A DNA stretch of 64,000 nucleotides from Desulfomicrobium sp. ZS1 (GTDB lineage Bacteria > Desulfobacterota > Desulfovibrionia > Desulfovibrionales > Desulfomicrobiaceae): assembly GCF_024204645.1 (NCBI RefSeq), contig NZ_CP100351.1:2692001-2756000 (forward strand). Direction: 5' to 3'. The notes under the pieces were generated by a model. It was not told the origin of the DNA. It did no database searches and saw only the letters and a program-made list of their open reading frames with translations. The position numbers and the translations under genes are program-made. Shown piece after piece: positions 1 to 64,000 of the stretch (position 1 is the first letter of the stretch; each line of letters opens with the position of its first letter).

Positions 1-1527
1 CCGCACGTTGAAGCTGCGCCGCGATTCGGAGACCTGGTCCGCCGCGACCATCTTGAAACTGCGGATCAGATCGGAAGCGCGATTCAGGTTCAAAAGACTC
101 ATCTCAAGCCCTTCGCGAGTGGACTCCAGATACTCGGTCAGATCCGAACGCTTCATTTCCCCTTTCGTGAAAAGCGCGTTTAAAATGCGGTTCTTCTCAG
201 CCATGGTCGACGAAGCGGACAGAGCCACACCCACGGGCGTATTGATTTCGTGAGCCACTCCGGCCACCAGTCCGCCCAGGGCCGCGAGCTTCTCAGACAT
301 GACCAGCTGGCCCTGGGCCTGACGAAGGTTCCCCAGGGCGGTCTGCAATTCCTTATTGGCTTTCGCCAATTCGGCGGTGCGACTCGCCACCCGTTCTTCG
401 AGCTCCGTGTTCAGTTGGCAGCATTCATGTTCGGCCCGTCGCCGGTCGAAATCCTGAATTTGGAGACTCTCGGCCATGCGGTCGAACGCGGCGGCAAGCA
501 CCCCAAGTTCGCCCTTGTCATGGTCGAGCATGGTACGCGTGCTCAAATCACCGGTACCAAGGCGATCAGCCGCTGCCATCAGCCGCTCCAGACGACGCAT
601 TATAGTCAGATTCCCCACGAACCAGGCGGTGGCCACAGCCAGGACCGCAGCCAGCACAAGCAAAACCATGTCACGCACCAGCGCCCGCCTCGCCTCAGCC
701 AGGGCCAGATCCTCGGGCTGCCCAAGGCGGATCATGAGCGGCGGCGAATGGGCATCCTCGAACTGCACGCGCTTGAAACCGTAGAGCCGCCGCACCCCGT
801 CAACACCCTTATCCAGAAAAGTGCCCTGGTCCGCGCCCGCCGACATCTTCTCTATCATATAAGGCAAATCGGGCACCCAGGTGTATTTCTCGGTTTCCGG
901 AAACCGGGTCAGGCGGATGCCTTCGGCGTCGGTCAGAGTGAAAACAGAACCTTCGGGCAAGTGGGCGGCGGCGAATATGCGCCCGAAGTAGTTCAGGTCA
1001 AACAAGGCCACCAGCACTCCGCGCAGCCCTCCCTCCCGATCCATGACCGGCTGGGCGAATTCCATGACCACGCTTCGGACGCCTTGGCGCAGGTGATACA
1101 TGCCCGTCACAAAGCGCATGCCCTGTTTGGCGTCCTGAAAATAGACCTCGCCTGCGATGGAGGAAAAGGAATCCACCGGAGAGACCGCCACAATGCGACC
1201 GGCAGGATCGGACAAGACCAAGGCAACGTAGGCTTCATTGCGGGTCAGCATCTCCTCCAGCAAAAGCTGCGATCCCAGGGGATCGAGGGTCTGGATCTCA
1301 TGCGCCTTGGCCAGGGTGGCCAGCAACAAGCGGGCGTTCTCGACAACCTGTTCGTGATGCGAAGCCATGCCGTGAATCTGACGCAAGGCCGCCTCTTCGG
1401 CATCGACGATCATGTGTTCCCGGAGCGAGTAGCCCGAGCACAGCATGATCCCAAGAGCCGGGAGCATCGCCAAAAGTACGAGAAAGACAAGAATCGCGCG
1501 GATGGAAGAGAAAAACGAAAATCGCAT
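1..1527 (-). CDS. Cache-HAMP sensor histidine kinase, C-terminus cut by window edge
   Basis: Open frame of 509 codons running off the left edge. The ATG follows a GGAGG ribosome-binding site. An N-terminal membrane segment (about residues 8-28) is followed by a roughly 250-residue extracytoplasmic region like a Cache sensor, a second membrane segment (about 287-305), a HAMP-like linker, a coiled-coil stretch and a HisKA dimerisation domain. The H-box reads [10 protein letters not shown] with the phospho-accepting His at about residue 426. The ATPase domain lies outside the window. H-boxes of the form HEINTPVG are typical of kinases of the HisKA_3/NtrB-like group that sense extracellular ligands. 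It lies downstream of the Na/Pi transporter in the same direction, separated by a hairpin, so co-transcription is possible but not shown. The ligand is unknown. Confidence 0.85.
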
Positions 1528-1608
1528 ATTTCCTCCGGCAAGCGGAAAAAGCTCAAAAAGTATGTTGCTTTTATCAGAGGAATAACGGCGCAGGGCGATG
1601 GAAGCAAG

Positions 1609-1643
1609 AAGTTCCCGCAAGATTGTACATCTTGCGGGAACTT
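1609..1643 (-). other. Perfect 15-bp hairpin between transporter and kinase genes
   Basis: Arms 1609-1623 and 1629-1643 are perfect complements (AAGTTCCCGCAAGAT and its reverse complement) with a 5-nt loop. It lies 30 bases after the transporter stop codon and about 80 bases before the kinase start. No T-run follows on either strand, so it is not a classical intrinsic terminator. It may attenuate read-through or protect the 3' end of the transporter mRNA. Confidence 0.7.
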
Positions 1644-1672
1644 GGGAGGGGCGTACAAAGAGTCGAAACGGT

Positions 1673-3343
1673 CTAGTGCTCGGAGGTCACGGAGCGGGCG
1701 ATGGAATAGCAATAATCGCCAATTTTTTCGAGCCGTGCCAGTAGGTTGATAAAAGTCAAGCCGCCTTCGATCCCGCATTTGCCGATCTTGAGCCGCTCGA
1801 TGTGGGCTTCACGCATGGACTCGCGCATGGCGTCGATGGTCCGCTCGGCCGCCTCGGCCCGTTCCATGAAATGTTCCGGCTGCCTGATCAGGGCATCGCT
1901 GATCATTTTCAGAAATTCATCGACCTTGGCGGCGATGATAAACAGATCGCGCATGGCGACTTCATTGAATTTGAGTTCCTTGTCGACAATGTCTTCGCAC
2001 AGCAGCCCAAACGCCTCCACGGCATCACCGATACGCTCAAGATTGTTGACGACGCGCATCTGCTCGGCGATGTCGTTGGACGTTTCTTCGTTGATCTCGC
2101 TTTGCATGGTCTTGGCCAGGAAGGTAGAGATGGCCCGGTGCATGGCGTTGACCTGGTCCTCGAAACGCTGGCGCTGGCGGATGGTGCGGTGATCCCGCGT
2201 CTCCAGGCATTCCAGGGCGTTGTTGTACGCCGCCTGCACGGTCAGGGACATGCGGTGGATTTCGCCGCGAACCTGAGCCAGGGCCGCAACAGGGTTGTCT
2301 TCAACGTGCTGATCAAAGACCGGTTGACGGAAGAGAGAGTCTCCCGTGGTCTTGTCACTAGGGGAAAGCAAGGTGCCTACCCTCACCAACACGGGCAAAA
2401 AGATCAGAAAAACGAAGGCGTTGGTCAAATTGAAAAGCGTGTGACCGTTGGCCAGATAGCGGCCTATATGCGGGTATTCCTGTCCCACATGCACATCCCA
2501 GGGCGGAACGCCCATGAGTTGGGTGAGCCATTCAACCCCCTGCAAGAACCAGGGGAATATGAGCAGCATGATCACCACTCCAAGCACATTGAACATGGTG
2601 TTGGACCGCGCCGCCCGATGGGCATCGATATTGGTCGATCCGATGGTGGCCAACTCGGCGGTGATGGTGGTGCCGATGTTTTCGCCCAGCACCAGGGCCA
2701 TGGCCGAGGGAAAGTCGAGCAGTCCTTGGGTGGCCAGGGCCATGGTCAGGCCCACCGTGGCCGAGGAGGACTGCAAGATCATGGTCAGTCCGCAGCCCGT
2801 GGCCACGCAAAGAAGTATCCCGCCTAAAGAGGAGGCGTTGAACTTGGTGAAAAAGGCGATGAACTCAGGCTCCAGGCGCAGGGGCTTGAGGCCCTCGCCC
2901 ATGACCGTCATGCCGAAAAAAAGCAGGCCGAAACCGAGGATGACTTCACCGAGATAGCGGTATTTCTTGCGCGTGGAAAAATACTTGAGGGGCACGCCGA
3001 GGGCAATGGCCGGCAGGGCTAGGGCGGAAAGCTTGAAAGCGATGAGCTGGGCGGTCATGGTCGTGCCCACGTTGCAGCCCAGCATCACGCCCACGGCCTG
3101 GGTCAGGGACATGAGCCCCGCCGACACGAAGCTGATGAGCATGACCGTGGTGGCCGAGGATGACTGCACCAGGGCGGTGACGGCCGCGCCCGTGGCGAAG
3201 CCCACCACCCTGTTGTCGGACACGGCCTTGAGGACGTTGCGTATCCTGTTACCGGCGGCCATCTGCAGGCCCTCGGTCATAAGCTTCATCCCGAGGATGA
3301 AAATGCCGAGTCCTCCAAGGGTCTGGATCAAAATATTGAACAT
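1673..3343 (-). CDS. Na/Pi cotransporter family protein with C-terminal PhoU domain
   Basis: A 556-residue inner-membrane protein of the NptA/YjbB family, expected to move phosphate with sodium. Two inverted transport repeats each carry the hallmark QSSSAT motif (about residues 60-66 and 191-196). After about eight hydrophobic segments the last 200 residues are helical and PhoU-like. The start [18 protein letters not shown] is the usual family N-terminus. There is no clear Shine-Dalgarno sequence in front of it, and a good Pho box lies only 21 bases upstream, so the mRNA may have a very short or no leader. PhoU fusion and Pho box together suggest phosphate-starvation control. Direction (uptake or efflux) cannot be told from sequence. 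Confidence 0.9.
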
Positions 3344-3364
3344 AAGTTATCCATAAGGGTGTTT

Positions 3365-3382
3365 GTGACAGTTGTATGACAA
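3365..3382 (-). promoter_or_regulatory. Pho box in front of the Na/Pi transporter
   Basis: Read on the minus strand the site is TTGTCATACAACTGTCAC, two 7-bp direct half-sites (TTGTCAT, CTGTCAC) separated by 4 bp. It is very close to the classical PhoB consensus of two CTGTCAT-like halves 11 bp apart, and points toward the transporter. Its 3' end is only 21 bases from the ATG, leaving little room for a leader. Confidence 0.75.
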
Positions 3383-3454
3383 AGACGCTAAACCCGCACC
3401 TCTTTAGAGTATCTTTGGCGTTAAGAAAAGTTTTTTTACGATTCGGAAACAAAG

Positions 3455-3472
3455 CTGTCACACAACGGTAAC
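3455..3472 (+). promoter_or_regulatory. Second, weaker Pho-like box facing ppsA
   Basis: CTGTCACACAACGGTAAC has one good half-site (CTGTCAC) and one degenerate half (CGGTAAC) at the 11-bp Pho spacing, on the plus strand. TATTCT at 3481-3486 could act as a -10. It lies in the AT-rich divergent gap (3344-3657) about 185 bp before ppsA. The rest of that gap shows no gene. Confidence 0.35.
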
Positions 3473-3657
3473 AATCAAATTATTCTCTTTTATTTTCATA
3501 CAATATGTCCAAAAAACAGGAATAAAGCCCTAACGTCCACTCTTCGTGAAACACGTTTGCCTGACCAAAAGCACATCCCGAGTTGCACAATTCGCCTAGC
3601 CGTGAGATGAAAAAAAAGACGCGACCAAACCCCTTTTGTACCCCAAGGAGGACTGCC

Positions 3658-6069
<2,412 letters not shown>

Positions 6070-6076
6070 ACATCCC

Positions 6077-6116
6077 AGAGCCGGTCACGTCAGCCGTGAC
6101 CGGCTCTGACTTTTTG
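6077..6116 (+). terminator. Intrinsic terminator of ppsA
   Basis: A perfect 13-bp stem (AGAGCCGGTCACG, 6077-6089, with 6095-6107) and 5-nt loop are followed by GACTTTTTG, 8 bases after the ppsA stop codon. Confidence 0.9.
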
Positions 6117-6448
6117 CTCCGCGAAGCGCGCTTTTTCGATCATGCGCGCACGTCTCTTTTATATCGAAAATGAACCACCCAATCGGGTATTCACCCATAC
6201 CCGAAACACAACCCCCGCATCCCCTTGATCAGAAAGATCTTACATGATCTATAGTGCCAATCCTGCGACCACGAAAAGCTTCGTCTAAATCATTACAAAT
6301 TTTTGCATATTGCAAGATATGGTTCTTTTTCTAAAAGAACTGTTTTGTCTTTGACTTTTTTTTGAACGCACCAATTGCATACTGTAATTCTGGAATCAAT
6401 TTATCTTGTCATAGTTCAGAAATAAACGGTCGCGGAAAAGGAGATCAA
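6117..6448 (+). promoter_or_regulatory. AT-rich leader of the ablA operon with two perfect dyads
   Basis: This 332-bp gap is clearly richer in A+T than the flanking genes. It holds two perfect dyads: TTGCA-TAT-TGCAA at 6303-6315 and GTTCTTTT-TCT-AAAAGAAC at 6322-6340. Possible promoter elements follow (TTGACT at 6351-6356, TTGAAC at 6362-6367, TGTAAT at 6383-6388), but none gives an ideal spacing. The dyads are candidate operators for a regulator of the osmolyte operon. No gene is seen. Confidence 0.4.
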
Positions 6449-7762
6449 ATGCACATATATTCTGAAAACCAGCGGCGGCTGGCAAAAATCATCGCGGAGG
6501 ACGCCACCCGTTCCAACTGGACGGATTGGAAGTGGCACGTCCGCAACAGCATCAAAAGCATCGAGGGAGTCGAGCGTCTGCTTGGCATCGAATTTAGCGA
6601 GAAGGAGCGCAAAGCGCTGAGGAACACCACGGAAAAATTTCCCATGGCCATCACGCCGTATTATCTGTCCCTCATCGATCCCATCGACTATCGCAACGAC
6701 CCCGTGTTCATGCAGGCCTTTCCCTCGACCGACGAATTGCGCATCGAAAGCCACGACATGAGCGACCCTCTGCACGAGGACAAGGATTCCCCCGTGCCCG
6801 GCCTGACCCACCGCTATCCGGACAGGGTGCTGCTGCATGTCAGCAACACCTGCGCCATGTACTGCCGCCACTGCACCCGCAAGCGCAAGGTCGGCGACCG
6901 TGATTCCATCCCCAGCCGCGACGACCTGCGCCAGGGCATCGAATATATCCGCAGCACTCCGCAGGTGCGCGATGTGCTCCTGTCCGGAGGCGACCCCTTC
7001 CTGCTCTCGGACGACATGCTTGATTGGCTGTTGACCGAGATCGGCGGCATCGAGCACGTGGAGGTCGTGCGCATCGGCACGCGCACCCCGGTGGTTCTGC
7101 CGTACCGCATCACCGACGGGTTGGTCGAGATGCTCAAAAAGCATCATCCGCTCTGGATCAACACGCATTTCAACCATCCGGCGGAGATCACGGCCTCGTC
7201 CAAGCAGGCCCTGGCCAAGCTGGCCAACGCGGGCATCCCGCTTGGCAACCAGAGCGTGCTCCTGGCCGGGGTGAACGACTGCCCGCGCCTGATCAAGGTT
7301 CTCAATCACAAGCTGGTCCGCAACCGGGTCCGCCCCTATTACCTGTACCAGTGTGACCTGTCCGAGGGCCTGACTCATTTCCGCACGCCCATCGGCAAGG
7401 GCATCGAGATCCTGGAGAGCCTGCGCGGCCACACCAGCGGCTTCTCCATCCCGACGTATGTGGTCGATGCTCCGGGCGGCGGCGGCAAGATTCCGCTCAT
7501 GCCCAACTACATCATCTCGTGGACCGCGAACAAGGTCGTGCTGCGCAACTACGAGGGCGTCATCACCACCTACCACGAGCCGGCCCATTACGAGCCGACG
7601 TACTGCGACCGCGAATGCACGACCTGCAACCTGCAGCTGCGCGAGGCCGACGCCGAAGAAAAGGCCATCGGCATCGAAAGCCTGCTGGCCGACTGGGACG
7701 ACACCCAGAGCCTGACCCCCGAAGAGAACGAACGCATAGGGAGGCGCACCGATGCAGCCTGA
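6449..7762 (+). CDS. ablA: Lysine 2,3-aminomutase (N-acetyl-beta-lysine pathway)
   Basis: A 437-residue radical-SAM/PLP enzyme converting L-lysine to L-beta-lysine. The radical-SAM cluster motif CAMYCRHC places Cys at about residues 135, 139 and 142. The PLP lysine is in PGGGGKIP near residue 347. A C-terminal CDRECTTC segment matches the zinc-binding tail of the family. The ATG at 6449 has AAAAGGAG just upstream; a longer frame from TTG 6362 lacks a ribosome-binding site. The stop overlaps the next gene by 11 bases, and that gene is the matching acetyltransferase, so the product is most likely the osmolyte N-epsilon-acetyl-beta-lysine rather than lysine catabolism intermediates. Confidence 0.93.
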
Positions 7763-8609
7763 CAGCATGATCCGCATGACAGGGGCGCTGCTCCAGCATG
7801 GGCCGGCCAGCGACCGTGTCTATCTGATGAAGCTGGCTTCCCCGGACGTGCCGCGCATCATCCGCTTCATGGAGCAGCTTGCTTCGACCAACGGCTACTC
7901 CAAGCTTTTCGCCAAGGTTCCGGGGCAGGCCGAGGGCTGGTTCAGGGCCCAGGGCTTCAAGGTGGAGGCCAGGGTTCCGGGCATGTTCAACGGCAACCAG
8001 GACGGCTGCTTCATGGCCAAATATCCGAAGCGGGAGCGCTCGATCATAAGCAGCCCTAAGCTGGTGCAAGAAGTGCTGAGTACGGCCCGGGAGCAAAGCG
8101 TGCACAGCGGGCGAAGCCTGCCCAAAGAGTGGAAGACAGTCACAATGAAGCCGGAGGATGCGCAATCCATGGCGGAGCTCTACCGCCAGGTCTTCGAGAC
8201 CTACCCCTTTCCCATCCACGACCCGGAGTATTTGCGCTCGACGATGGATTCGCACGTGCGCTACTTCGGGATTCGCGACGACGCGGGTCGCTTGACAGCC
8301 CTGGCCTCGGCTGAAATGGATTGTTCGGCCGGCAACGTGGAAATGACGGACTTCGCCACGCTCGAGGACTGTCGCGGCAAGGGTCTGGCCAGCATCCTCC
8401 TGGCCCATATGGAAAAAGCGATGGCCAAGGCAGGAATCGACACCGCCTATACCATTGCCAGGGCCCACGCCACCGGCATGAACATCGTTTTCGCCAGGCA
8501 GGGATACGCCTTTGCCGGCACCCTGCCCAACAACACCCAGATCAAAGGCGATCTTGAGAGCATGAATGTCTGGTATAAACCCCTTAATGCCTGCAATAAA
8601 ACGTTTTGA
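7752..8609 (+). CDS. ablB: Beta-lysine N-acetyltransferase
   Basis: A 285-residue protein of the AblB type. The N-terminal half is specific to the family and the C-terminal half (about 130-285) is a GNAT fold, with the acetyl-CoA loop near [14 protein letters not shown]. Overlap with ablA by 11 bases implies translational coupling. With ablA it makes N-epsilon-acetyl-beta-lysine, a compatible solute first described in methanogens and also found in some bacteria. The annotation depends strongly on context, but the N-terminal region also fits the family. Confidence 0.88.
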
Positions 8610-9453
8610 TCTGGCCTACTCCATCCGCTGGAATCTTTTTCTGATCACCAGCGGAGCGCTCCTGTGCGCCTTCGCCATGAAAAGCATCGCCGTGCCCCAA
8701 CAGTTCATCCCCGGCGGCTTTTTCGGCGTGGGCGCGCTCATATATTACAAAACGGGCTTGCTGACTCCGGGCATCCTCTTTTTCCTGATCAACCTGCCCG
8801 CTTTTATTCTGGGCTGGTACAAGCTCAGCCCCCGCTTCGTGCTCTACAGCCTTTACGGCATGGTGGTCATGACCGTGGCCTTCGAGGTCATGGACATAAA
8901 CGTTGTAATTCATAACCAATTCTACGCGGCCGTGGCCTGCGGCGTGCTGAACGGGCTTGGCGGCGGGCTCATCCTGCGCTCTCTGGGATCGGGAGGAGGC
9001 CTGGACATCATCGCGGTCTATCTCTTCCAGACGTACAATATCGGCGTGGGCAAGGTCTATTTCGGATTCAACCTTGCCCTTTTCCTCCTGTGCCTGACAA
9101 TCATGCCCGCCGATCTGGTCATCGTATCCCTCATTCTGGTCTTCATCTCATCGGCCATGGTCGAACAGACCCTGGCGCTTTTTTCGCAACGCAAGGTCGT
9201 CTTCATCATCTCCGATCATTCCGAAGCCATCAGCCAGACCATCCTCGACTCCATGAAGCAGAGCGCGACCTTCCTCAAAGGCATGGGCGCGTTCAGCAAG
9301 CGCGAAAAAAACGTGCTCATGACCGTGGTCAACAACATCCAGCTCAAAAAACTCGAAGAAATCACCTTCACCCACGACCCGCAGGCCCTCTTCATCGTGG
9401 AGAACACCTTCACGGTGCTGGGATCGAGCTTTTCCAAGCGCAAGATCTACTGA
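8566..9453 (+). CDS. YitT family membrane protein (DUF161/DUF2179)
   Basis: A 295-residue protein with about five N-terminal transmembrane helices (YitT region, with the glycine-rich GLGGGLILRSLGSGGGLDI segment typical of the family) and a cytoplasmic DUF2179 domain from about residue 205. The frame opens at ATG 8566, inside ablB; ATG 8587 is an alternative, and neither has a strong ribosome-binding site, so coupling to ablB is likely. Function of the family is unknown. Placement as third gene of the ablAB operon suggests, by inference only, a role in solute movement or osmotic response. Confidence 0.85.
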   Translation: MSGINPLMPAIKRFDLAYSIRWNLFLITSGALLCAFAMKSIAVPQQFIPGGFFGVGALIYYKTGLLTPGILFFLINLPAFILGWYKLSPRFVLYSLYGMVVMTVAFEVMDINVVIHNQFYAAVACGVLNGLGGGLILRSLGSGGGLDIIAVYLFQTYNIGVGKVYFGFNLALFLLCLTIMPADLVIVSLILVFISSAMVEQTLALFSQRKVVFIISDHSEAISQTILDSMKQSATFLKGMGAFSKREKNVLMTVVNNIQLKKLEEITFTHDPQALFIVENTFTVLGSSFSKRKIY

Positions 9454-9968
9454 CGCTCGAATCGTTTCATACAACCGCTTTCAAATCGAATTTCCACACT
9501 GAAGAACCCTTCGATCACGCGCATCAAACCATCACCCCCATTTCCACACCACTCCAGCGGGCCGGACTTAGCCAGACAAGGGTTGCCGACTGTCTGACTG
9601 AGCCAGGCTTGCGGTCGCACGGGAACTACCTGCCATTTCCAACCCCCTCCCACATCGCCTCAAGCGTGTCGGCGGGGTCCGGGCAAGGGTTGTCGGTTGT
9701 CTGACTGAGCCGGGCATCGTTTGCTTCCCGGCCGTTTGCCGTACGAAACGCGGCAGAATGCCCGAACCTCAAGGTCGGGAAGCATTACGAGGCCCGCGAA
9801 GGAGTTCCGGCAGCCCTTGTCCGGACCCCGCCGACACGCGCTGTCACGCAGAAAAAGATAAAGAGGCAACCACCCCGCCCTTCGGGCAACCCTTGTCCGG
9901 CCAAGCCCGGCTCGCGGCCGCACGGGAACTGCCTGCCGACAAATCCAACCAGCTCGAACAGTTAACAG
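9454..9968. repeat. Gene-free region with nested inverted and direct repeats
   Basis: No convincing gene in 515 bp. Outer inverted arms 9561-9587 and 9885-9911 match at 24 of 27 bases. Inner inverted arms 9664-9689 and 9814-9839 match at 25 of 26. There are also two direct repeats: 9577-9608 with 9684-9715 (28 of 32) and 9607-9634 with 9910-9937 (25 of 28). All differences between copies that I checked are transitions. The region could fold into a large hairpin. It may be a non-autonomous repeat element or a structured RNA. An 87-codon minus-strand frame across it looks like a by-product. Confidence 0.65.
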
Positions 9969-10658
9969 TCACCCAGCGGCCCTGACATCGCCACGCATGC
10001 CTGAAACCCAGGACAGGATGTGGTCGCGGCCCTTGACAAAAGCCCGCACCACCCTCGGATCGTACATTTTCCCGGATTGGGACATGATCTCGGCCTCGGC
10101 GTCTTCAAACGTCATGGCGCTCTTGTACGGACGCTCCTGCATCATGGCCGAAAGGCTGTCGGCGACGGCCAGAATCCGGGCTCCTATGGGAATATCGTAT
10201 CCGCTCAACCCGTCCGGATAGCCCGATCCATCGTAACGTTCGTGATGATGGCGGATCATGCGCGCCACTCCGCTCTGGCCGTTCAAGGCCTTGACCGGTT
10301 GCACGATGGCCTCTCCGATGGCCGGATGCCGTTTGATGACTTCAAATTCCTCCTGCGTCAGAGGCCCGGCCTTCTGCAAGATGGCGTCGGGGATGCCGAT
10401 CTTGCCTATGTCGTGCAGATGCCCGGCCAGATGGACAATTTCGGCCTGGGCGGGCGTGAAGCCCATAATCAGGGCCAGTATCTGGCTGACCACCGCCACC
10501 TCCTCGGAGTGGGCGCAGGTCCAAGCATCTTTGGCATCCACGGCCCGCCCCAGGGATTCGGCCAACTGATGCAGGGTCAACGCCAACGGGGCGCAGGGGT
10601 CGGCCTTGGCCGCAAAAGACTCCGCCTGACAAAACAGGCATCCGGAACTATTCAACAT
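9969..10658 (-). CDS. HD-GYP domain cyclic-di-GMP phosphodiesterase-like protein
   Basis: A 229-residue, apparently soluble HD-GYP protein. It has HLHDIGKIGIPD (HD pair near residues 82-83), HPAIGEAIV, HHHERYDGSGYPDGL with the GYP signature, and ILAVADSLSAMM, so the metal ligands for c-di-GMP hydrolysis are present. No receiver or membrane sensor is attached; only a short N-terminus with a CLFC pair. The ATG at 10658 is preferred because AAGGA sits 5 bases upstream; the open frame extends further without support. It follows a 15-codon ORF and a small protein gene in the same direction. A roughly 30-bp gap separates it from the repeat region downstream. Confidence 0.88.
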   Translation of the reverse strand: MLNSSGCLFCQAESFAAKADPCAPLALTLHQLAESLGRAVDAKDAWTCAHSEEVAVVSQILALIMGFTPAQAEIVHLAGHLHDIGKIGIPDAILQKAGPLTQEEFEVIKRHPAIGEAIVQPVKALNGQSGVARMIRHHHERYDGSGYPDGLSGYDIPIGARILAVADSLSAMMQERPYKSAMTFEDAEAEIMSQSGKMYDPRVVRAFVKGRDHILSWVSGMRGDVRAAG

Positions 10659-10671
10659 ATGATTCCTTACA

Positions 10672-10719
10672 TCACAAAGATGATTCCACGCGCAACGATT
10701 CATTTCCCTGGAGATACAT
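10672..10719 (-). CDS. 15-codon ORF with strong ribosome-binding site before the HD-GYP gene
   Basis: ATG at 10719 follows TAAGGAGGAG, the strongest ribosome-binding site in this stretch. The frame encodes MYLQGNESLRVESSL and stops 13 bases before the HD-GYP start. It may be a leader peptide that couples translation from the upstream small gene to the phosphodiesterase. It could also be a chance frame behind a misread signal. Confidence 0.35.
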   Translation of the reverse strand: MYLQGNESLRVESSL

Positions 10720-10728
10720 AACTCCTCC

Positions 10729-10947
10729 TTACCCCTGTACTTTCCGGTGCTTTTCCACGGCATCGCGGCGCTTGCGCTCGTCTTGGCGGGAACCCGCCCC
10801 ATCGCTATTTTCAAGGATTTGCGCGTCCTTGATGCCCGTCTTCTTGACCCACGACCTTGACCCCATCACGCCGCTCGAGTTCTTGCGCAACCGGTGCATT
10901 TCCTGAATTGAAAACAATTCCGATCCGTTATCCAGCTTGAAACACAT
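10729..10947 (-). CDS. Small hypothetical protein (72 residues)
   Basis: MCFKLDNGSELFSIQEMHRL is the start of a 72-residue, charged protein with no membrane segment or motif I recognise. GGAGG lies 4 bases before the ATG. An upstream in-frame start at 11031 exists but has no ribosome-binding site. The last third is rich in Arg, Lys, Asp and Glu and probably helical. It heads a likely three-frame operon with the 15-codon ORF and the HD-GYP gene, so a link to c-di-GMP signalling is an inference from position only. Confidence 0.55.
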   Translation of the reverse strand: MCFKLDNGSELFSIQEMHRLRKNSSGVMGSRSWVKKTGIKDAQILENSDGAGSRQDERKRRDAVEKHRKVQG

Positions 10948-11073
10948 ATATCCTCCACGATTTCGATTGATCTTCATTGTCCCCATGAACGCGACACAAG
11001 ACTCCCATTCATCTTTCTCGGCCTTGAACATCGCGCCGCGTCATGTCTCGAAAGATCGGCAGCGGCGGCGGGC

Positions 11074-11101
11074 AATTTTATTAGACAAGTCTAATAAAAT
11101 T
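11074..11101. promoter_or_regulatory. Perfect 13-bp dyad containing TTAGAC-AA-GTCTAA
   Basis: Arms 11074-11086 and 11089-11101 are perfect complements separated by 2 bases; the core is TTAGACAAGTCTAA. It lies 127 bp upstream of the small protein/HD-GYP operon in an AT-rich stretch. Its shape is that of an operator for a dimeric regulator (for example DtxR/MntR, TetR or MarR type). The regulator is not identified. Confidence 0.5.
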
Positions 11102-11197
11102 TATGCGCAACACCCTGTCGCCGCACACCGTCCCCCTAAAGCACACGCAAACAGCCGAACAACCCCATCATCAGTTTCGCCTCACAATAAATTGTTG

Positions 11198-11211
11198 TTA
11201 GACATGTCTAA
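11198..11211. promoter_or_regulatory. Second dyad TTAGAC-AT-GTCTAA
   Basis: A perfect 14-bp palindrome with the same core as the dyad at 11074-11101, 117 bp away. Two identical half-site pairs in one gene-free gap support a shared DNA-binding protein. Confidence 0.5.
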
Positions 11212-11635
11212 TTCATACGAGTGCGAACTATCCCGACAGGCCCTATTGTGTCAATACTCATCGCCGCAAAAAATAAGAGGCCATTAACTCGCGTCTGTTA
11301 TCCTGCCCGGTCCAGAGCCAGGCTCCGTCTAACCAGCCACCTACCTGAATTCAATCACTATAGCAAAGATGGCGGGCAAACCTTTCTTGGCAGGACACCC
11401 GCCAAGTGCTAAAAAATACGATCCGAACGCCACTCAAGCGGCTGCGAAACGACCGCCATCCGCTTTTGAGCGACACGAAGGCGGGCGAGGCGGCACGATG
11501 GGAAAATGCAAATGCCGCCGGGGCTTGGGCCCCGGCGCATCTCATGCACGTCGCCGGGAGAAAATCCCGCCCAGTCCGGCTTCGAGCCGATCAGGGCGGA
11601 GCGCCTCATCGGCCGATACAAAACCGGAGGAATTC
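11212..11635. other. Gene-free stretch with a GC-rich hairpin
   Basis: No gene is supported in this 424-bp stretch. It contains a strong 9-bp hairpin (arms 11516-11524 and 11529-11537, loop TTGG) and a small CGGGA-GAAAA-TCCCG hairpin near 11554-11569, about 70-120 bp before the next start. A long frame runs into the downstream gene without a usable start. Both hairpins may belong to the 5' leader of the ABM gene. They do not match a riboswitch class I can recognise. Confidence 0.3.
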
Positions 11636-11935
11636 ATGTTCGTCGTCATCGTCGATATCGTTATCAAAAAGGAATTCGTGGAGAATTTCAGGGAAGCGGT
11701 GCTCAGGCAGGGGGAGAATTCCATGAGCAGGGAAGAGGGATGTCTTGGCTTCGACATTCTCGAAAACCCTGAAGATCCGACCCGCATCACCCTTTACGAG
11801 TCATACACGGATGCGGCGACGTTCTACGACGTCCACCGTGAAACGCCCCACTTCACGGAGTACGCGCGAACCACCGCGCCCTGGGTGGAAAGCAAGAGCA
11901 TGCGCGCCTTGACCAAGATCTGGCCCAAAAACTGA
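11636..11935 (+). CDS. Antibiotic biosynthesis monooxygenase (ABM) domain protein
   Basis: A 99-residue single-domain protein of the YgiN/LsrG/ABM dimeric alpha-beta barrel superfamily. Typical features are the N-terminal strand FVVIVDIVIKKEFVENF, the centre EEGCLGFDILENPEDPTRITLYESYTD (the E-x-W/Y-type strand) and a closing helix-strand with HFTEY. ATG 11636 has CGGAGG 7 bases upstream; the longer frame starting at 11369 has no support. Family members are quinol monooxygenases, heme-degrading enzymes or AI-2 isomerases, so the substrate cannot be named. Confidence 0.82.
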   Translation: MFVVIVDIVIKKEFVENFREAVLRQGENSMSREEGCLGFDILENPEDPTRITLYESYTDAATFYDVHRETPHFTEYARTTAPWVESKSMRALTKIWPKN

Positions 11936-11964
11936 GAAAGGTTTTGCTCCGCGAAGGGGAAGTG

Positions 11965-12609
11965 CTATTTAAGGTATTTGATGGCCAGGAACCCGAGAAT
12001 GGCCAGAACAACCAGGGCCGAAGCGGCCAGCTCGAAATGCCGTTCCATAAAGGGCTTGATGCGCGCCCCATAGAGGCGGATGAGACCGGCCACCAGGAAA
12101 AAGCGCATCCCTCTGCCCAGCACCGAGGCCAGGACGAACTGTCCCAAATCAAAACTCATCATGCCGGAAGCGATGGTGAAGACTTTGTAAGGAATGGGCG
12201 TCACCGCCGCGACCAGCACGCCGAAAAATCCATACGTTTCGTACCAGACGCGAACCATCTCCACCACGGCCTCGCCATGGTACATCCGTACGATGGGCTG
12301 CCCCACCGTCTCCCACAGACCCCAACCAATGAAATAGCCGAGCAGTCCGCCCACGACCGAGGCCGCAGTGCACCACGCGGCCAGCTTGAACCAGCGCGCG
12401 GGCGTCGAAAAACACAAGGCGATGAGCAGCACATCGGGCGGCACCGGAAAAAAAGAGCTCTCGGCAAAGGACAAAACCACCAGGGCAGGCAGGGCATAGG
12501 GCGTGGCAGCCCAATGCAGGACCCAGTAATAAAGCTTGCGCAAAGGGTTGCGCGTGGCGCGGGCCTGGGCCAGATCGGTTGGAGCGGAGGTGGAGGAATC
12601 GTGTTTCAT
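11965..12609 (-). CDS. DedA/YqaA-like SNARE-associated membrane protein
   Basis: A 214-residue inner-membrane protein. It has the DedA signature region with FAESSFFPVPPDVLLIALCF (F/Y-x-E-x-x-x-x-P-x-P-x-E/D type) and the GxxLGYFIGWGLWE segment, followed by VTPIPYKVFTIASGM and an amphipathic C-terminus. ATG 12609 was taken as start; a GTG at 12666 extends the frame but gives an atypical N-terminus. DedA proteins are linked to lipid-carrier flipping and membrane homeostasis; the YqaA branch is uncharacterised. It is convergent with the ABM gene and divergent from the methyltransferase. Confidence 0.85.
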   Translation of the reverse strand: MKHDSSTSAPTDLAQARATRNPLRKLYYWVLHWAATPYALPALVVLSFAESSFFPVPPDVLLIALCFSTPARWFKLAAWCTAASVVGGLLGYFIGWGLWETVGQPIVRMYHGEAVVEMVRVWYETYGFFGVLVAAVTPIPYKVFTIASGMMSFDLGQFVLASVLGRGMRFFLVAGLIRLYGARIKPFMERHFELAASALVVLAILGFLAIKYLK

Positions 12610-12745
12610 AGCGCTGGCAGAGCAGCATAAAACCGCAGGGATCACAACAAAAAAACGCGCCTCCACTTAATCTGCGCCCCTTTTCTTTTGCCCGCGTTTC
12701 CCGCACAGTCCGGCCTTCAAGGATCACCCTTTTTCCGGAATCAGC

Positions 12746-13534
12746 ATGAGCACACCCAAAACTCCGCAAAAGCCCATGCCGGGCAATGCAGACCAAACCC
12801 CAGGACGCCGCCCGGTCCTGCCATGGCCGCTGCCCGCCCTTATCGTCTGGAGCGCGTGCTGGGCACTTTTCCTGAGCCTGAGAGCCCTGCAACTTCCTGT
12901 CTTGTGGAGTCTGATCCTGGCCACAAGTCTTGGTCTCGCGGCCGGCCTGCGCGCCGCCTCTACCTGGCGCAAACTTTTCATCAGCGCCGGCTTTCCCCTG
13001 TCTTTGGCCGCCTCAAACCTCGGAGACGGACTTTCGCCCTGGGTCTGGCTCATCCCGCTTGGGCTTTTACTGCTCCTCTATCCCATGAGCGCCTGGCGGG
13101 ACGCCCCGCTCTTCCCCACTCCCCATGGCATTTTGGACGGATTGGACAAGGTCGCGCCGCTCAAATGCACGGATCGCATTCTGGACGCAGGTTGCGGGCT
13201 GGGTGCGGGACTTGCGGAGTTGTATCGGGTCTATCCTTTGGCGCAGCTTGACGGCGTGGAGAAAAGCTGGCCCCTGCGCCTCCTATGCGCTTGGCGCTGC
13301 CCTTTCGCCCACGTTCGCCACGCAGATATCTGGAAAGAGGATTGGTCGGCCTACTCCATGGTCTACATGTTCCAACGACCCGAGAGCATGGGTCCGGCAG
13401 CCGAGAAGGCGAGGCAGGAGCTTTCCAAAGGGAGCTGGCTGGTCAGCCTGGAATTCGAAGCCCCGACTTTAAAACCTGTCGTCGTGCTCCGAAACCGGGC
13501 GGACAAGCCCGTCTGGGTCTACCGCATGGGGTGA
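12746..13534 (+). CDS. Membrane-anchored FAM173-like class I methyltransferase
   Basis: A 262-residue protein with three to four N-terminal hydrophobic segments (about residues 28-110) followed by a Rossmann SAM-binding domain. Motif I reads ILDAGCGLGAGL, the acidic motif II is DGVEKSW, and the late strand is SMVYMFQRPESM. The order (motif I, D-W-Y-VVYMF-x-x-P, L-x-x-GSWLVSLEF) resembles FAM173/ATPSC-KMT lysine methyltransferases. Substrate unknown. No ATP synthase gene is nearby. Confidence 0.75.
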   Translation: MSTPKTPQKPMPGNADQTPGRRPVLPWPLPALIVWSACWALFLSLRALQLPVLWSLILATSLGLAAGLRAASTWRKLFISAGFPLSLAASNLGDGLSPWVWLIPLGLLLLLYPMSAWRDAPLFPTPHGILDGLDKVAPLKCTDRILDAGCGLGAGLAELYRVYPLAQLDGVEKSWPLRLLCAWRCPFAHVRHADIWKEDWSAYSMVYMFQRPESMGPAAEKARQELSKGSWLVSLEFEAPTLKPVVVLRNRADKPVWVYRMG

Positions 13535-13579
13535 ATCCACATCCGGTCCGGGACACAATACCGTCGGACTGGCTGAAAA

Positions 13580-13830
13580 CATGGATTCCCGCCTGCGCGG
13601 GAATGACTTCGAGGTGCGTGATGACTCCGAAGTAACGCGATGACTGCGCCGAAGGCATGGATTCCCGCCTGCGCGGGAATGACTTCGAGGTGCGTGATGA
13701 CTCCGAAGTAACGCGATGACTGCGCCGAAGGCATGGATTCCCGCCTTCGCGGGAATGACTTCGAGGTGTGTGATGACTCCGAGGTAACGTGACGACAGAT
13801 TCGTCATTCCCGCGAAGGCGGGAATCCATG
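13580..13830. repeat. 76-bp tandem repeat built on ATTCCCGC palindromes
   Basis: Three head-to-tail copies start at 13580, 13656 and 13732 (period 76; the third copy has drifted). A single inverted half-copy follows at 13802-13830. Each unit begins with ATTCCCGCCTGCGCGGGAAT (TTCGCGGG in the last). This GGAATGAC-type palindrome is a familiar interspersed REP-like repeat of many proteobacteria. The gap 13535-13926 otherwise holds only the lon terminator. Confidence 0.9.
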
Positions 13831-13860
13831 GTTCTGTCGAAGTTGGCCCTTGGCGCAGCC

Positions 13861-13908
13861 TAAAAAAACGAAAACCCCCTCCGCTTCTGCGATGGGGGTT
13901 TTTCGTTT
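13861..13908 (-). terminator. Intrinsic terminator of lon, probably bidirectional
   Basis: AAACGAAAACCCCC (13866-13879) pairs with GGGGGTTTTTCGTTT (13894-13908) around a small inner stem. On the minus strand a T7 run follows directly. T-rich sequence on the plus side could also end transcription from the methyltransferase gene. Confidence 0.85.
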
Positions 13909-13926
13909 GAATCGTTTTACGAAACG

Positions 13927-16374
13927 TTACTGCGTGCTTGTAAACTCATGTCCCTTGTGCAAGGCCTTGGAGACCGGGATGACATCGGCGGTGGGACAAA
14001 AAAGCGTCTCCATGGTGACATCTTTCAGCGCCTCGCAGAGCACCTGGTCCATGTTCTCGACGAAGACAATCTCAAGATCCTTCAGGATGACTTTCGGCAC
14101 TTCCTTCAGATCCCGTTCGTTCTCCTTGGGCATCAGCACTTTTGTGATCAGCCCCCGGTGGGCGGCCAGGAGCTTGTCGCGCACCCCGCCGATGGGCAGA
14201 ACCCGGCCGCGCAGGGTGATTTCTCCGGTCATGGCCACGTCGTTCCGCACGGGGATGTCGAGCAAGGCCGAGGCCAGGCAGGTGGCTAGCGTGATCCCGG
14301 CCGAAGGCCCGTCCTTGGGCGTGGCCCCTTCGGGCACATGGATGTGGATGTCGATCTCCTTGTAGAAATCCTTGCGCAACCCGAAAAATTCCGACCTGGA
14401 ACGGATATAGCTGATGGCCGCCTTGGCCGATTCCTGCATGACATCGCCAAGCTTGCCGGTGATCTCGATCTTGCCCGTGCCGGGCATGAGCGCCACTTCC
14501 ACAAAGAGAAGCTCTCCGCCGACCTGGGTCCAGGCGAGGCCCGTGGCCACTCCGACCTGGGCCTCTTCCTCGCGCTGGCCGTGGCGAACCTTGGGAACTC
14601 CAAGGTAGGTACCGAGCATGGACTTGGTCACGGCCACGGTCTTGCCCATGTCGCCCTCTTCCACCAGAGCCCTGGCTACCTTGCGGCAGACCGAGGCCAG
14701 CTCGCGCTCCATGTTGCGCACCCCGGATTCGCGGGTGTAGCGGCGGATGATCTCAAGGATCGCGCCCTTGGACATGCTCAGGTTCTCGGGTTTGAGACCA
14801 TGCTGCTCAAGCTGCTTGGGCAGCAAGAAATCGGAAGCGATACGCTCCTTCTCCGTCTCCAGATAGCCGGGGATGGTGATGATCTCCATGCGGTCCTGCA
14901 GAGGCAGCGGAATGGTCTGCAAGGAATTGGCCGTAGTGATGAAAAAGACCTGGGACAGGTCGTAGTCCATGTCCAGGTAATGGTCGTTGAAAGCGCTGTT
15001 CTGTTCCGGGTCGAGCACTTCAAGCAGCGCGGCCGAAGGGTCGCCGCGAAAATCCATGCTCATCTTGTCGACCTCGTCCAGACAGAAGACCGGATTGTTG
15101 GTCGAGACGCGCTTCAAAGACTGGATGATCTTGCCCGGCAGGGCTCCGACATAGGTACGGCGATGGCCGCGAATCTCGGCTTCGTCGCGCACGCCGCCCA
15201 GCGACAGGCGCACGAATTCGCGCCCCGTGGCCCGGGCGATGGACTTGGCCAAGGATGTCTTGCCCACGCCGGGAGGGCCGACCAGACAAAGAATGGGTCC
15301 GCGCAATTTTTTGACCAGAGCCTGCACGGCCAGGTATTCGAGGATGCGCTCCTTGGGCTTTTCCAGCCCGTAGTGGTCGTCATCCAAAATTTTCTGCGCC
15401 TGCTTGATATCGATGTCCACATCACGGACCACGTTCCAGGGCAAAGCCAGGATCCAGTCCACGTAGTTGCGCAGCACCGCATACTCGGCCGAGGACGGCG
15501 GAGTCTGACGCAGCTTCTTCATCTCGGCCATGGCCTTGGAGCGGGCCTCCTCGGGCATGTCCTTGTCTTTGAGCTGGGCCTCCAGATCTTCCACATCGGC
15601 CTTGGGATCGAAGTCGCGACCCATTTCCTTGTGGATGGCTTTCAGCTGCTCGCCGAGGTAGTAATCCTTCTGGTTCTCCTCCATCTGCTTCTTGACCCGG
15701 CCTTTGATCTTCTTTTCCAGAGAAAAGACCTCGACCTCTTCCTGGATGAGTTCATAGACCCGCTCCAGACGACGGACGGGATTGCGCAGTTCAAGAACAC
15801 CCTGTTTGCGATCGTAAGTGGCTTTGAGGTGAGGGGCAATGCTGTCGGCCAGACGGCCGGGCTGGGACACGCTGGTAATGGCCAGGATTGTCTCCTTGGC
15901 CAGCTTGCGGTTGACCTGGGAGTACTCCTCCACCGCCTCGTGGGTGGCGCGGACCAGAGCCTCCCCTTCCATGAGATTGCCCTCGACGTCAGGCAGCGCA
16001 ATGGTACGCACCATCTGGATATCGTCCTCGGTCATGAGCCCTCGCTCATGATCCCATGACGCGCGGTACAGCCCCTCGAAGAGTACCTTGATGGTCCCGT
16101 CGGGCAGACGCAGCATCTGCAACACCTTGCTGACCGTGCCCACGGCGTAGAGGCCGTCCACATCGGGACGCTCCTGACCGGGATCTTTCTGGGCGACCAG
16201 AAAGATCCGCTTCTCGTATTTGTCCAAGGCCATCTCGATGGCCTTGATGGAAGAGTCCCGGCCCACGAAAAGAGGCACGATGGACTTGGGGAACATAACC
16301 ACTTCTCGCAGGGACATGACCGGAAGGATCATGCTCCCGTAGGTGGATTTTTCGAAAACAATGGCATCGGTCAT
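13927..16374 (-). CDS. lon: ATP-dependent protease Lon
   Basis: An 815-residue cytoplasmic AAA+ serine protease. It has the N-terminal LON substrate domain (starting [20 protein letters not shown]), a coiled-coil, the Walker [10 protein letters not shown] (Lys near 372), Walker [11 protein letters not shown], and the proteolytic domain with KDGPSAGIT (catalytic Ser near 691) and its partner Lys downstream. ATG 16374 was chosen to match the family; the open frame extends into clpX without a plausible start. It follows clpX by 35 bases in the tig-clpP-clpX-lon order common in proteobacteria. Confidence 0.96.
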
Positions 16375-16409
16375 GGTTGGTCTCGCAGGTCTTGGCCGAC
16401 CATGGATGG

Positions 16410-17660
16410 TCAGGCGCTCTTGGCCTCGGGTTTGAACAGGAGCAAAGGTTCCTTGCCCTCTTCCACCACGGCCTTGTTGATAACGCATTCTGTCACGTCC
16501 TTGGTGGACGGCAGCGTGTACATGATGTCGAGCATGATGGATTCCATCACGGACCGAAGGCCCCGAGCCCCGGTTTCCAGCTTGATGGCTCTGGCGGCCA
16601 GGGCTTTCAAAGCATTTTGCGTGAATTTGAGTTCCACGTTCTCAAGCTCGAACATCTTCTGATACTGTTTGATGAGAGCGTTCTTGGGCTCCTGCAGGAT
16701 GCGCATCAGATCGTCCTCGTTCAATTCGGTGAGCGAGGTGATGACCGAGATGCGACCTGTAAATTCAGGAATAAGTCCGAAACGGATGAGGTCCATGGGG
16801 TGAACCTGTTTGAGCAGGCTGTCGGTGTTGTCATCCTGCTTGCGGCGCATCGTGGCGCCGAATCCCATGCTCGAACCCTGCACGCGCTGCTTGACCATAT
16901 CGTCCAGTCCGATGAAGGCCCCGCCGACAATGAAAAGAATGTTCGACGTATCAAGGCGGATGAATTCCTGCTGCGGATGCTTGCGGCCGCCCTTGGGCGG
17001 GATGTTGGCCACGGTCCCTTCGATGATCTTTAAAAGCGCCTGCTGCACGCCTTCGCCGGACACGTCGCGGGTGATGGACGGGCTGTCGGACTTGCGCGAA
17101 ATCTTGTCGATCTCATCCACATAGATGATGCCCTTGGCCGCCGTCTCCAGATTGTAGTCGGCGTTCTGCACCAGCTGGACCAGGATGTTCTCCACGTCCT
17201 CGCCCACGTACCCGGCCTCGGTCAGCGTCGTGGCGTCGGCGATGGCAAAAGGCACTTTCAGGATGCGGGCCAAGGTCTGGGCCAGCAGGGTCTTGCCTGA
17301 ACCCGTGGGACCGATCAGCAGAATGTTGCTCTTGTCGAGTTCCACGTCATCCTTGACCAGGGCGTGGTACTTGATGCGCTTATAGTGGTTGTACACTGCC
17401 ACGGACAGGATCTTCTTGGCGTCGTCCTGGCCGACCACGTAATCATCCAGGGCGGCCTTGATCTCCTGGGGCAACGGGATGTCCGATGAATCAAGATCTT
17501 CCTTGCGATTGTCATTTTTCAAAATGTCATCGCACAGGCCAATGCACTCATTGCAGATGTATACATCCGGACCGGCAATGAGCCTCAACACTTCGTCCTG
17601 TCCCTTTCCGCAAAAAGAGCAGGTCAGATCCTTGCCAGTTCTTTTTTTTCTTTCCGCCAT
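16410..17660 (-). CDS. clpX: ClpX unfoldase subunit of ClpXP
   Basis: A 416-residue AAA+ unfoldase that recognises tagged proteins and feeds them to ClpP. The N-terminal zinc-binding domain has Cys at residues 14, 17, 36 and 39. Then come Walker A GPTGSGKT, Walker [11 protein letters not shown], an IGF-like loop (FIGLDDMV segment nearby) and the sensor-2 helix [22 protein letters not shown] lies shortly before ATG 17660. It is 35 bases downstream of clpP. Confidence 0.97.
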
Positions 17661-17695
17661 GATTACCTCAAAAATTCTAAAAAAATTCCCAAAAT

Positions 17696-18292
17696 CTATT
17701 CCAGTTCCTTGCGGGAGGCCAGAACCTGGTCGATGAGACCGTAAGCGCAGGCTTCTTCCCCGCTCATGAAATAATCCCGTTCCGTGTCCTGTTCAACCTT
17801 TTCCAGCGTCTGACCAGTATGATTTGCCAAAATGCCGTTCAATTCGCCGCGCAGCCGGATGATTTCCTTGGCCTGGATGGCGATGTCCGTAGCCTGGCCC
17901 TGGAAACCGCCCATGGGCTGGTGGATCATGATGCGCGAATGCGGCAGCGTGTAGCGCATGCCCTTCTCGCCGGCAGCCAGAAGCACCGCCGCCATGCTTG
18001 CGGCCTGGCCGATGCACAGGGTGGCCACGGGCGCGGAGATGTACTGCATGGTGTCATAGATGGCCATGCCGGCCGTCACTGCCCCGCCGGGGGAGTTGAT
18101 GTACATGTAGATCTGCTTCTCCGGATTTTCCGACTCCAGAAAAAGCAGCTGGGCGCAAATGGAATTAGCGACGTGATCGTCGATGGGAGTGCCCAGAAGC
18201 ACGATGCGGTCTTTGAGCAGGCGGGAATATATATCGTACATCCGCTCGCCGCGGCCGGTGTTTTCAATGACGAATACGGAATTACTGACCAT
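17696..18292 (-). CDS. clpP: ClpP protease subunit
   Basis: A 198-residue serine peptidase forming the ClpXP chamber. The catalytic triad is visible as Ser99 (GQAASMAA), His124 ([10 protein letters not shown]) and Asp173 (ERDYFMS). The NSPGG oxyanion-hole segment is present. ATG 18292 follows CAGGAG; the upstream in-frame extension is not plausible. The gene lies between the tig terminator and clpX, so it may have its own promoter in 18293-18440. Confidence 0.97.
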
Positions 18293-18440
18293 GAAAGCTC
18301 CTGAAAAACAAAAATAGGGACAGACACCAAAGATTTGAAAAATAACGATCCGAAGCAAGGTGTCAAGGGTTGTGTGCGATGAGTCGCGGTTCGTCCGCTT
18401 CCACCTGCACATTGCCTGCCAGATCGAGCGCGAACTCCCC

Positions 18441-18474
18441 GGAAAAGAAAAGGGGCCGGGTCAAGCCCGGCCCT
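18441..18474 (-). terminator. Intrinsic terminator of tig
   Basis: GGGCCGGG (18453-18460) pairs with CCCGGCCC (18466-18473) around a 5-nt loop, followed on the minus strand by TTTTCTTTTCC, directly after the tig stop codon. Confidence 0.85.
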
Positions 18475-18481
18475 CAAGAAA

Positions 18482-19789
18482 CTATGCGTTCGGAGCGACT
18501 GCCGGGGGAACCGTGGTCACAGTGGCGTTTTCGTAAATAAGTTCCATGGCTTTGTCGGCCAGGACCCGATCTTTAAGCGGAATCATCAGATTGTGCTGCT
18601 CGTAATAATCCTTGATGGAATGAAAGTCCTGACCGGTGGATGCGGCCATCTTCTGCAGGACCAGATCCACTTCCTGCGGATCGACCGTCAGATTCTCGGC
18701 GCTCGCGATAGCCAGCAAAACCAGCGAGGACTTGACCACGTCTTCGGCCTGCGCGCGGTTCTCTTCGCGCAGCTCCGCAGGAGTGCGGCCCAGAGAGTCG
18801 AGGCTCTTGCCCTGACGCTCAAGCTTGCCCTGCAGCTCTACGATCTGCTTGTCGATCTGCTCTTCGACGATGCTCTGCGGCAGCTCGAAGCTGATCTCGG
18901 CCTTGATGCCGTCCAGGAGCTTCTTCTGGGCATCGCCCTTGACCAGCTGCTTGCGGGTCGAAACATAAGACTTCTCGATGGCGTCTTTCAGATCCTGCAC
19001 CGAGGAATAGCCGCCGGCCTGCTCTGCGAAATCAGCATCGACCTCGGGAAGATTGCGGGCCTTGATGGCATGCAGGGTGACCTGCATGGACACGGTCTGG
19101 CCGGCCAGCTTGTCGTTGATGAAATCCGCGGGGAAGGTCAGCGCATTCTCCTTGGTTTCGCCGGGCGTCATGCCGATGACGATATCCTCGAACTCGGGCA
19201 GGGAATTGCCTTCGCCCAAGGGGAGCTCAAACTTGTTGGCTGCGATCCCTTCCATGGCGGCCCCGTCCTGGAAAGCCTGGAAGTCGATGACCGCGATGTC
19301 GCCGGTAGCGGCGGGACGCTCCTCTTTTATGATCATGGTCTTGGCCATGTTCTGACGGATACGCTCGATAACATCCTCGACTTGCTGCGGGTCGACGACC
19401 ACGTCTTCCTCTTCAACGGCCAGGCCCTTGTACTCGGGCAGGTCGAAAGACGGCGCGATTTCAAAAGAAAAGGAATAGGAAAAATTCTCGTCCCGCTCCA
19501 TCTCCTTGGCATCCACGTCGATGCGGGACAGGGGGGAAAGCTTGAGTTCGCCCAGAATATCATTGATATGATAGTTGATCAGGTCGGTCGTGGCCTCGCC
19601 GTAAATCTGCTTGCGGTACTTGGCCTCGACCACGGAGGACGGGACCTTGCCCTTGCGAAAGCCCTTGATGTCCGCACCCTTGCGGTACAGGGCCACGGTG
19701 GCGGCCAGCGCGGCATGCACTTCCTCGACGCTTACTTCCACCGCCACTTTGCGCTTGACCGGGGAAAGTTCTTCGACTTTGTATTCCAT
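18482..19789 (-). CDS. tig: Trigger factor
   Basis: A 435-residue ribosome-associated chaperone. The ribosome-docking signature GFRKGKVP is at residues 43-50. A central FKBP-type prolyl isomerase region (about 150-235) contains GDIAVIDFQAFQDG, and a long helical C-terminal chaperone domain follows. ATG 19789 follows AAGGAGTGGAGTC; the longer frame lacks support. It heads the tig-clpP-clpX-lon protein-quality block, with an intrinsic terminator before clpP. Confidence 0.95.
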   Translation of the reverse strand: MEYKVEELSPVKRKVAVEVSVEEVHAALAATVALYRKGADIKGFRKGKVPSSVVEAKYRKQIYGEATTDLINYHINDILGELKLSPLSRIDVDAKEMERDENFSYSFSFEIAPSFDLPEYKGLAVEEEDVVVDPQQVEDVIERIRQNMAKTMIIKEERPAATGDIAVIDFQAFQDGAAMEGIAANKFELPLGEGNSLPEFEDIVIGMTPGETKENALTFPADFINDKLAGQTVSMQVTLHAIKARNLPEVDADFAEQAGGYSSVQDLKDAIEKSYVSTRKQLVKGDAQKKLLDGIKAEISFELPQSIVEEQIDKQIVELQGKLERQGKSLDSLGRTPAELREENRAQAEDVVKSSLVLLAIASAENLTVDPQEVDLVLQKMAASTGQDFHSIKDYYEQHNLMIPLKDRVLADKAMELIYENATVTTVPPAVAPNA

Positions 19790-19970
19790 GACTCCACTCC
19801 TTAGGTGATGGGCGCTCCCTCGGGGGCCCGGATAATCGATCTGATACGAGAGACGGACCGAAACTGTTTTTCGTGGCATGCCCGTTCCCGTCATTTCCTC
19901 AATAAGTCCGAACAGTCCTGAATATTTCGGGCCTTGAAGCCTCTTTGCCAGGACGTTTGCTCACTATTTT

Positions 19971-20053
19971 TGGTGCGGGCGATAGGATTCGAACCTACAA
20001 GCTTTTGGCGTCAGCTCCTAAGGCTGATGCGTTTACCGTTCCGCCACGCCCGC
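19971..20053 (-). tRNA. tRNA-Leu, anticodon TAG
   Basis: On the minus strand the molecule begins GCGGGCGTGGCGGAA and ends with an encoded CCA. The acceptor stem GCGGGCG pairs with CGCCCGC, the anticodon stem-loop is TCAGC-CTTAGGA-GCTGA, and a long type-II variable arm is present. The anticodon TAG reads CUA leucine codons. Confidence 0.95.
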
Positions 20054-20162
20054 AATCCACAAAAGAGACTCCATAAACAAGCTTTCACGGGCCTGTCAAC
20101 GCATCTCGCACCCGCAAATCCATGATTTCGGCCCCATTTGTCCGTCCTTTCAGCGCCTTGGG

Positions 20163-22337
20163 CTAGATTTGAACCTCTTTTGCCAGGCGCACGGCCAGAG
20201 ACGTATGACGTTGCCGCCCGCGCTCGTTGCCCAGGCCCATGTGCATGGCGCGGCGCGAGCCCATGAGTACGGCCAGCTTCCGGGCCCTGGTCAATCCGGT
20301 GTAGATGAGATTTCTTTGCAGGAGCATGTAGTGTTGCGAGACCACCGGCATGACCACGGCCGGATACTCGCTGCCCTGGCTCTTGTGCACGCTGATGGCG
20401 TAGGCCAGACCGATCTCGTCGAGTTCGTCGAACCCGTACTCCACGTCCCGGCCATCGAATTCCGCATGCAGGGTTTCGTCTTCGGTGTCGATAGCGAGGA
20501 TGCGGCCAAGATCGCCGTTGAAGACTTCCTTGTCGTAGTTGTTCCGGAGTTGCAGAATGCGGTCCCCGACCCGGTAAGCACGCTGGCCGCGCACCAGTTC
20601 CCGGCCATCCGGATTGAGACGTTCCTGCAGCAGGCGGTTCAGGGCCACGGTACCGACCTCGCCCTTGTGCATGGGAGTGAGCACCTGCACGTCGGTCATG
20701 GGATCAAGTCCGTACGCTTCGGGGATGCGTTCGCAGACCATGCGCAGGACCAGGGCCTGCAGTTCAATGAGATTCTCCTTCTCGACCCAAAAAAAATCGG
20801 CCTTGGGCGGAGCCTCCGGGCTGCCGAGGGGAAACTCGCCCTCGTTGATGCGGTGGGCATTGACCACGATCATGCTCTCCCGCGCCTGACGGTAGATGTG
20901 CGTCAGGCGCACGGCGGGAATCACGCCGCTCTCGATCATGTCGCCCAGCACGTTGCCCGCGCCCACAGACGGCAGCTGGTTCTCGTCGCCGACGAAAACC
21001 AGGCGGCAGGTCAGGGGCAGGGCGCGCAACAGCGACAGGCACAGACCGCAGTCGAGCATGGAGACCTCGTCCACGACCATGACGTCGGCGGAGAGTTTCT
21101 TCTCCTCGTTGAACTCGAAACCCGTGGCCGGCTGATAACGCAGCAGGCGGTGCAGGGTCGTGGCCGTGAACCCGGTGGCCTCGGCCAGCCTTTTGGCGGC
21201 CCGGCCCGTGGGCGCGGCCAGGGAAATCTTCAGCCCCAGGGCTTTCAAGGCCCGCACCACGACACGGGTGATGGTCGTCTTGCCCGTACCCGGTCCGCCG
21301 GTAATGATGGACACCTTGTGCCCGCAGGCCGACTCCACCGCCGCGCGCTGCTCTTCCGACAGGGTCAGGGACTGACGCTGCTCCTCACGCTCCACGGCTT
21401 TTGATATTTTCTGCGGGTCGAGACGGCTGACATGATCCAGAAGCCCCTGCAAACGCGACGCGATCTCACGCTCGGTACGGTAGAAATAGGTCAGAAAAAC
21501 GGCCTCGGCCACGCCCTTCTCCGGCAAGGGCTCGATCAGCAGCCGCTTGCGCTCGGCCAGGGCCTCGATCTGCTCCTCGATCAGCTCCAGGTCATGGCAG
21601 CCCAGCAGCTTGGCCGACTCCTCCGCCAGCGTGGAGCGCGGCAGAAACATGTGCCCCGCCCCATCCGCCGCCTGGCGCAGGCAGTATTCCACCCCGGCCT
21701 CCAGACGCTGGGGCGCGTCCTCGGCAAAACCGAGCTTGAGCGCCACCTCGTCGGCGGTGCGGAACCCGATGCCGTGGATATCGTAGGCCAAGTCGTAGGG
21801 ATTGGCCCGCAGGCGCTGCACGGCGTTGACCCCGTAATGACGGAAGATGCGATGGGCGAAGGTCGTGGCCACGCCGTGGGTCTGCAGAAAGAGCATCAGC
21901 CCGCGCACTTCCCGCTTCTCCTGCCAGGACGAGACAATGGTCTTTAATTTGGCCGGACCGATGCCCTCCACTTCCAGCAGCTGCTCAGGGTCCGAATCCA
22001 TGATGTCGAGAATCTGACTGCCGAAGCGGCTGATCATACGATCGGCGGTTTTCTCGCCGATGCCTTTGACCGCGCCGGAGCCCAAAAAACGGCGAATGCC
22101 GTTTATGGACGCAGGCAGAAGATGCTCGCAGGAATCCGCCTTGAACTGCCGTCCGAACTTGGGGTGCTCGACCCACTCGCCGGTCATGCGCAGGGATTCA
22201 CCTGGGGCCACATCGCCCAGCAGCCCGACCACATTGACCTGGCCGGGCTCGGACGGCGAATCCAGCCGCGCGATGACGTACCCGTTTTCGGGATTGTGGT
22301 AGACGACGGTAATGACTTCGCCCTGTATGCTGCACAT
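20163..22337 (-). CDS. recD2: RecD2-family ATP-dependent helicase
   Basis: A 724-residue SF1B 5'-3' DNA helicase of the stand-alone RecD2 type. An extended N-terminal region with helix-hairpin-helix motifs (GSGAVKGIGEKTADRMI and the VEGIGPAKLKTI repeat) precedes the motor. Walker A is GGPGTGKTT (Lys near 353), Walker B is VMVDEVSMLD, and late motifs include VHKSQGSEYPAVVMPV and YTGLTRAR. The N-terminus matches the family. It is followed in the same direction by nothing coding until tRNA-Leu and is 4 bases downstream of recR, so it is the last gene of the dnaX-ebfC-recR-recD2 run. Confidence 0.94.
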   Translation of the reverse strand: MCSIQGEVITVVYHNPENGYVIARLDSPSEPGQVNVVGLLGDVAPGESLRMTGEWVEHPKFGRQFKADSCEHLLPASINGIRRFLGSGAVKGIGEKTADRMISRFGSQILDIMDSDPEQLLEVEGIGPAKLKTIVSSWQEKREVRGLMLFLQTHGVATTFAHRIFRHYGVNAVQRLRANPYDLAYDIHGIGFRTADEVALKLGFAEDAPQRLEAGVEYCLRQAADGAGHMFLPRSTLAEESAKLLGCHDLELIEEQIEALAERKRLLIEPLPEKGVAEAVFLTYFYRTEREIASRLQGLLDHVSRLDPQKISKAVEREEQRQSLTLSEEQRAAVESACGHKVSIITGGPGTGKTTITRVVVRALKALGLKISLAAPTGRAAKRLAEATGFTATTLHRLLRYQPATGFEFNEEKKLSADVMVVDEVSMLDCGLCLSLLRALPLTCRLVFVGDENQLPSVGAGNVLGDMIESGVIPAVRLTHIYRQARESMIVVNAHRINEGEFPLGSPEAPPKADFFWVEKENLIELQALVLRMVCERIPEAYGLDPMTDVQVLTPMHKGEVGTVALNRLLQERLNPDGRELVRGQRAYRVGDRILQLRNNYDKEVFNGDLGRILAIDTEDETLHAEFDGRDVEYGFDELDEIGLAYAISVHKSQGSEYPAVVMPVVSQHYMLLQRNLIYTGLTRARKLAVLMGSRRAMHMGLGNERGRQRHTSLAVRLAKEVQI

Positions 22338-22341
22338 GGGG

Positions 22342-22947
22342 CTACAGGGACTGCCTGTGTTTGAGGGACTGTTTCAGGGTTTCGCGGTCCACGTATTTGA
22401 TCTCCGAGCCCAGCGGAATGCCCTGGGCCAGACGGGTCACGGCAACGTCCGGAAAACTGCGCATCAGCAGGTTGTGCACATAGGACCCCGTGGCTTCGGC
22501 CTCCATGGTCGAGCCCAGGGCCAGGATGACTTCGCGCACCTGCCCCTCGCGCAGGATGGATTCGAGCTTGTCCATCTCGAGCGTCCTGGCATCAATTCCG
22601 TCCAGAGGAGAAAGCAAGCCGCCCAGGATCAGATAGCGGCCCTTGAAGATGCCGGATTCCTCCATGACCATGAGGCTGTCCCATTCCGAGACCAGGCAGA
22701 GCTGCTCCGGCGTCCGCTTGGGATCTGCGCAGAGATGGCAGGGATCGCTGTCGGCCAGGCCGCAGCATCGCGAGCAGATATGTAGGGCGCTGCGCAGGCC
22801 CTCGATGTCCCGACCAAAGGAACGCACGGATTCCTCGGGCCATTTGAGCAGGGTCAGGGCCATGCGCAAGGCGCTTTTCGGCCCCACCCCGGGCAGGGCC
22901 GAAAACTGATCAACTATCTTTTGCAAAGGGGCGGGAAGGCGCTGCAC
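22342..22947 (-). CDS. recR: Recombination protein RecR
   Basis: A 201-residue DNA-repair protein that loads RecA with RecF/RecO. The helix-hairpin-helix LPGVGPKSALRMA is near residues 18-30. The C4 zinc finger spans about 58-73 (CSRCCGLADSDPCHLC), and a TOPRIM domain follows (LVVSEWDSLM-like LVSEWDSLMVMEESG). Tight spacing to ebfC and recD2 makes an operon very likely, the usual dnaX-ebfC-recR arrangement. Confidence 0.96.
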   Translation of the reverse strand: MQRLPAPLQKIVDQFSALPGVGPKSALRMALTLLKWPEESVRSFGRDIEGLRSALHICSRCCGLADSDPCHLCADPKRTPEQLCLVSEWDSLMVMEESGIFKGRYLILGGLLSPLDGIDARTLEMDKLESILREGQVREVILALGSTMEAEATGSYVHNLLMRSFPDVAVTRLAQGIPLGSEIKYVDRETLKQSLKHRQSL

Positions 22948-22956
22948 TGATACTCC

Positions 22957-23253
22957 CTAGAAAAGGCCGGGGATCTTCATCCCGCCGGTGATCTGGGCCA
23001 TCTCGCCCTGCATCAGGTCCTTGCCCTTCTTCAAAGCTTCGTTGACCGCGGCGAGGACCATGTCCTGGAGCATTTCCACGTCTTCGAGCACGGCCGGATC
23101 GATAACCACCGACAATACCTCGCCGGAGCAGGTCGCCTTGACCGTGACCATGCCACCGCCAACGCTGGCCTCCACTTCCTTCTTGCCTATCTCTTCCTGG
23201 GTGCGCAGCATCTTCTTCTGCATCATCTGCGCCTGTCTGATAAGTTCGTTCAT
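22957..23253 (-). CDS. ebfC: YbaB/EbfC family nucleoid-associated protein
   Basis: A 98-residue dimeric DNA-binding protein. It has the family's N-terminal helix (MNELIRQAQMMQKKMLRTQEE), the GGGMVTV strand and the AVNEALKKGKDLMQGEM helix. Its ATG overlaps the dnaX stop as ATGA, showing translational coupling. Confidence 0.93.
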   Translation of the reverse strand: MNELIRQAQMMQKKMLRTQEEIGKKEVEASVGGGMVTVKATCSGEVLSVVIDPAVLEDVEMLQDMVLAAVNEALKKGKDLMQGEMAQITGGMKIPGLF

Positions 23254-25130
23254 ATCTCGCTCTCCTTGGAATTTCCGTTTGCTGGGGGCCGGACCTCGAC
23301 AATCCGGGCCTGAAATTTTTCCTGAGCCTCACGCACCACGGGATCGGCCAGCGCCAGCTCGCGCAATTCGGTGCGGGTCTTGCGCACCGACTCCGCCGGG
23401 GTATCAACCCGCACGACCACCCCCGGGCCGAAATAGGAACGCGCCGCTTCCGTCAGCAAAGGCATGCTGGCTTTTAAGCGGTCGCACAAAAAAATATGCT
23501 GGCTGGTCAACACGAGCTCCGCGCCCTGGAGCTCCCCCTGCGCCTTGTCCAGACCGGGCAGAGGCTTTGCCCCTTCCCCCCGCTTGGCGCAAAAAGCCAC
23601 AAATCCGGCCCAGTTCCTGGGACCGGCAGGCGCGGCCTGTGCGACAGGCGCGGCCTGGGCGACAGACGCGGGCTGGGCGACAGACGCGGCCTGGGCGACA
23701 GACGCGGGCTGGGCGACAGACGCGGCCTGGGCGACAGACGCGGGCTGGGCGACAGACGCGGCCTGGGCGACAGACGCGGACTGGGCGACGGGCGCGGCCT
23801 GCGTGGCGGAGCTGGGCGGAACAGCGCCGGGACCATCGGCCCGGCTTTTGAAATCAGCCTGCCCTTCCCGCAGCGTAACCGTCGACGCCGGAGGCTGCGA
23901 GGCAGGGCGCGCCGGCGCGGAAACGGACCGGGGCGAAACGGACGGGGCCTGAAGGCGGGGCGGGGCGGGGCGCCCCGGAGCAGCTCCGCGGCCGGGATCG
24001 CCGCCGGGGCGGGCGTCACCGGCACCCATGGCCAAAAGATCCGGCAGGCAAGCCAGATTGAGGAGCAGGAGTTCCAGGGCCAGGGCCGGCTCCATGCTGG
24101 TCAGCACCTTGCGCTGGCTGTCCATGGTCATCTGCCAGGCCGCGTGCAAATGCCCAAGGGAAAAGCCGGGCGCGACAGCGGCCCAGATGTCCACCTCTTC
24201 GGCCGGCAGATCGATGATGCTTCGCGCGGCGTCACCCATTTGGTGCAGCAGAAAAAGATTGCGCCAGCATCCGGCCAGCTCGCGCAGGAAGAAACCCAGG
24301 TCCACGCCCTGGTCCAGGATCTGGGTCAGCAGGGCGTGCAGGCCTTGCAGGTCGCGGGACTGCACGCATTCGATCAGGCGCACGAAGACCTCTCCCCCGG
24401 CCAGGCCCAGCACCTCGCGCACGTCGGCCAGGGTCAGGGAATCGGAACCCAGGGCCATGACCTGACCCAAAAGCGACATGCCGTCGCGCACCGATCCGGC
24501 CCCGCGCCGGGCGACAAGAGTCACGGCGGAAGGCTCGGCCGGAAAGGATTCACGTTTGAGCACACCATCGAGATGCCGCACCAGTTCGGCCTGCGGCAGA
24601 CGCTTGAAGACGAAATGCTGGCAGCGACTGATGATGGTCTGAGGAAATTTTTCCGGCTCCGTGGTGGCCATGATGAAGGTCACGTGGCCGGGCGGTTCTT
24701 CGAGGGTTTTCAGGAGCGCGTTGAAGGCCTGCTTGGAGAGCATGTGCGCTTCGTCGATGATGATGACCTTGTAGCGGCATTCAAGGGGCGCGTAGCCCAC
24801 GTCCTCTTTCAGGCGGCGGACATTGTCCACTCCGGTGTTGGAGGCGCCGTCGATCTCGACCACGTCCACAGCCGAACCGAGTGTGATCTGACGGCAGATC
24901 GAACACTGGTTGCAGGGCTCGGAGGCGGGGCCATTCTGACAGTTCAGGGCCTTGGCGAAGATCCGCGCCAGAGTGGTCTTGCCCACCCCGCGCGTCCCGC
25001 TGAACAGATAGGCCGGCGCGACCCGTCCGGTGGACGCAGCCCGGGAAAGGATGCGCTTGACAGCGTCCTGGCCGGCCACTTCTGCAAAACTCTGAGGGCG
25101 GTAACGGGCGGTAAGGCTTTCCTGGCTCAT
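23250..25130 (-). CDS. dnaX: DNA polymerase III subunits gamma/tau
   Basis: A 626-residue clamp-loader ATPase. The family start ARYRPQSFAEVAGQD is followed by Walker A GTRGVGKT (45-52), four zinc cysteines (64, 73, 76, 79), Walker B VIIIDEAHMLS and the sensor ATTEPEKFPQTI. A long Pro/Ala-rich linker (about 375-510) includes an 18-bp DNA repeat array encoding alternating QAASVA/QPASVA units. A conserved C-terminal domain follows. I saw no A-AAA-AAG slip site, so only the long form is expected. Confidence 0.95.
   Translation of the reverse strand: MSQESLTARYRPQSFAEVAGQDAVKRILSRAASTGRVAPAYLFSGTRGVGKTTLARIFAKALNCQNGPASEPCNQCSICRQITLGSAVDVVEIDGASNTGVDNVRRLKEDVGYAPLECRYKVIIIDEAHMLSKQAFNALLKTLEEPPGHVTFIMATTEPEKFPQTIISRCQHFVFKRLPQAELVRHLDGVLKRESFPAEPSAVTLVARRGAGSVRDGMSLLGQVMALGSDSLTLADVREVLGLAGGEVFVRLIECVQSRDLQGLHALLTQILDQGVDLGFFLRELAGCWRNLFLLHQMGDAARSIIDLPAEEVDIWAAVAPGFSLGHLHAAWQMTMDSQRKVLTSMEPALALELLLLNLACLPDLLAMGAGDARPGGDPGRGAAPGRPAPPRLQAPSVSPRSVSAPARPASQPPASTVTLREGQADFKSRADGPGAVPPSSATQAAPVAQSASVAQAASVAQPASVAQAASVAQPASVAQAASVAQPASVAQAAPVAQAAPAGPRNWAGFVAFCAKRGEGAKPLPGLDKAQGELQGAELVLTSQHIFLCDRLKASMPLLTEAARSYFGPGVVVRVDTPAESVRKTRTELRELALADPVVREAQEKFQARIVEVRPPANGNSKESEI
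23627..23802 (-). repeat. 18-bp tandem repeat array inside dnaX
   Basis: About nine to ten copies of an 18-bp unit (GCGACAGACGCGGCCTGG and near variants, alternating in a 36-bp supercycle). They encode SVAQAA/SVAQPA repeats in the tau linker. The reading frame is kept (18 is a multiple of 3), so copy-number changes would only alter linker length. Confidence 0.9.
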
Positions 25131-25212
25131 GGTACGTGGAGGGGGTGCGGAAGTTCATGAAACGCCGGGCCCCGCAAGGCGGAACCCGGCATGCGTCCAA
25201 GGATCGAAAGGC

Positions 25213-26136
25213 CTAGATCGTGTAACGGGCCAGCCACTTTCCGTACTTCGGATTGTCGCCGCGCAGCAGCTTGAAGTAGGCGTCCTGCAAGGCCGCCGTG
25301 ACCGGGCCGCGACTGCCCTGGCCGATGGTGCGGCGGTCGATTTCGCGGATGGGCGTGACCTCCGCCGCGGTGCCGGTGAAAAAGGCCTCGTCGGCGCAGT
25401 ACAGTTCGTCACGGGTGAAACGTTCCTCGACGACGGTGTAGCCGAGATCCTCGGCCAGGATCATAAGCGTCTCGCGGGTGATGCCGGCCAGGATGGAACC
25501 CAGGGGCGGAGTCTTGACCACGCCGTTTCGGACCATGAAGATGTTTTCCCCGGTGGCCTCGGACACGTACCCTTCGGCGTCGAGCATGAGAGCCTCGTGA
25601 TAGCCGTCGGCCAGGGCCTCGCGCTTGGCCAGCACGGAGTTGACGTAGTTACCGCAGGTCTTGGCCTTGGTCATCATGACGTTGACGTGGTGCCGGGTGA
25701 AAGTCGAGGTCTTGATGCGGATGCCTTTCTCCAGGGCTTCGGCGCCAAGATACGCGCCCCACGGCCAAGTGGCGATGATGGTCTGGATGGGGTTGTCGGC
25801 GGGATAGACGCCCATGGCTCCGGCGCCGATGAAGCACAGGGGCCGGACGTAACCTTCAGGTTGGCGATTGGCTTTCAAGGTGTCGATGATGGCGTCGAAA
25901 ATCTGCTGCTGCGTGAAGGGGATAACCATCTCGTTGATCTTGGCCGACAGAAAGAGCCGCTCCACATGCTCCTGCAGCCGGAATACGGCCGAGCTTCCGT
26001 CGGAACACACGTAGCAGCGGATGCCCTCGAAAACGCCCACGCCGTAATGCAGGGTGTGGGTCAGAACGTGGACCTGCGCCTCGTCCCAGGGCACGAGCTT
26101 ACCATCGAACCAAATCTTGTCAGCTTTCTGAACCAT
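25213..26136 (-). CDS. ilvE: Branched-chain amino acid aminotransferase
   Basis: A 307-residue fold-type IV PLP enzyme interconverting Leu/Ile/Val and their 2-oxoacids. Family landmarks are [13 protein letters not shown], the PLP-lysine segment KAKTCGNY (Lys near 159), [10 protein letters not shown] and a [10 protein letters not shown] phosphate-binding loop. ATG 26136 is preceded by AAGGAGGATGT. A hairpin (arms 25164-25169 and 25185-25190, with an inner stem) lies after its stop, in the gap to dnaX. A second class-IV enzyme is present at 36502-37587. Confidence 0.93.
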
Positions 26137-26253
26137 ACATCCTCCTTCATATGGGCGTCTTTTTATAGCCCTGGACACGTGGTCCGGGGCGTGGACGGAC
26201 ACTAGGACATGGCCAAAGCCCGGTCAAGGGAGCCCGGTCAAGGGAGCCTTGTC

Positions 26254-27591
26254 CTACTTGCCTTTTTCGTTGTCGTGGCTGGAACGGAAGACCATGCGGA
26301 TGGGCGTCTTGTCCATGCGGAAGACCTTGCGCAGCTGATTTTCCAGATAGCGCACGTAACTGCCGTGAAAGAGCTTCTCGTCGTTGACGAAGAAGACAAA
26401 GGTCGGCGGCCGGGAGTCGGCCTGGGTCATGTAGTAGATCTTGCCCCGGCGACCGCCCATGACCGGCGGCTGATGCCGTTCGGTGACCATCTTGACCAGG
26501 CGGTTGAGTTCGCCCGTGGTCACGCGCTGGCCGCACTGCTCCCAGAGCTTCTCGATCAGGGGCAAAAGCCCGCCCAGCCCCGCCATGGACACGGACGAGG
26601 AATAGAGCACCGGCACATGGGCACAAAAAGCGAACTGGTCCACCAGATCCTTCTTGGTCTTGGCCAGCTGATCTTTGCTCAAGAGGTCGATCTTGTTGAC
26701 GACGATGACAAAGGGAATCTTCTCCGTGTCCAGAAAGGACAACAGCCGCTTGTCCTGCCCGACCACGCCGTCCATGATGTCGAGCACCAGCACGACCACG
26801 TCGGCCTGCTTGGCGGCCTGCATGGAATGCACGACGCTGAAATATTCCAGGGAATCGATGACCTTGGACTTGCGGCGCACCCCGGCGGTGTCCACAAAGG
26901 TGTAGGTCTTGCCCCCGCGCTGCACGGTTACGTCCACGCAGTCGCGGGTGGTGCCGGCCTCGGCGCTGACCATGAGCCGGTTCTTGCCCAGAAGCGCGTT
27001 GATGGTCGAGGACTTGCCCGCGTTGGGGCGGCCAAGCAGGGCGATCTTGAGGCCTCCCTGAGGCTGCTCGACGTTTTCGCACTCATCCTTCGGCAGCGCT
27101 GTCTCGATCATCTCACGCAGATCGCCCATGCCGAAGCCATGGGAGGCGGACACGCACTGCAGGGGAAAGCCCAGACTGTAAAAATCGGCCGCCAGGGTCT
27201 CCTCCTGCTCGGGGCCATCCACCTTGTTGACGAGGACGCGCACTTCCTTGCCGCTCTGGCGCAGATACTGCCCGACCTGTTCGTCCTGGGGGTGCAACCC
27301 GGTCCGACCGTCGACAATGAACAGGATCAGATCCGCCCCGGCCATGGCCTCACGGGCCTGGTCGAAGATGCTGATCTCGATCTCGTCGCTGGAATCAGGG
27401 ACCAGGCCGCCCGTGTCGATCAGCATGTACGAACGCGTTTCGCCGCGCACCTCGCTGAAGATGCTGTCCCGGGTCACGCCGGCCATGTCGTGGGTAATGG
27501 AGACCCGCCTTTTGATGAGGCGGTTGAAAAGAGTGGATTTGCCCACGTTGGGACGCCCGATAAGGGCCACCATGGGAAGGTGCTGGTTCAT
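26254..27591 (-). CDS. der: Ribosome-assembly GTPase Der (EngA)
   Basis: A 445-residue protein with two tandem GTPase domains: G1 motifs GRPNVGKST (about 12-20) and GRPNAGKSS (about 185-193), G3 DTGG and DTAG, and G4 NKVD and NKID. A C-terminal KH-like domain follows. It assists 50S subunit maturation. Its ATG overlaps the mtnA stop by 4 bases, so the two genes are coupled. Confidence 0.96.
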
Positions 27592-28634
27592 AATCTTGGG
27601 TCCTGGCCGATGATCTCGGCGATACTCGATGTGTAGGGCGGGGAAAGAACCCCGCGTTCAGTGATGATGCCCGTGATCAGCGAATGATCCGTGACATCGA
27701 ATGCAAAATTGAAAACCGGGACTCCGTCGGGGGTTATCTGCGTACTTCCCACATGGGTCACTTCCAGGGGCGTGCGATCCTCGATGGGGATGAGACTGCC
27801 GTCGGGCGTGGCCAGATCGAAGGTGGAGCTGGGCGCGGCCACGTAGAAAGGAATGCCGTAATACCGGGCCAGGATAGCCACGCCAGAGGTGCCGATCTTG
27901 TTGGCCACGTCGCCATTAGCGACGATGCGATCCGCCCCGACCACGACCTTGTGTACCAGCCCGCGTTTCATGAGCAGCGAACAGGCGTTGTCGCAGGCCA
28001 CGGTGACGGGGATGGAATCCTTGTGCAGTTCATAGGCGGTCAAACGCGCGCCCTGCAGAAAGGGCCGGGTCTCGTTGGCGATGACGGAAATTTTCTTGCC
28101 CATGTCCACCGCGCCCCGGATCACGCCCAGGGCCGTGCCGTACCCGGCCGTGGCCAGGGCCCCGGCGTTGCAGTGGGTCATGACCGTGTCGCCGTCGGCC
28201 AGCAAAGCCCCGCCGAAACGGCCCATGGCCTTGTTCATGGCGATGTCCTCGGCGTGGAGCTTCATGGCCAGAGCCGACCAGACCTCGCCCAGTTCGCGCG
28301 GGTCCTGGATGCCTGCTCCGGCCTCGCGCATCACGCCCACGGCCCAGGCCAGATTGACCGCCGTGGGCCGGGCCTGGGCCAGCATGGAAAGCAGGCGCTC
28401 AAGCTCATTACGCCAATACGCCCCCGCCGCCATGGCCTGCTTCAGCGCTATGCGGCAACCGTAAGCGGCACTGACGCCAATGGCAGGCGCCCCGCGCACG
28501 ACCATGGTCTGCAGGGCGTAGATGACGTCCTCCACCGTGCGGCAGGGATAAGTCTCTTCCACCAGGGGCAGTTTGCGCTGGTCAAGGAGTAGGAGGGCGC
28601 AGGCATCGGCATCAAACTGAATGTGATCTTCCAT
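27588..28634 (-). CDS. mtnA: S-methyl-5-thioribose-1-phosphate isomerase
   Basis: A 348-residue eIF2B-like enzyme of the methionine salvage pathway, converting methylthioribose-1-phosphate to methylthioribulose-1-phosphate. Visible are [13 protein letters not shown], the catalytic Cys region [18 protein letters not shown] (Cys155) and [17 protein letters not shown] with the catalytic Asp. No other mtn genes are in the window. The 5' leader carries an unusual repeat/hairpin. It overlaps der by 4 bases. Confidence 0.92.
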
Positions 28635-28648
28635 GGAGTTCCTCTTAA

Positions 28649-28717
28649 AAAATGGGACCTATGGGGCCTATGGGACGCATGGGGTATCTTTTTTATACGT
28701 CCCATAGGTCCCATTTT
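28649..28717 (-). promoter_or_regulatory. 9-nt repeat hairpins in the mtnA leader, attenuator-like
   Basis: Three 9-nt repeats (GGGACCTAT, GGGGCCTAT, GGGACGCAT on the plus strand) face inverted copies at 28698-28717. On the minus-strand transcript the first arm (28698-28717) can pair with 28667-28677 (11 bp) or with 28649-28665 (17 bp, followed by a U-run at 28647-28652). The two pairings exclude each other. The second resembles a terminator 15 bases before the mtnA start. Confidence 0.5.
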
Positions 28718-28729
28718 CTTCTCTTCCCC

Positions 28730-28762
28730 AAAAAAAACCGGACCACCAAGCAGCCCGGTTTT
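28730..28762 (-). terminator. Intrinsic terminator of the parvulin gene
   Basis: On the minus strand AAAACCGG (28755-28762) pairs with CCGGTTTT (28734-28741), followed by a U8 run. It lies 27 bases after the parvulin stop codon. Confidence 0.8.
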
Positions 28763-28788
28763 CACAGACAGGCTCAGCGCCCTGCCTT

Positions 28789-29070
28789 TTAGGAGCGCTC
28801 GGTCACTTCCACCAGGTGAAAGCCGAACTGAGTCTTGACCGGTCCGTGCACGACGCCGACGGCCTCGTTGAAGCAAACCTGGTCGAATTCTGCCACCATC
28901 TGACCGGGACCGAATGTGCCCAGATCTCCGCCGCGCTTGCCGGACGGGCACTGTGAATAATTGCGGGCGATCTCGGCGAAATCTCCGCCCTCTTCGGTGA
29001 TCTTCTTTTTCAGAGCCTGGCAAACCTCTTCGGTTGCCACCAGAATGTGACGGGCACGTGCTTTGGCCAT
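28789..29070 (-). CDS. Parvulin-type peptidyl-prolyl isomerase (PpiC-like)
   Basis: A 93-residue single-domain cytoplasmic parvulin. It has the full family pattern ARHILVATEE, the PSGKRGGDLGTFGPGQM loop, F-x-x-A VGVVHGPVKTQFGFHLVEV. ATG 29070 follows AAGGAGAG. There is no signal peptide. The gene has its own terminator and lies between korAB and mtnA. Confidence 0.93.
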   Translation of the reverse strand: MAKARARHILVATEEVCQALKKKITEEGGDFAEIARNYSQCPSGKRGGDLGTFGPGQMVAEFDQVCFNEAVGVVHGPVKTQFGFHLVEVTERS

Positions 29071-29137
29071 GGAACTCTCCTTCGTTTTTTTTGTGGCCCT
29101 ACCCGTATGCCCGCCACTTGGCAAGACGCTCCCGGGG

Positions 29138-29983
29138 TCAGGCATAGGCGAGCATGCACCGCTTCACGGCCGCCATGTCCACCGCCTTGCGATACAGAGC
29201 GCCGTCTGCGCACTGCGGAAGCATCGTGTCCTTGGAAGGCCGCTCCTCGCGAAACAGCACGCCGATGGGAATTTCCTCACCGAAAGTCTGGGCCACGGTC
29301 ATGGCGGTGGCCCAATCCTTGGGATCATGGCTCACTTCCTTGCACCTGGCCTTGTACCAGGCAAAGGTGTTGACCTTGTTGAACGAAATGCAGGGCGAGT
29401 GCATGTCCACCAGGGCGAAGCCGGGATGCCGCATGGCCTGCACGATGGTCTGCACGGCATGCTCATGAAACCCCGAGAAGGTCCGGGCCACGAAACCGGC
29501 GCGCATGGCCACGGCCACGGCCACCGGATTGAAGGGCTGATCGACCACCCCGAGAGGGTTGTTCTTGGTCACATGCCCGGTCATGGTCGTGGGGCTCGAT
29601 TGCCCCTTGGTCAGGCCGTAGATCTGATTGTCATGCACGATGAGGGTGATGTTCACGTTGCGGCGGATGGCGGCCAGGAAATGGTTGCCGCCCTCGCCGT
29701 AGGTGCAGCCGTCACCCGACTCCACCAGCACGGTCATCTCCGGATGGGCCAGCTTGATGGCCTGGGCCGGAGACAGGGCCCGTCCGTGCAGCCCGTTGAA
29801 ACCGTTACATTTGAGATAATGCACGATCTTGGCCGCCTGGCCGATGCCGGAGACCATCACGAACTGATGCGGCAAAATGCCCTGATCGGCCAAGGCTTCC
29901 TTGACGGCCACGAGCACGTCATGATTGCCGCAGCCGGGACACCAGCTGGTCTTGAATTCGCCGTAGGTCTTGATGTCGATCAT
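29138..29983 (-). CDS. korB: 2-oxoacid:ferredoxin oxidoreductase beta subunit (KorB-like)
   Basis: A 281-residue thiamine-pyrophosphate subunit. CPGCGNHD (Cys15, Cys18) near the N-terminus is a cluster ligand motif. GDGCTYGEGGNH...N is the TPP/Mg site. With its alpha partner it should oxidise a 2-oxoacid, most likely 2-oxoglutarate, with CoA and ferredoxin. Only one four-Fe cluster is expected because no ferredoxin-like delta subunit is encoded nearby. Its start overlaps the alpha stop by 4 bases. Specificity (2-oxoglutarate versus other oxoacids) is inferred from the subunit architecture. Confidence 0.88.
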   Translation of the reverse strand: MIDIKTYGEFKTSWCPGCGNHDVLVAVKEALADQGILPHQFVMVSGIGQAAKIVHYLKCNGFNGLHGRALSPAQAIKLAHPEMTVLVESGDGCTYGEGGNHFLAAIRRNVNITLIVHDNQIYGLTKGQSSPTTMTGHVTKNNPLGVVDQPFNPVAVAVAMRAGFVARTFSGFHEHAVQTIVQAMRHPGFALVDMHSPCISFNKVNTFAWYKARCKEVSHDPKDWATAMTVAQTFGEEIPIGVLFREERPSKDTMLPQCADGALYRKAVDMAAVKRCMLAYA

Positions 29984-31674
29984 AAAGCCTCCAGGATGGG
30001 CTGCAGCCGCTCCATGACGAACCCGGCCGTCAGGGTCCGGCCGTCATAGCGCAGAACGGTGTCGTGAATGTGAAAACCGGTGGTCTTACGCAGCAGGCCC
30101 GCGAACTGGGCGGTGCTGTTCCCTTCCACCGTCACGACTGTCCGTGCCGCTTCAAGATGCGGCATGAACGTTTCGGGAATCAGAGGCCAGACCTGAGTGA
30201 AGCACAGGCAGGCGGCCTTGACCCCGCTTGCACGCAGACGTGCGGTCACTTCGCGCAAGACCTCGCAGGTGGACCCCCAGCCGACCAGCAGCAGGTCCGG
30301 CTCTTCGTCGCCCGAAAACTCCGGCGGCAGCACTTCGGAAAGCAGCACGCCCATCTTGGCCAGGCGCTTGTCCTGCATACGCACGCGGGTGCCCCCGTCC
30401 TCGATGATGTGTCCGGCTTCGTTGTGCTCGTGGGAGTCAACCAGCACCAGGCTCTGCCCATGCCCGGGAATGCGCCGGGGCGAAACGGGCTTGGCCCAGT
30501 TGTAACGGCGGTAGTTTTCGGGATCGGAGTCTTTAAGATCGGGACCGGCGACCGACGGCAGGCCGTCCAGTTCAAAGGGAGCCACGGAGCGCACCGCGCT
30601 GGCCAGATACTGGTCCGAGAGCACGAACACCGGGCCCTGGCTTTTTTCGGCCAGGTCGAAGGCCTTGTGGGTCAGATAAAAGCAATCCTCAAGCGTGGCC
30701 GGGGCGAGGATGGCGCGTGGGAATTCGCCATGCCCGGCATGGAGCACCAGGTCCAGATCGGCCTGCTCCGTGCGCGTGGCCAGACCCGTGGCCGGACCGG
30801 GGCGCTGCACCACGACAAAGACCACGGGCGTCTCCGAGACTCCGGCCAGGCTGACGGCCTCGGTCATCAGGGCAAAGCCGCCGCCCGAGGTGGGCACGAT
30901 GCTCCGCGCTCCGGCATAGGCCGCGCCCAGGGCCATGTTCGCGGCCGCGATCTCGTCCTCAGCCTGCTCCACCACGACACCCATTTCAACAGCCGCCTGC
31001 ACCAACCCTTCAGCGATGGAGGTCGCCGGAGACATGGGATAGTAGCCGCAAAAACGCACTCCGGCCGCCAGCGCTCCGAGCACGACGGCCTGGTTGCCGT
31101 CCATGCTCAGCATCCCGGATGCGCCCGCGCTTTCGGGCAGGGGCAGGCTCGGCGCGTTTTCGGCGGCCCATTTCATGGCGGCTGCCAGCACGCGCAGGTT
31201 GCTGGACACGATCTCATCCCCCTTGGCCCGGAACTGCTCCTCAAGCTGCTCTTCGAACAGGGACGCCTCAAGGCCCAGCATGGCCCCGAGCACGCCCAGC
31301 AGGGCCACGTTGCGGAAAACAGGACGCGAGGCGAGCTCGGCAAAGGGAATGGCCACCATGCCGGGCAGGACAGGCAGTTCCCAAGCCGCGTCGGCCAGGA
31401 TGATGCCCGGCTCCTTGAGCTTGTCCTTGTGCAGGTCCACGCTCTCCCGGCTCATGGCCGCCAGCAGGTGAAAGCTGTCCGGAGGCCCCTGCACGGGGCG
31501 CGCGCCGATGCGCAGGCGAAAATTGTTGTGCCCGCCCCGTACCCGGGACATGACATGCTGGGCCGCGAGCAGATGCCTGCCCGAGCGGACCACGGCCTTG
31601 CCCAGCAGCCCGGACACGGTATCCAGACCCTGACCGGCCTCCCCCCCCATGATCAAATGCAGTTCCTTGTGCAC
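29980..31674 (-). CDS. korA: 2-oxoacid:ferredoxin oxidoreductase, fused gamma-alpha subunit
   Basis: A 564-residue protein. The N-terminal 185 residues are the gamma domain (GGEAGQGLDTVSGLLGKAV and SRVRGGHNNFRLRIG). The rest is the alpha subunit with the pyrimidine-binding region (FCGYYPMSPATSIAEGL, MALGAAYAGARSIVPTSGGGFALM) and C-terminal domain. The GTG at 31674 is preferred: AAGGAG lies 6 bases upstream and the family sequence begins at KELHLIMGGEAGQG. Gamma-alpha fusion with a separate beta is typical of KorAB-type 2-oxoglutarate enzymes. It diverges from the hydantoinase-like gene across a 231-bp gap that includes a run of ten G. Confidence 0.88.
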   Translation of the reverse strand: MHKELHLIMGGEAGQGLDTVSGLLGKAVVRSGRHLLAAQHVMSRVRGGHNNFRLRIGARPVQGPPDSFHLLAAMSRESVDLHKDKLKEPGIILADAAWELPVLPGMVAIPFAELASRPVFRNVALLGVLGAMLGLEASLFEEQLEEQFRAKGDEIVSSNLRVLAAAMKWAAENAPSLPLPESAGASGMLSMDGNQAVVLGALAAGVRFCGYYPMSPATSIAEGLVQAAVEMGVVVEQAEDEIAAANMALGAAYAGARSIVPTSGGGFALMTEAVSLAGVSETPVVFVVVQRPGPATGLATRTEQADLDLVLHAGHGEFPRAILAPATLEDCFYLTHKAFDLAEKSQGPVFVLSDQYLASAVRSVAPFELDGLPSVAGPDLKDSDPENYRRYNWAKPVSPRRIPGHGQSLVLVDSHEHNEAGHIIEDGGTRVRMQDKRLAKMGVLLSEVLPPEFSGDEEPDLLLVGWGSTCEVLREVTARLRASGVKAACLCFTQVWPLIPETFMPHLEAARTVVTVEGNSTAQFAGLLRKTTGFHIHDTVLRYDGRTLTAGFVMERLQPILEAL

Positions 31675-31905
31675 GGATAGCTCCTTGGTTGCCCATGCCC
31701 GGCGGTTGCGCGGCATGAATTTCGACCATTCTTCTGCTGGCATATTTTGCCGCGGGAAACAACCTCCGGAACAGAAAAACGCCCAGACGGCGACATTGGG
31801 CCGCAGGCCTGCCCCCCAGGGGGGGGGGCCGACCACTGGACGGGACAGGCGGAAATCCTTAAGGCAATCGCGGCAAGCAGGCTCATTCGCAACCAGGAAA
31901 CACCC

Positions 31906-33567
31906 ATGTCCATATCACACTGCGTCATCGGCATCGACACCGGCGGCACCTACACCGACGCCATCGTGCTCGACCGCCTGTCGGGACGAGTCCTGGCCGG
32001 GGTCAAGACCCCGACCACGGCCCACGATCCGGCCCTCGGCATCGGGCGCAGCCTGGAAAAAGCCCTTCTCGCCTCCGGCGTGCCGCCACGCAGCGTGGAA
32101 CTCGTGACCGTGTCCACCACCCTGGCCACCAACGCCCTGGTGGAAGACAAGGGCGCGGAGGTCGGGCTCTTCGTCATCGGCCACGACAAGCGCCTGCGCA
32201 TCCCCGTGGCGGACATGCGCTTCATCCCCGGCGGCCACAAGGCCAGAGGGATCGAATCCGAGCCCCTGGGCATGAATTTCCTGCTGGACGGCATAGCCGC
32301 CATGAAAGGCCGCGTGGACGCTTACGCCGTCTGCGCCATGCTGGCCTTCGAAGACCCGACCCACGAGCTGGTCGCGGCCAAAGCCATCGAACTCATCGAC
32401 CCCCAGCCCATATTTTGTTCGCATCAGGCCAGTACCCGGCCCGGCATGGAGGAACGCGCCGCCACGGCGGTGCTGAACGCCCGCCTCTTGCCCGTGATGC
32501 AGGATTTCATGCGCAGCATCGCCCGCTCCATGGAACGCCTGGGCCTGTCCTGCCCGGTGCGCATCGTGCGCGGAGACTGCCGCAGCATGGACCTGCGGGA
32601 GGCCGAGCGCAATTCCTCGGCCACCGTGGCCAGCGGCCCGGCGGCCACGGCCCTGTTCGGTGCCCATGCCGCCAAAGACGAGACCGCGCTGATCGTGGAC
32701 GTCGGCGGCACCACCACGGACATCACCCTGATCCGGGAGGGGCGTCCCGTGGTGCGCGAAGAGGGCATGACCATCGGCTCCTGGCGCACCCACGTGCAGG
32801 CCGTGGAAATGTACACCGTGGGGCTGGGCGGCGACAGCCTGGCCCGCATCGACAGCGGCATGCTGTCCCTGGGCCCGGCCCGGGTCGTGCCCCTGTCCCA
32901 GGCCCATCTGTACCTTGACGGCGCTGCGCTTGAGGCCGTGACCAATCCCCAGACCTGGCTCGGCGCGGACCTTTGCGCCCAATGCGTGCAACTGGCGCCC
33001 GGAATCCCCCCCGGAGAAGACCGCATCCAGAAATGGCTCGCCGAAAACGGCCCGGCCACGCCCGCGCGGCTGCGACGGGAACTGAGGCTGGCCGAATCAA
33101 GCCTCGAAAAGGCCCTCGTGCGGCTCCAAGCCGCGCGGCGCGTCATCACCTGCGGCTTCACGCCCACCGACGCCCTGCACGTCCTTGAACGCCTGGACCT
33201 GGGCGACAGAATCCCCGCGCAACGCGGCGCGCAGGTGCTGGCGGCGCTTCTGGAACTGACCCCGGAGACATTCTGCGCCCAGGTGCTGGAAAAGGCCTAT
33301 TCCACCATCGCCACAACCATCCTCTGCGCTCTCGGCAACCGCGAAGTCGGCCCGGCGTTGGCGCAATTTCTCCATCAGACCGAGCCCAGCGCCCTGCTCG
33401 ACATCACAGTCCGGGTACGGCCCCGCATCATCGGCATCGGCGCAGCCGCTCCGTTTCTGCTGCCGGATGTGGCCACGCGCCTGGGCACCGAGGTAGCCTT
33501 TCCGGAACATTACGAAGTCGGCAACGCCCTGGGCGCGGCCCTCATGGACACCATCACCAAGGAGTGA
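31906..33567 (+). CDS. Hydantoinase/oxoprolinase family protein
   Basis: A 553-residue ASKHA-fold protein. IDTGGTYTDAIVL at the N-terminus and VDVGGTTTDITLI near residue 265 are the two phosphate-binding loops of Hydant_A_N/Hydantoinase_A. It is shorter than HyuA/5-oxoprolinase A (about 690 residues) and no B subunit is nearby, so it is probably one of the stand-alone forms with unknown substrate. ATG 31906 was chosen with AGGAAAC upstream. It starts an overlapping run with the next two genes. Confidence 0.82.
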   Translation: MSISHCVIGIDTGGTYTDAIVLDRLSGRVLAGVKTPTTAHDPALGIGRSLEKALLASGVPPRSVELVTVSTTLATNALVEDKGAEVGLFVIGHDKRLRIPVADMRFIPGGHKARGIESEPLGMNFLLDGIAAMKGRVDAYAVCAMLAFEDPTHELVAAKAIELIDPQPIFCSHQASTRPGMEERAATAVLNARLLPVMQDFMRSIARSMERLGLSCPVRIVRGDCRSMDLREAERNSSATVASGPAATALFGAHAAKDETALIVDVGGTTTDITLIREGRPVVREEGMTIGSWRTHVQAVEMYTVGLGGDSLARIDSGMLSLGPARVVPLSQAHLYLDGAALEAVTNPQTWLGADLCAQCVQLAPGIPPGEDRIQKWLAENGPATPARLRRELRLAESSLEKALVRLQAARRVITCGFTPTDALHVLERLDLGDRIPAQRGAQVLAALLELTPETFCAQVLEKAYSTIATTILCALGNREVGPALAQFLHQTEPSALLDITVRVRPRIIGIGAAAPFLLPDVATRLGTEVAFPEHYEVGNALGAALMDTITKE

Positions 33568-33569
33568 AC

Positions 33570-33899
33570 ATGCATTTCAAGGAACAATCATTTGCGGCGG
33601 CCATGGAAATCTGCAGTGAAAGCGAACTGGCCGAGGTCGTGCACGCCTGGGTGCCGGCCGATGAAGGCTGGGTGATCCATGCCTGGGCCGAAATCGAAGA
33701 CGCGGTCTATGACCTGACGGAAAGCGAGCATCCCATGCACAAGGCTGATTACTACCAGCGCATGGGCGTGCGCCCGGATCTGACTCGCCGCTACGGCCGC
33801 GTGGAGTATTTCACGCTCATGGCCGAAACCGGCAGCATGGGCCCCTTCGACACGAAATTCTTTTTCGCCAACCAGGCCTCGTCCCTGCCCCAGGCATGA
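33570..33899 (+). CDS. Hypothetical protein (109 residues)
   Basis: I do not recognise this family. The protein is acidic, without signal peptide or membrane segment, and rich in aromatic residues (HAWVPADEGWVIHAWAEIE, the YYQRMGV region). ATG 33570 lies 5 bases after AAGGAG; a GTG 6 bases earlier overlaps the previous stop. It starts 2 bases after the hydantoinase-like gene ends and overlaps the EamA gene by 4 bases, so all three are likely translated together. Confidence 0.7.
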   Translation: MHFKEQSFAAAMEICSESELAEVVHAWVPADEGWVIHAWAEIEDAVYDLTESEHPMHKADYYQRMGVRPDLTRRYGRVEYFTLMAETGSMGPFDTKFFFANQASSLPQA

Positions 33900-34795
33900 C
33901 CAGCGCTCCCTTTGCCGGGGAAATCGCCGCCCTCGCGGCGGCCTTCATCTGGGCCGTGGCCACCATGATCTACGCCCGCACCGGCAACCAGTCACCGGCC
34001 CTGTTCCTGAACCTGGTCAAGGGCACCATCGCCGTGGCCATGCTCAGCCTAACCGTCCTCATTCTGGGCGAGACATGCCCGGACCTGACCGTCTCGCAGT
34101 GGCTGTGGCTGGCAGGCAGCGGCATTGTCGGCATCAGCATTGGCGACAGCGCCTATTTCTCGGCCATCAAGCGAGTCGGCCCCAGCCAGACACTCCTGGT
34201 CGAATCCCTGGCCCCGCCGCTAACCGGCGTCCTGGCCCTGTGCTTTCTGCACGAGGCCATCGGGTTCTGGGCTTGGGCGGGCATCTTCTTGACCATGAGC
34301 GGCATCCTCTGGGTGGTCACGGAGCATCAGCCGCAACAAAAAAGCCTGAATTTGCCGGGCCTCGGCTTCGCCGCCTTGGCCGCCCTGTGCCAGGCCACAG
34401 GCATGGTCATGTCCCGGCAGGTCATGGTCACCAGCGGAATCACTCCCCTGTGGGCCGCCCTCATCCGCCTGGCCGCGGCCAGTCTGGTGCTGTGGACCGT
34501 GCTGCCTCTGCTGAAGCCCGAAGTCGTGCTGCGCCGGGCCTGCTGGAGATCCATCGGCACGGCCCGAAACGGATGGACGTTCTTCACCCTGGCCGTCTTT
34601 CTGGGCACGTTCCTGGGCATCTGGCTGCAACAGGCAGCCCTGAAGCTGACCGGCGCAGCCATCGCCCAGACCCTGATCTCGGTCAGCCCCCTCTTCGCCC
34701 TCGGCCTGGCCGTCCTGTTCGGGCACAAGGTCTCTCGGCGCAGCGTCATCGGCGCCCTGGTCACCCTGGCCGGAGTGGCCCTCTTTTTCCGCTGA
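33896..34795 (+). CDS. EamA/DMT-family transporter
   Basis: A 299-residue inner-membrane protein with about ten transmembrane helices arranged as two EamA repeats (first ending near residue 140, second after the short QPQQKSLNLPG loop). Members export amino acids, nucleosides or metabolites. The start overlaps the preceding stop as ATGA. Context suggests transport linked to the hydantoinase-like enzyme, which is inference only. Confidence 0.88.
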   Translation: MTSAPFAGEIAALAAAFIWAVATMIYARTGNQSPALFLNLVKGTIAVAMLSLTVLILGETCPDLTVSQWLWLAGSGIVGISIGDSAYFSAIKRVGPSQTLLVESLAPPLTGVLALCFLHEAIGFWAWAGIFLTMSGILWVVTEHQPQQKSLNLPGLGFAALAALCQATGMVMSRQVMVTSGITPLWAALIRLAAASLVLWTVLPLLKPEVVLRRACWRSIGTARNGWTFFTLAVFLGTFLGIWLQQAALKLTGAAIAQTLISVSPLFALGLAVLFGHKVSRRSVIGALVTLAGVALFFR

Positions 34796-34902
34796 AAAAG
34801 CCCTCGCCGGGCAGAGGCCATGGCGATGAACCGAAGCTTGCCTTTTGGCTTCGTCCTGATATTTCTGGCTGCTCCAAACCTTCTCATCGCCCCGGGAGCA
34901 CC

Positions 34903-36372
34903 ATGACACCTTCCTGCCCCACCCCGACCCAGGCCGCGCCGGTCAACCTTGTCATATTCGGCGCCACCGGAGACCTGGCCATGCGCAAGATCTACCCGGC
35001 CCTGGCCTCCCTGTGCAAAAACGGCCTGCTCAGTCATGACTCATATATTCTGGCCGTGGGGCGAAAGGATTTGGACACGCCGCAGTATGTGCGTCTTATG
35101 GGCGAAAAACTGGGTGGATCCATCCCCGAATCCTGCATGGCTGATCTGGTCCCGCGCGTCCGCTACCTGCGCCTGGATCCCGACGCCTCGGAATCCGGCT
35201 ACACATTGAGTCTGGCTATGGGCGAACTCGGCGACAGGAAGCCAAAAAACCGGCTTTTCTATCTGGCCGTGCCCCCGGCCGCCTACATCCCCCTGGCCAC
35301 CATGCTCGGCGAGGCCGACTTGGGCAGGGAGGAAGAAGGCGAAAGCGTGCGCATTGTCGTGGAAAAACCCTTTGGCCGCGACCTGCCCACGGCGCAGGAA
35401 CTGGACACGGTCCTGCACCGCTATTTCAAGGAACGCCAGATTTTCCGCATCGACCACTACATGGCCAAGGAAACGGTGCAGAACGTGCTGCTGCTGCGCT
35501 TCGCCAACGCCCTCTTCGAGCCGGTCTGGAACCGCCGCTACATCGACCACATCCGCATCACCGCCGCCGAAACCCTGGGCATCGGCCACCGCGCCGACTT
35601 CTACGATCAGGCCGGGGTGCTCCGGGACATGTTCCAGAACCACATGATGATGCTGCTTTCGCTCTGCGCCATGGAGCCGCCGTCCATGTTCGAGGCCGAA
35701 CTGGTCCGCGACGAACGCTCCAAGGTCTTCCGGGCCCTGCGTCCGCTTGATCTGGAGCGCCTGGACGAACAGCTCATCCTCGGGCAGTACGGACCGGGCA
35801 TGTCGGATGGCCAGTCCGTGCCCGGCTACCTGCAGGAACCGGGAATCCCCCCGGATTCGACCACGCCGACCTTTGCCTGGCTCAAGGTCTATCTGGACAA
35901 CTGGCGCTGGCAGGGCGTGCCGTTCCATCTCTGCTCGGGCAAACGCCTGGAGGCCAAGCACACCGAGATCACCGTGCAGTTCAAGAGCGTACCCGTATCC
36001 ATGTTCCGCAAGACCCAAGGCGCGATCATCCCTCCCAATCGGCTGGTCATCGGCATCCACCCGCAGGAGGTGGTCGGCCTGGAGGTCCAGACCAAGGGCC
36101 AAGGCTCCACGCTCTGCCTGCAGGGGCAATCCATGGAGTTCTCCTACGGCGCGGGCACGGGCCCTGGCCGTCTGGACGACTACGCCAAGGTTCTGCTGGA
36201 CTGCATCACCGGCGACCAGACCCTTTTTTGGCGGCAGGACGCCGTGGAGCTGTGCTGGGGCTTCCTGACCCCCATCCTGGACCGCTGCGACTGTCCGGAC
36301 AGCGAATTGACCCTGCACACCTACCCCGCGGGCGGCCCCGGTCCCAAGGCCGCGCAACGGGCCGGATCATGA
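34903..36372 (+). CDS. zwf: Glucose-6-phosphate 1-dehydrogenase
   Basis: A 489-residue cytoplasmic enzyme of the oxidative pentose phosphate pathway. The dinucleotide fold has FGATGDLAMRKIYPAL (about 19-34). The substrate signature RIDHYMAKETVQN has the catalytic-site Asp184-His185. EKPFGRD is also present. The start at 34903 has GGGAGC upstream; the much longer open frame reaches into the EamA gene and is not real. No pgl or gnd follows in the window. Confidence 0.94.
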   Translation: MTPSCPTPTQAAPVNLVIFGATGDLAMRKIYPALASLCKNGLLSHDSYILAVGRKDLDTPQYVRLMGEKLGGSIPESCMADLVPRVRYLRLDPDASESGYTLSLAMGELGDRKPKNRLFYLAVPPAAYIPLATMLGEADLGREEEGESVRIVVEKPFGRDLPTAQELDTVLHRYFKERQIFRIDHYMAKETVQNVLLLRFANALFEPVWNRRYIDHIRITAAETLGIGHRADFYDQAGVLRDMFQNHMMMLLSLCAMEPPSMFEAELVRDERSKVFRALRPLDLERLDEQLILGQYGPGMSDGQSVPGYLQEPGIPPDSTTPTFAWLKVYLDNWRWQGVPFHLCSGKRLEAKHTEITVQFKSVPVSMFRKTQGAIIPPNRLVIGIHPQEVVGLEVQTKGQGSTLCLQGQSMEFSYGAGTGPGRLDDYAKVLLDCITGDQTLFWRQDAVELCWGFLTPILDRCDCPDSELTLHTYPAGGPGPKAAQRAGS

Positions 36373-36501
36373 ACGCATTCAGGCGGCACCCTGTGAGCAC
36401 TCATCCGGAGCCTGCTCCACGCGATCTGAAACGACGGCCGAGTCCCAAGCCGCTGCTGCCGCGCATTCACCACCAACCATTCACCATCCCACGGAGGACC
36501 C

Positions 36502-37587
36502 ATGGCCGGATTTGAAGGCATCAAATGGGCTGATTTCCAGTCACGCTACCTGCTCCAAGGCAAGTCCTTCGCCATGGTCCCCATGGCGGACAAGGTCCCG
36601 GCGGTGTCCCGTTCCATCCATTACGGACTGTGCCTCGCCTTTGAAGGCATCCGCTACTTCGTCGGTCCGACCGAAGACGGCGGCCTGCATATCCAGTTCC
36701 TGAACCTGCACAAGAACCTGCAGCGCTTCCGGCGCTCCATCTCCTTCAATCTGGGCGCGGCCCAACAGGCCATGGTTCCCTCGGAAGAAGAACTTGAGGC
36801 CATGATCCTACACTACCTGCGCAGCCCGGAACTGTCGGAGTTCATCCACGACATGGGAAAATCCGGCGGGCAGGGCTACCTGCGCCCCTTTACCGTGGAC
36901 GAGTCCCAGTCCATCGGCGTGACCTTTCCGGAAAACCCGTCCATCCGCATGGTCACCTGCACCTACGACCGCTACATGGGCGAACCCTTCAGCGGCGTGG
37001 TCGTGCCGCATCTGGTCCGGGCCGTGGCGGCCAACGGCACGGGCAATCTGAAGCTGGGGGTCAACTATCTTTTGAGCGTCAAGGCCGTGGACGAGGCCCG
37101 CAGCATCCTGCCCGAGGCCAGCTCGGCCCTGTTTCTGGACGATCGCCTGGACCTGCCCCTGCGCGACCGGCGTGTCACGGAATGGGACTCCTCCTGCTGT
37201 CTCATCGCCCTGGCCAGCGGCGCGGTGGTCAAGATCCCCGAAAGCCCGCTGATCCTGCCCTCGGTCACCATCCAGGGCATCTGCGCCATCCTGCACGAAG
37301 CGGGAGTGGGCGTGGAGGAACGGGACATGACCTACGGCGAGCTCATCGCCCGGGCCGAAGCCGGGGAGATCGCGGCCATCGCCTCTATCGGCACGGCGGG
37401 CATCCTGAACCGCGCCCAGCGGCTGGTCATGGTCGATGAGAACAATGCGCCCTGCGCGGAAATGCGGGCCCAGACCGAACATCCCGTATACCAGGCCCTG
37501 GGCCGCGCCCGGCAGACCTACTGGGAAATCTACCAGGACAAGGCCCCGGTTCCGAAAGGAATGGTTTTGCAAAGCTACCTGATTTAA
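36502..37587 (+). CDS. Class IV aminotransferase, BCAT-like
   Basis: A 361-residue fold-type IV PLP enzyme. [18 protein letters not shown] is the N-terminal landmark, [13 protein letters not shown] contains the likely PLP lysine (Lys184), and [20 protein letters not shown] forms the phosphate-binding end. GGAGG lies before ATG 36502. It is only distantly similar to the ilvE product at 25213-26136 and belongs to the longer BCAT branch (like eukaryotic/ywaA-type). It could be a second branched-chain or another amino-acid transaminase. Confidence 0.85.
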
Positions 37588-37670
37588 GTGGAACCGGCAG
37601 TCCAGAACGCATTTTGGATCGCCACCTGTTGACAACCGAGCCCGGACCCCATATCAGGCTTCCCACACGT

Positions 37671-37746
37671 GGGGATGTAGCTCAGCTGGGAGAGCGCTGC
37701 GTTCGCAATGCAGAGGCCAGGAGTTCGATCCTCCTCATCTCCACCA
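37671..37746 (+). tRNA. tRNA-Ala, anticodon CGC
   Basis: A complete cloverleaf with encoded CCA: acceptor GGGGATG/CATCTCC, D-arm with AGCTGGGA, anticodon stem-loop CTGCG-TTCGCAA-TGCAG, T-arm AGGAG-TTCGATC-CTCCT. Anticodon CGC reads GCG. Its 3' end is partly duplicated 1.7 kb downstream. Confidence 0.97.
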
Positions 37747-37770
37747 CGAGAAATCAAAGGGCTTGGATGT
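37735..37770 (+). repeat. Left copy of an imperfect direct repeat at the tRNA-Ala 3' end
   Basis: Covers the last 12 bases of the tRNA (TCATCTCCACCA) through GGGCTTGGATGT of its terminator. The same order of elements recurs at 39428-39462. This is the layout expected of an attachment site at a tRNA 3' end. Confidence 0.55.
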
Positions 37771-37794
37771 AACAATCCAGGCCCTTTTTCTTTT
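37756..37794 (+). terminator. Intrinsic terminator of tRNA-Ala
   Basis: AAAGGGCTTGGAT pairs with ATCCAGGCCCTTT around a 5- to 6-nt loop, followed by TTTTTCTTTT, starting 10 bases after the tRNA. Confidence 0.85.
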
Positions 37795-37942
37795 CCACAA
37801 AAGACCTCTCCCAATTCCATCCCAAATTCATATTATCACCTCTCATTATTGACACTTCCGAACTGATCGGGCTTAATTGGCAAGCTGCGACAAATATGGC
37901 TTTGCCGAAGCAGGAACTTTTGACCGGGAGGATACGCCTGCT

Positions 37943-39325
37943 GTGAAAGAAAATCAGCTTATGGAATGGAAGGAATCCTGGCGGGACGAGTACCTGAAAT
38001 GGATCTGCGGCTTTGCCAATGCCCAGGGTGGAATGTTGATCATCGGCAAGAATGATCGGGGCGAAGTGCTGGGCCTCGCCAATGCCGCGAAACTGCTGGA
38101 AGACATCCCCAACAAGGTCCGTGATGTTCTGGGCATGGTGGTGCCGGTCAATGTCCTCAGCGAGGACGGAAAAGAGTGGCTGGAAATTATCGTGGAGCCC
38201 TATCCCAGCCCAATCAGCTACAAAGGCGAATACCACTACCGTAGCGGCAGCACCAAGCAGGAATTGAAGGGCACGGCGCTGGACAAATTTCTGCTGCAAA
38301 AACAAGGCAGACGCTGGGATGGCGTGCCGGTGCCGGACTTTGGCGTAAACGACTGCAGCTCTGCTGCGTTCAAACTTTTCAAAGCCAAGGCCGCCAAAAG
38401 TGGACGCATGAACGAAGATGTCTTGCAAGATGACAACGACCAGTTACTGGACAACCTGCAGCTCAAGGACGGCCGGTACCTCAAAAAGGCCGCTACATTG
38501 CTGTTTTTCGATCAGCCGGAAAAATTTGTCGGCGGTGCCTACATAAAAATCGGGTTCTTCGTGACAGATGATAATCTGCGCTATCAGGATGAAATTCACA
38601 GCAATGTCTTCGAGCAGGTCGAGAAAACACTGGAAATCTTATTTTTCAAGTATCTGAAAGCCTACATCCGCTATGAAGGCATACAGCGGGTTGAGGAGTT
38701 TCTGTTTCCTCGTCTGGCCCTGCGTGAAGCTTTGCTCAATGCGGTGGTGCACAAGGATTACAGCAGCGGCATCCCGATCCAAATCAGTGTATACGACGAT
38801 AAAATAGTTATGTGGAGTTCCGGACAATTGCCGCAAGACTGGACCATCGATCGCCTCTTAGGCAAACACCCGTCAGCTCCGTACAATCCTCTTCTAGCCA
38901 ATGCCTTCTTTCGCGCAGGCTATATTGAATCGTGGGGCCGAGGTATTGAAAAAATCAACCGGGAATGCAGCGAACATGGCCTTGCACCACCCCTCTACGA
39001 CTGCAGCATGTCCGGGCTGATGCTCACATTCATGGCCAATCCTGAACACGTGAATGCATTGCGCAGAGAACAAGCCTCAATTACGCACCAAGGTAACACT
39101 CCACAAATAACGCCGGTGAAAACACCGGTGAAAACGCCGGTGAAAATTCTCCGGCTTCTGGCGGCAAAGCCATCCATGACGCTGAACGAGGTCGCCGCCG
39201 AAATTCAGAAATCACTGAGTGCGGTTGAACGAGCCAGTTCCAAGCTGGTGAAAGAAGGGCGAATGAAATATGTCGGTCCTCAAAAAGGTGGTCATTGGGA
39301 AGTGTTGGAAGAGTATGATGAATGA
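37943..39325 (+). CDS. AlbA_2/Schlafen-type ATP-binding protein with C-terminal winged helix
   Basis: A 460-residue protein. The N-terminal AlbA_2 (divergent AAA-4) domain shows ENQLMEWKESWRDEYLKWICGFANAQGGMLIIGKND. The middle region has the HATPase-like ALREALLNAVVHKDYS and SWGRGIEKI motifs. A spacer with a PVKTPVKTPVK repeat leads to a winged-helix end (MTLNEVAAEIQKSLSAVERASSKLVKEG). The start is uncertain: GTG 37943 was chosen, ATG 37961 is an alternative. Base composition is visibly less GC-rich than neighbours. Such proteins are common in accessory regions as transcriptional regulators or parts of defence loci. The gene stands alone between tRNA-Ala and a tRNA-end duplicate. Confidence 0.85.
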   Translation: MKENQLMEWKESWRDEYLKWICGFANAQGGMLIIGKNDRGEVLGLANAAKLLEDIPNKVRDVLGMVVPVNVLSEDGKEWLEIIVEPYPSPISYKGEYHYRSGSTKQELKGTALDKFLLQKQGRRWDGVPVPDFGVNDCSSAAFKLFKAKAAKSGRMNEDVLQDDNDQLLDNLQLKDGRYLKKAATLLFFDQPEKFVGGAYIKIGFFVTDDNLRYQDEIHSNVFEQVEKTLEILFFKYLKAYIRYEGIQRVEEFLFPRLALREALLNAVVHKDYSSGIPIQISVYDDKIVMWSSGQLPQDWTIDRLLGKHPSAPYNPLLANAFFRAGYIESWGRGIEKINRECSEHGLAPPLYDCSMSGLMLTFMANPEHVNALRREQASITHQGNTPQITPVKTPVKTPVKILRLLAAKPSMTLNEVAAEIQKSLSAVERASSKLVKEGRMKYVGPQKGGHWEVLEEYDE

Positions 39326-39428
39326 TCTCGTTGCGGCATCGCCGTTTGACCCACTCGTTTTTTTTCCCACGCTCGACCATGTCAGGACTCGTCTGGCCGA
39401 TTCATGAACCGCGCGTTTCGGCGGCCAT

Positions 39429-39462
39429 CATCTCCACCGCAGAAAGCCAGGGGCTTGGATGT
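39429..39462 (+). repeat. Right copy of the tRNA-Ala 3' end repeat
   Basis: CATCTCCACC (39429-39438) followed 12 bases later by GGGCTTGGATGT (39451-39462) repeats the end of tRNA-Ala and the start of its terminator. The match is broken by several changes, and the upstream T-arm is hardly recognisable, so it is an old or foreign attachment-site remnant. Confidence 0.5.
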
Positions 39463-39480
39463 TCATCCGGGTCCTTTTTT
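39449..39480 (+). terminator. Terminator downstream of the AlbA-type gene
   Basis: GGATG-TT-CATCC extended by G-C and wobble pairs (GGGGCTT with GGGTCC), then TTTTTTT. It is a diverged copy of the tRNA-Ala terminator at 37756-37794. Confidence 0.7.
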
Positions 39481-39662
39481 TGTTGTTTTCACTGGGAACA
39501 ATTGCGTGTTGATTGATATTTTCCGAAAATGATGAAACAAAATGGAAAAACCGAATCTTCCCGGCATGGGTCTTGATAAGATTGTCTAACCCAGACTTAG
39601 GCATCACCCATGAAAACCGGCTGCCCAGCAGCCACTCCACCCATAACGCCAGCGAGTTGCGG

Positions 39663-42209
<2,547 letters not shown>

Positions 42210-42316
42210 TTTCCAGGATCTTCCCGGCGACAAGCTCGCAAAAACGCGCGCCGGACAGACGCTGCAAAACCCCGGCGCATATTGCGGGCAACGACTTTGT
42301 GTGGCAGAAAAAAAAT

Positions 42317-43324
42317 ATGTCTCGTAAAATCCCGTACGTCATCCTTTTGGCCTTCCTCGCGGCCCTGTTCCCTCACTTCGGCGAGGCTGGCGGCAATATC
42401 GGCAAAAAGGTCCTGATCGTGCACAGCTACGACCGTAATTTCACCTGGACCGCCGACATCCATGACGCTCTGGAACGGATGCTTTCCAGGCATCAAATCG
42501 AACTGCGCACCGTTTTCATGGACACCAACGTCAACCGCGTCAAAGGCGACGAAGCCAGACTCACCGCCGCAGGGCGGGTCGCGGCTGAGACGATGCGCAA
42601 CTTCAAACCGGACGTAGTCATCGCCAGCGACGACGATGCGCAGCAGTATTTCGCGGCGCAATTCGCCGGCAACAGCTCGGCCCCGGCCTTCGTCTTCTGC
42701 GGAGTCAACCAGGATCCGGCGCAGTATGGCTACCCGGCCGTCAACGTCACGGGCGTGGTCGAGAAACTCGCCTGGGGCGAAAGCCTGAAGCTGCTGCGCC
42801 GTCTGCGTCCGGACATCCGCAAAATCCTGGTGCTCCTGGACTCCCGGCCTTCAAGCCTTGCAGCGATCAGCTCAATGCGCTCCTCGACCCCGGCAGACAT
42901 CGAAGCCGAGTGGATCATTGTCGACACCTATGAAAACTGGCGGCAAATCCTGAGCTCCAGCGGCTCAACCCACGACGCCCTCGCCATCCTGAACTACCAC
43001 AACCTGACCGATGCCGCAGGACAAATCGTTCCGGACCACGAAGTCATGCGCTGGACCCGGGAGAACATGATCCTCCCCTCCGTGGGTTTTTTCGACTACA
43101 CTGTCGCCGATGGAGCCCTCTGCGGCGTGATCCAGACAGGATTCGAACACGGAACCCTGGCAGGGGGCATGGCTCTGCGCATCCTGAACGGCGAGCGCGT
43201 CGTGGATATCCCCAGCGTAAGCACGACGCAGGGGCTGACCATGCTCAACATGAAAATGGCCAGAAAACTGCGCATCGACATCCCGGAAGGTCTCCTGCAG
43301 GAGGCGACGGCACTTGTGGAATAA
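42317..43324 (+). CDS. Periplasmic ABC_sub_bind (TrpX-like) protein without transporter
   Basis: A 335-residue protein with a signal peptide (positively charged MSRK, hydrophobic core, AGG end near residue 26). The mature part matches the ABC_sub_bind/TrpX fold: VLIVHSYDRNFTWTADIHDAL, DVVIASDDDAQQYF, PAFVFCGVNQDPAQYGYP, and GALCGVIQTGFEHGTLAGGMALRIL. No permease or ATPase gene is nearby. It overlaps the next gene, which fuses the same fold to a kinase, so it is probably a co-receptor or ligand-delivery protein in signalling. ATG 42317 was chosen because the signal peptide begins there. Confidence 0.85.
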   Translation: MSRKIPYVILLAFLAALFPHFGEAGGNIGKKVLIVHSYDRNFTWTADIHDALERMLSRHQIELRTVFMDTNVNRVKGDEARLTAAGRVAAETMRNFKPDVVIASDDDAQQYFAAQFAGNSSAPAFVFCGVNQDPAQYGYPAVNVTGVVEKLAWGESLKLLRRLRPDIRKILVLLDSRPSSLAAISSMRSSTPADIEAEWIIVDTYENWRQILSSSGSTHDALAILNYHNLTDAAGQIVPDHEVMRWTRENMILPSVGFFDYTVADGALCGVIQTGFEHGTLAGGMALRILNGERVVDIPSVSTTQGLTMLNMKMARKLRIDIPEGLLQEATALVE

Positions 43325-45590
43325 AGCCTTTTCCCTGCTGCTGATGCTGCTGGGCCTGAGCGCTCTCTGCGCGCAGGCCCAGACCGTCCCCAATATTCTG
43401 GTCATTCACTCCTACAACCCGGGACTGAGCTGGACCGACGACATACACCAGGGCATCGTCGAGACCTTTTCCGGATCCGGAAAGCCCTGGTCGCTCAGCA
43501 CCGAGTATCTGGACGCCAAACGCTACCCGCAAGAACATATTCTTAGGATGCAGGCGGAACTGATCGCAACCCACGTGCGCGACCACGCCGTAAACGCGGT
43601 GATTGTCTCCGATGACGCGGCGTTCAGCTTCGTTTTGCGACACCGCGACGAACTCTTTGAAAACGTGCCCATAATCTTCTGCGGCGTGAACAATTTCCAG
43701 CCGGAAATGCTTGGCGACGCGGAAGGCATCACAGGCGTATCGGAGATAATCTCCGTGCGCGAGACGCTGGACGCAGCCCTGGCCCTGCACCCTGATACGC
43801 GCAACGTGGTCGTCATCGGAGGATCTCTTTCCAGCACGGACAGGTCAAACCGCAGCCAGTTTCTACATCTCATGCCTTCCTATGCCGGCAGGTTGCGCTT
43901 TCACTTCTGGCAGGACATCCCCACCCCGGCCCTGCTGGAAAAAGTCGCGGCCCTAAGCCCAAAGACACTTGTCTTTCTGGGCAACGCCATTGCCGGACTG
44001 GATGGCCGCATGCTTGATTTCGGCCCCAGCGTGGCCCTGGTCAGAGCCAACACGCAGAGCCCTATTTATGGATTCTGGGATTTTTTCCTGGGACACGGCA
44101 TCGTGGGCGGAAAATTGGTCAACGGCGCCGAACACGGCAGAATCGCGGCCCGCATGGCCCTGCAAATCCTGGACGGGACCGCGCCTTCAGCGCTGCCCGT
44201 AGTCAAGGAAATCGCCAATCGATTTCTCTTTGATCACCGGGAGCTGACCCGTTTCAACCTGGACGAGAAGGCCCTGCCCAAAGGCTCCGTCATCGTGCAC
44301 CGGCCCCGGAACATCTTCGAAGCCAACAAGCGGCTTTTCCTGATCTTCGGGAGTATCGTCATCGCCTTGCTGGTCATCATCATCTCCCTGACCCTAGTTG
44401 TGCACATCCGCAAACAGACCCTGCGGCAACTGCAATCGGCCAGGCGCAAGGCCGATGAGGCCAACGAGGCCAAAAGCCTTTTTCTGGCGCACATGAGCCA
44501 CGAGATCCGCACCCCCCTGACCGGGATCATGGGGCTGGCCGAGCTGGCCATCGGCAATCCCGGCAACCCGGGCGTGCAGGAATATCTGGCCCTTATCCGC
44601 CAATCCGGACAGAATCTACTGCACATCATCAACGACATCCTTGATTTCTCGAAAGTCGAAGCCGGAAAAATCGAGCTGCAAAAAAACCGCTTCAACGCCA
44701 GGAGCATGCTCGAAGCCACCATCGCTTTCTTCAAGCCCGGCATCCGGGAAAAAGGCGTCACCCTGTCCCTTGTCCTTGCTGAAGAGTTGCCGCAGGCCGT
44801 GGTCGGCGACGAAAACAGGATTCGCCAAATCTTTTTCAATCTGGTTGGCAATGCGGTCAAATTCACGGAAAAAGGAAAGATCGAACTGCGTCTGACAGGG
44901 CTGACTTCCAAAGAAAACAGCGCCCACATGATGCTCCATTTTGAAATAAAGGACTCCGGGTGCGGCATCCCCGCAGACAAACAGGACAGCATCTTCGAGC
45001 GCTTCACTCAGGCGGCGCGCTTTCCGACCAGAACCTATCAGGGCACGGGGCTGGGGCTGGCCATCGTCAAGCAGCTCATCGAGGCCATGGGAGGCTCCAT
45101 CGGGGTGCGCAGCACGGAAGGGGTGGGAACCACCTTCTTCTTCAACATCCCGGTCGAACGGGCGCTACCGGAAGAGCCCGCGCAGGACCCGAACCTGGGC
45201 GACGAACTGCTTGTGCAGGAGCTGTCCGTCCTCGTGGCCGAAGACAACCCCATCAACCGCCTCTTCCTGCAAAAATCCCTCGAAAAACTCGGACACCGGG
45301 TCATCTGCGCCGTCAATGGCCAGGAAGCGCTTGATCTTCTGCAAACGGCCACCGTGGACTGCGTGCTCATGGACATCCAGATGCCGGTCATGGATGGAAG
45401 CATGGCCACACGGCATATTCGGGAAAGATTCGGGCACAGCCTGCCCGTCATCGCGCTCACGGCCCACGCCCTACACGGGGACAGGGAAAAGTATCTGGAA
45501 GACGGGTTTGACGAATATCTGGCCAAACCCGTCTCCATCAAGGACCTGACCAAGATCATCGCTCGCGTATGCGGCAAAAAATCGTCTTGA
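43314..45590 (+). CDS. Hybrid histidine kinase with ABC_sub_bind periplasmic sensor
   Basis: A 758-residue membrane protein. A signal/anchor helix precedes an ABC_sub_bind sensor region (about 25-330; VPNILVIHSYNPGLSWTDDIHQG, VPIIFCGVNNFQPEML), a transmembrane helix (about 341-363), HisKA with [11 protein letters not shown] (His396), HATPase_c (NAVKFTEKGKI, DSGCGIP, GTGLGLAIVKQL) and a receiver with Asp687 (VLMDIQMPVMDG). The start is a TTG 9 bases after AGGAGG, overlapping the preceding stop by 11 bases; ATG 43341 is an alternative. The sensor resembles the separate protein just upstream, suggesting paralogous ligand binding. Confidence 0.9.
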   Translation: MWNKAFSLLLMLLGLSALCAQAQTVPNILVIHSYNPGLSWTDDIHQGIVETFSGSGKPWSLSTEYLDAKRYPQEHILRMQAELIATHVRDHAVNAVIVSDDAAFSFVLRHRDELFENVPIIFCGVNNFQPEMLGDAEGITGVSEIISVRETLDAALALHPDTRNVVVIGGSLSSTDRSNRSQFLHLMPSYAGRLRFHFWQDIPTPALLEKVAALSPKTLVFLGNAIAGLDGRMLDFGPSVALVRANTQSPIYGFWDFFLGHGIVGGKLVNGAEHGRIAARMALQILDGTAPSALPVVKEIANRFLFDHRELTRFNLDEKALPKGSVIVHRPRNIFEANKRLFLIFGSIVIALLVIIISLTLVVHIRKQTLRQLQSARRKADEANEAKSLFLAHMSHEIRTPLTGIMGLAELAIGNPGNPGVQEYLALIRQSGQNLLHIINDILDFSKVEAGKIELQKNRFNARSMLEATIAFFKPGIREKGVTLSLVLAEELPQAVVGDENRIRQIFFNLVGNAVKFTEKGKIELRLTGLTSKENSAHMMLHFEIKDSGCGIPADKQDSIFERFTQAARFPTRTYQGTGLGLAIVKQLIEAMGGSIGVRSTEGVGTTFFFNIPVERALPEEPAQDPNLGDELLVQELSVLVAEDNPINRLFLQKSLEKLGHRVICAVNGQEALDLLQTATVDCVLMDIQMPVMDGSMATRHIRERFGHSLPVIALTAHALHGDREKYLEDGFDEYLAKPVSIKDLTKIIARVCGKKSS

Positions 45591-45822
45591 ACGGCCAACT
45601 CTGCAGGCTTACGCGCCGATACATATCGAAGTTTCACGCACCGGCAGCCTGAACCGCACGCCTCCAGTTGCAAACGCGCCGAGTCGGAGCGCCATAAATC
45701 GTACCCGCCGCGAGTCGTGGCGGATATTTTCTCTTTCCAGAAAAATAAAACCGCGATACTTCGCGAAAAGCACCGGCCCCAAAGGCCTCCCGCTCAAACC
45801 ACCAACCAGGAAAAAGCAGTCC

Positions 45823-46092
45823 ATGCGGCCCAAGATCAGAACCGGCTATCCCGTCACCATCCATGGCCAGGCCTTCACCAAGGTCGGCATCGTCTGTGAC
45901 GCCTCCGCCTACGACACGCGGGACACCGTGGAGGTGGTCTATGTGGACGCGGCCTTCAAGGCGCGGCGCACGATCGTGGCCTGGCGGGGCGACCGCTTCG
46001 AATGGAGCGAGCCGTCCTACCCAGGCGTCAATGTCGAAAACGACCCCGACTACGAACTCTACGTGACCACGGTCAAGAACGGCCGCTACTGA
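45823..46092 (+). CDS. Hypothetical protein (89 residues)
   Basis: A small soluble protein I cannot assign. Its sequence (VTIHGQAFTKVGIVCDASAYDTRDTVEVVYVDAAFK) suggests an all-beta fold. AGGAAAA lies about 8 bases upstream of ATG 45823. Its last 7 bases overlap the 3' end of the convergent molybdopterin gene. The 232-bp gap before it shows no other gene. Confidence 0.65.
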   Translation: MRPKIRTGYPVTIHGQAFTKVGIVCDASAYDTRDTVEVVYVDAAFKARRTIVAWRGDRFEWSEPSYPGVNVENDPDYELYVTTVKNGRY

Positions 46093-47987
46093 TCCCTGCG
46101 CTCCAGGCGGCAGCGCTGCTCATAGTACGCGCCGCCCCCGCCCATGTCCGTCTCCACGAACCCGATGATGCGGTTCACCCCGCCTCCCAATTTGCCCCAC
46201 GGCCCACGCCGGTAGACCGCGCAGTCCGGGTGCATGGACTCATCCGCCGCGAGCTGCACCGCGAGCCGCCCAAGCTCCGTGACAAGCCAGCCCGCTCCGG
46301 GCGCGATGCCGAGGCCTTCGAGGGTGCGCGGATGCACCGTCACCACAGGCTCGCCGGTCTGCTCCTCGGGCGGGATCTGGGAATGGACGAAGCGGCGGTT
46401 GATGAGCGTCAAGAGCTGTAGGGGATAGCCACCGTCCACGGTCGTCATCGGCGGGTCCAGGCGGGGAGGCAGGCGGTAAAGCCCGTCCGCGTGTCCGAAG
46501 CGCAGGCCCTCGAAGGCCACCGGCCCGTGGGTGGAGCGGACATATCCCCGGCTGCGCAGCTCTTCGAGGCTGACGTTCAAGGTCGGAGAACCGAGCGCCT
46601 GGCGCAGGGCCTCCTCGGGCCCTGGCAAAGTCACCGGGGGAAAGAGCCGGGCCCCCAAATCGGACAAAATCCGGTAATCCGTGCGCACGCCTGCCGGCGG
46701 CTCCACGGCCTTGGCGCTCAGCTGCACGTATTCGTGCAGAAAGGAGCCGACAACATCCTCCTGTTCAAGCATCAGCGCCACGGGCAGGATCAGGTCCGCC
46801 ACCTCCGCCGTATCCGTCATGAAGGCGTCGGCGACCACGACAAAATCGAGCCCGGCAAGGGCGCGGGCCACCTCGGCCGCCTCCGGGAACTGGTTGGCGG
46901 GGTTGATGCATTCGATCCAGGCCATGCGCACGGGGGGATCTGCGCGGCGGAGTTCCCGAGCCAAATCGGGCATAAGCAGAGTCCGGCCATATGCCGTCTC
47001 CCTCTTCCAGGGCAGTTCGAAGTTGGCCATGGAGCTTAAGCCATAATAGGTTCCGCCGCCGCTTCTGCCCACCTGGCCCGAGAGCATGGCCAGGGCGTTG
47101 ATGAAGCGCACGTTCTGGCCGCCAAAGGAATAGCGTTGCAGACCCCAGCCCAGAAGCGTGGCCACGGGCGTGGCCCCGGCGTAATGGTCCGCCAGCAGCG
47201 CTACATCCGCAGGCGTTGCCCCGCACCACTCCAGAAGCTCTGGCCCGCACCCGGCGAGCAGCTCTTCGAAGCCGGTCAGATCACGGCACGCGACCCCCAC
47301 CTCCGGCGCGATTCCCTGGCGGCGCAGCACCTCGCGCAGCACGGCCGCGGCCAGGAACCGGTCCGTTCCCGGCCTCACGCGCACGAAATGGTCCGTGAAA
47401 CCCTTGGCCGTGTCCTCTCCGGGCGCGATGGTCACCACCGGCACGCCCTTCTTGCGCAGGGCGCGGACCATGGCCGCCATGTGCACCGAGCCACGCGCCA
47501 GATCGCGGCCCCAGTTGATGAGCGCCGACGTGTTCAGGATGTCCGAAATGTCGTTGGTGCGCAGGCAGCCGAAATCTTCCGTGCAGGCCGCTATCCCGGC
47601 CTCGTCGCACAACGACCCGTGCAGGCCGGAGACTCCCAGCCTGCGGAAGAAGAGGTTCGACAGCGCCTTGACCACGCCCCGGTTGCCCGAGCCGCGCACA
47701 TGCAGGATGGAGCGGGGCTCGGCCCGGTACAGGGCAATCTTCTCGGCGCACAGACCCATGGCCTCGTCCCAGCTTATATCCTGCCAGACCCCGTCCACCT
47801 TGAGCCGGGGGGAACGCAGGCGATGCGGACTGCCCAGGCGTCTGCGATGCACATCGAGCTTGGGGCAGACAAAGCCGCGCGTGAAGGGGTGGTCCGGATT
47901 GCCGCGCAGGCGCAGGCCATCCACGCCGCTTTCGGCCACAAGGGAACAGGCATCGGGACAATCGAGGGTGCAGGCGGTGATGGTCAT
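46086..47987 (-). CDS. Molybdopterin oxidoreductase family protein
   Basis: A 633-residue single-subunit enzyme of the DMSO reductase superfamily. A four-Fe cluster is predicted from Cys6, Cys10, Cys14 and Cys41 (CTLDCPDAC ... FVCPK). The molybdopterin-binding core has SGNRGVVKALSN and GGQNVRFINALAMLSGQVGRSGGG; a GSLCDEAG segment may give the metal ligand. The C-terminal molydop_binding domain ends with a VETDMGGGGAYYEQ tail. There is no Tat signal, so it is probably cytoplasmic. ATG 47987 follows GGGAGAATAC. No partner subunit is adjacent; substrate unknown. Confidence 0.85.
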   Translation of the reverse strand: MTITACTLDCPDACSLVAESGVDGLRLRGNPDHPFTRGFVCPKLDVHRRRLGSPHRLRSPRLKVDGVWQDISWDEAMGLCAEKIALYRAEPRSILHVRGSGNRGVVKALSNLFFRRLGVSGLHGSLCDEAGIAACTEDFGCLRTNDISDILNTSALINWGRDLARGSVHMAAMVRALRKKGVPVVTIAPGEDTAKGFTDHFVRVRPGTDRFLAAAVLREVLRRQGIAPEVGVACRDLTGFEELLAGCGPELLEWCGATPADVALLADHYAGATPVATLLGWGLQRYSFGGQNVRFINALAMLSGQVGRSGGGTYYGLSSMANFELPWKRETAYGRTLLMPDLARELRRADPPVRMAWIECINPANQFPEAAEVARALAGLDFVVVADAFMTDTAEVADLILPVALMLEQEDVVGSFLHEYVQLSAKAVEPPAGVRTDYRILSDLGARLFPPVTLPGPEEALRQALGSPTLNVSLEELRSRGYVRSTHGPVAFEGLRFGHADGLYRLPPRLDPPMTTVDGGYPLQLLTLINRRFVHSQIPPEEQTGEPVVTVHPRTLEGLGIAPGAGWLVTELGRLAVQLAADESMHPDCAVYRRGPWGKLGGGVNRIIGFVETDMGGGGAYYEQRCRLERRDQ

Positions 47988-48103
47988 GTATTCTCCCTTA
48001 AGGGCACGCGGTATAGCGGTTCCCGGTTCGTGTTTGCCGTCTGTCGAGAGCAGTACTAATCCCGGCGTTGACGGAAGCCAAGACGGGAGGCAATGGTTCA
48101 TGC

Positions 48104-48565
48104 ATGTCAAACCTTCTTCAGCTGAGCACCCCCAGCCACGAACGGCTCGAAATCCTGGGCCGCGCCGTCAGTGAGCCACGTCACGGCACGCCCCTCTATC
48201 TGGACCGCATCTCGGCCGGTTTTCCGTCTCCGGCCGACGACTACATCGAAACGGCCCTGGACCTGAACACCTATCTGATCCGTAACCCCGCCGCCACATT
48301 CATGGTCCGGGTCAGCGGAGATTCCATGACCGGCGCGGGCATCAGCGACGGCGACGTCCTGGTCGTGGACCGCTCCGAACAGCCCGCCCACGGCAAAATC
48401 GTGGTCGCGGTGCTGGACGGGGAACTGACGGTCAAACGCCTGGTCATGAAAAACGGGCAGACCCTGCTCGCCCCGGAAAACCCCTGCTACCAGCCCATCA
48501 CCGTGGGCGAAGGCCAGGACCTGCACGTCTGGGGCGTGGTCACGGGCGTGGTGCGGAAACTCTAG
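48104..48565 (+). CDS. umuD: UmuD-like error-prone polymerase accessory protein
   Basis: A 153-residue S24 self-cleaving protein. The cleavage pair Ala38-Gly39 ([11 protein letters not shown]) is intact, with catalytic Ser74 (SGDSMTGAG) and Lys111 (LTVKRL). After RecA-stimulated cleavage UmuD' should pair with UmuC to form Pol V. ATG 48104 was chosen; GGGAGG lies 13 bases upstream, which is long. I could not find a standard LexA box in the 116-bp divergent gap. Confidence 0.92.
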
Positions 48566-48566
48566 T

Positions 48567-49838
48567 ATGCGCGACTTCTACCTCATGGTCGACTGCAACA
48601 ATTTCTATGCGTCCTGCGAGCGGGTCTTCGACCCGAACCTGGAAGGCAAGCCCGTGGTCGTGCTCTCCAACAACGACGGCTGCGTCATCGCCCGCTCAAA
48701 CGAGGCCAAGGCCCTGGGCGTCGTGATGGGCGAGCCGGCCTACAAGCGCGAGGCCTTTTTCAGCCGTAGCGGCGTGCACGTCTTCTCCTCCAACTACGCC
48801 CTCTACGGCGACATGTCCGCGCGGGTCATGCGCATCCTGGCGGGCTTCTCGGAGAAAGCGGAAGTCTATTCCATCGACGAATGTTTTCTGCTGCTGCGGG
48901 GTTTGAGCAGCGCCTCCCTGTTGCGCACGGCGAAAGAAATCCGCCGCACGGTGCAGCAATGGACCGGCATCCCGGTCTGCGTGGGGCTGGCCCGCACCAA
49001 GACCCTGGCCAAGATCGCCAACCGGCTGGCCAAAAAGGATGGCGGCGACGGCGTGCGCCTGCTGGAGGACGAGGAGGATATCGACCGGGTCCTGCAGGGC
49101 CTCGAAACGGGCGACATCTGGGGCATCGGCCGCAAAAGCGCGCGGCGTCTTGGCGACTGTGGGGTGCATACCGCGCTGGACCTGAAAGGCCGGGACGACG
49201 ACTGGGTCCGCCGCCACCTGACCGTGACCGGCCTGCGCACCGTGCTGGAGCTGCGCCAAGTGCCGTGCATCGCCCTGGAGGACGCCCCGCCCCCGGCCCG
49301 CTCGCTGGTCTGCTCGCGCTCCTTCGGGACGCGCATCGAGAGTCTGGCGAGCCTGGAGGAAGCGGTCTCGGCCTACGTGCAGCGGGCCGGGGAAAAGCTG
49401 CGCCGCAAGGGCCTCGTGGCCGGAGCCGTGCAGGTCTTTCTGGAGACAAACCGTTTCCAGCCCGGGCCCCAGTACGCCGGAAGCCGCTGCCGCGCCCTGC
49501 CCGCGCCCACGGCCGACACCCTCGCGCTGCATGGCCCGGCCCTTGAAATCCTGCGGGACATCCACAAGCCGGGGTACAGATACCAGAAGGCGGGCGTGAT
49601 CCTGCTGGACCTCTCCCCGGCCATGGGTCGCCAGCTCTCCTTCCTGGAGCCCCACGGGGAGGAGAAAACCAGGCGCGACAGGCTGATGCGGATCATGGAC
49701 CGCATCAACACAGTCCATGGCCGGGGCACCCTGACCCTGGCCGCCTCCGGCCTTGGGAAAAAGGAATGGCACATGCGCCAGGAGCGTCGCTCCCCCAGCT
49801 ACACCACATCCTGGGCCGAACTGCCCGTAGTCCGCTGA
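48567..49838 (+). CDS. umuC: DNA polymerase V catalytic subunit UmuC
   Basis: A 423-residue Y-family polymerase. Catalytic acids are Asp9 ([16 protein letters not shown]) and Asp104-Glu105 (YSIDECFL). The steric-gate/finger segment [11 protein letters not shown] and a little-finger domain (about 240-350) follow. It begins one base after umuD, so they form one operon. The stop codon lies within the start of a 125-bp palindrome. Confidence 0.95.
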
Positions 49839-49961
49839 AACCGTCCACAAATCAATTCTGGACTGCGTTGCTCGCCGATTTTGAAGGGCTCATGTAGACG
49901 GCTACACTTCACCCTCCAAAATCGGGTCGCGCCTTGCCAGAATTGATTTGTGAACGGTTTC
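49837..49961. repeat. 125-bp imperfect palindrome beginning in the umuC stop codon
   Basis: Outer arms 49837-49861 and 49937-49961 match at 24 of 25 bases (GAAACCGTCCACAAATCAAT...). Inner arms 49876-49888 and 49912-49924 match at 12 of 13. The tip TGTAG-ACGG-CTACA (49893-49906) closes the hairpin. Palindromes of this design recur as interspersed elements in deltaproteobacterial genomes. No open frame is inside, so it is a non-coding, possibly MITE-like element that may also act as transcription end for umuDC. Confidence 0.85.
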
Positions 49962-50019
49962 GAGATGGCTAGTTGTTATGGAATTTTCCGAACTTCAACC
50001 TGCTTCAACAAGGAACATC

Positions 50020-50910
50020 ATGCGTTTCGGATTGTGCTGCCTCTTCGTGGCCGAAAAAATTTCCTTTCGCGCCACCACGGCCAAGGTTCTCGGCGCCATG
50101 GATCGCAAGGCGGCCCTGGCCAAGGTATCAGGCATCTGCCTGCACAACGCGGACAATCTGCTCCTGGCCGTGCGGGCGGCGCAGCGGCTCGGCATCGGAG
50201 CCTTCCGCATCACCTCGCCCCTGTTTCCGCGCATGACCCACCCCGAGGTCGGCTACGCCCTGGAAGACCTGCCCCAGGCCGAAACCATCGCCGCGCGCAT
50301 GGACGCCGTCAGAACGTTCGCGCAGGAACACGACATCCGCCTGAGCTTCCACCCGGACCAGTTCGTGGTCCTGTCCTCGCCCCATGCCCACGTGGTCGAA
50401 AACTCCGTGCGCGAACTGGAATACCACGCCCTGCTGGCCGAAATGGTCGGCGCGGACGTCATCAACATCCACGGCGGCGGGGTCTATGGGGACAGGCCTG
50501 CCGCCCTGGCCCGCTTCGCCGAAACCTTCAAGCGCCTGCCCGAAAACGTGGCCGCGCGGCTCTCCGTGGAGAACGACGACGTGAGCTACACCGTGGCCGA
50601 CCTGTTGCCCCTGTGCACGAAGCTTGGGCTGCCACTGGTCTACGACGCGCACCATCACCGCTGCAATCCCGATGGTCTGGGCGTTTGCGCGGCCACGGAA
50701 CTCGCGGCGACGACCTGGCACGGCCGCGAACCCTACTGCCACATCTCATCCCCGCGCGAGGGATGGAATGCCAACCCCAAACCCCATGCCGACTACATCG
50801 ACCCGACCGATATTCCGCAATGCTGGCATGGCCGGGCCATGACCGTGGACGTGGAAGCCAAGGCCAAGGAGCTGGCCGTGGTCAGACTCATGCATGATCT
50901 GAACGTGTAA
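50020..50910 (+). CDS. uvsE: UV DNA damage endonuclease UvsE/UVDE
   Basis: A 296-residue TIM-barrel endonuclease that nicks 5' of UV photoproducts. Family motifs are RFGLCCLF at the N-terminus, RITSPLFPRMTHPEVGY, RLSFHPDQFVVLSSP, NIHGGGVYGD, VENDDVSYT and VYDAHHHRCNP, which supply the metal-binding His, Glu and Asp residues. ATG 50020 follows AAGGAACATC. Its position after umuDC forms a UV-tolerance cluster, though a palindrome separates them. Confidence 0.93.
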   Translation: MRFGLCCLFVAEKISFRATTAKVLGAMDRKAALAKVSGICLHNADNLLLAVRAAQRLGIGAFRITSPLFPRMTHPEVGYALEDLPQAETIAARMDAVRTFAQEHDIRLSFHPDQFVVLSSPHAHVVENSVRELEYHALLAEMVGADVINIHGGGVYGDRPAALARFAETFKRLPENVAARLSVENDDVSYTVADLLPLCTKLGLPLVYDAHHHRCNPDGLGVCAATELAATTWHGREPYCHISSPREGWNANPKPHADYIDPTDIPQCWHGRAMTVDVEAKAKELAVVRLMHDLNV

Positions 50911-51002
50911 CAGCGATGTTTTTTGTCTTACAGGACTGGACAAAAGCCGCAGTCCGACTTAGCTGTATGACGTTTTCCAGATCAATTCGGGAGGATTCGG
51001 TC

Positions 51003-51335
51003 ATGATCAACAAAAGAAGATCACCACGCAAGGCCAGTCTGGAGCGTTGCAGCGTGGAACTGTACGCATCGTCCAAAGGCCCGTTCGAGTCCCGCATCGT
51101 CAACTACAGCGACACGGGCCTGATGATCGAAATGGACCAGCCCCTGACCCGGGGAGAGCCTGTGAAAATCCTCTTCCACCCCGGAGCCGAAAACGCGCTG
51201 CGGCTCGGCGAAACCTACTGCGTAGGCATGGTCCGCTGGTGCGCCCCGCAGGAAGGTCTGTTTTCGAGCAGGTACGGAGTCGGCCTGGAAATGGCACAAG
51301 CCTCCGCCAGAAGAAAGAACTTCCGAGCGGCCTGA
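51003..51335 (+). CDS. PilZ domain protein
   Basis: A 110-residue single PilZ-like domain. The N-terminal RRSPRK stretch resembles the RxxxR c-di-GMP-binding motif, followed by NYSDTGLMIEMD, which corresponds to the D/NxSxxG motif. ATG 51003 has GGGAGG 8 bases upstream. It may answer c-di-GMP changes, for example those set by the HD-GYP protein elsewhere in the window, but target unknown. Confidence 0.8.
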   Translation: MINKRRSPRKASLERCSVELYASSKGPFESRIVNYSDTGLMIEMDQPLTRGEPVKILFHPGAENALRLGETYCVGMVRWCAPQEGLFSSRYGVGLEMAQASARRKNFRAA

Positions 51336-51644
51336 ACGTTGTCTGATTCTGGACGTTAACGACAAATTTAAAAGACCGGATTACGGCCTGTAATTTTTTT
51401 TTGCCCCGCGCCAAACCAATCCTGACATCACCGCGAACTCATCAGAGAAACAAAGCAACCCATGACCACATGGCGATGCTTTTTCTATTCCATCACGAAG
51501 CATTTCTCCCGTCATAACTTCGAATCTCCTGGAACTGCCCGCAACCCCATACTCCGATAATTTTCCCAATCGCCTTTACGTCCGGCGAATAATCATCGTA
51601 TGGGCCATCAATATACGTCCTTAAAATATTGACGGAGACAGGCC
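51336..51644. other. Gene-free stretch before the HPP gene
   Basis: 309 bp, AT-richer than the flanks. I see no gene, repeat or convincing terminator. The promoter of the HPP/Mo/FeS operon should lie in its last 100 bp. Confidence 0.5.
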
Positions 51645-52484
51645 ATGATCGAAATCCGGCTGGTACTGCCGAACAGGCGCGAATTCAGGCGAGACCTTTA
51701 TCGACCCGGAGTCATCTCCCTGTCGAGAATCCTGTGGGGCTCCACGGGCGCGGGGCTGTTTCTGACGCTCATCGCCCTGGCCTGCGACGCCACCGGCGTC
51801 AGCGTGCTCTATCCCCCCCTGGCCGCGACCTGCTTCATCGGCGCAACCTGCACCTACCTGCGCGTGGCCCGGCCCAAATCGGTCATCGTCGGCCATTTCA
51901 TCTCCGCCGTGGGCGGTCTGCTGGGCGTCGCAGCAGGCGAGGCGATGTTTGGCGGCACAGACCTTGCCATCCCCGCCAAACTCGGCCTGGCCGTCTTTTT
52001 TTCGGCCGTGTTCATGCAGATCCTGGACGCCGACCATCCCCCGGCCGCTGCCACCGCAGCCATCCCGGCCATCCTGCCGCTGCCGGTCCCGGCGGCCATG
52101 CTGCCCCTGCACATGGCCTGGGGCGCGGTCCTGGCCGTGGTCTTCACCGTGGTCTGGAACCGCGTCTGGTTCGAATGCCCGGCCCCGGACGAAGGCTGCC
52201 CACGATCATGGCTCAACCTGGGCATGGACAAGCCCGACATCGCCGGCACGGGCATCTGCGTTCTCGCGTCTCTGCTCATGTGCGCCAAACCGTGGAGCGA
52301 GGGCGTCTATACCGCAGGACTCTGGGTCATGTCGGCCGGGCTTGCCGTCATGTCCCTGCATCATTTCTTCGGCGCGCGGGTGCTGGTCGCGCGGGCGGAT
52401 AAATGCCCTGCCGCAGCGCCGATATTGGGCAGATCCGGGCCCATTCCCGGGTCAAACACGAAGGAGGAGAAACATGAACAGTAA
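51645..52484 (+). CDS. HPP family integral membrane protein
   Basis: A 279-residue protein with about five to six transmembrane helices and the eponymous HPP motif in ILDADHPPAAATAAIPAI. The HPP family includes plastid and cyanobacterial nitrite-transport proteins; many members are uncharacterised. GGAG lies before ATG 51645. Its 3' end overlaps the start of the molybdopterin gene by 11 bases, so the two are translationally linked. That coupling suggests anion or substrate transport for the oxidoreductase, which is inference. Confidence 0.85.
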   Translation: MIEIRLVLPNRREFRRDLYRPGVISLSRILWGSTGAGLFLTLIALACDATGVSVLYPPLAATCFIGATCTYLRVARPKSVIVGHFISAVGGLLGVAAGEAMFGGTDLAIPAKLGLAVFFSAVFMQILDADHPPAAATAAIPAILPLPVPAAMLPLHMAWGAVLAVVFTVVWNRVWFECPAPDEGCPRSWLNLGMDKPDIAGTGICVLASLLMCAKPWSEGVYTAGLWVMSAGLAVMSLHHFFGARVLVARADKCPAAAPILGRSGPIPGSNTKEEKHEQ

Positions 52485-54603
52485 ATGGATTCCCACCGTG
52501 TGTTACCATTGCAAGGCCGAATGCCCCATTCTGGCCCGGGTCGAGGACGGCGTGCTCAAGGAAATCCGGGGCAACCCCAGGGCCAGGGGCAAGGCCTGCG
52601 TCAAGGGAATGGCCGGAGTATCGCTGGAGTACAGCCCCGACCGCCTGACTCGGCCCCTGAAACGGGTCGGCAAGCGCGGCGAAGGCAAATTCGAGCCATG
52701 CTCCTGGGACGAGGCCCTGCACGCCATCACCGGGAAGCTCTCAGACCTGCGCGACCGGGGGGATGCGCACAAGCTCACGGCCAGCTTCTTCCCCCACTCC
52801 ATCTCCGACCCCAAATGGCGTTTCCTGAATGCCTACGGCGGCTTCATCAACACGGCCCTGCCGCACTGCGACTCGGCCAAGATCGTGGCCTGCATCAAGG
52901 CCATGGGTGGCGTGCCCAATCATCACATCCCGCCCAACTTCGCTTCCGTGCCGAGGGGCGGGGTCGTCATCCTGGCCGGCCGCCACGCCATGGGCTGCCT
53001 TGATGACGCGGCCGTGCCCCGCGATATTTTGAACGCCAAGGATCGCGGCGCCATCCTCGTGGTCATCGACCCGATCTTCACCGCCGACGCGGCCAAGGCC
53101 GATTGGTGGATCCCCATCAGACCATCCGGGGACACCGCCCTGTTCACGGGCATGACCCATCACATCGTCATGAATGGGCTCTACAACAAGGGATTCGCTC
53201 ATAACTGGATCCGCGAGGGCGACTTCGAAAAGCTCCGGGTCTATCTGGCGGACAAGACCCCCGAGGCCATGAGCAAAATCTGCGATGTCCCGGCCCAGGA
53301 CATCGTGAAGCTGGCCGAGATGTGCGCCTCGGCCCCGTCCGTTGGCGTGGACAGCTTCAAGGGCATCATGCTCGGCCAGGCCCTGGACTTCGGCCATGCC
53401 TGGACCAACTTCCTGGCCGTGACCGGCAACATCGACAACCCCGGCGGCCAGCCCCTGCCCGACCTGACCCCGCTCTCCCCGGTCCTCCCGGCTCCGGCCG
53501 GCCCGGATCTGGCGGCAAAGGGGTGGCACCGCACCGGGCCGGACAAGGACACATTCGGCAAATATTCCTTCATCATGGAGCCGACCTGGTACGAAGCCCA
53601 GGCCATCAAGAACGGTGACCTGAAAGTCCTGATCACGGCGGAGTGCAACCCGGCCCTGACCGAGATGGGTCAGGAAGAATGGCGCAAAGCCGTGACCATG
53701 ACGAACGACAAGGGGGAGTATCAGCTAGAAATGCTGGTCAGCTACGAGATCATGCTCTCCGATACCGCGAGGTACGCCGACTATGTGCTTCCGGACAAAA
53801 GCTACTTCGAGCGCTGGGAGCTGCTCTACATGCCGTGGTGGTACAACTTCGGCCATGGGGTGGCCCTGCGCCAACCGGTGGTCGAAGCGCCGGGCGAATG
53901 CAGGCACTCCAACGAAGTCTTCATCGAACTCGGCAAGCGTCTGTGCCCCGAATACTTCGCCTTCAAGGACGACCTGGAATACTACGACATCCAGCTGGCG
54001 GGCCTTGGCCTGTCCGTGGACAAGCTGCAAGAAATGGGCGGGATCTGGTCGCCCGGAACCACGGGCTTTCGCAAATACGAGCAGAACGGTTTCGGCACCC
54101 CGAGCAAAAAAGTCCATCTGTATTGGGAGGACCTGAAGGACGTAAACCAGGCCATGCCGCGCGTGGGTCTGGCCCCGGAATACGAGGCCAACGCCGGGGA
54201 ATTCCCCTACATCCTCATCTCCTACAGGACCATCTTCCACCAGGGCTCGGGCCAGTGGACCCACAACAACCCGCAGCTGCGCGACCCCATCGGCGGGCTC
54301 ATGGAAAACCCATTGCTCATCAACACGGCCACGGCCAAGAAGCTCGGCATCGAGGACGGAGCGTTGGTCAGCGTGCGCTCCCGAACCGGCAAGCTCAAAG
54401 TCCGGGCCAAATGCACCGAGCGCATCCGACCTGATTGTCTGGGTCTGCATCACGGATTCGGCGCCACTGTCGGCCGGGTGGCAGTACTTGGCGAAGGAGT
54501 CAGCGACAACATCCTCATCCCGGATGCGGGCATGACGCTCGACTGGCAGGATGTCGTCGGCGGAGAATCGCACGTGTCCACCCGCGTCACCGTGGAAGGA
54601 TGA
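52474..54603 (+). CDS. Cytoplasmic molybdopterin oxidoreductase catalytic subunit (PhsA/PsrA-like)
   Basis: A 709-residue catalytic subunit of the complex iron-sulfur molybdoenzyme type. A four-Fe cluster is given by Cys10, Cys13, Cys17 and Cys42 (CYHCKAECP ... KACVKG). LPHCDSAKIV (Cys132) is the probable metal ligand. The molybdopterin core includes GNIDNPGGQ and SDTARYADYVLPDKSYFERWE, with a C-terminal binding domain. There is no Tat signal, unlike exported thiosulfate, polysulfide or DMSO reductases. ATG 52474 follows AAGGAGGAG. It is followed 12 bases later by its ferredoxin subunit. The substrate is unknown; candidates are sulfur compounds or other inorganic acceptors. Confidence 0.87.
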   Translation: MNSKWIPTVCYHCKAECPILARVEDGVLKEIRGNPRARGKACVKGMAGVSLEYSPDRLTRPLKRVGKRGEGKFEPCSWDEALHAITGKLSDLRDRGDAHKLTASFFPHSISDPKWRFLNAYGGFINTALPHCDSAKIVACIKAMGGVPNHHIPPNFASVPRGGVVILAGRHAMGCLDDAAVPRDILNAKDRGAILVVIDPIFTADAAKADWWIPIRPSGDTALFTGMTHHIVMNGLYNKGFAHNWIREGDFEKLRVYLADKTPEAMSKICDVPAQDIVKLAEMCASAPSVGVDSFKGIMLGQALDFGHAWTNFLAVTGNIDNPGGQPLPDLTPLSPVLPAPAGPDLAAKGWHRTGPDKDTFGKYSFIMEPTWYEAQAIKNGDLKVLITAECNPALTEMGQEEWRKAVTMTNDKGEYQLEMLVSYEIMLSDTARYADYVLPDKSYFERWELLYMPWWYNFGHGVALRQPVVEAPGECRHSNEVFIELGKRLCPEYFAFKDDLEYYDIQLAGLGLSVDKLQEMGGIWSPGTTGFRKYEQNGFGTPSKKVHLYWEDLKDVNQAMPRVGLAPEYEANAGEFPYILISYRTIFHQGSGQWTHNNPQLRDPIGGLMENPLLINTATAKKLGIEDGALVSVRSRTGKLKVRAKCTERIRPDCLGLHHGFGATVGRVAVLGEGVSDNILIPDAGMTLDWQDVVGGESHVSTRVTVEG

Positions 54604-54615
54604 AGGAGGCAAACC

Positions 54616-55173
54616 ATGAAACAATTAAGTCTCGCCATTGACCTGGACCGCTGCATAGGCTGCAAGACCTGCGTGGCGGCCTGCCGCAACTATCACGGCC
54701 TTACAGACCACGCCACGGACGTGCCGGGCATGATTCCCTATTACCTGCGCGTGGAAAGCGACCGCCAGGGCACCTACCCGGACATCGCCATCCGTTCCTG
54801 GGTCATGCCCTGCCAGCACTGCAAGAACGCGGCCTGCATCAAGGCGTGTAAGGCCGAAGCCATCGTCAAGGATACTGAGACCGGCATCGTGCGCATCCTG
54901 GCGGACAAGTGCCGGGGCAGCCGCGACTGCATCGAGGCCTGCCCGTACGGAGTCATCCAGTTCGACGCGGCCAGAAACAAGGCCCACAAATGCGACCTGT
55001 GCTGGGACCGGGTGCATGTGGGCGAAAAGCCGGTCTGCGCCGAGGTCTGCCTGACCGACGCCATCCGCTTCGGAGAAAAGGAAATCCTGAAAATGGAGCT
55101 TGAGGCCGAGGGCAAGGAAATCGTGAAAAAGATGAGCGCCCAGTCCATACTCTACTTTCGCACGCCCAAGTAA
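54616..55173 (+). CDS. Four-cluster ferredoxin-like subunit (PhsB/NrfC type)
   Basis: A 185-residue iron-sulfur protein. Four cysteine clusters are visible: CIGCKTCVAAC, CQHCKNAACIKAC, a CRGSRDCIEACPYG unit and CDLCWDRVHVGEKPVCAEVC. This is the standard electron-transfer subunit of molybdoenzymes such as polysulfide and formate dehydrogenases. A good ribosome-binding site (GAAGGAGG) lies upstream of ATG 54616. No NrfD- or cytochrome-type membrane subunit follows. A 12-bp hairpin stands after its stop. Confidence 0.92.
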   Translation: MKQLSLAIDLDRCIGCKTCVAACRNYHGLTDHATDVPGMIPYYLRVESDRQGTYPDIAIRSWVMPCQHCKNAACIKACKAEAIVKDTETGIVRILADKCRGSRDCIEACPYGVIQFDAARNKAHKCDLCWDRVHVGEKPVCAEVCLTDAIRFGEKEILKMELEAEGKEIVKKMSAQSILYFRTPK

Positions 55174-55195
55174 GGCGGGGATCACGGCATGAAAA

Positions 55196-55229
55196 CGGCG
55201 GGCCGCAGGCGCAAACTTGCGGCCCGCCG
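55196..55229 (+). terminator. Hairpin after the ferredoxin gene
   Basis: A 12-bp perfect stem (CGGCGGGCCGCA, 55196-55207, with 55218-55229) and 10-nt loop. No T-run follows, so termination would be weak or Rho-assisted. Confidence 0.55.
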
Positions 55230-55336
55230 CGACGTCATGCGAAATCGTTCCCGCATTGACCATGCCCTCCTGCGCCGCTAGTCTGAAGCCCCGGCCGGAC
55301 CGTTCCAGCCCACACCCGTCAACCGGCGCAAATACC

Positions 55337-56329
55337 ATGACCACCCGACACATCCTCTCCACCGGCCAGCGCCTGTGCTTCGACGCCGCCGGAAGGCCTG
55401 TGGAGTGCACCGGCACGGGCCAGGACGGCGAATTCCGCACAGGCGAAGCCTGGCCTAAACCGCGCTTCGCGCCGCGAGGCGAAGACCTTGCCCTGGACCG
55501 GCTGACGGGACTGGTCTGGCCCCGCATCGCCTCTGTGGGAGACTTTCCCATGTCCTGGACCGAGGCACTGGACGCAGTGGACCGGATGAACGAGGAAAAC
55601 GCCTTCGGCCATGCCGACTGGCGATTGCCGAACCGCCGCGAGCTTTCCAGCCTAGTCAGCTACAGCCACCACCGCCCGGCCCTGCCCACCGGGCACCCCT
55701 TCACGGTCAGCCAGATATGGTACTGGACCTCGACCACGGCCGACATTGCTCCTGACTGCGCTTGGCGCGTGCATCTGGAAGGCGGCCGCATGTTCTACGG
55801 TGACAAGACCCGCGACGCCATGGTCTGGCCGGTGCGCGGAAAAAACGATGTTCTTGCCCGCACAGGGCAACGACGATGCTGGGACGCTTTGGGGGCGGTC
55901 ATCGACTGCGTCGCCACGGGCCAGGACGGGGATCTACGCAGCGGCGCACCGTGGCTGGAACCGCGTTTTGCCATGGAAGAAGACGGGGTACGCGATCTGC
56001 TGACTGGACTTTTGTGGGCGAGGTCAACGGATCATCAGGGGCGCTGCACGTGGGAAGAAGCCTTGCTGGCCGCGAAAAGACAGCGCAAGAAGGGCCGCAA
56101 ATGGCGTCTGCCAAGCATCCGCGAGCTGGAATCGCTGGTCGACGCCGAGCACCACAACCCCGCCCTGCCCTCGAATCATCCCTTCACGGATATCCGCGAA
56201 GCCTACTGGTCCTCGACCAGCAGCGCCTATGCCCCGGATTGGGCCTACTGCCTGTATCTGCACAAGGGGGCCGTGGGCGTGGGATTCAAGGCCAAGCGGG
56301 AATTCCACGCCTGGCTTGTGGCCATCTGA
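55337..56329 (+). CDS. Tandem DUF1566 (Lcl C-terminal-like) domain protein
   Basis: A 330-residue protein formed by two similar halves. First half: LTGLVWP, WRLPNRRELSSLVSY, WYWTSTT, WPVRG. Second half: LTGLLWARSTDH, WRLPSIRELESLVD, YWSSTSS, FHAWLV. Each half matches the DUF1566 fold seen in surface and phage-tail ligand-binding proteins. No signal peptide is visible. ATG 55337 was chosen because the sequence resemblance begins there. Convergent with the formate dehydrogenase operon. Confidence 0.82.
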   Translation: MTTRHILSTGQRLCFDAAGRPVECTGTGQDGEFRTGEAWPKPRFAPRGEDLALDRLTGLVWPRIASVGDFPMSWTEALDAVDRMNEENAFGHADWRLPNRRELSSLVSYSHHRPALPTGHPFTVSQIWYWTSTTADIAPDCAWRVHLEGGRMFYGDKTRDAMVWPVRGKNDVLARTGQRRCWDALGAVIDCVATGQDGDLRSGAPWLEPRFAMEEDGVRDLLTGLLWARSTDHQGRCTWEEALLAAKRQRKKGRKWRLPSIRELESLVDAEHHNPALPSNHPFTDIREAYWSSTSSAYAPDWAYCLYLHKGAVGVGFKAKREFHAWLVAI

Positions 56330-56342
56330 ATACGGCGCGGCC

Positions 56343-59003
56343 TCATTCAGGCTCGATACGCACCGCGCAGACCTTGAACTCCGGAATCCTGGCCGCCGCG
56401 TCGTGGGCGGAATTGGTCAGCACGTTGGCCGCCGCCTCGGCGAAATGGAAAGGAATGAAAACCATGCCCGGCGCGACCCGGTCCGTCAGCAGGGCCGTGA
56501 CCGTGATCTCCCCCCGCCTCGACGCGACACGGACCTGCTGGCCGGATACGATTTGAAGCCGCTTTGCATCCTCCGGATGAATCTCTGCCTGGCATTCGGG
56601 CACGAGCCTGTTCAGCCCCTCGTTTTTGCGGGTCATGGTGCCGGTGTGGTAATGCTCAAGCACCCGGCCGGTACTGAGCAGAAAAGGATAGTCCGCGTCC
56701 GGCATCTCCGCCGGGGCTTGCGGATGCGTGGCTACAAAACGCCCCCTGCCCCGGGGAAAGGTCTCGCGGTGCAGGATGGGGGTGCCGGGATGGGCCGCAT
56801 CCGGACAGGGCCAGATAAGGCCCTCCCCCTTGATGCGCCGGTAGTCGATGCCGCCGTATATGGGCGCGGCCAGAACGATCTCGCGCATGATCTCCCTGGG
56901 ATGATCATACCCCATGGATACGCCCAGACGCGGTCCCAGAAGATTCAAAATGCGCCAGTCGGGAAGCGCCTGACCCGGACACGGCACTGCCGAACGCACG
57001 CGCTGCACACGGCGGTCGGTGTTGGTGAAGGTGCCGTCCTTTTCCAGCGCGGACGCCGCAGGCAGAACCACATCGGCCAGCCGCGCCGTCTCGGTCAGGA
57101 AAATGTCCTGCACGACCAGAAAATCAAGGCCCGCCAGCCGGGCCTGCACATGGGAGACGTCCGCATCCGACACGGCAGGGTTCTCGCCCATGACGTACAT
57201 GGCCCGGACCTGCGGAGTGGCGAACATCTCCGTGGCGGTCAGGCCGGGATTCTTGGACAGCGACGTCTTCCACAGGCTTTCCATCCGGCCCAAAACAGCA
57301 TCGTCGTCCACCCGCCCGTATCCGGGCAAGACGCCCGGCAAGCCGCCCATATCGCAGGAGCCCTGCACGTTGTTCTGCCCCCGTAAGGGGTTGATCCCCG
57401 CCCCCGGCCGCCCGACCTGGCCGCAAAGCAAGGCCAGATTGGCCAGGGCCAGCACCGTGTCCGTGCCGCAGGTGTGCTGGGTGATGCCCATGCAATACAG
57501 GATCGTCGCCGCCCCGGCGCGGGCATACAGGCGAGCCGCCCGCGTAAGGTCGGCGGCGGGAATTCCGGTCACGGACTGTACGTATTCAGGGGTATATGGC
57601 CCTAACGCTTCGCGCAATTCCTCGAACCCTTCGGTGCGGCTATCGATGAAGGCACGATTTTCCAGGCCTTCGCGCAGGATGACGTGCATGAGCCCGTTGA
57701 TCCAGGCGATGTCCGTGCCGGGCCTCGGCCGCAGCCAGAGATGGGCATGGCGAGTCAGGCCGATGGCGCGCGGGTCCACGACCACAAGCGTAGCTCCGGA
57801 GCGAGCCGCGCGCTTGATGCGGCTTGCGAACACGGGGTGGGTCTCGGTGGTGTTGGAACCGGTGACCAGGATCACCTCGGCATTGCCCACATCAGCCATG
57901 GGATTGGTCGCCGAAGCGCTGCCGAAAGCCTCTACCAGAGCCACAAGGGATGAGGCGTGACACAGCCGCGCGCAGTGGTCCACGTTATTGGTGCCAAGAC
58001 ACCGCGCGAGCTTCTGGAACAGATAATTTTCCTCGTTGGTGCAGCGGGCCGAGGCCAGAAAACCCAGGGCCTGCGGCCCGTGCTCTTCACGCACGGCCAG
58101 GAGACGGGACGCCACCATGTCAAGCGCCTCGTCCCACCCGGCAGGGACAAGCTCTCCGTCCCTCCGTATGAGCGGGGTGGTCAGTCGATCGGGATGCGCG
58201 GTGAAATCCAGGGCGAAGCGGCCCTTGACGCACAGGCTGCCTTCGTTATGCCCGTCCTCGGCTCCCCGCACGTGCTGGATGCGACCGCCCTGCACATACA
58301 CATCCATCTGACAGCCCACACCGCAATATGGGCAGGTCGTGCGCACCGGGCGCGTCTCGCACAGGCGCGGCTTCTGACGGGCGTCGACCATGCTGAGCGC
58401 CCCTGTCGGGCAGACCTGCAGGCACTCGCCGCAGAACACGCAGGCCGACTCGGCCAGCGAGGTGTCGCACCCGGCCACGATCTTGGTGGCCGCGCCGCGA
58501 TAGCCGAAGTCGATGGCCTCGTTGACCTGCACCTCGTTGCAGGCCTGCACGCAGCGGCCGCAGAGGATGCATTTGGAAAAATCGCGGACGATGAAGGGGT
58601 TGCCCGTCTCGGGCCGGTAGCGCGGCTTCGTGCGCTCAAAAGTTCCTGTGCCCACGCCGTAACGGTAGGCCAGACTCTGCAAAGTGCAATCACCAGCCGC
58701 CGGGCAGAGCAGGCAGTCGTGATTGCCGGAGTCGAGCATGAGGCGCAGGACCGTCTTGCGGGCGCGGAGCACGCGCTCCGAATCGGTATGCACGATCATG
58801 CCCTCGGACGCAGGCGCCGCGCAGGACGCGACCAGGGTGCGCGCCCCCCAGACCTCCACCACGCAGATGCGGCACGCACCCGTGGGCGTGCAGCCGGGCA
58901 GATGGCACAGGGTCGGAATGAAGATGCCGTGGTCCGTGGCCACTTCGAGAATCGTCTGTCCGGGAGAGAAGACGCACGGCGTATCGTTGATAGTCAGTTC
59001 CAT
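56343..59003 (-). CDS. NAD-dependent formate dehydrogenase catalytic subunit, Cys-type
   Basis: An 886-residue soluble molybdo/tungsto-enzyme. The N-terminal NuoG-like [2Fe-2S] domain has Cys33, Cys44, Cys47 and Cys61. Further FeS motifs follow, including CILCGRCVQAC and CVFCGECLQVCP. The catalytic module has the CPYCGVGCQ cluster and HCARLCHASSLV, where Cys348 is the expected metal ligand in place of selenocysteine. GQNNVQGSCDMG and VLEHYHTGTMTRKN are typical of formate dehydrogenase. ATG 59003 follows GGAGAG. With the two preceding genes it should reversibly couple formate and CO2 to NAD(H), possibly with bifurcation. Confidence 0.9.
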   Translation of the reverse strand: MELTINDTPCVFSPGQTILEVATDHGIFIPTLCHLPGCTPTGACRICVVEVWGARTLVASCAAPASEGMIVHTDSERVLRARKTVLRLMLDSGNHDCLLCPAAGDCTLQSLAYRYGVGTGTFERTKPRYRPETGNPFIVRDFSKCILCGRCVQACNEVQVNEAIDFGYRGAATKIVAGCDTSLAESACVFCGECLQVCPTGALSMVDARQKPRLCETRPVRTTCPYCGVGCQMDVYVQGGRIQHVRGAEDGHNEGSLCVKGRFALDFTAHPDRLTTPLIRRDGELVPAGWDEALDMVASRLLAVREEHGPQALGFLASARCTNEENYLFQKLARCLGTNNVDHCARLCHASSLVALVEAFGSASATNPMADVGNAEVILVTGSNTTETHPVFASRIKRAARSGATLVVVDPRAIGLTRHAHLWLRPRPGTDIAWINGLMHVILREGLENRAFIDSRTEGFEELREALGPYTPEYVQSVTGIPAADLTRAARLYARAGAATILYCMGITQHTCGTDTVLALANLALLCGQVGRPGAGINPLRGQNNVQGSCDMGGLPGVLPGYGRVDDDAVLGRMESLWKTSLSKNPGLTATEMFATPQVRAMYVMGENPAVSDADVSHVQARLAGLDFLVVQDIFLTETARLADVVLPAASALEKDGTFTNTDRRVQRVRSAVPCPGQALPDWRILNLLGPRLGVSMGYDHPREIMREIVLAAPIYGGIDYRRIKGEGLIWPCPDAAHPGTPILHRETFPRGRGRFVATHPQAPAEMPDADYPFLLSTGRVLEHYHTGTMTRKNEGLNRLVPECQAEIHPEDAKRLQIVSGQQVRVASRRGEITVTALLTDRVAPGMVFIPFHFAEAAANVLTNSAHDAAARIPEFKVCAVRIEPE

Positions 59004-59013
59004 GGTCTCTCCG

Positions 59014-60852
59014 TCAGTCGATGCAGTCAAAAGGACAAGCCGAAAAGCAGGCTAGGCACCGCACGCATTTCTCACGGTCGATGCGGGCGGTCTGTTTTTT
59101 GGCCCAGATCACGGCCCCGGCCGGACATGCCTTGTGGCACAGCCCGCATTTGCGGCAGCGCGACTCGTCCACCTCGAATTTGAGCAGGGCCACGCAGCGT
59201 TTGGCCGGACAGCGCTTGTCCGTGATGTGAGCCTCGAATTCGTCCCGGAAATGGCGCAGAGCCGACAAAATTGGATTGGACGCGGTCTGGCCCAGGCCGC
59301 ACAGGGACGCGTCGGTGATGACGGCGGCCAGATCTTCCAGGGTGCGCAGATCACCGGGCTCGCCCCGTCCTTCGCAGATGCGGGTCAGGATTTCGAGCTG
59401 CCGTCTGGTCCCTTCCCGGCAGGGCGTGCACTTGCCGCAGGATTCGTCCTGGATGAAATCCATGAAAAAGCGGGCCATGTCGACCATGCAGGTGCGGTCG
59501 TTCATGACGATGACCCCGCCCGAGCCCATGATGGCTCCGGCCTTGGCGATGGCCTCATAGTCCACGGGCGTGTCCAGCAGGTGCGCCGGGATGCTCCCGC
59601 CGGACGGGCCGCCGAGCTGCACGGCCTTGCATGTGCGCTTGCCGGGCACCCCGCCGCCGATGTCGTTCACCAGCACGGACAGGGGTGTGCCCATGTCCAC
59701 CTCAACCAGCCCGATGTTGTTCACGTCGCCGGACAGGGCGAAGACCTTGGTACCCTTGCTGCCTTCGGTGCCGATGCTGGCGTAGTGCCCACCGCCGAGA
59801 CGGATGATGCGCCCGACATTTGCCAGGGTCTCGACGTTGTTCAGGACCGTCGGCCTGCCCCACAAACCCTGCTGCGCCGGGAATGGCGGCCGGGGACGGG
59901 GCATGCCGCGCCGGCCTTCGATGGAGCGCATAAGCGCCGTCTCCTCGCCGCAGACAAAGGCTCCCGCGCCCTGGTAGATTTCAAGGTCAAAGGAAAAATC
60001 GCTACCCAGGATGTTCTCCCCGAGAAGGCCGAGTTCCCGGGCCTGCCCGATGGCGACCGTCAGGCGCTGGATGGCCAGGGGGTATTCGGAACGGCAGTAG
60101 ATGTAGCCCTGATGCGCGCCGATGGCCACGGCCGCGATGATCATGCCCTCCAGCACCGCATGCGGGTCGGATTCGAGGATGGAGCGGTCCATGAACGCGC
60201 CGGGGTCGCCCTCGTCGGCGTTGCAGAGCACGTACTTCACATCGCCGGGCGAAGCGGCCGCGAACTTCCATTTCAGGCCCGTGGGAAACCCCGCTCCTCC
60301 GCGCCCGCGCAGGCCGGAAAGGCGCATCTCCTCGATGATGCCCTCCGGCGCCATGTCGAAAAGCGCCTTGACCAGACCCTGGTAGCCGTCATGGGCGATG
60401 GCGTGGCCGATATTTTCGGGATCGATGCGGCCCTTGTTGCGCAGGGTCCAGGGCCGCTGCAGGGCAAAGAAAGGGATCTCGTGCATGGAGGCCACGGCCT
60501 GACCCGCCGGATCACGGTAAAGCAGCCGCTGCACGGGCTCGCCGCCCGCCGAGGCGACCACATCGGCCGCATCCTCGACGCGCACCTTGCAGTACAGGAT
60601 CCCGCCGGGCTGCATAATGACCACCGGCCCCAGGGCGCAGAAGCCATTGCATCCCGTTTCGATGACCTGCACGCAGCCCCCCTGCCGCGCGACCTCCTCG
60701 CGCAGGGCCGCGATGAGCGGGATGGAGCCTGTGGCGTGGCAGCCCGTACCGCTGCAGCAGAAGATGCGCGGCGCGGCCGTGTCCAGAAGCGCCTTCTCCC
60801 GGCCCCGCAGGGCCAGGAGTCCGGCGCGGTCGATTTTACCTGACGCGTTCAT
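59014..60852 (-). CDS. NuoF-like NADH/FMN subunit of formate dehydrogenase
   Basis: A 612-residue fusion. An N-terminal thioredoxin-like domain (CCSGTGCHATGS ... CNGFCALGP) is followed by the NuoF core with RGRGGAGFPTGLKWKF (NADH site), EGDPGAFMDRSI (FMN site), GAGAFVCGEETALM, and ESCGKCTPCREGTRR for its four-Fe cluster. Two C-terminal ferredoxin-type clusters close it (CRKCGLCHKACP, CVRCLACFSACP). This layout occurs in NAD-linked formate dehydrogenases and bifurcating hydrogenases. Overlap of 4 bases with the NuoE-like gene shows operon coupling. Confidence 0.92.
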   Translation of the reverse strand: MNASGKIDRAGLLALRGREKALLDTAAPRIFCCSGTGCHATGSIPLIAALREEVARQGGCVQVIETGCNGFCALGPVVIMQPGGILYCKVRVEDAADVVASAGGEPVQRLLYRDPAGQAVASMHEIPFFALQRPWTLRNKGRIDPENIGHAIAHDGYQGLVKALFDMAPEGIIEEMRLSGLRGRGGAGFPTGLKWKFAAASPGDVKYVLCNADEGDPGAFMDRSILESDPHAVLEGMIIAAVAIGAHQGYIYCRSEYPLAIQRLTVAIGQARELGLLGENILGSDFSFDLEIYQGAGAFVCGEETALMRSIEGRRGMPRPRPPFPAQQGLWGRPTVLNNVETLANVGRIIRLGGGHYASIGTEGSKGTKVFALSGDVNNIGLVEVDMGTPLSVLVNDIGGGVPGKRTCKAVQLGGPSGGSIPAHLLDTPVDYEAIAKAGAIMGSGGVIVMNDRTCMVDMARFFMDFIQDESCGKCTPCREGTRRQLEILTRICEGRGEPGDLRTLEDLAAVITDASLCGLGQTASNPILSALRHFRDEFEAHITDKRCPAKRCVALLKFEVDESRCRKCGLCHKACPAGAVIWAKKQTARIDREKCVRCLACFSACPFDCID

Positions 60853-61376
60853 TCGTAGCCCTCCAAAATTTCACAGGCCGAATCGGGCGTGACCCCGCCG
60901 TGGGTGTCACGGTCCACGACCATGACCGGAGCCAGACCGCACGCGCCCAGACAGCGCACCGGCTCCAGGCTGAAGCGACCGTCTTCGCACGTGCCCCCGG
61001 CCTTGACGCCGAAGCGGCGCTCCACCCGGTCCAGCACCTCGCGCACACCGCGCACATAGCAGGCCGTACCTGTGCAGACGCGGATGTTGTGCCGCCCTTT
61101 GGGTTTCAGGGAGAAGAGGGAATAAAAGGAGATGACGCCATAAACCGTGGACAAGGGCTGATTCATCCCGCTCGCGATATGCCCTATGAGTTCGAGCGGA
61201 AAATATCCGACAATGTTCTGACAAAGCCGCAAAACAGTGATAAGAGAACCTTGTGTGTCACGGTGCGCGGCGATAATGGCGTCTGCCTGGGCAAACTGTG
61301 CGGGGGTGAGTGGGCTCAAGGGGGAACTTCGTTTTTTGAAGGTTTTCGGGTTCAAGCTAAGTAGGCCATAATGCAC
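60849..61376 (-). CDS. NuoE-like [2Fe-2S] subunit of formate dehydrogenase
   Basis: A protein of up to 175 residues. The thioredoxin-like [2Fe-2S] domain has the usual four cysteines in CTGTACYVRG and CLGACGLAP. The helical N-terminal region includes LITVLRLCQNIVGYFP and STVYGVISFYSLF. The start is uncertain: GTG 61376 opens the frame; a downstream TTG is possible. It is the first gene of the operon and diverges from the FUSC gene, so the operon promoter must lie in or beyond 61377-61541. Confidence 0.9.
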   Translation of the reverse strand: MHYGLLSLNPKTFKKRSSPLSPLTPAQFAQADAIIAAHRDTQGSLITVLRLCQNIVGYFPLELIGHIASGMNQPLSTVYGVISFYSLFSLKPKGRHNIRVCTGTACYVRGVREVLDRVERRFGVKAGGTCEDGRFSLEPVRCLGACGLAPVMVVDRDTHGGVTPDSACEILEGYE

Positions 61377-61541
61377 GGGCCGAGGATGCGCAAATCGGTT
61401 GTGAAGAGGCAGGCCGGAGCCCCTGGCCCACGACCGGCCATTGCGGTCCAGGACGAGTTTACTTACAAAAAACCTGCCCGCACAAACATCAATATCTCCG
61501 AGCCAAAACCGACGTCTCCGCGCAACGCCACAAGGAAAACT

Positions 61542-62621
61542 ATGGCCTTCATCGATCCAAATTCACATCCCGCCATGCTGCGCCATGGCCTGAAAACCGG
61601 CGTCGCCGCAGTGCTGGCCTACGCCATCGCCTCTTTTTTCGATCTGAAATACGGATATTGGGCGGCCTTGTCCGCAGTCATCGTCATGCAGGTCTATGTC
61701 GCGGACTCCGTCCAGATGTGCCTCTACCGCTTATCCGGAACCGCCGTCGGGGCCGTCATCGGCATGGCCGCCATCCTGCTTTTTCCCGAGACCCCCGCCA
61801 TGACGGTGCTCGCCCTGTTTCTGTCGGTGACGTTCTGCGCGTACATGACCCGCTTCAACGCCAGATACCGCATGGCCGCCATCACCGTGTGCATCGTGGT
61901 CCTGGCCGGGACCACCGATCAGGACAATCGCCTCGGTTTCGGTATGCTTCGGGTCATGGAAATCGCTTTGGGCGTGGCTTCCGCGTTTCTAGTCAGCATC
62001 GTTCTTTGGCCGTTACGCGCAGGAACTGCTCTCAAGGCCAGATTAAAAGCACGCTTCAACGACTGCGCCGGGCATTACGAGACGATCATGAACGCATTTC
62101 TGGCCATGCAGTCCGGACTCGATGCGGGCCTCCTCCAGCAACTTCACACTGACCTGCTTGAAGACCGCGCCCTTTTCCAGAAGGTCCTTCGCCACGAACG
62201 GCGGATCTATAATGAGGATACGGATCTGCTGGGGCTCAAAATCCGAACCCTAGAAAAATGCGGAGGCCATCTACAGACCATGCTGCAGGCGTTAAACAGC
62301 GAACAAGAACAAGGCTACGAAATCTTGATGAAAAATGAACTACGTGAACTCGTATCCAGCACCGTAGACACCATGCGCAGCATTGCCTCCGGCTCCGTCC
62401 TGCATAGAGACAGGCTTGATCACGCCCTAAAAAAGGCCGAAAATCGTTTGTGGGAATTACGCAAAGACGGTGCGACCAGACGCTTCGATCTCCAGAAGAT
62501 GATTCAATTTTTCGCCTTCTTCCACAGCGCCCAGGCCATGGGCCGGGACATCCGCACGTATGGACAGGATCCGCTGTTCGAGGTTCCGTCGCGGATGCGA
62601 GAAAAACAATGCCCGCAATGA
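61542..62621 (+). CDS. FUSC family inner-membrane protein (aromatic acid exporter-like)
   Basis: A 359-residue protein with an N-terminal block of about five to six transmembrane helices (LRHGLKTGVAAVLAYAIASFF through ALGVASAFLVSIVLWPLRA) and a long cytoplasmic helical domain. This matches the half-size FUSC/ArAE topology. AAGGAAAACT precedes ATG 61542; the longer frame from 61371 overlaps the divergent gene and is unlikely. Substrate unknown. Confidence 0.85.
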   Translation: MAFIDPNSHPAMLRHGLKTGVAAVLAYAIASFFDLKYGYWAALSAVIVMQVYVADSVQMCLYRLSGTAVGAVIGMAAILLFPETPAMTVLALFLSVTFCAYMTRFNARYRMAAITVCIVVLAGTTDQDNRLGFGMLRVMEIALGVASAFLVSIVLWPLRAGTALKARLKARFNDCAGHYETIMNAFLAMQSGLDAGLLQQLHTDLLEDRALFQKVLRHERRIYNEDTDLLGLKIRTLEKCGGHLQTMLQALNSEQEQGYEILMKNELRELVSSTVDTMRSIASGSVLHRDRLDHALKKAENRLWELRKDGATRRFDLQKMIQFFAFFHSAQAMGRDIRTYGQDPLFEVPSRMREKQCPQ

Positions 62622-62743
62622 TGAAAGGGATTCTGGAATGCTCGCCGGTGGTCAATGTCCGGTCATGACATTGACCCGCCTGCAGAAAGTTTTATAAAAT
62701 AAGAATGACCGATAAATTTTAGCCGAGTAAGGAAGACATAGCC

Positions 62744-63418
62744 ATGAAAAAATCGATTCTCATCGTACTTGTCGTCGCAATCGCCATCAGCGGCTGCGCC
62801 ACCATGGATCAGCAATCCAAAACAACCAAGGGAGCCACCTATGGCGCGGCTGGTGGCGCTGCGGCAGGAGCTATCGTGGGGCAGATCATCGGCAAGGATA
62901 CCAAGGGAACTCTCATCGGCGCGGCAGCCGGAGCAGCCATCGGCGGCCTGGCCGGAGCCGGAGTCGGGCGCATGATGGACAACCAGGAAGCGGATATGCG
63001 CCAAGCCCTGTCCCAGTCCGAAGAAGTGGCCGTCCGGCGCGAGGGCGACCTCTTGGCCCTGACCCTCAAAGGAGACGTGACCTTTGCCGTGGACTCCGAC
63101 GTGGTCCTGCCCGGCCTCTACACCGAGATTGAACGAATCGCCCAGATCCTGGTCAAGTACCCCCAGACCACCATCGTGGTCGAGGGCCATACGGACAGCA
63201 CCGGCTCCGACGCCTACAACCAGGGCCTGTCCGAGCGCCGCGCCTGGAGCGTGCAGCGACTGCTTGTCGAACGCGGGGTCAACCCGTCCCGCATAACGGC
63301 CATGGGCTACGGCGAATCCCGCCCAGTGGCCACCAACGACACCCCGGAAGGCCGCCAAATGAACCGCCGCGTGGAAATCCGCGTCAATCCGAACACCAGC
63401 GGCCAGCAGCCCTACTAG
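62744..63418 (+). CDS. OmpA-family lipoprotein (YiaD-like)
   Basis: A 224-residue outer-membrane lipoprotein. The signal peptide ends in the lipobox ISGC (Cys18). A glycine-zipper region (GAAGGAAAGAIVGQIIG, GAAAGAAIGGLAGAGVG) precedes an OmpA_C peptidoglycan-binding domain with VEGHTDSTGSDAYNQGLSERRA and MNRRVEI. ATG 62744 has AAGGAAG upstream. Likely an envelope anchor. Confidence 0.92.
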   Translation: MKKSILIVLVVAIAISGCATMDQQSKTTKGATYGAAGGAAAGAIVGQIIGKDTKGTLIGAAAGAAIGGLAGAGVGRMMDNQEADMRQALSQSEEVAVRREGDLLALTLKGDVTFAVDSDVVLPGLYTEIERIAQILVKYPQTTIVVEGHTDSTGSDAYNQGLSERRAWSVQRLLVERGVNPSRITAMGYGESRPVATNDTPEGRQMNRRVEIRVNPNTSGQQPY

Positions 63419-63467
63419 CGCCTTGCCCGGCCTGTGGCCGGACAACCCGCCCAACTTTCAAAAACCA

Positions 63468-63497
63468 ACGGGCCTGTGCTTTGCAGCGCAGGCCCGT
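63468..63497 (+). terminator. Terminator-like hairpin after the OmpA-family gene
   Basis: ACGGGCCTG (63468-63476) pairs with CAGGCCCGT (63489-63497), with an extra TGC/GCA inner stem. The following TTCTAGTG is only weakly T-rich. Confidence 0.55.
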
Positions 63498-63542
63498 TCT
63501 AGTGTTCATGAAAGTGATCGGATTCAAGACATTAAGGTAAAC

Positions 63543-63629
63543 TTGGCGGCTACGAAAAAAGGTGAGGCATGCAAATGTGAAGCGTGTGGTACCGTCGTGC
63601 TCGAGAACGAAGGCGGCGAGGAAGACTGA
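63543..63629 (+). CDS. Possible 28-residue zinc-ribbon-like peptide
   Basis: TTG 63543 lies 5 bases after AAGG, and the frame encodes a short tail with CKCEACGTVV, which resembles the first metal knuckle of desulforedoxin- or rubredoxin-like proteins, then an acidic end. Only one CxC/CxxC group is present, so it would need to dimerise to bind metal. It may equally be a decayed gene: the open frame continues upstream to 63423 but crosses the preceding hairpin. Confidence 0.3.
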   Translation: MAATKKGEACKCEACGTVVLENEGGEED

Positions 63630-63717
63630 GCAGATTTTGCACCCCTTTTGGAGTGTCAATAAACGCCAGCCAATTCATTGTTGCCTTTGAAATCTGACGG
63701 CACAACAACGCTGCTAC

Positions 63718-64000
63718 TCAAAAAAACCAATTCACTCCTATGCAAGGCCCCAGCGTGTTCACCCCTTGGTTGGGTTTGGACAGGCCGGCAGAGGAAATGT
63801 GAAGAAAGTGGATCTCGAAGTTGACCGCAACGTCGCTTGTAAAAAAATAGTTCACTCCAACCGCCGCTTGTTCATTGAATTGGAACGATGCGCCAAGGTC
63901 GGGGGCACGGATTTCGGTGAACGCAATGCCCATACCGACATCGACGTAGGGAATCCAGCGCGTGCCGGTGGCAAAGTTATAGCGCAGATGGGGCGTCAGT
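63718..64000 (-). CDS. PagL-like lipid A deacylase, 3' part only
   Basis: The last 94 codons of an outer-membrane barrel protein cut by the right edge. Alternating strands (LRYNFATGTRWIPYVDVGMG, AVGVNYFFTSDVAVNFEIHF) end in a terminal Phe. The segment HISSAGLSKPNQGVN fits the PagL H-x-S-x-A-x-x-x-x-P-N-x-G active-site pattern. PagL removes a 3-O-acyl chain from lipid A. The N-terminus is outside the window, so signal peptide and length are unknown. Confidence 0.75.
   Translation of the reverse strand, partial: LTPHLRYNFATGTRWIPYVDVGMGIAFTEIRAPDLGASFQFNEQAAVGVNYFFTSDVAVNFEIHFLHISSAGLSKPNQGVNTLGPCIGVNWFF

Follow-up and report, generated by a model that had tools for sequence, protein, structure and literature searches.

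The locus considered here raises the question of what an HPP-family membrane protein does in an operon that otherwise encodes a molybdoenzyme and its iron-sulfur partner. The window, meaning the whole stretch of 64,000 nucleotides that was analysed, corresponds to positions 2692001-2756000 of the complete 3.87-Mb genome of Desulfomicrobium sp. ZS1, and the operon in it consists of three genes:

51645-52484, + strand: HPP-family membrane protein, 279 aa (PF04982, 82.2 bits against a cut-off of 27.2)
52474-54603, + strand: Mo/W-bisPGD catalytic subunit, 709 aa (Molybdopterin, Molydop_binding and Fe4S4 domains)
54616-55173, + strand: DmsB-like poly-[4Fe-4S] subunit, 185 aa (Fer4_11)

A preliminary description of this DNA had the catalytic subunit starting within the HPP gene and a ferredoxin-type gene following it, with neither an NrfD/cytochrome anchor nor a Tat signal, and all four points were borne out. 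The ATG of the Mo gene, with GAAGGAGGAG just before it, lies inside the HPP gene, and the shared 11 nucleotides (52474-52484) are an ordinary operon overlap. Pfam searches of the genes adjoining the triple, a PilZ gene (50916-51335) on one side and an Lcl_C protein gene (from 55337) on the other, revealed no NrfD or cytochrome gene. The N-terminus of the Mo subunit, MNSKWIPTVCYHC, carries no Tat or Sec leader, none is visible among its aligned orthologues, and an export leader is absent from both enzyme subunits. On either side of the triple, less than 10 kb away, the window also encodes another bisPGD enzyme (46086-48110, about 674 aa) and an NAD-linked formate dehydrogenase/hydrogenase-like gene set of NuoE/F/G type (56343-61376). 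We propose that the operon encodes a two-part unit, consisting of a channel and a soluble Mo/Fe-S enzyme, for one small, probably monovalent anion, and we assign this reading a probability of roughly 0.6.

The catalytic subunit belongs to the DMSO reductase family (Mo/W-bisPGD) by its Pfam domains (PF04879, PF00384 and PF01568) and by whole-length fold matches, and it possesses an N-terminal [4Fe-4S] site and C132 as the expected Mo ligand. PsrA came first both by sequence and by whole-length fold (solved structure 2vpw, 26% identity), with a Z of 32.5 over 658 residues for the AF2 model. The Mo-ligand cysteine of PsrA aligns with C132 and its His145 with H108, while H131-C132-D133-S134 is invariant among the orthologues (C132-D133 in 49 sequences). 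Acetylene hydratase and the formate dehydrogenases rank close after PsrA, and the fold is thus silent on the substrate. The subunit reached the cut-off of no curated reductase model: the PhsA equivalog model gave 255.2 bits against a cut-off of 694, the nitrate reductase models NasC and NapA gave 153 and 58 bits against 1100 and 930, and a formate dehydrogenase identity conflicts with the invariant C132-D133, since those enzymes carry Sec/Cys-His at the metal (the aligned place in FdhF, 7qv7, reads LCHAP). Nitrate reductases have C-M at the Mo ligand, unlike the C-D of this subunit, which counts against a nitrate reading. The preliminary description had suggested a phylogeny of the catalytic subunit, and a tree that included other bisPGD enzymes grouped its orthologues into a single clade of their own with a long stem, outside the PhsA/PsrA clade; a tree uniting them with PhsA/PsrA was not rejected (p-AU 0.19). 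Compared with PsrABC and PhsABC, the catalytic-subunit fold, the cysteine Mo ligand and the poly-[4Fe-4S] partner are alike, whereas the window system has neither Tat signal nor NrfD anchor, and HPP, or FNT in the operons of relatives, is found instead.

Of the 22 genomes of the family, 10 had an orthologue of the Mo subunit; at the level of the order the count was 35 of 297, and outside it orthologues were few (6 of 395 phylum genomes). Named genomes contributed 37 loci, most of them from Desulfovibrionales and Desulfobacterales. They are 59-97% identical to the window protein and no other protein passed E 1e-90, so that the family is sharply bounded. A single genus can hold orthologues at 60, 69 and 90-97% identity together, which suggests horizontal transfer. 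The HPP subfamily occurs in 37 of the 297 genomes of the order, and 25 genomes have both it and the Mo gene where 4.4 would be expected (hypergeometric 1e-19, with genomes counted as independent and kinship ignored). A survey of such gene triples, also suggested earlier, confirmed that HPP is conserved with the pair, as it lies in the operon at 27 of 51 orthologous loci and the subfamily is found in 25 of the 35 genomes with the Mo gene.

The remaining loci proved informative on the role of the membrane protein. Mapping by tblastn of the 51 distinct Mo orthologues assigned HPP as operon partner to 27, FNT to 23, neither to one and both to none; related rows among these distinct sequences are not independent, and changes counted along the tree are the more reliable measure, namely seven of the FNT label, at least five of them on well-supported branches. 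HPP lies upstream of the enzyme genes in 13 loci (Desulfomicrobium and others) and downstream of the Fe-S gene in 14 (Desulfovibrio, Nitratidesulfovibrio and others), while the FNT gene (PF01226, 145-147 bits) lies upstream in loci without HPP. The nearest solved relatives of these FNT proteins are NirC and FocA-type channels. Given that the unrelated HPP and FNT alternate in one operon, the same transport task is the best explanation, and judged from this exchange an anion channel is favoured over a redox anchor. The arrangement resembles NirC and FocA with NirBD or formate hydrogenlyase in that an FNT channel feeds or drains a cytoplasmic oxidoreductase; by contrast, FNT of the relatives stays under the cut-offs of the curated fnt, FocA and NirC models (58-99 bits against 232-293) and the enzyme comes from another family.

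Membership of the window protein in the HPP family is indicated by its passing the Pfam gathering score and by the HPP motif, D128-A-D-H-P-P, which is invariant in an alignment of 23 relatives (A1), as are PLAATCF, HPPAAATA, H84, H131 and H156. No PDB chain related to it by sequence was found, and comparison of the fold (AF2 model, pLDDT 80.6) with solved structures gave nothing convincing, the best Foldseek match having an E of 0.21; VIA-align ranked the plant anion channel AtALMT1 first (Z 5.8, 158 residues, 5.3 A), a match too weak for reliance. For AtNITR2;1 of the same family, PMC4137279, citing Maeda 2014, gives measured nitrite transport with a Km of 13 uM in a Synechococcus without nitrite transport. 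The window protein shares PF04982, the HPP motif and the core helices with AtNITR2;1 and the cyanobacterial HPP nitrite transporters but is longer, having a C-terminal extension with two extra helices, and differs in its operon partner, a redox enzyme. The long form matches PF04982 far more weakly (82-84 bits) than the two canonical HPP proteins of the genome do (203-210 bits). The genes of the latter (L001 and L002; G000:C1:424529 and 2216393) each stand with CBS-domain, ABC ATPase and flavodiiron-like genes in an almost duplicated cassette, the last of these being presumed from a motif. Taken together with the exchange for FNT, the HPP protein of the operon is probably a small-anion channel.

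The Fe-S subunit scored 107 bits with the DMSO_dmsB model, under the cut-off of 214, and a motif survey found a serine in place of cysteine in one of its cluster motifs, CRGSRDC (window 54910-54950). This serine variant is found in HPP-type Desulfomicrobium loci and cysteine in FNT-type Pseudodesulfovibrio. At loci L043-L051 and L070 an insert interrupts the subunit near the cluster that reads CRGSRDC in the window. The insert of L043 consists of Fer4_20 plus Pyr_redox_2, an FAD/NAD(P)H module akin to NADPH-dependent GltD-type proteins. Such a module in the Fe-S subunit of some relatives indicates that electrons can come from the cytoplasm. In the mechanism that we propose, HPP (FNT in relatives) would let the anion through the inner membrane, and a soluble heterodimer of the Mo/W-bisPGD and poly-[4Fe-4S] subunits would convert it in the cytoplasm with electrons from a cytoplasmic carrier, either ferredoxin or, where the module is inserted, NAD(P)H; a quinone-reactive anchor would then not be needed. 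The preliminary description had suggested substrate import coupled to cytoplasmic reduction. Import and conversion gain support from the exchanges of HPP for FNT and from the NAD(P)H module that some Fe-S subunits have acquired. We infer that HPP conducts the anion here, that the flow is inward rather than outward, that the enzyme works as a reductase and that one substrate serves all exchangeable importers.

Most loci have a protein of 460-475 aa upstream of the operon with Sigma70_r2, Sigma70_r4 and NMT1_2 domains (seen at L071:4737-6158 and at 21 other loci of alignment A3), by its domains an ECF sigma factor with a fused sensor of binding-protein type. The best solved relative of the sensor domain is 3UN6 of S. 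aureus (138.6 bits), followed by the NrtC/CmpC domains, and it shares GHHxG, STH, AEP and CC motifs with 3UN6. Between the sigma-sensor gene and the operon lies the conserved promoter motif [GT]AAC[CT]TTTTTC-N9-G.CTCT. This pattern matched 43 times in 758 kb of loci, each time ahead of the operon and on its coding strand, a count that is not a significance because the pattern was built from the same regions and several loci are one contig in two collections; the absence of matches elsewhere in the loci is nevertheless telling. The window, L005, L007 and L014 lack both the sigma gene beside the operon and the promoter motif, and no 3UN6-type sigma-sensor gene was found anywhere in the window genome. 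Alignment of the upstream regions of these four Desulfomicrobium loci revealed a conserved element just upstream of HPP:

51575-51620, + strand: conserved block with two TACGTCC copies

The block is probably a regulatory region replacing the ECF promoter of the relatives and the site of a replacement regulator. A literature search poor in subscription journals returned no paper on ECF-NMT1 fusions or on the HPP-Mo-FeS triple.

The HPP subfamily has a second home. It also occurs in 11 genomes that lack the Mo gene, with G007, an incomplete genome, as one more. In those 11, HPP follows a CooS-like protein and stands beside a GAF/sigma-54 activator. The order of clade-B CODH-like gene, long HPP and activator is fixed in these Desulfovibrionales (L107-L117, for example L109:6016-10816; the contig of L117 begins at the HPP). 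Two CODH-like copies and a DUF169-like gene were seen in L110-L112. The CooS-like protein scores 477-492 bits, at the CODH cut-off of 478. Its N-terminus is rich in His, and Glu (DIQE) stands where a count along the canonical CODH motifs places the second C-cluster cysteine, a combination that in Inoue et al. 2019 (PMC6344411) marks structural group B-1. That study found clade-B CODHs adjoined by NitT/TauT ABC transporters whose binding protein is a homologue of 3UN6, and suggested that they import nickel. A CODH-like protein without HPP, at L135, is accompanied by an ABC ATPase, a permease and an SBP that matches both the sigma-sensor (3e-20) and 3UN6 (3e-18). The CODH-like gene and NitT-type importer of this locus (L135:1156-8531) also adjoin genes that we take to be YedE-like, YedF-like and DUF3343-like, a possible selenium or sulfur link. 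CooS-V, a deviant CODH of another group, shows no CO turnover and slow hydroxylamine reduction (PMC9311411).

The clade-B systems (PMC6344411) and the Mo loci are alike in that an anaerobic oxidoreductase stands beside an importer and a 3UN6-type binding protein is involved, and the same HPP subfamily adjoins the CODH-like protein in Desulfovibrionales. They differ in the enzyme, which is unrelated and of prismane/CODH fold without molybdopterin, and in the regulator, GAF/sigma-54 there and an ECF sigma-sensor at the Mo loci. The idea that genomes have either the Mo gene or clade-B CODH was considered and dropped, as the overlap of 0 between 35 and 13 of 297 genomes gives p = 0.19. Importers (HPP, FNT, ABC), enzymes (Mo, clade-B CODH-like) and sensor fold are cross-connected as if one substrate were shared, and the two enzymes may indeed have one in common with the three importers and the sensor fold, probably a small anion with nitrite/nitrate first. 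We regard the triple as one variant of a broader anion module. At somewhat under even odds, we extend this to a single unrecognised anaerobic pathway, in which HPP, FNT and the 3UN6-type ABC would be unrelated importers of one small anion, the Mo enzyme and the clade-B CODH-like protein unrelated cytoplasmic enzymes for it, and a one-component ECF sigma regulator with a binding-protein sensor domain its read-out.

As for the identity of the anion, the overlap among the known ligands or cargo of HPP, FNT and NrtA-type proteins makes nitrite or nitrate the best candidate, a tentative choice short of an even bet; formate/bicarbonate, sulfur anions and cyanate remain as others. A nitrogen-oxide hint is an HPP gene of D. 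desulfuricans that rises in the NO response (+1.75), within a gene run ending with hcpR1 (PMC5701242). Both canonical HPPs of the genome have a flavodiiron-like gene nearby. NapA was found in 0 of 58 genomes at the threshold used, and NrfA is missing from most FNT-type genomes, which rules it out as an obligate partner; nothing obvious thus handles nitrite further.

The same gene arrangement would be expected if the substrate entered otherwise and HPP or FNT served as the exit for an anion (for instance nitrite, hydrosulfide or formate) that the cytoplasmic enzyme produces and that is toxic or waste. FNT channels conduct both ways, and where NrfA is missing a nitrite product would need an exit. 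We nonetheless consider export unlikely, for the clade-B CODH loci have an ABC importer with a binding protein in the same place (L135; PMC6344411), pointing inward. It is less probable still that HPP, FNT and the 3UN6-type ABC supply a metal or metal oxyanion rather than the substrate, nickel for clade-B CODH, as already proposed (Inoue et al., PMC6344411), and molybdate or tungstate here, in keeping with MobA-like and FmdE/MoeA-like genes near some Mo loci. These neighbours occur at few loci. The same sensor fold governs a nickel-free enzyme, and nickel does not fit the Mo loci. Metal transport is not known for either FNT or HPP, which also counts against such a supply. The preliminary description had further offered a new type of membrane partner, in which HPP would pass electrons between quinone and the Mo/Fe-S pair. 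This has become very improbable: the HPP gene does occupy the place of an NrfD-type anchor and H84, H131 and H156 are invariant in the membrane part, but HPP has been exchanged repeatedly for a cofactor-free channel family, accompanies an unrelated CODH-like enzyme where no Mo subunit exists, and belongs to a system in which relatives have an NAD(P)H module within the Fe-S subunit. An adjacency due to chance or history alone, with no joint function, which concentration of the orthologues in one phylum and joint spread by horizontal transfer might have produced, can hardly be credited when the operon was kept through shifts of HPP position and repeated exchange and the HPP subfamily exceeds its expected number in Mo genomes so far.

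An anion channel paired with a soluble Mo/Fe-S enzyme would provide a functional setting for three orphan groups, namely the long HPP proteins, the bounded clade of soluble bisPGD enzymes and the clade-B CODH-like proteins, for which nickel import was proposed in 2019. With exchangeable importers and a regulator whose ligand-binding domain is separable, a soluble protein and a simple ligand screen should suffice to find the substrate. Should this prove to be nitrite or a similar toxic anion, sulfate reducers would possess a route for it in the cytoplasm that is missing from present models.
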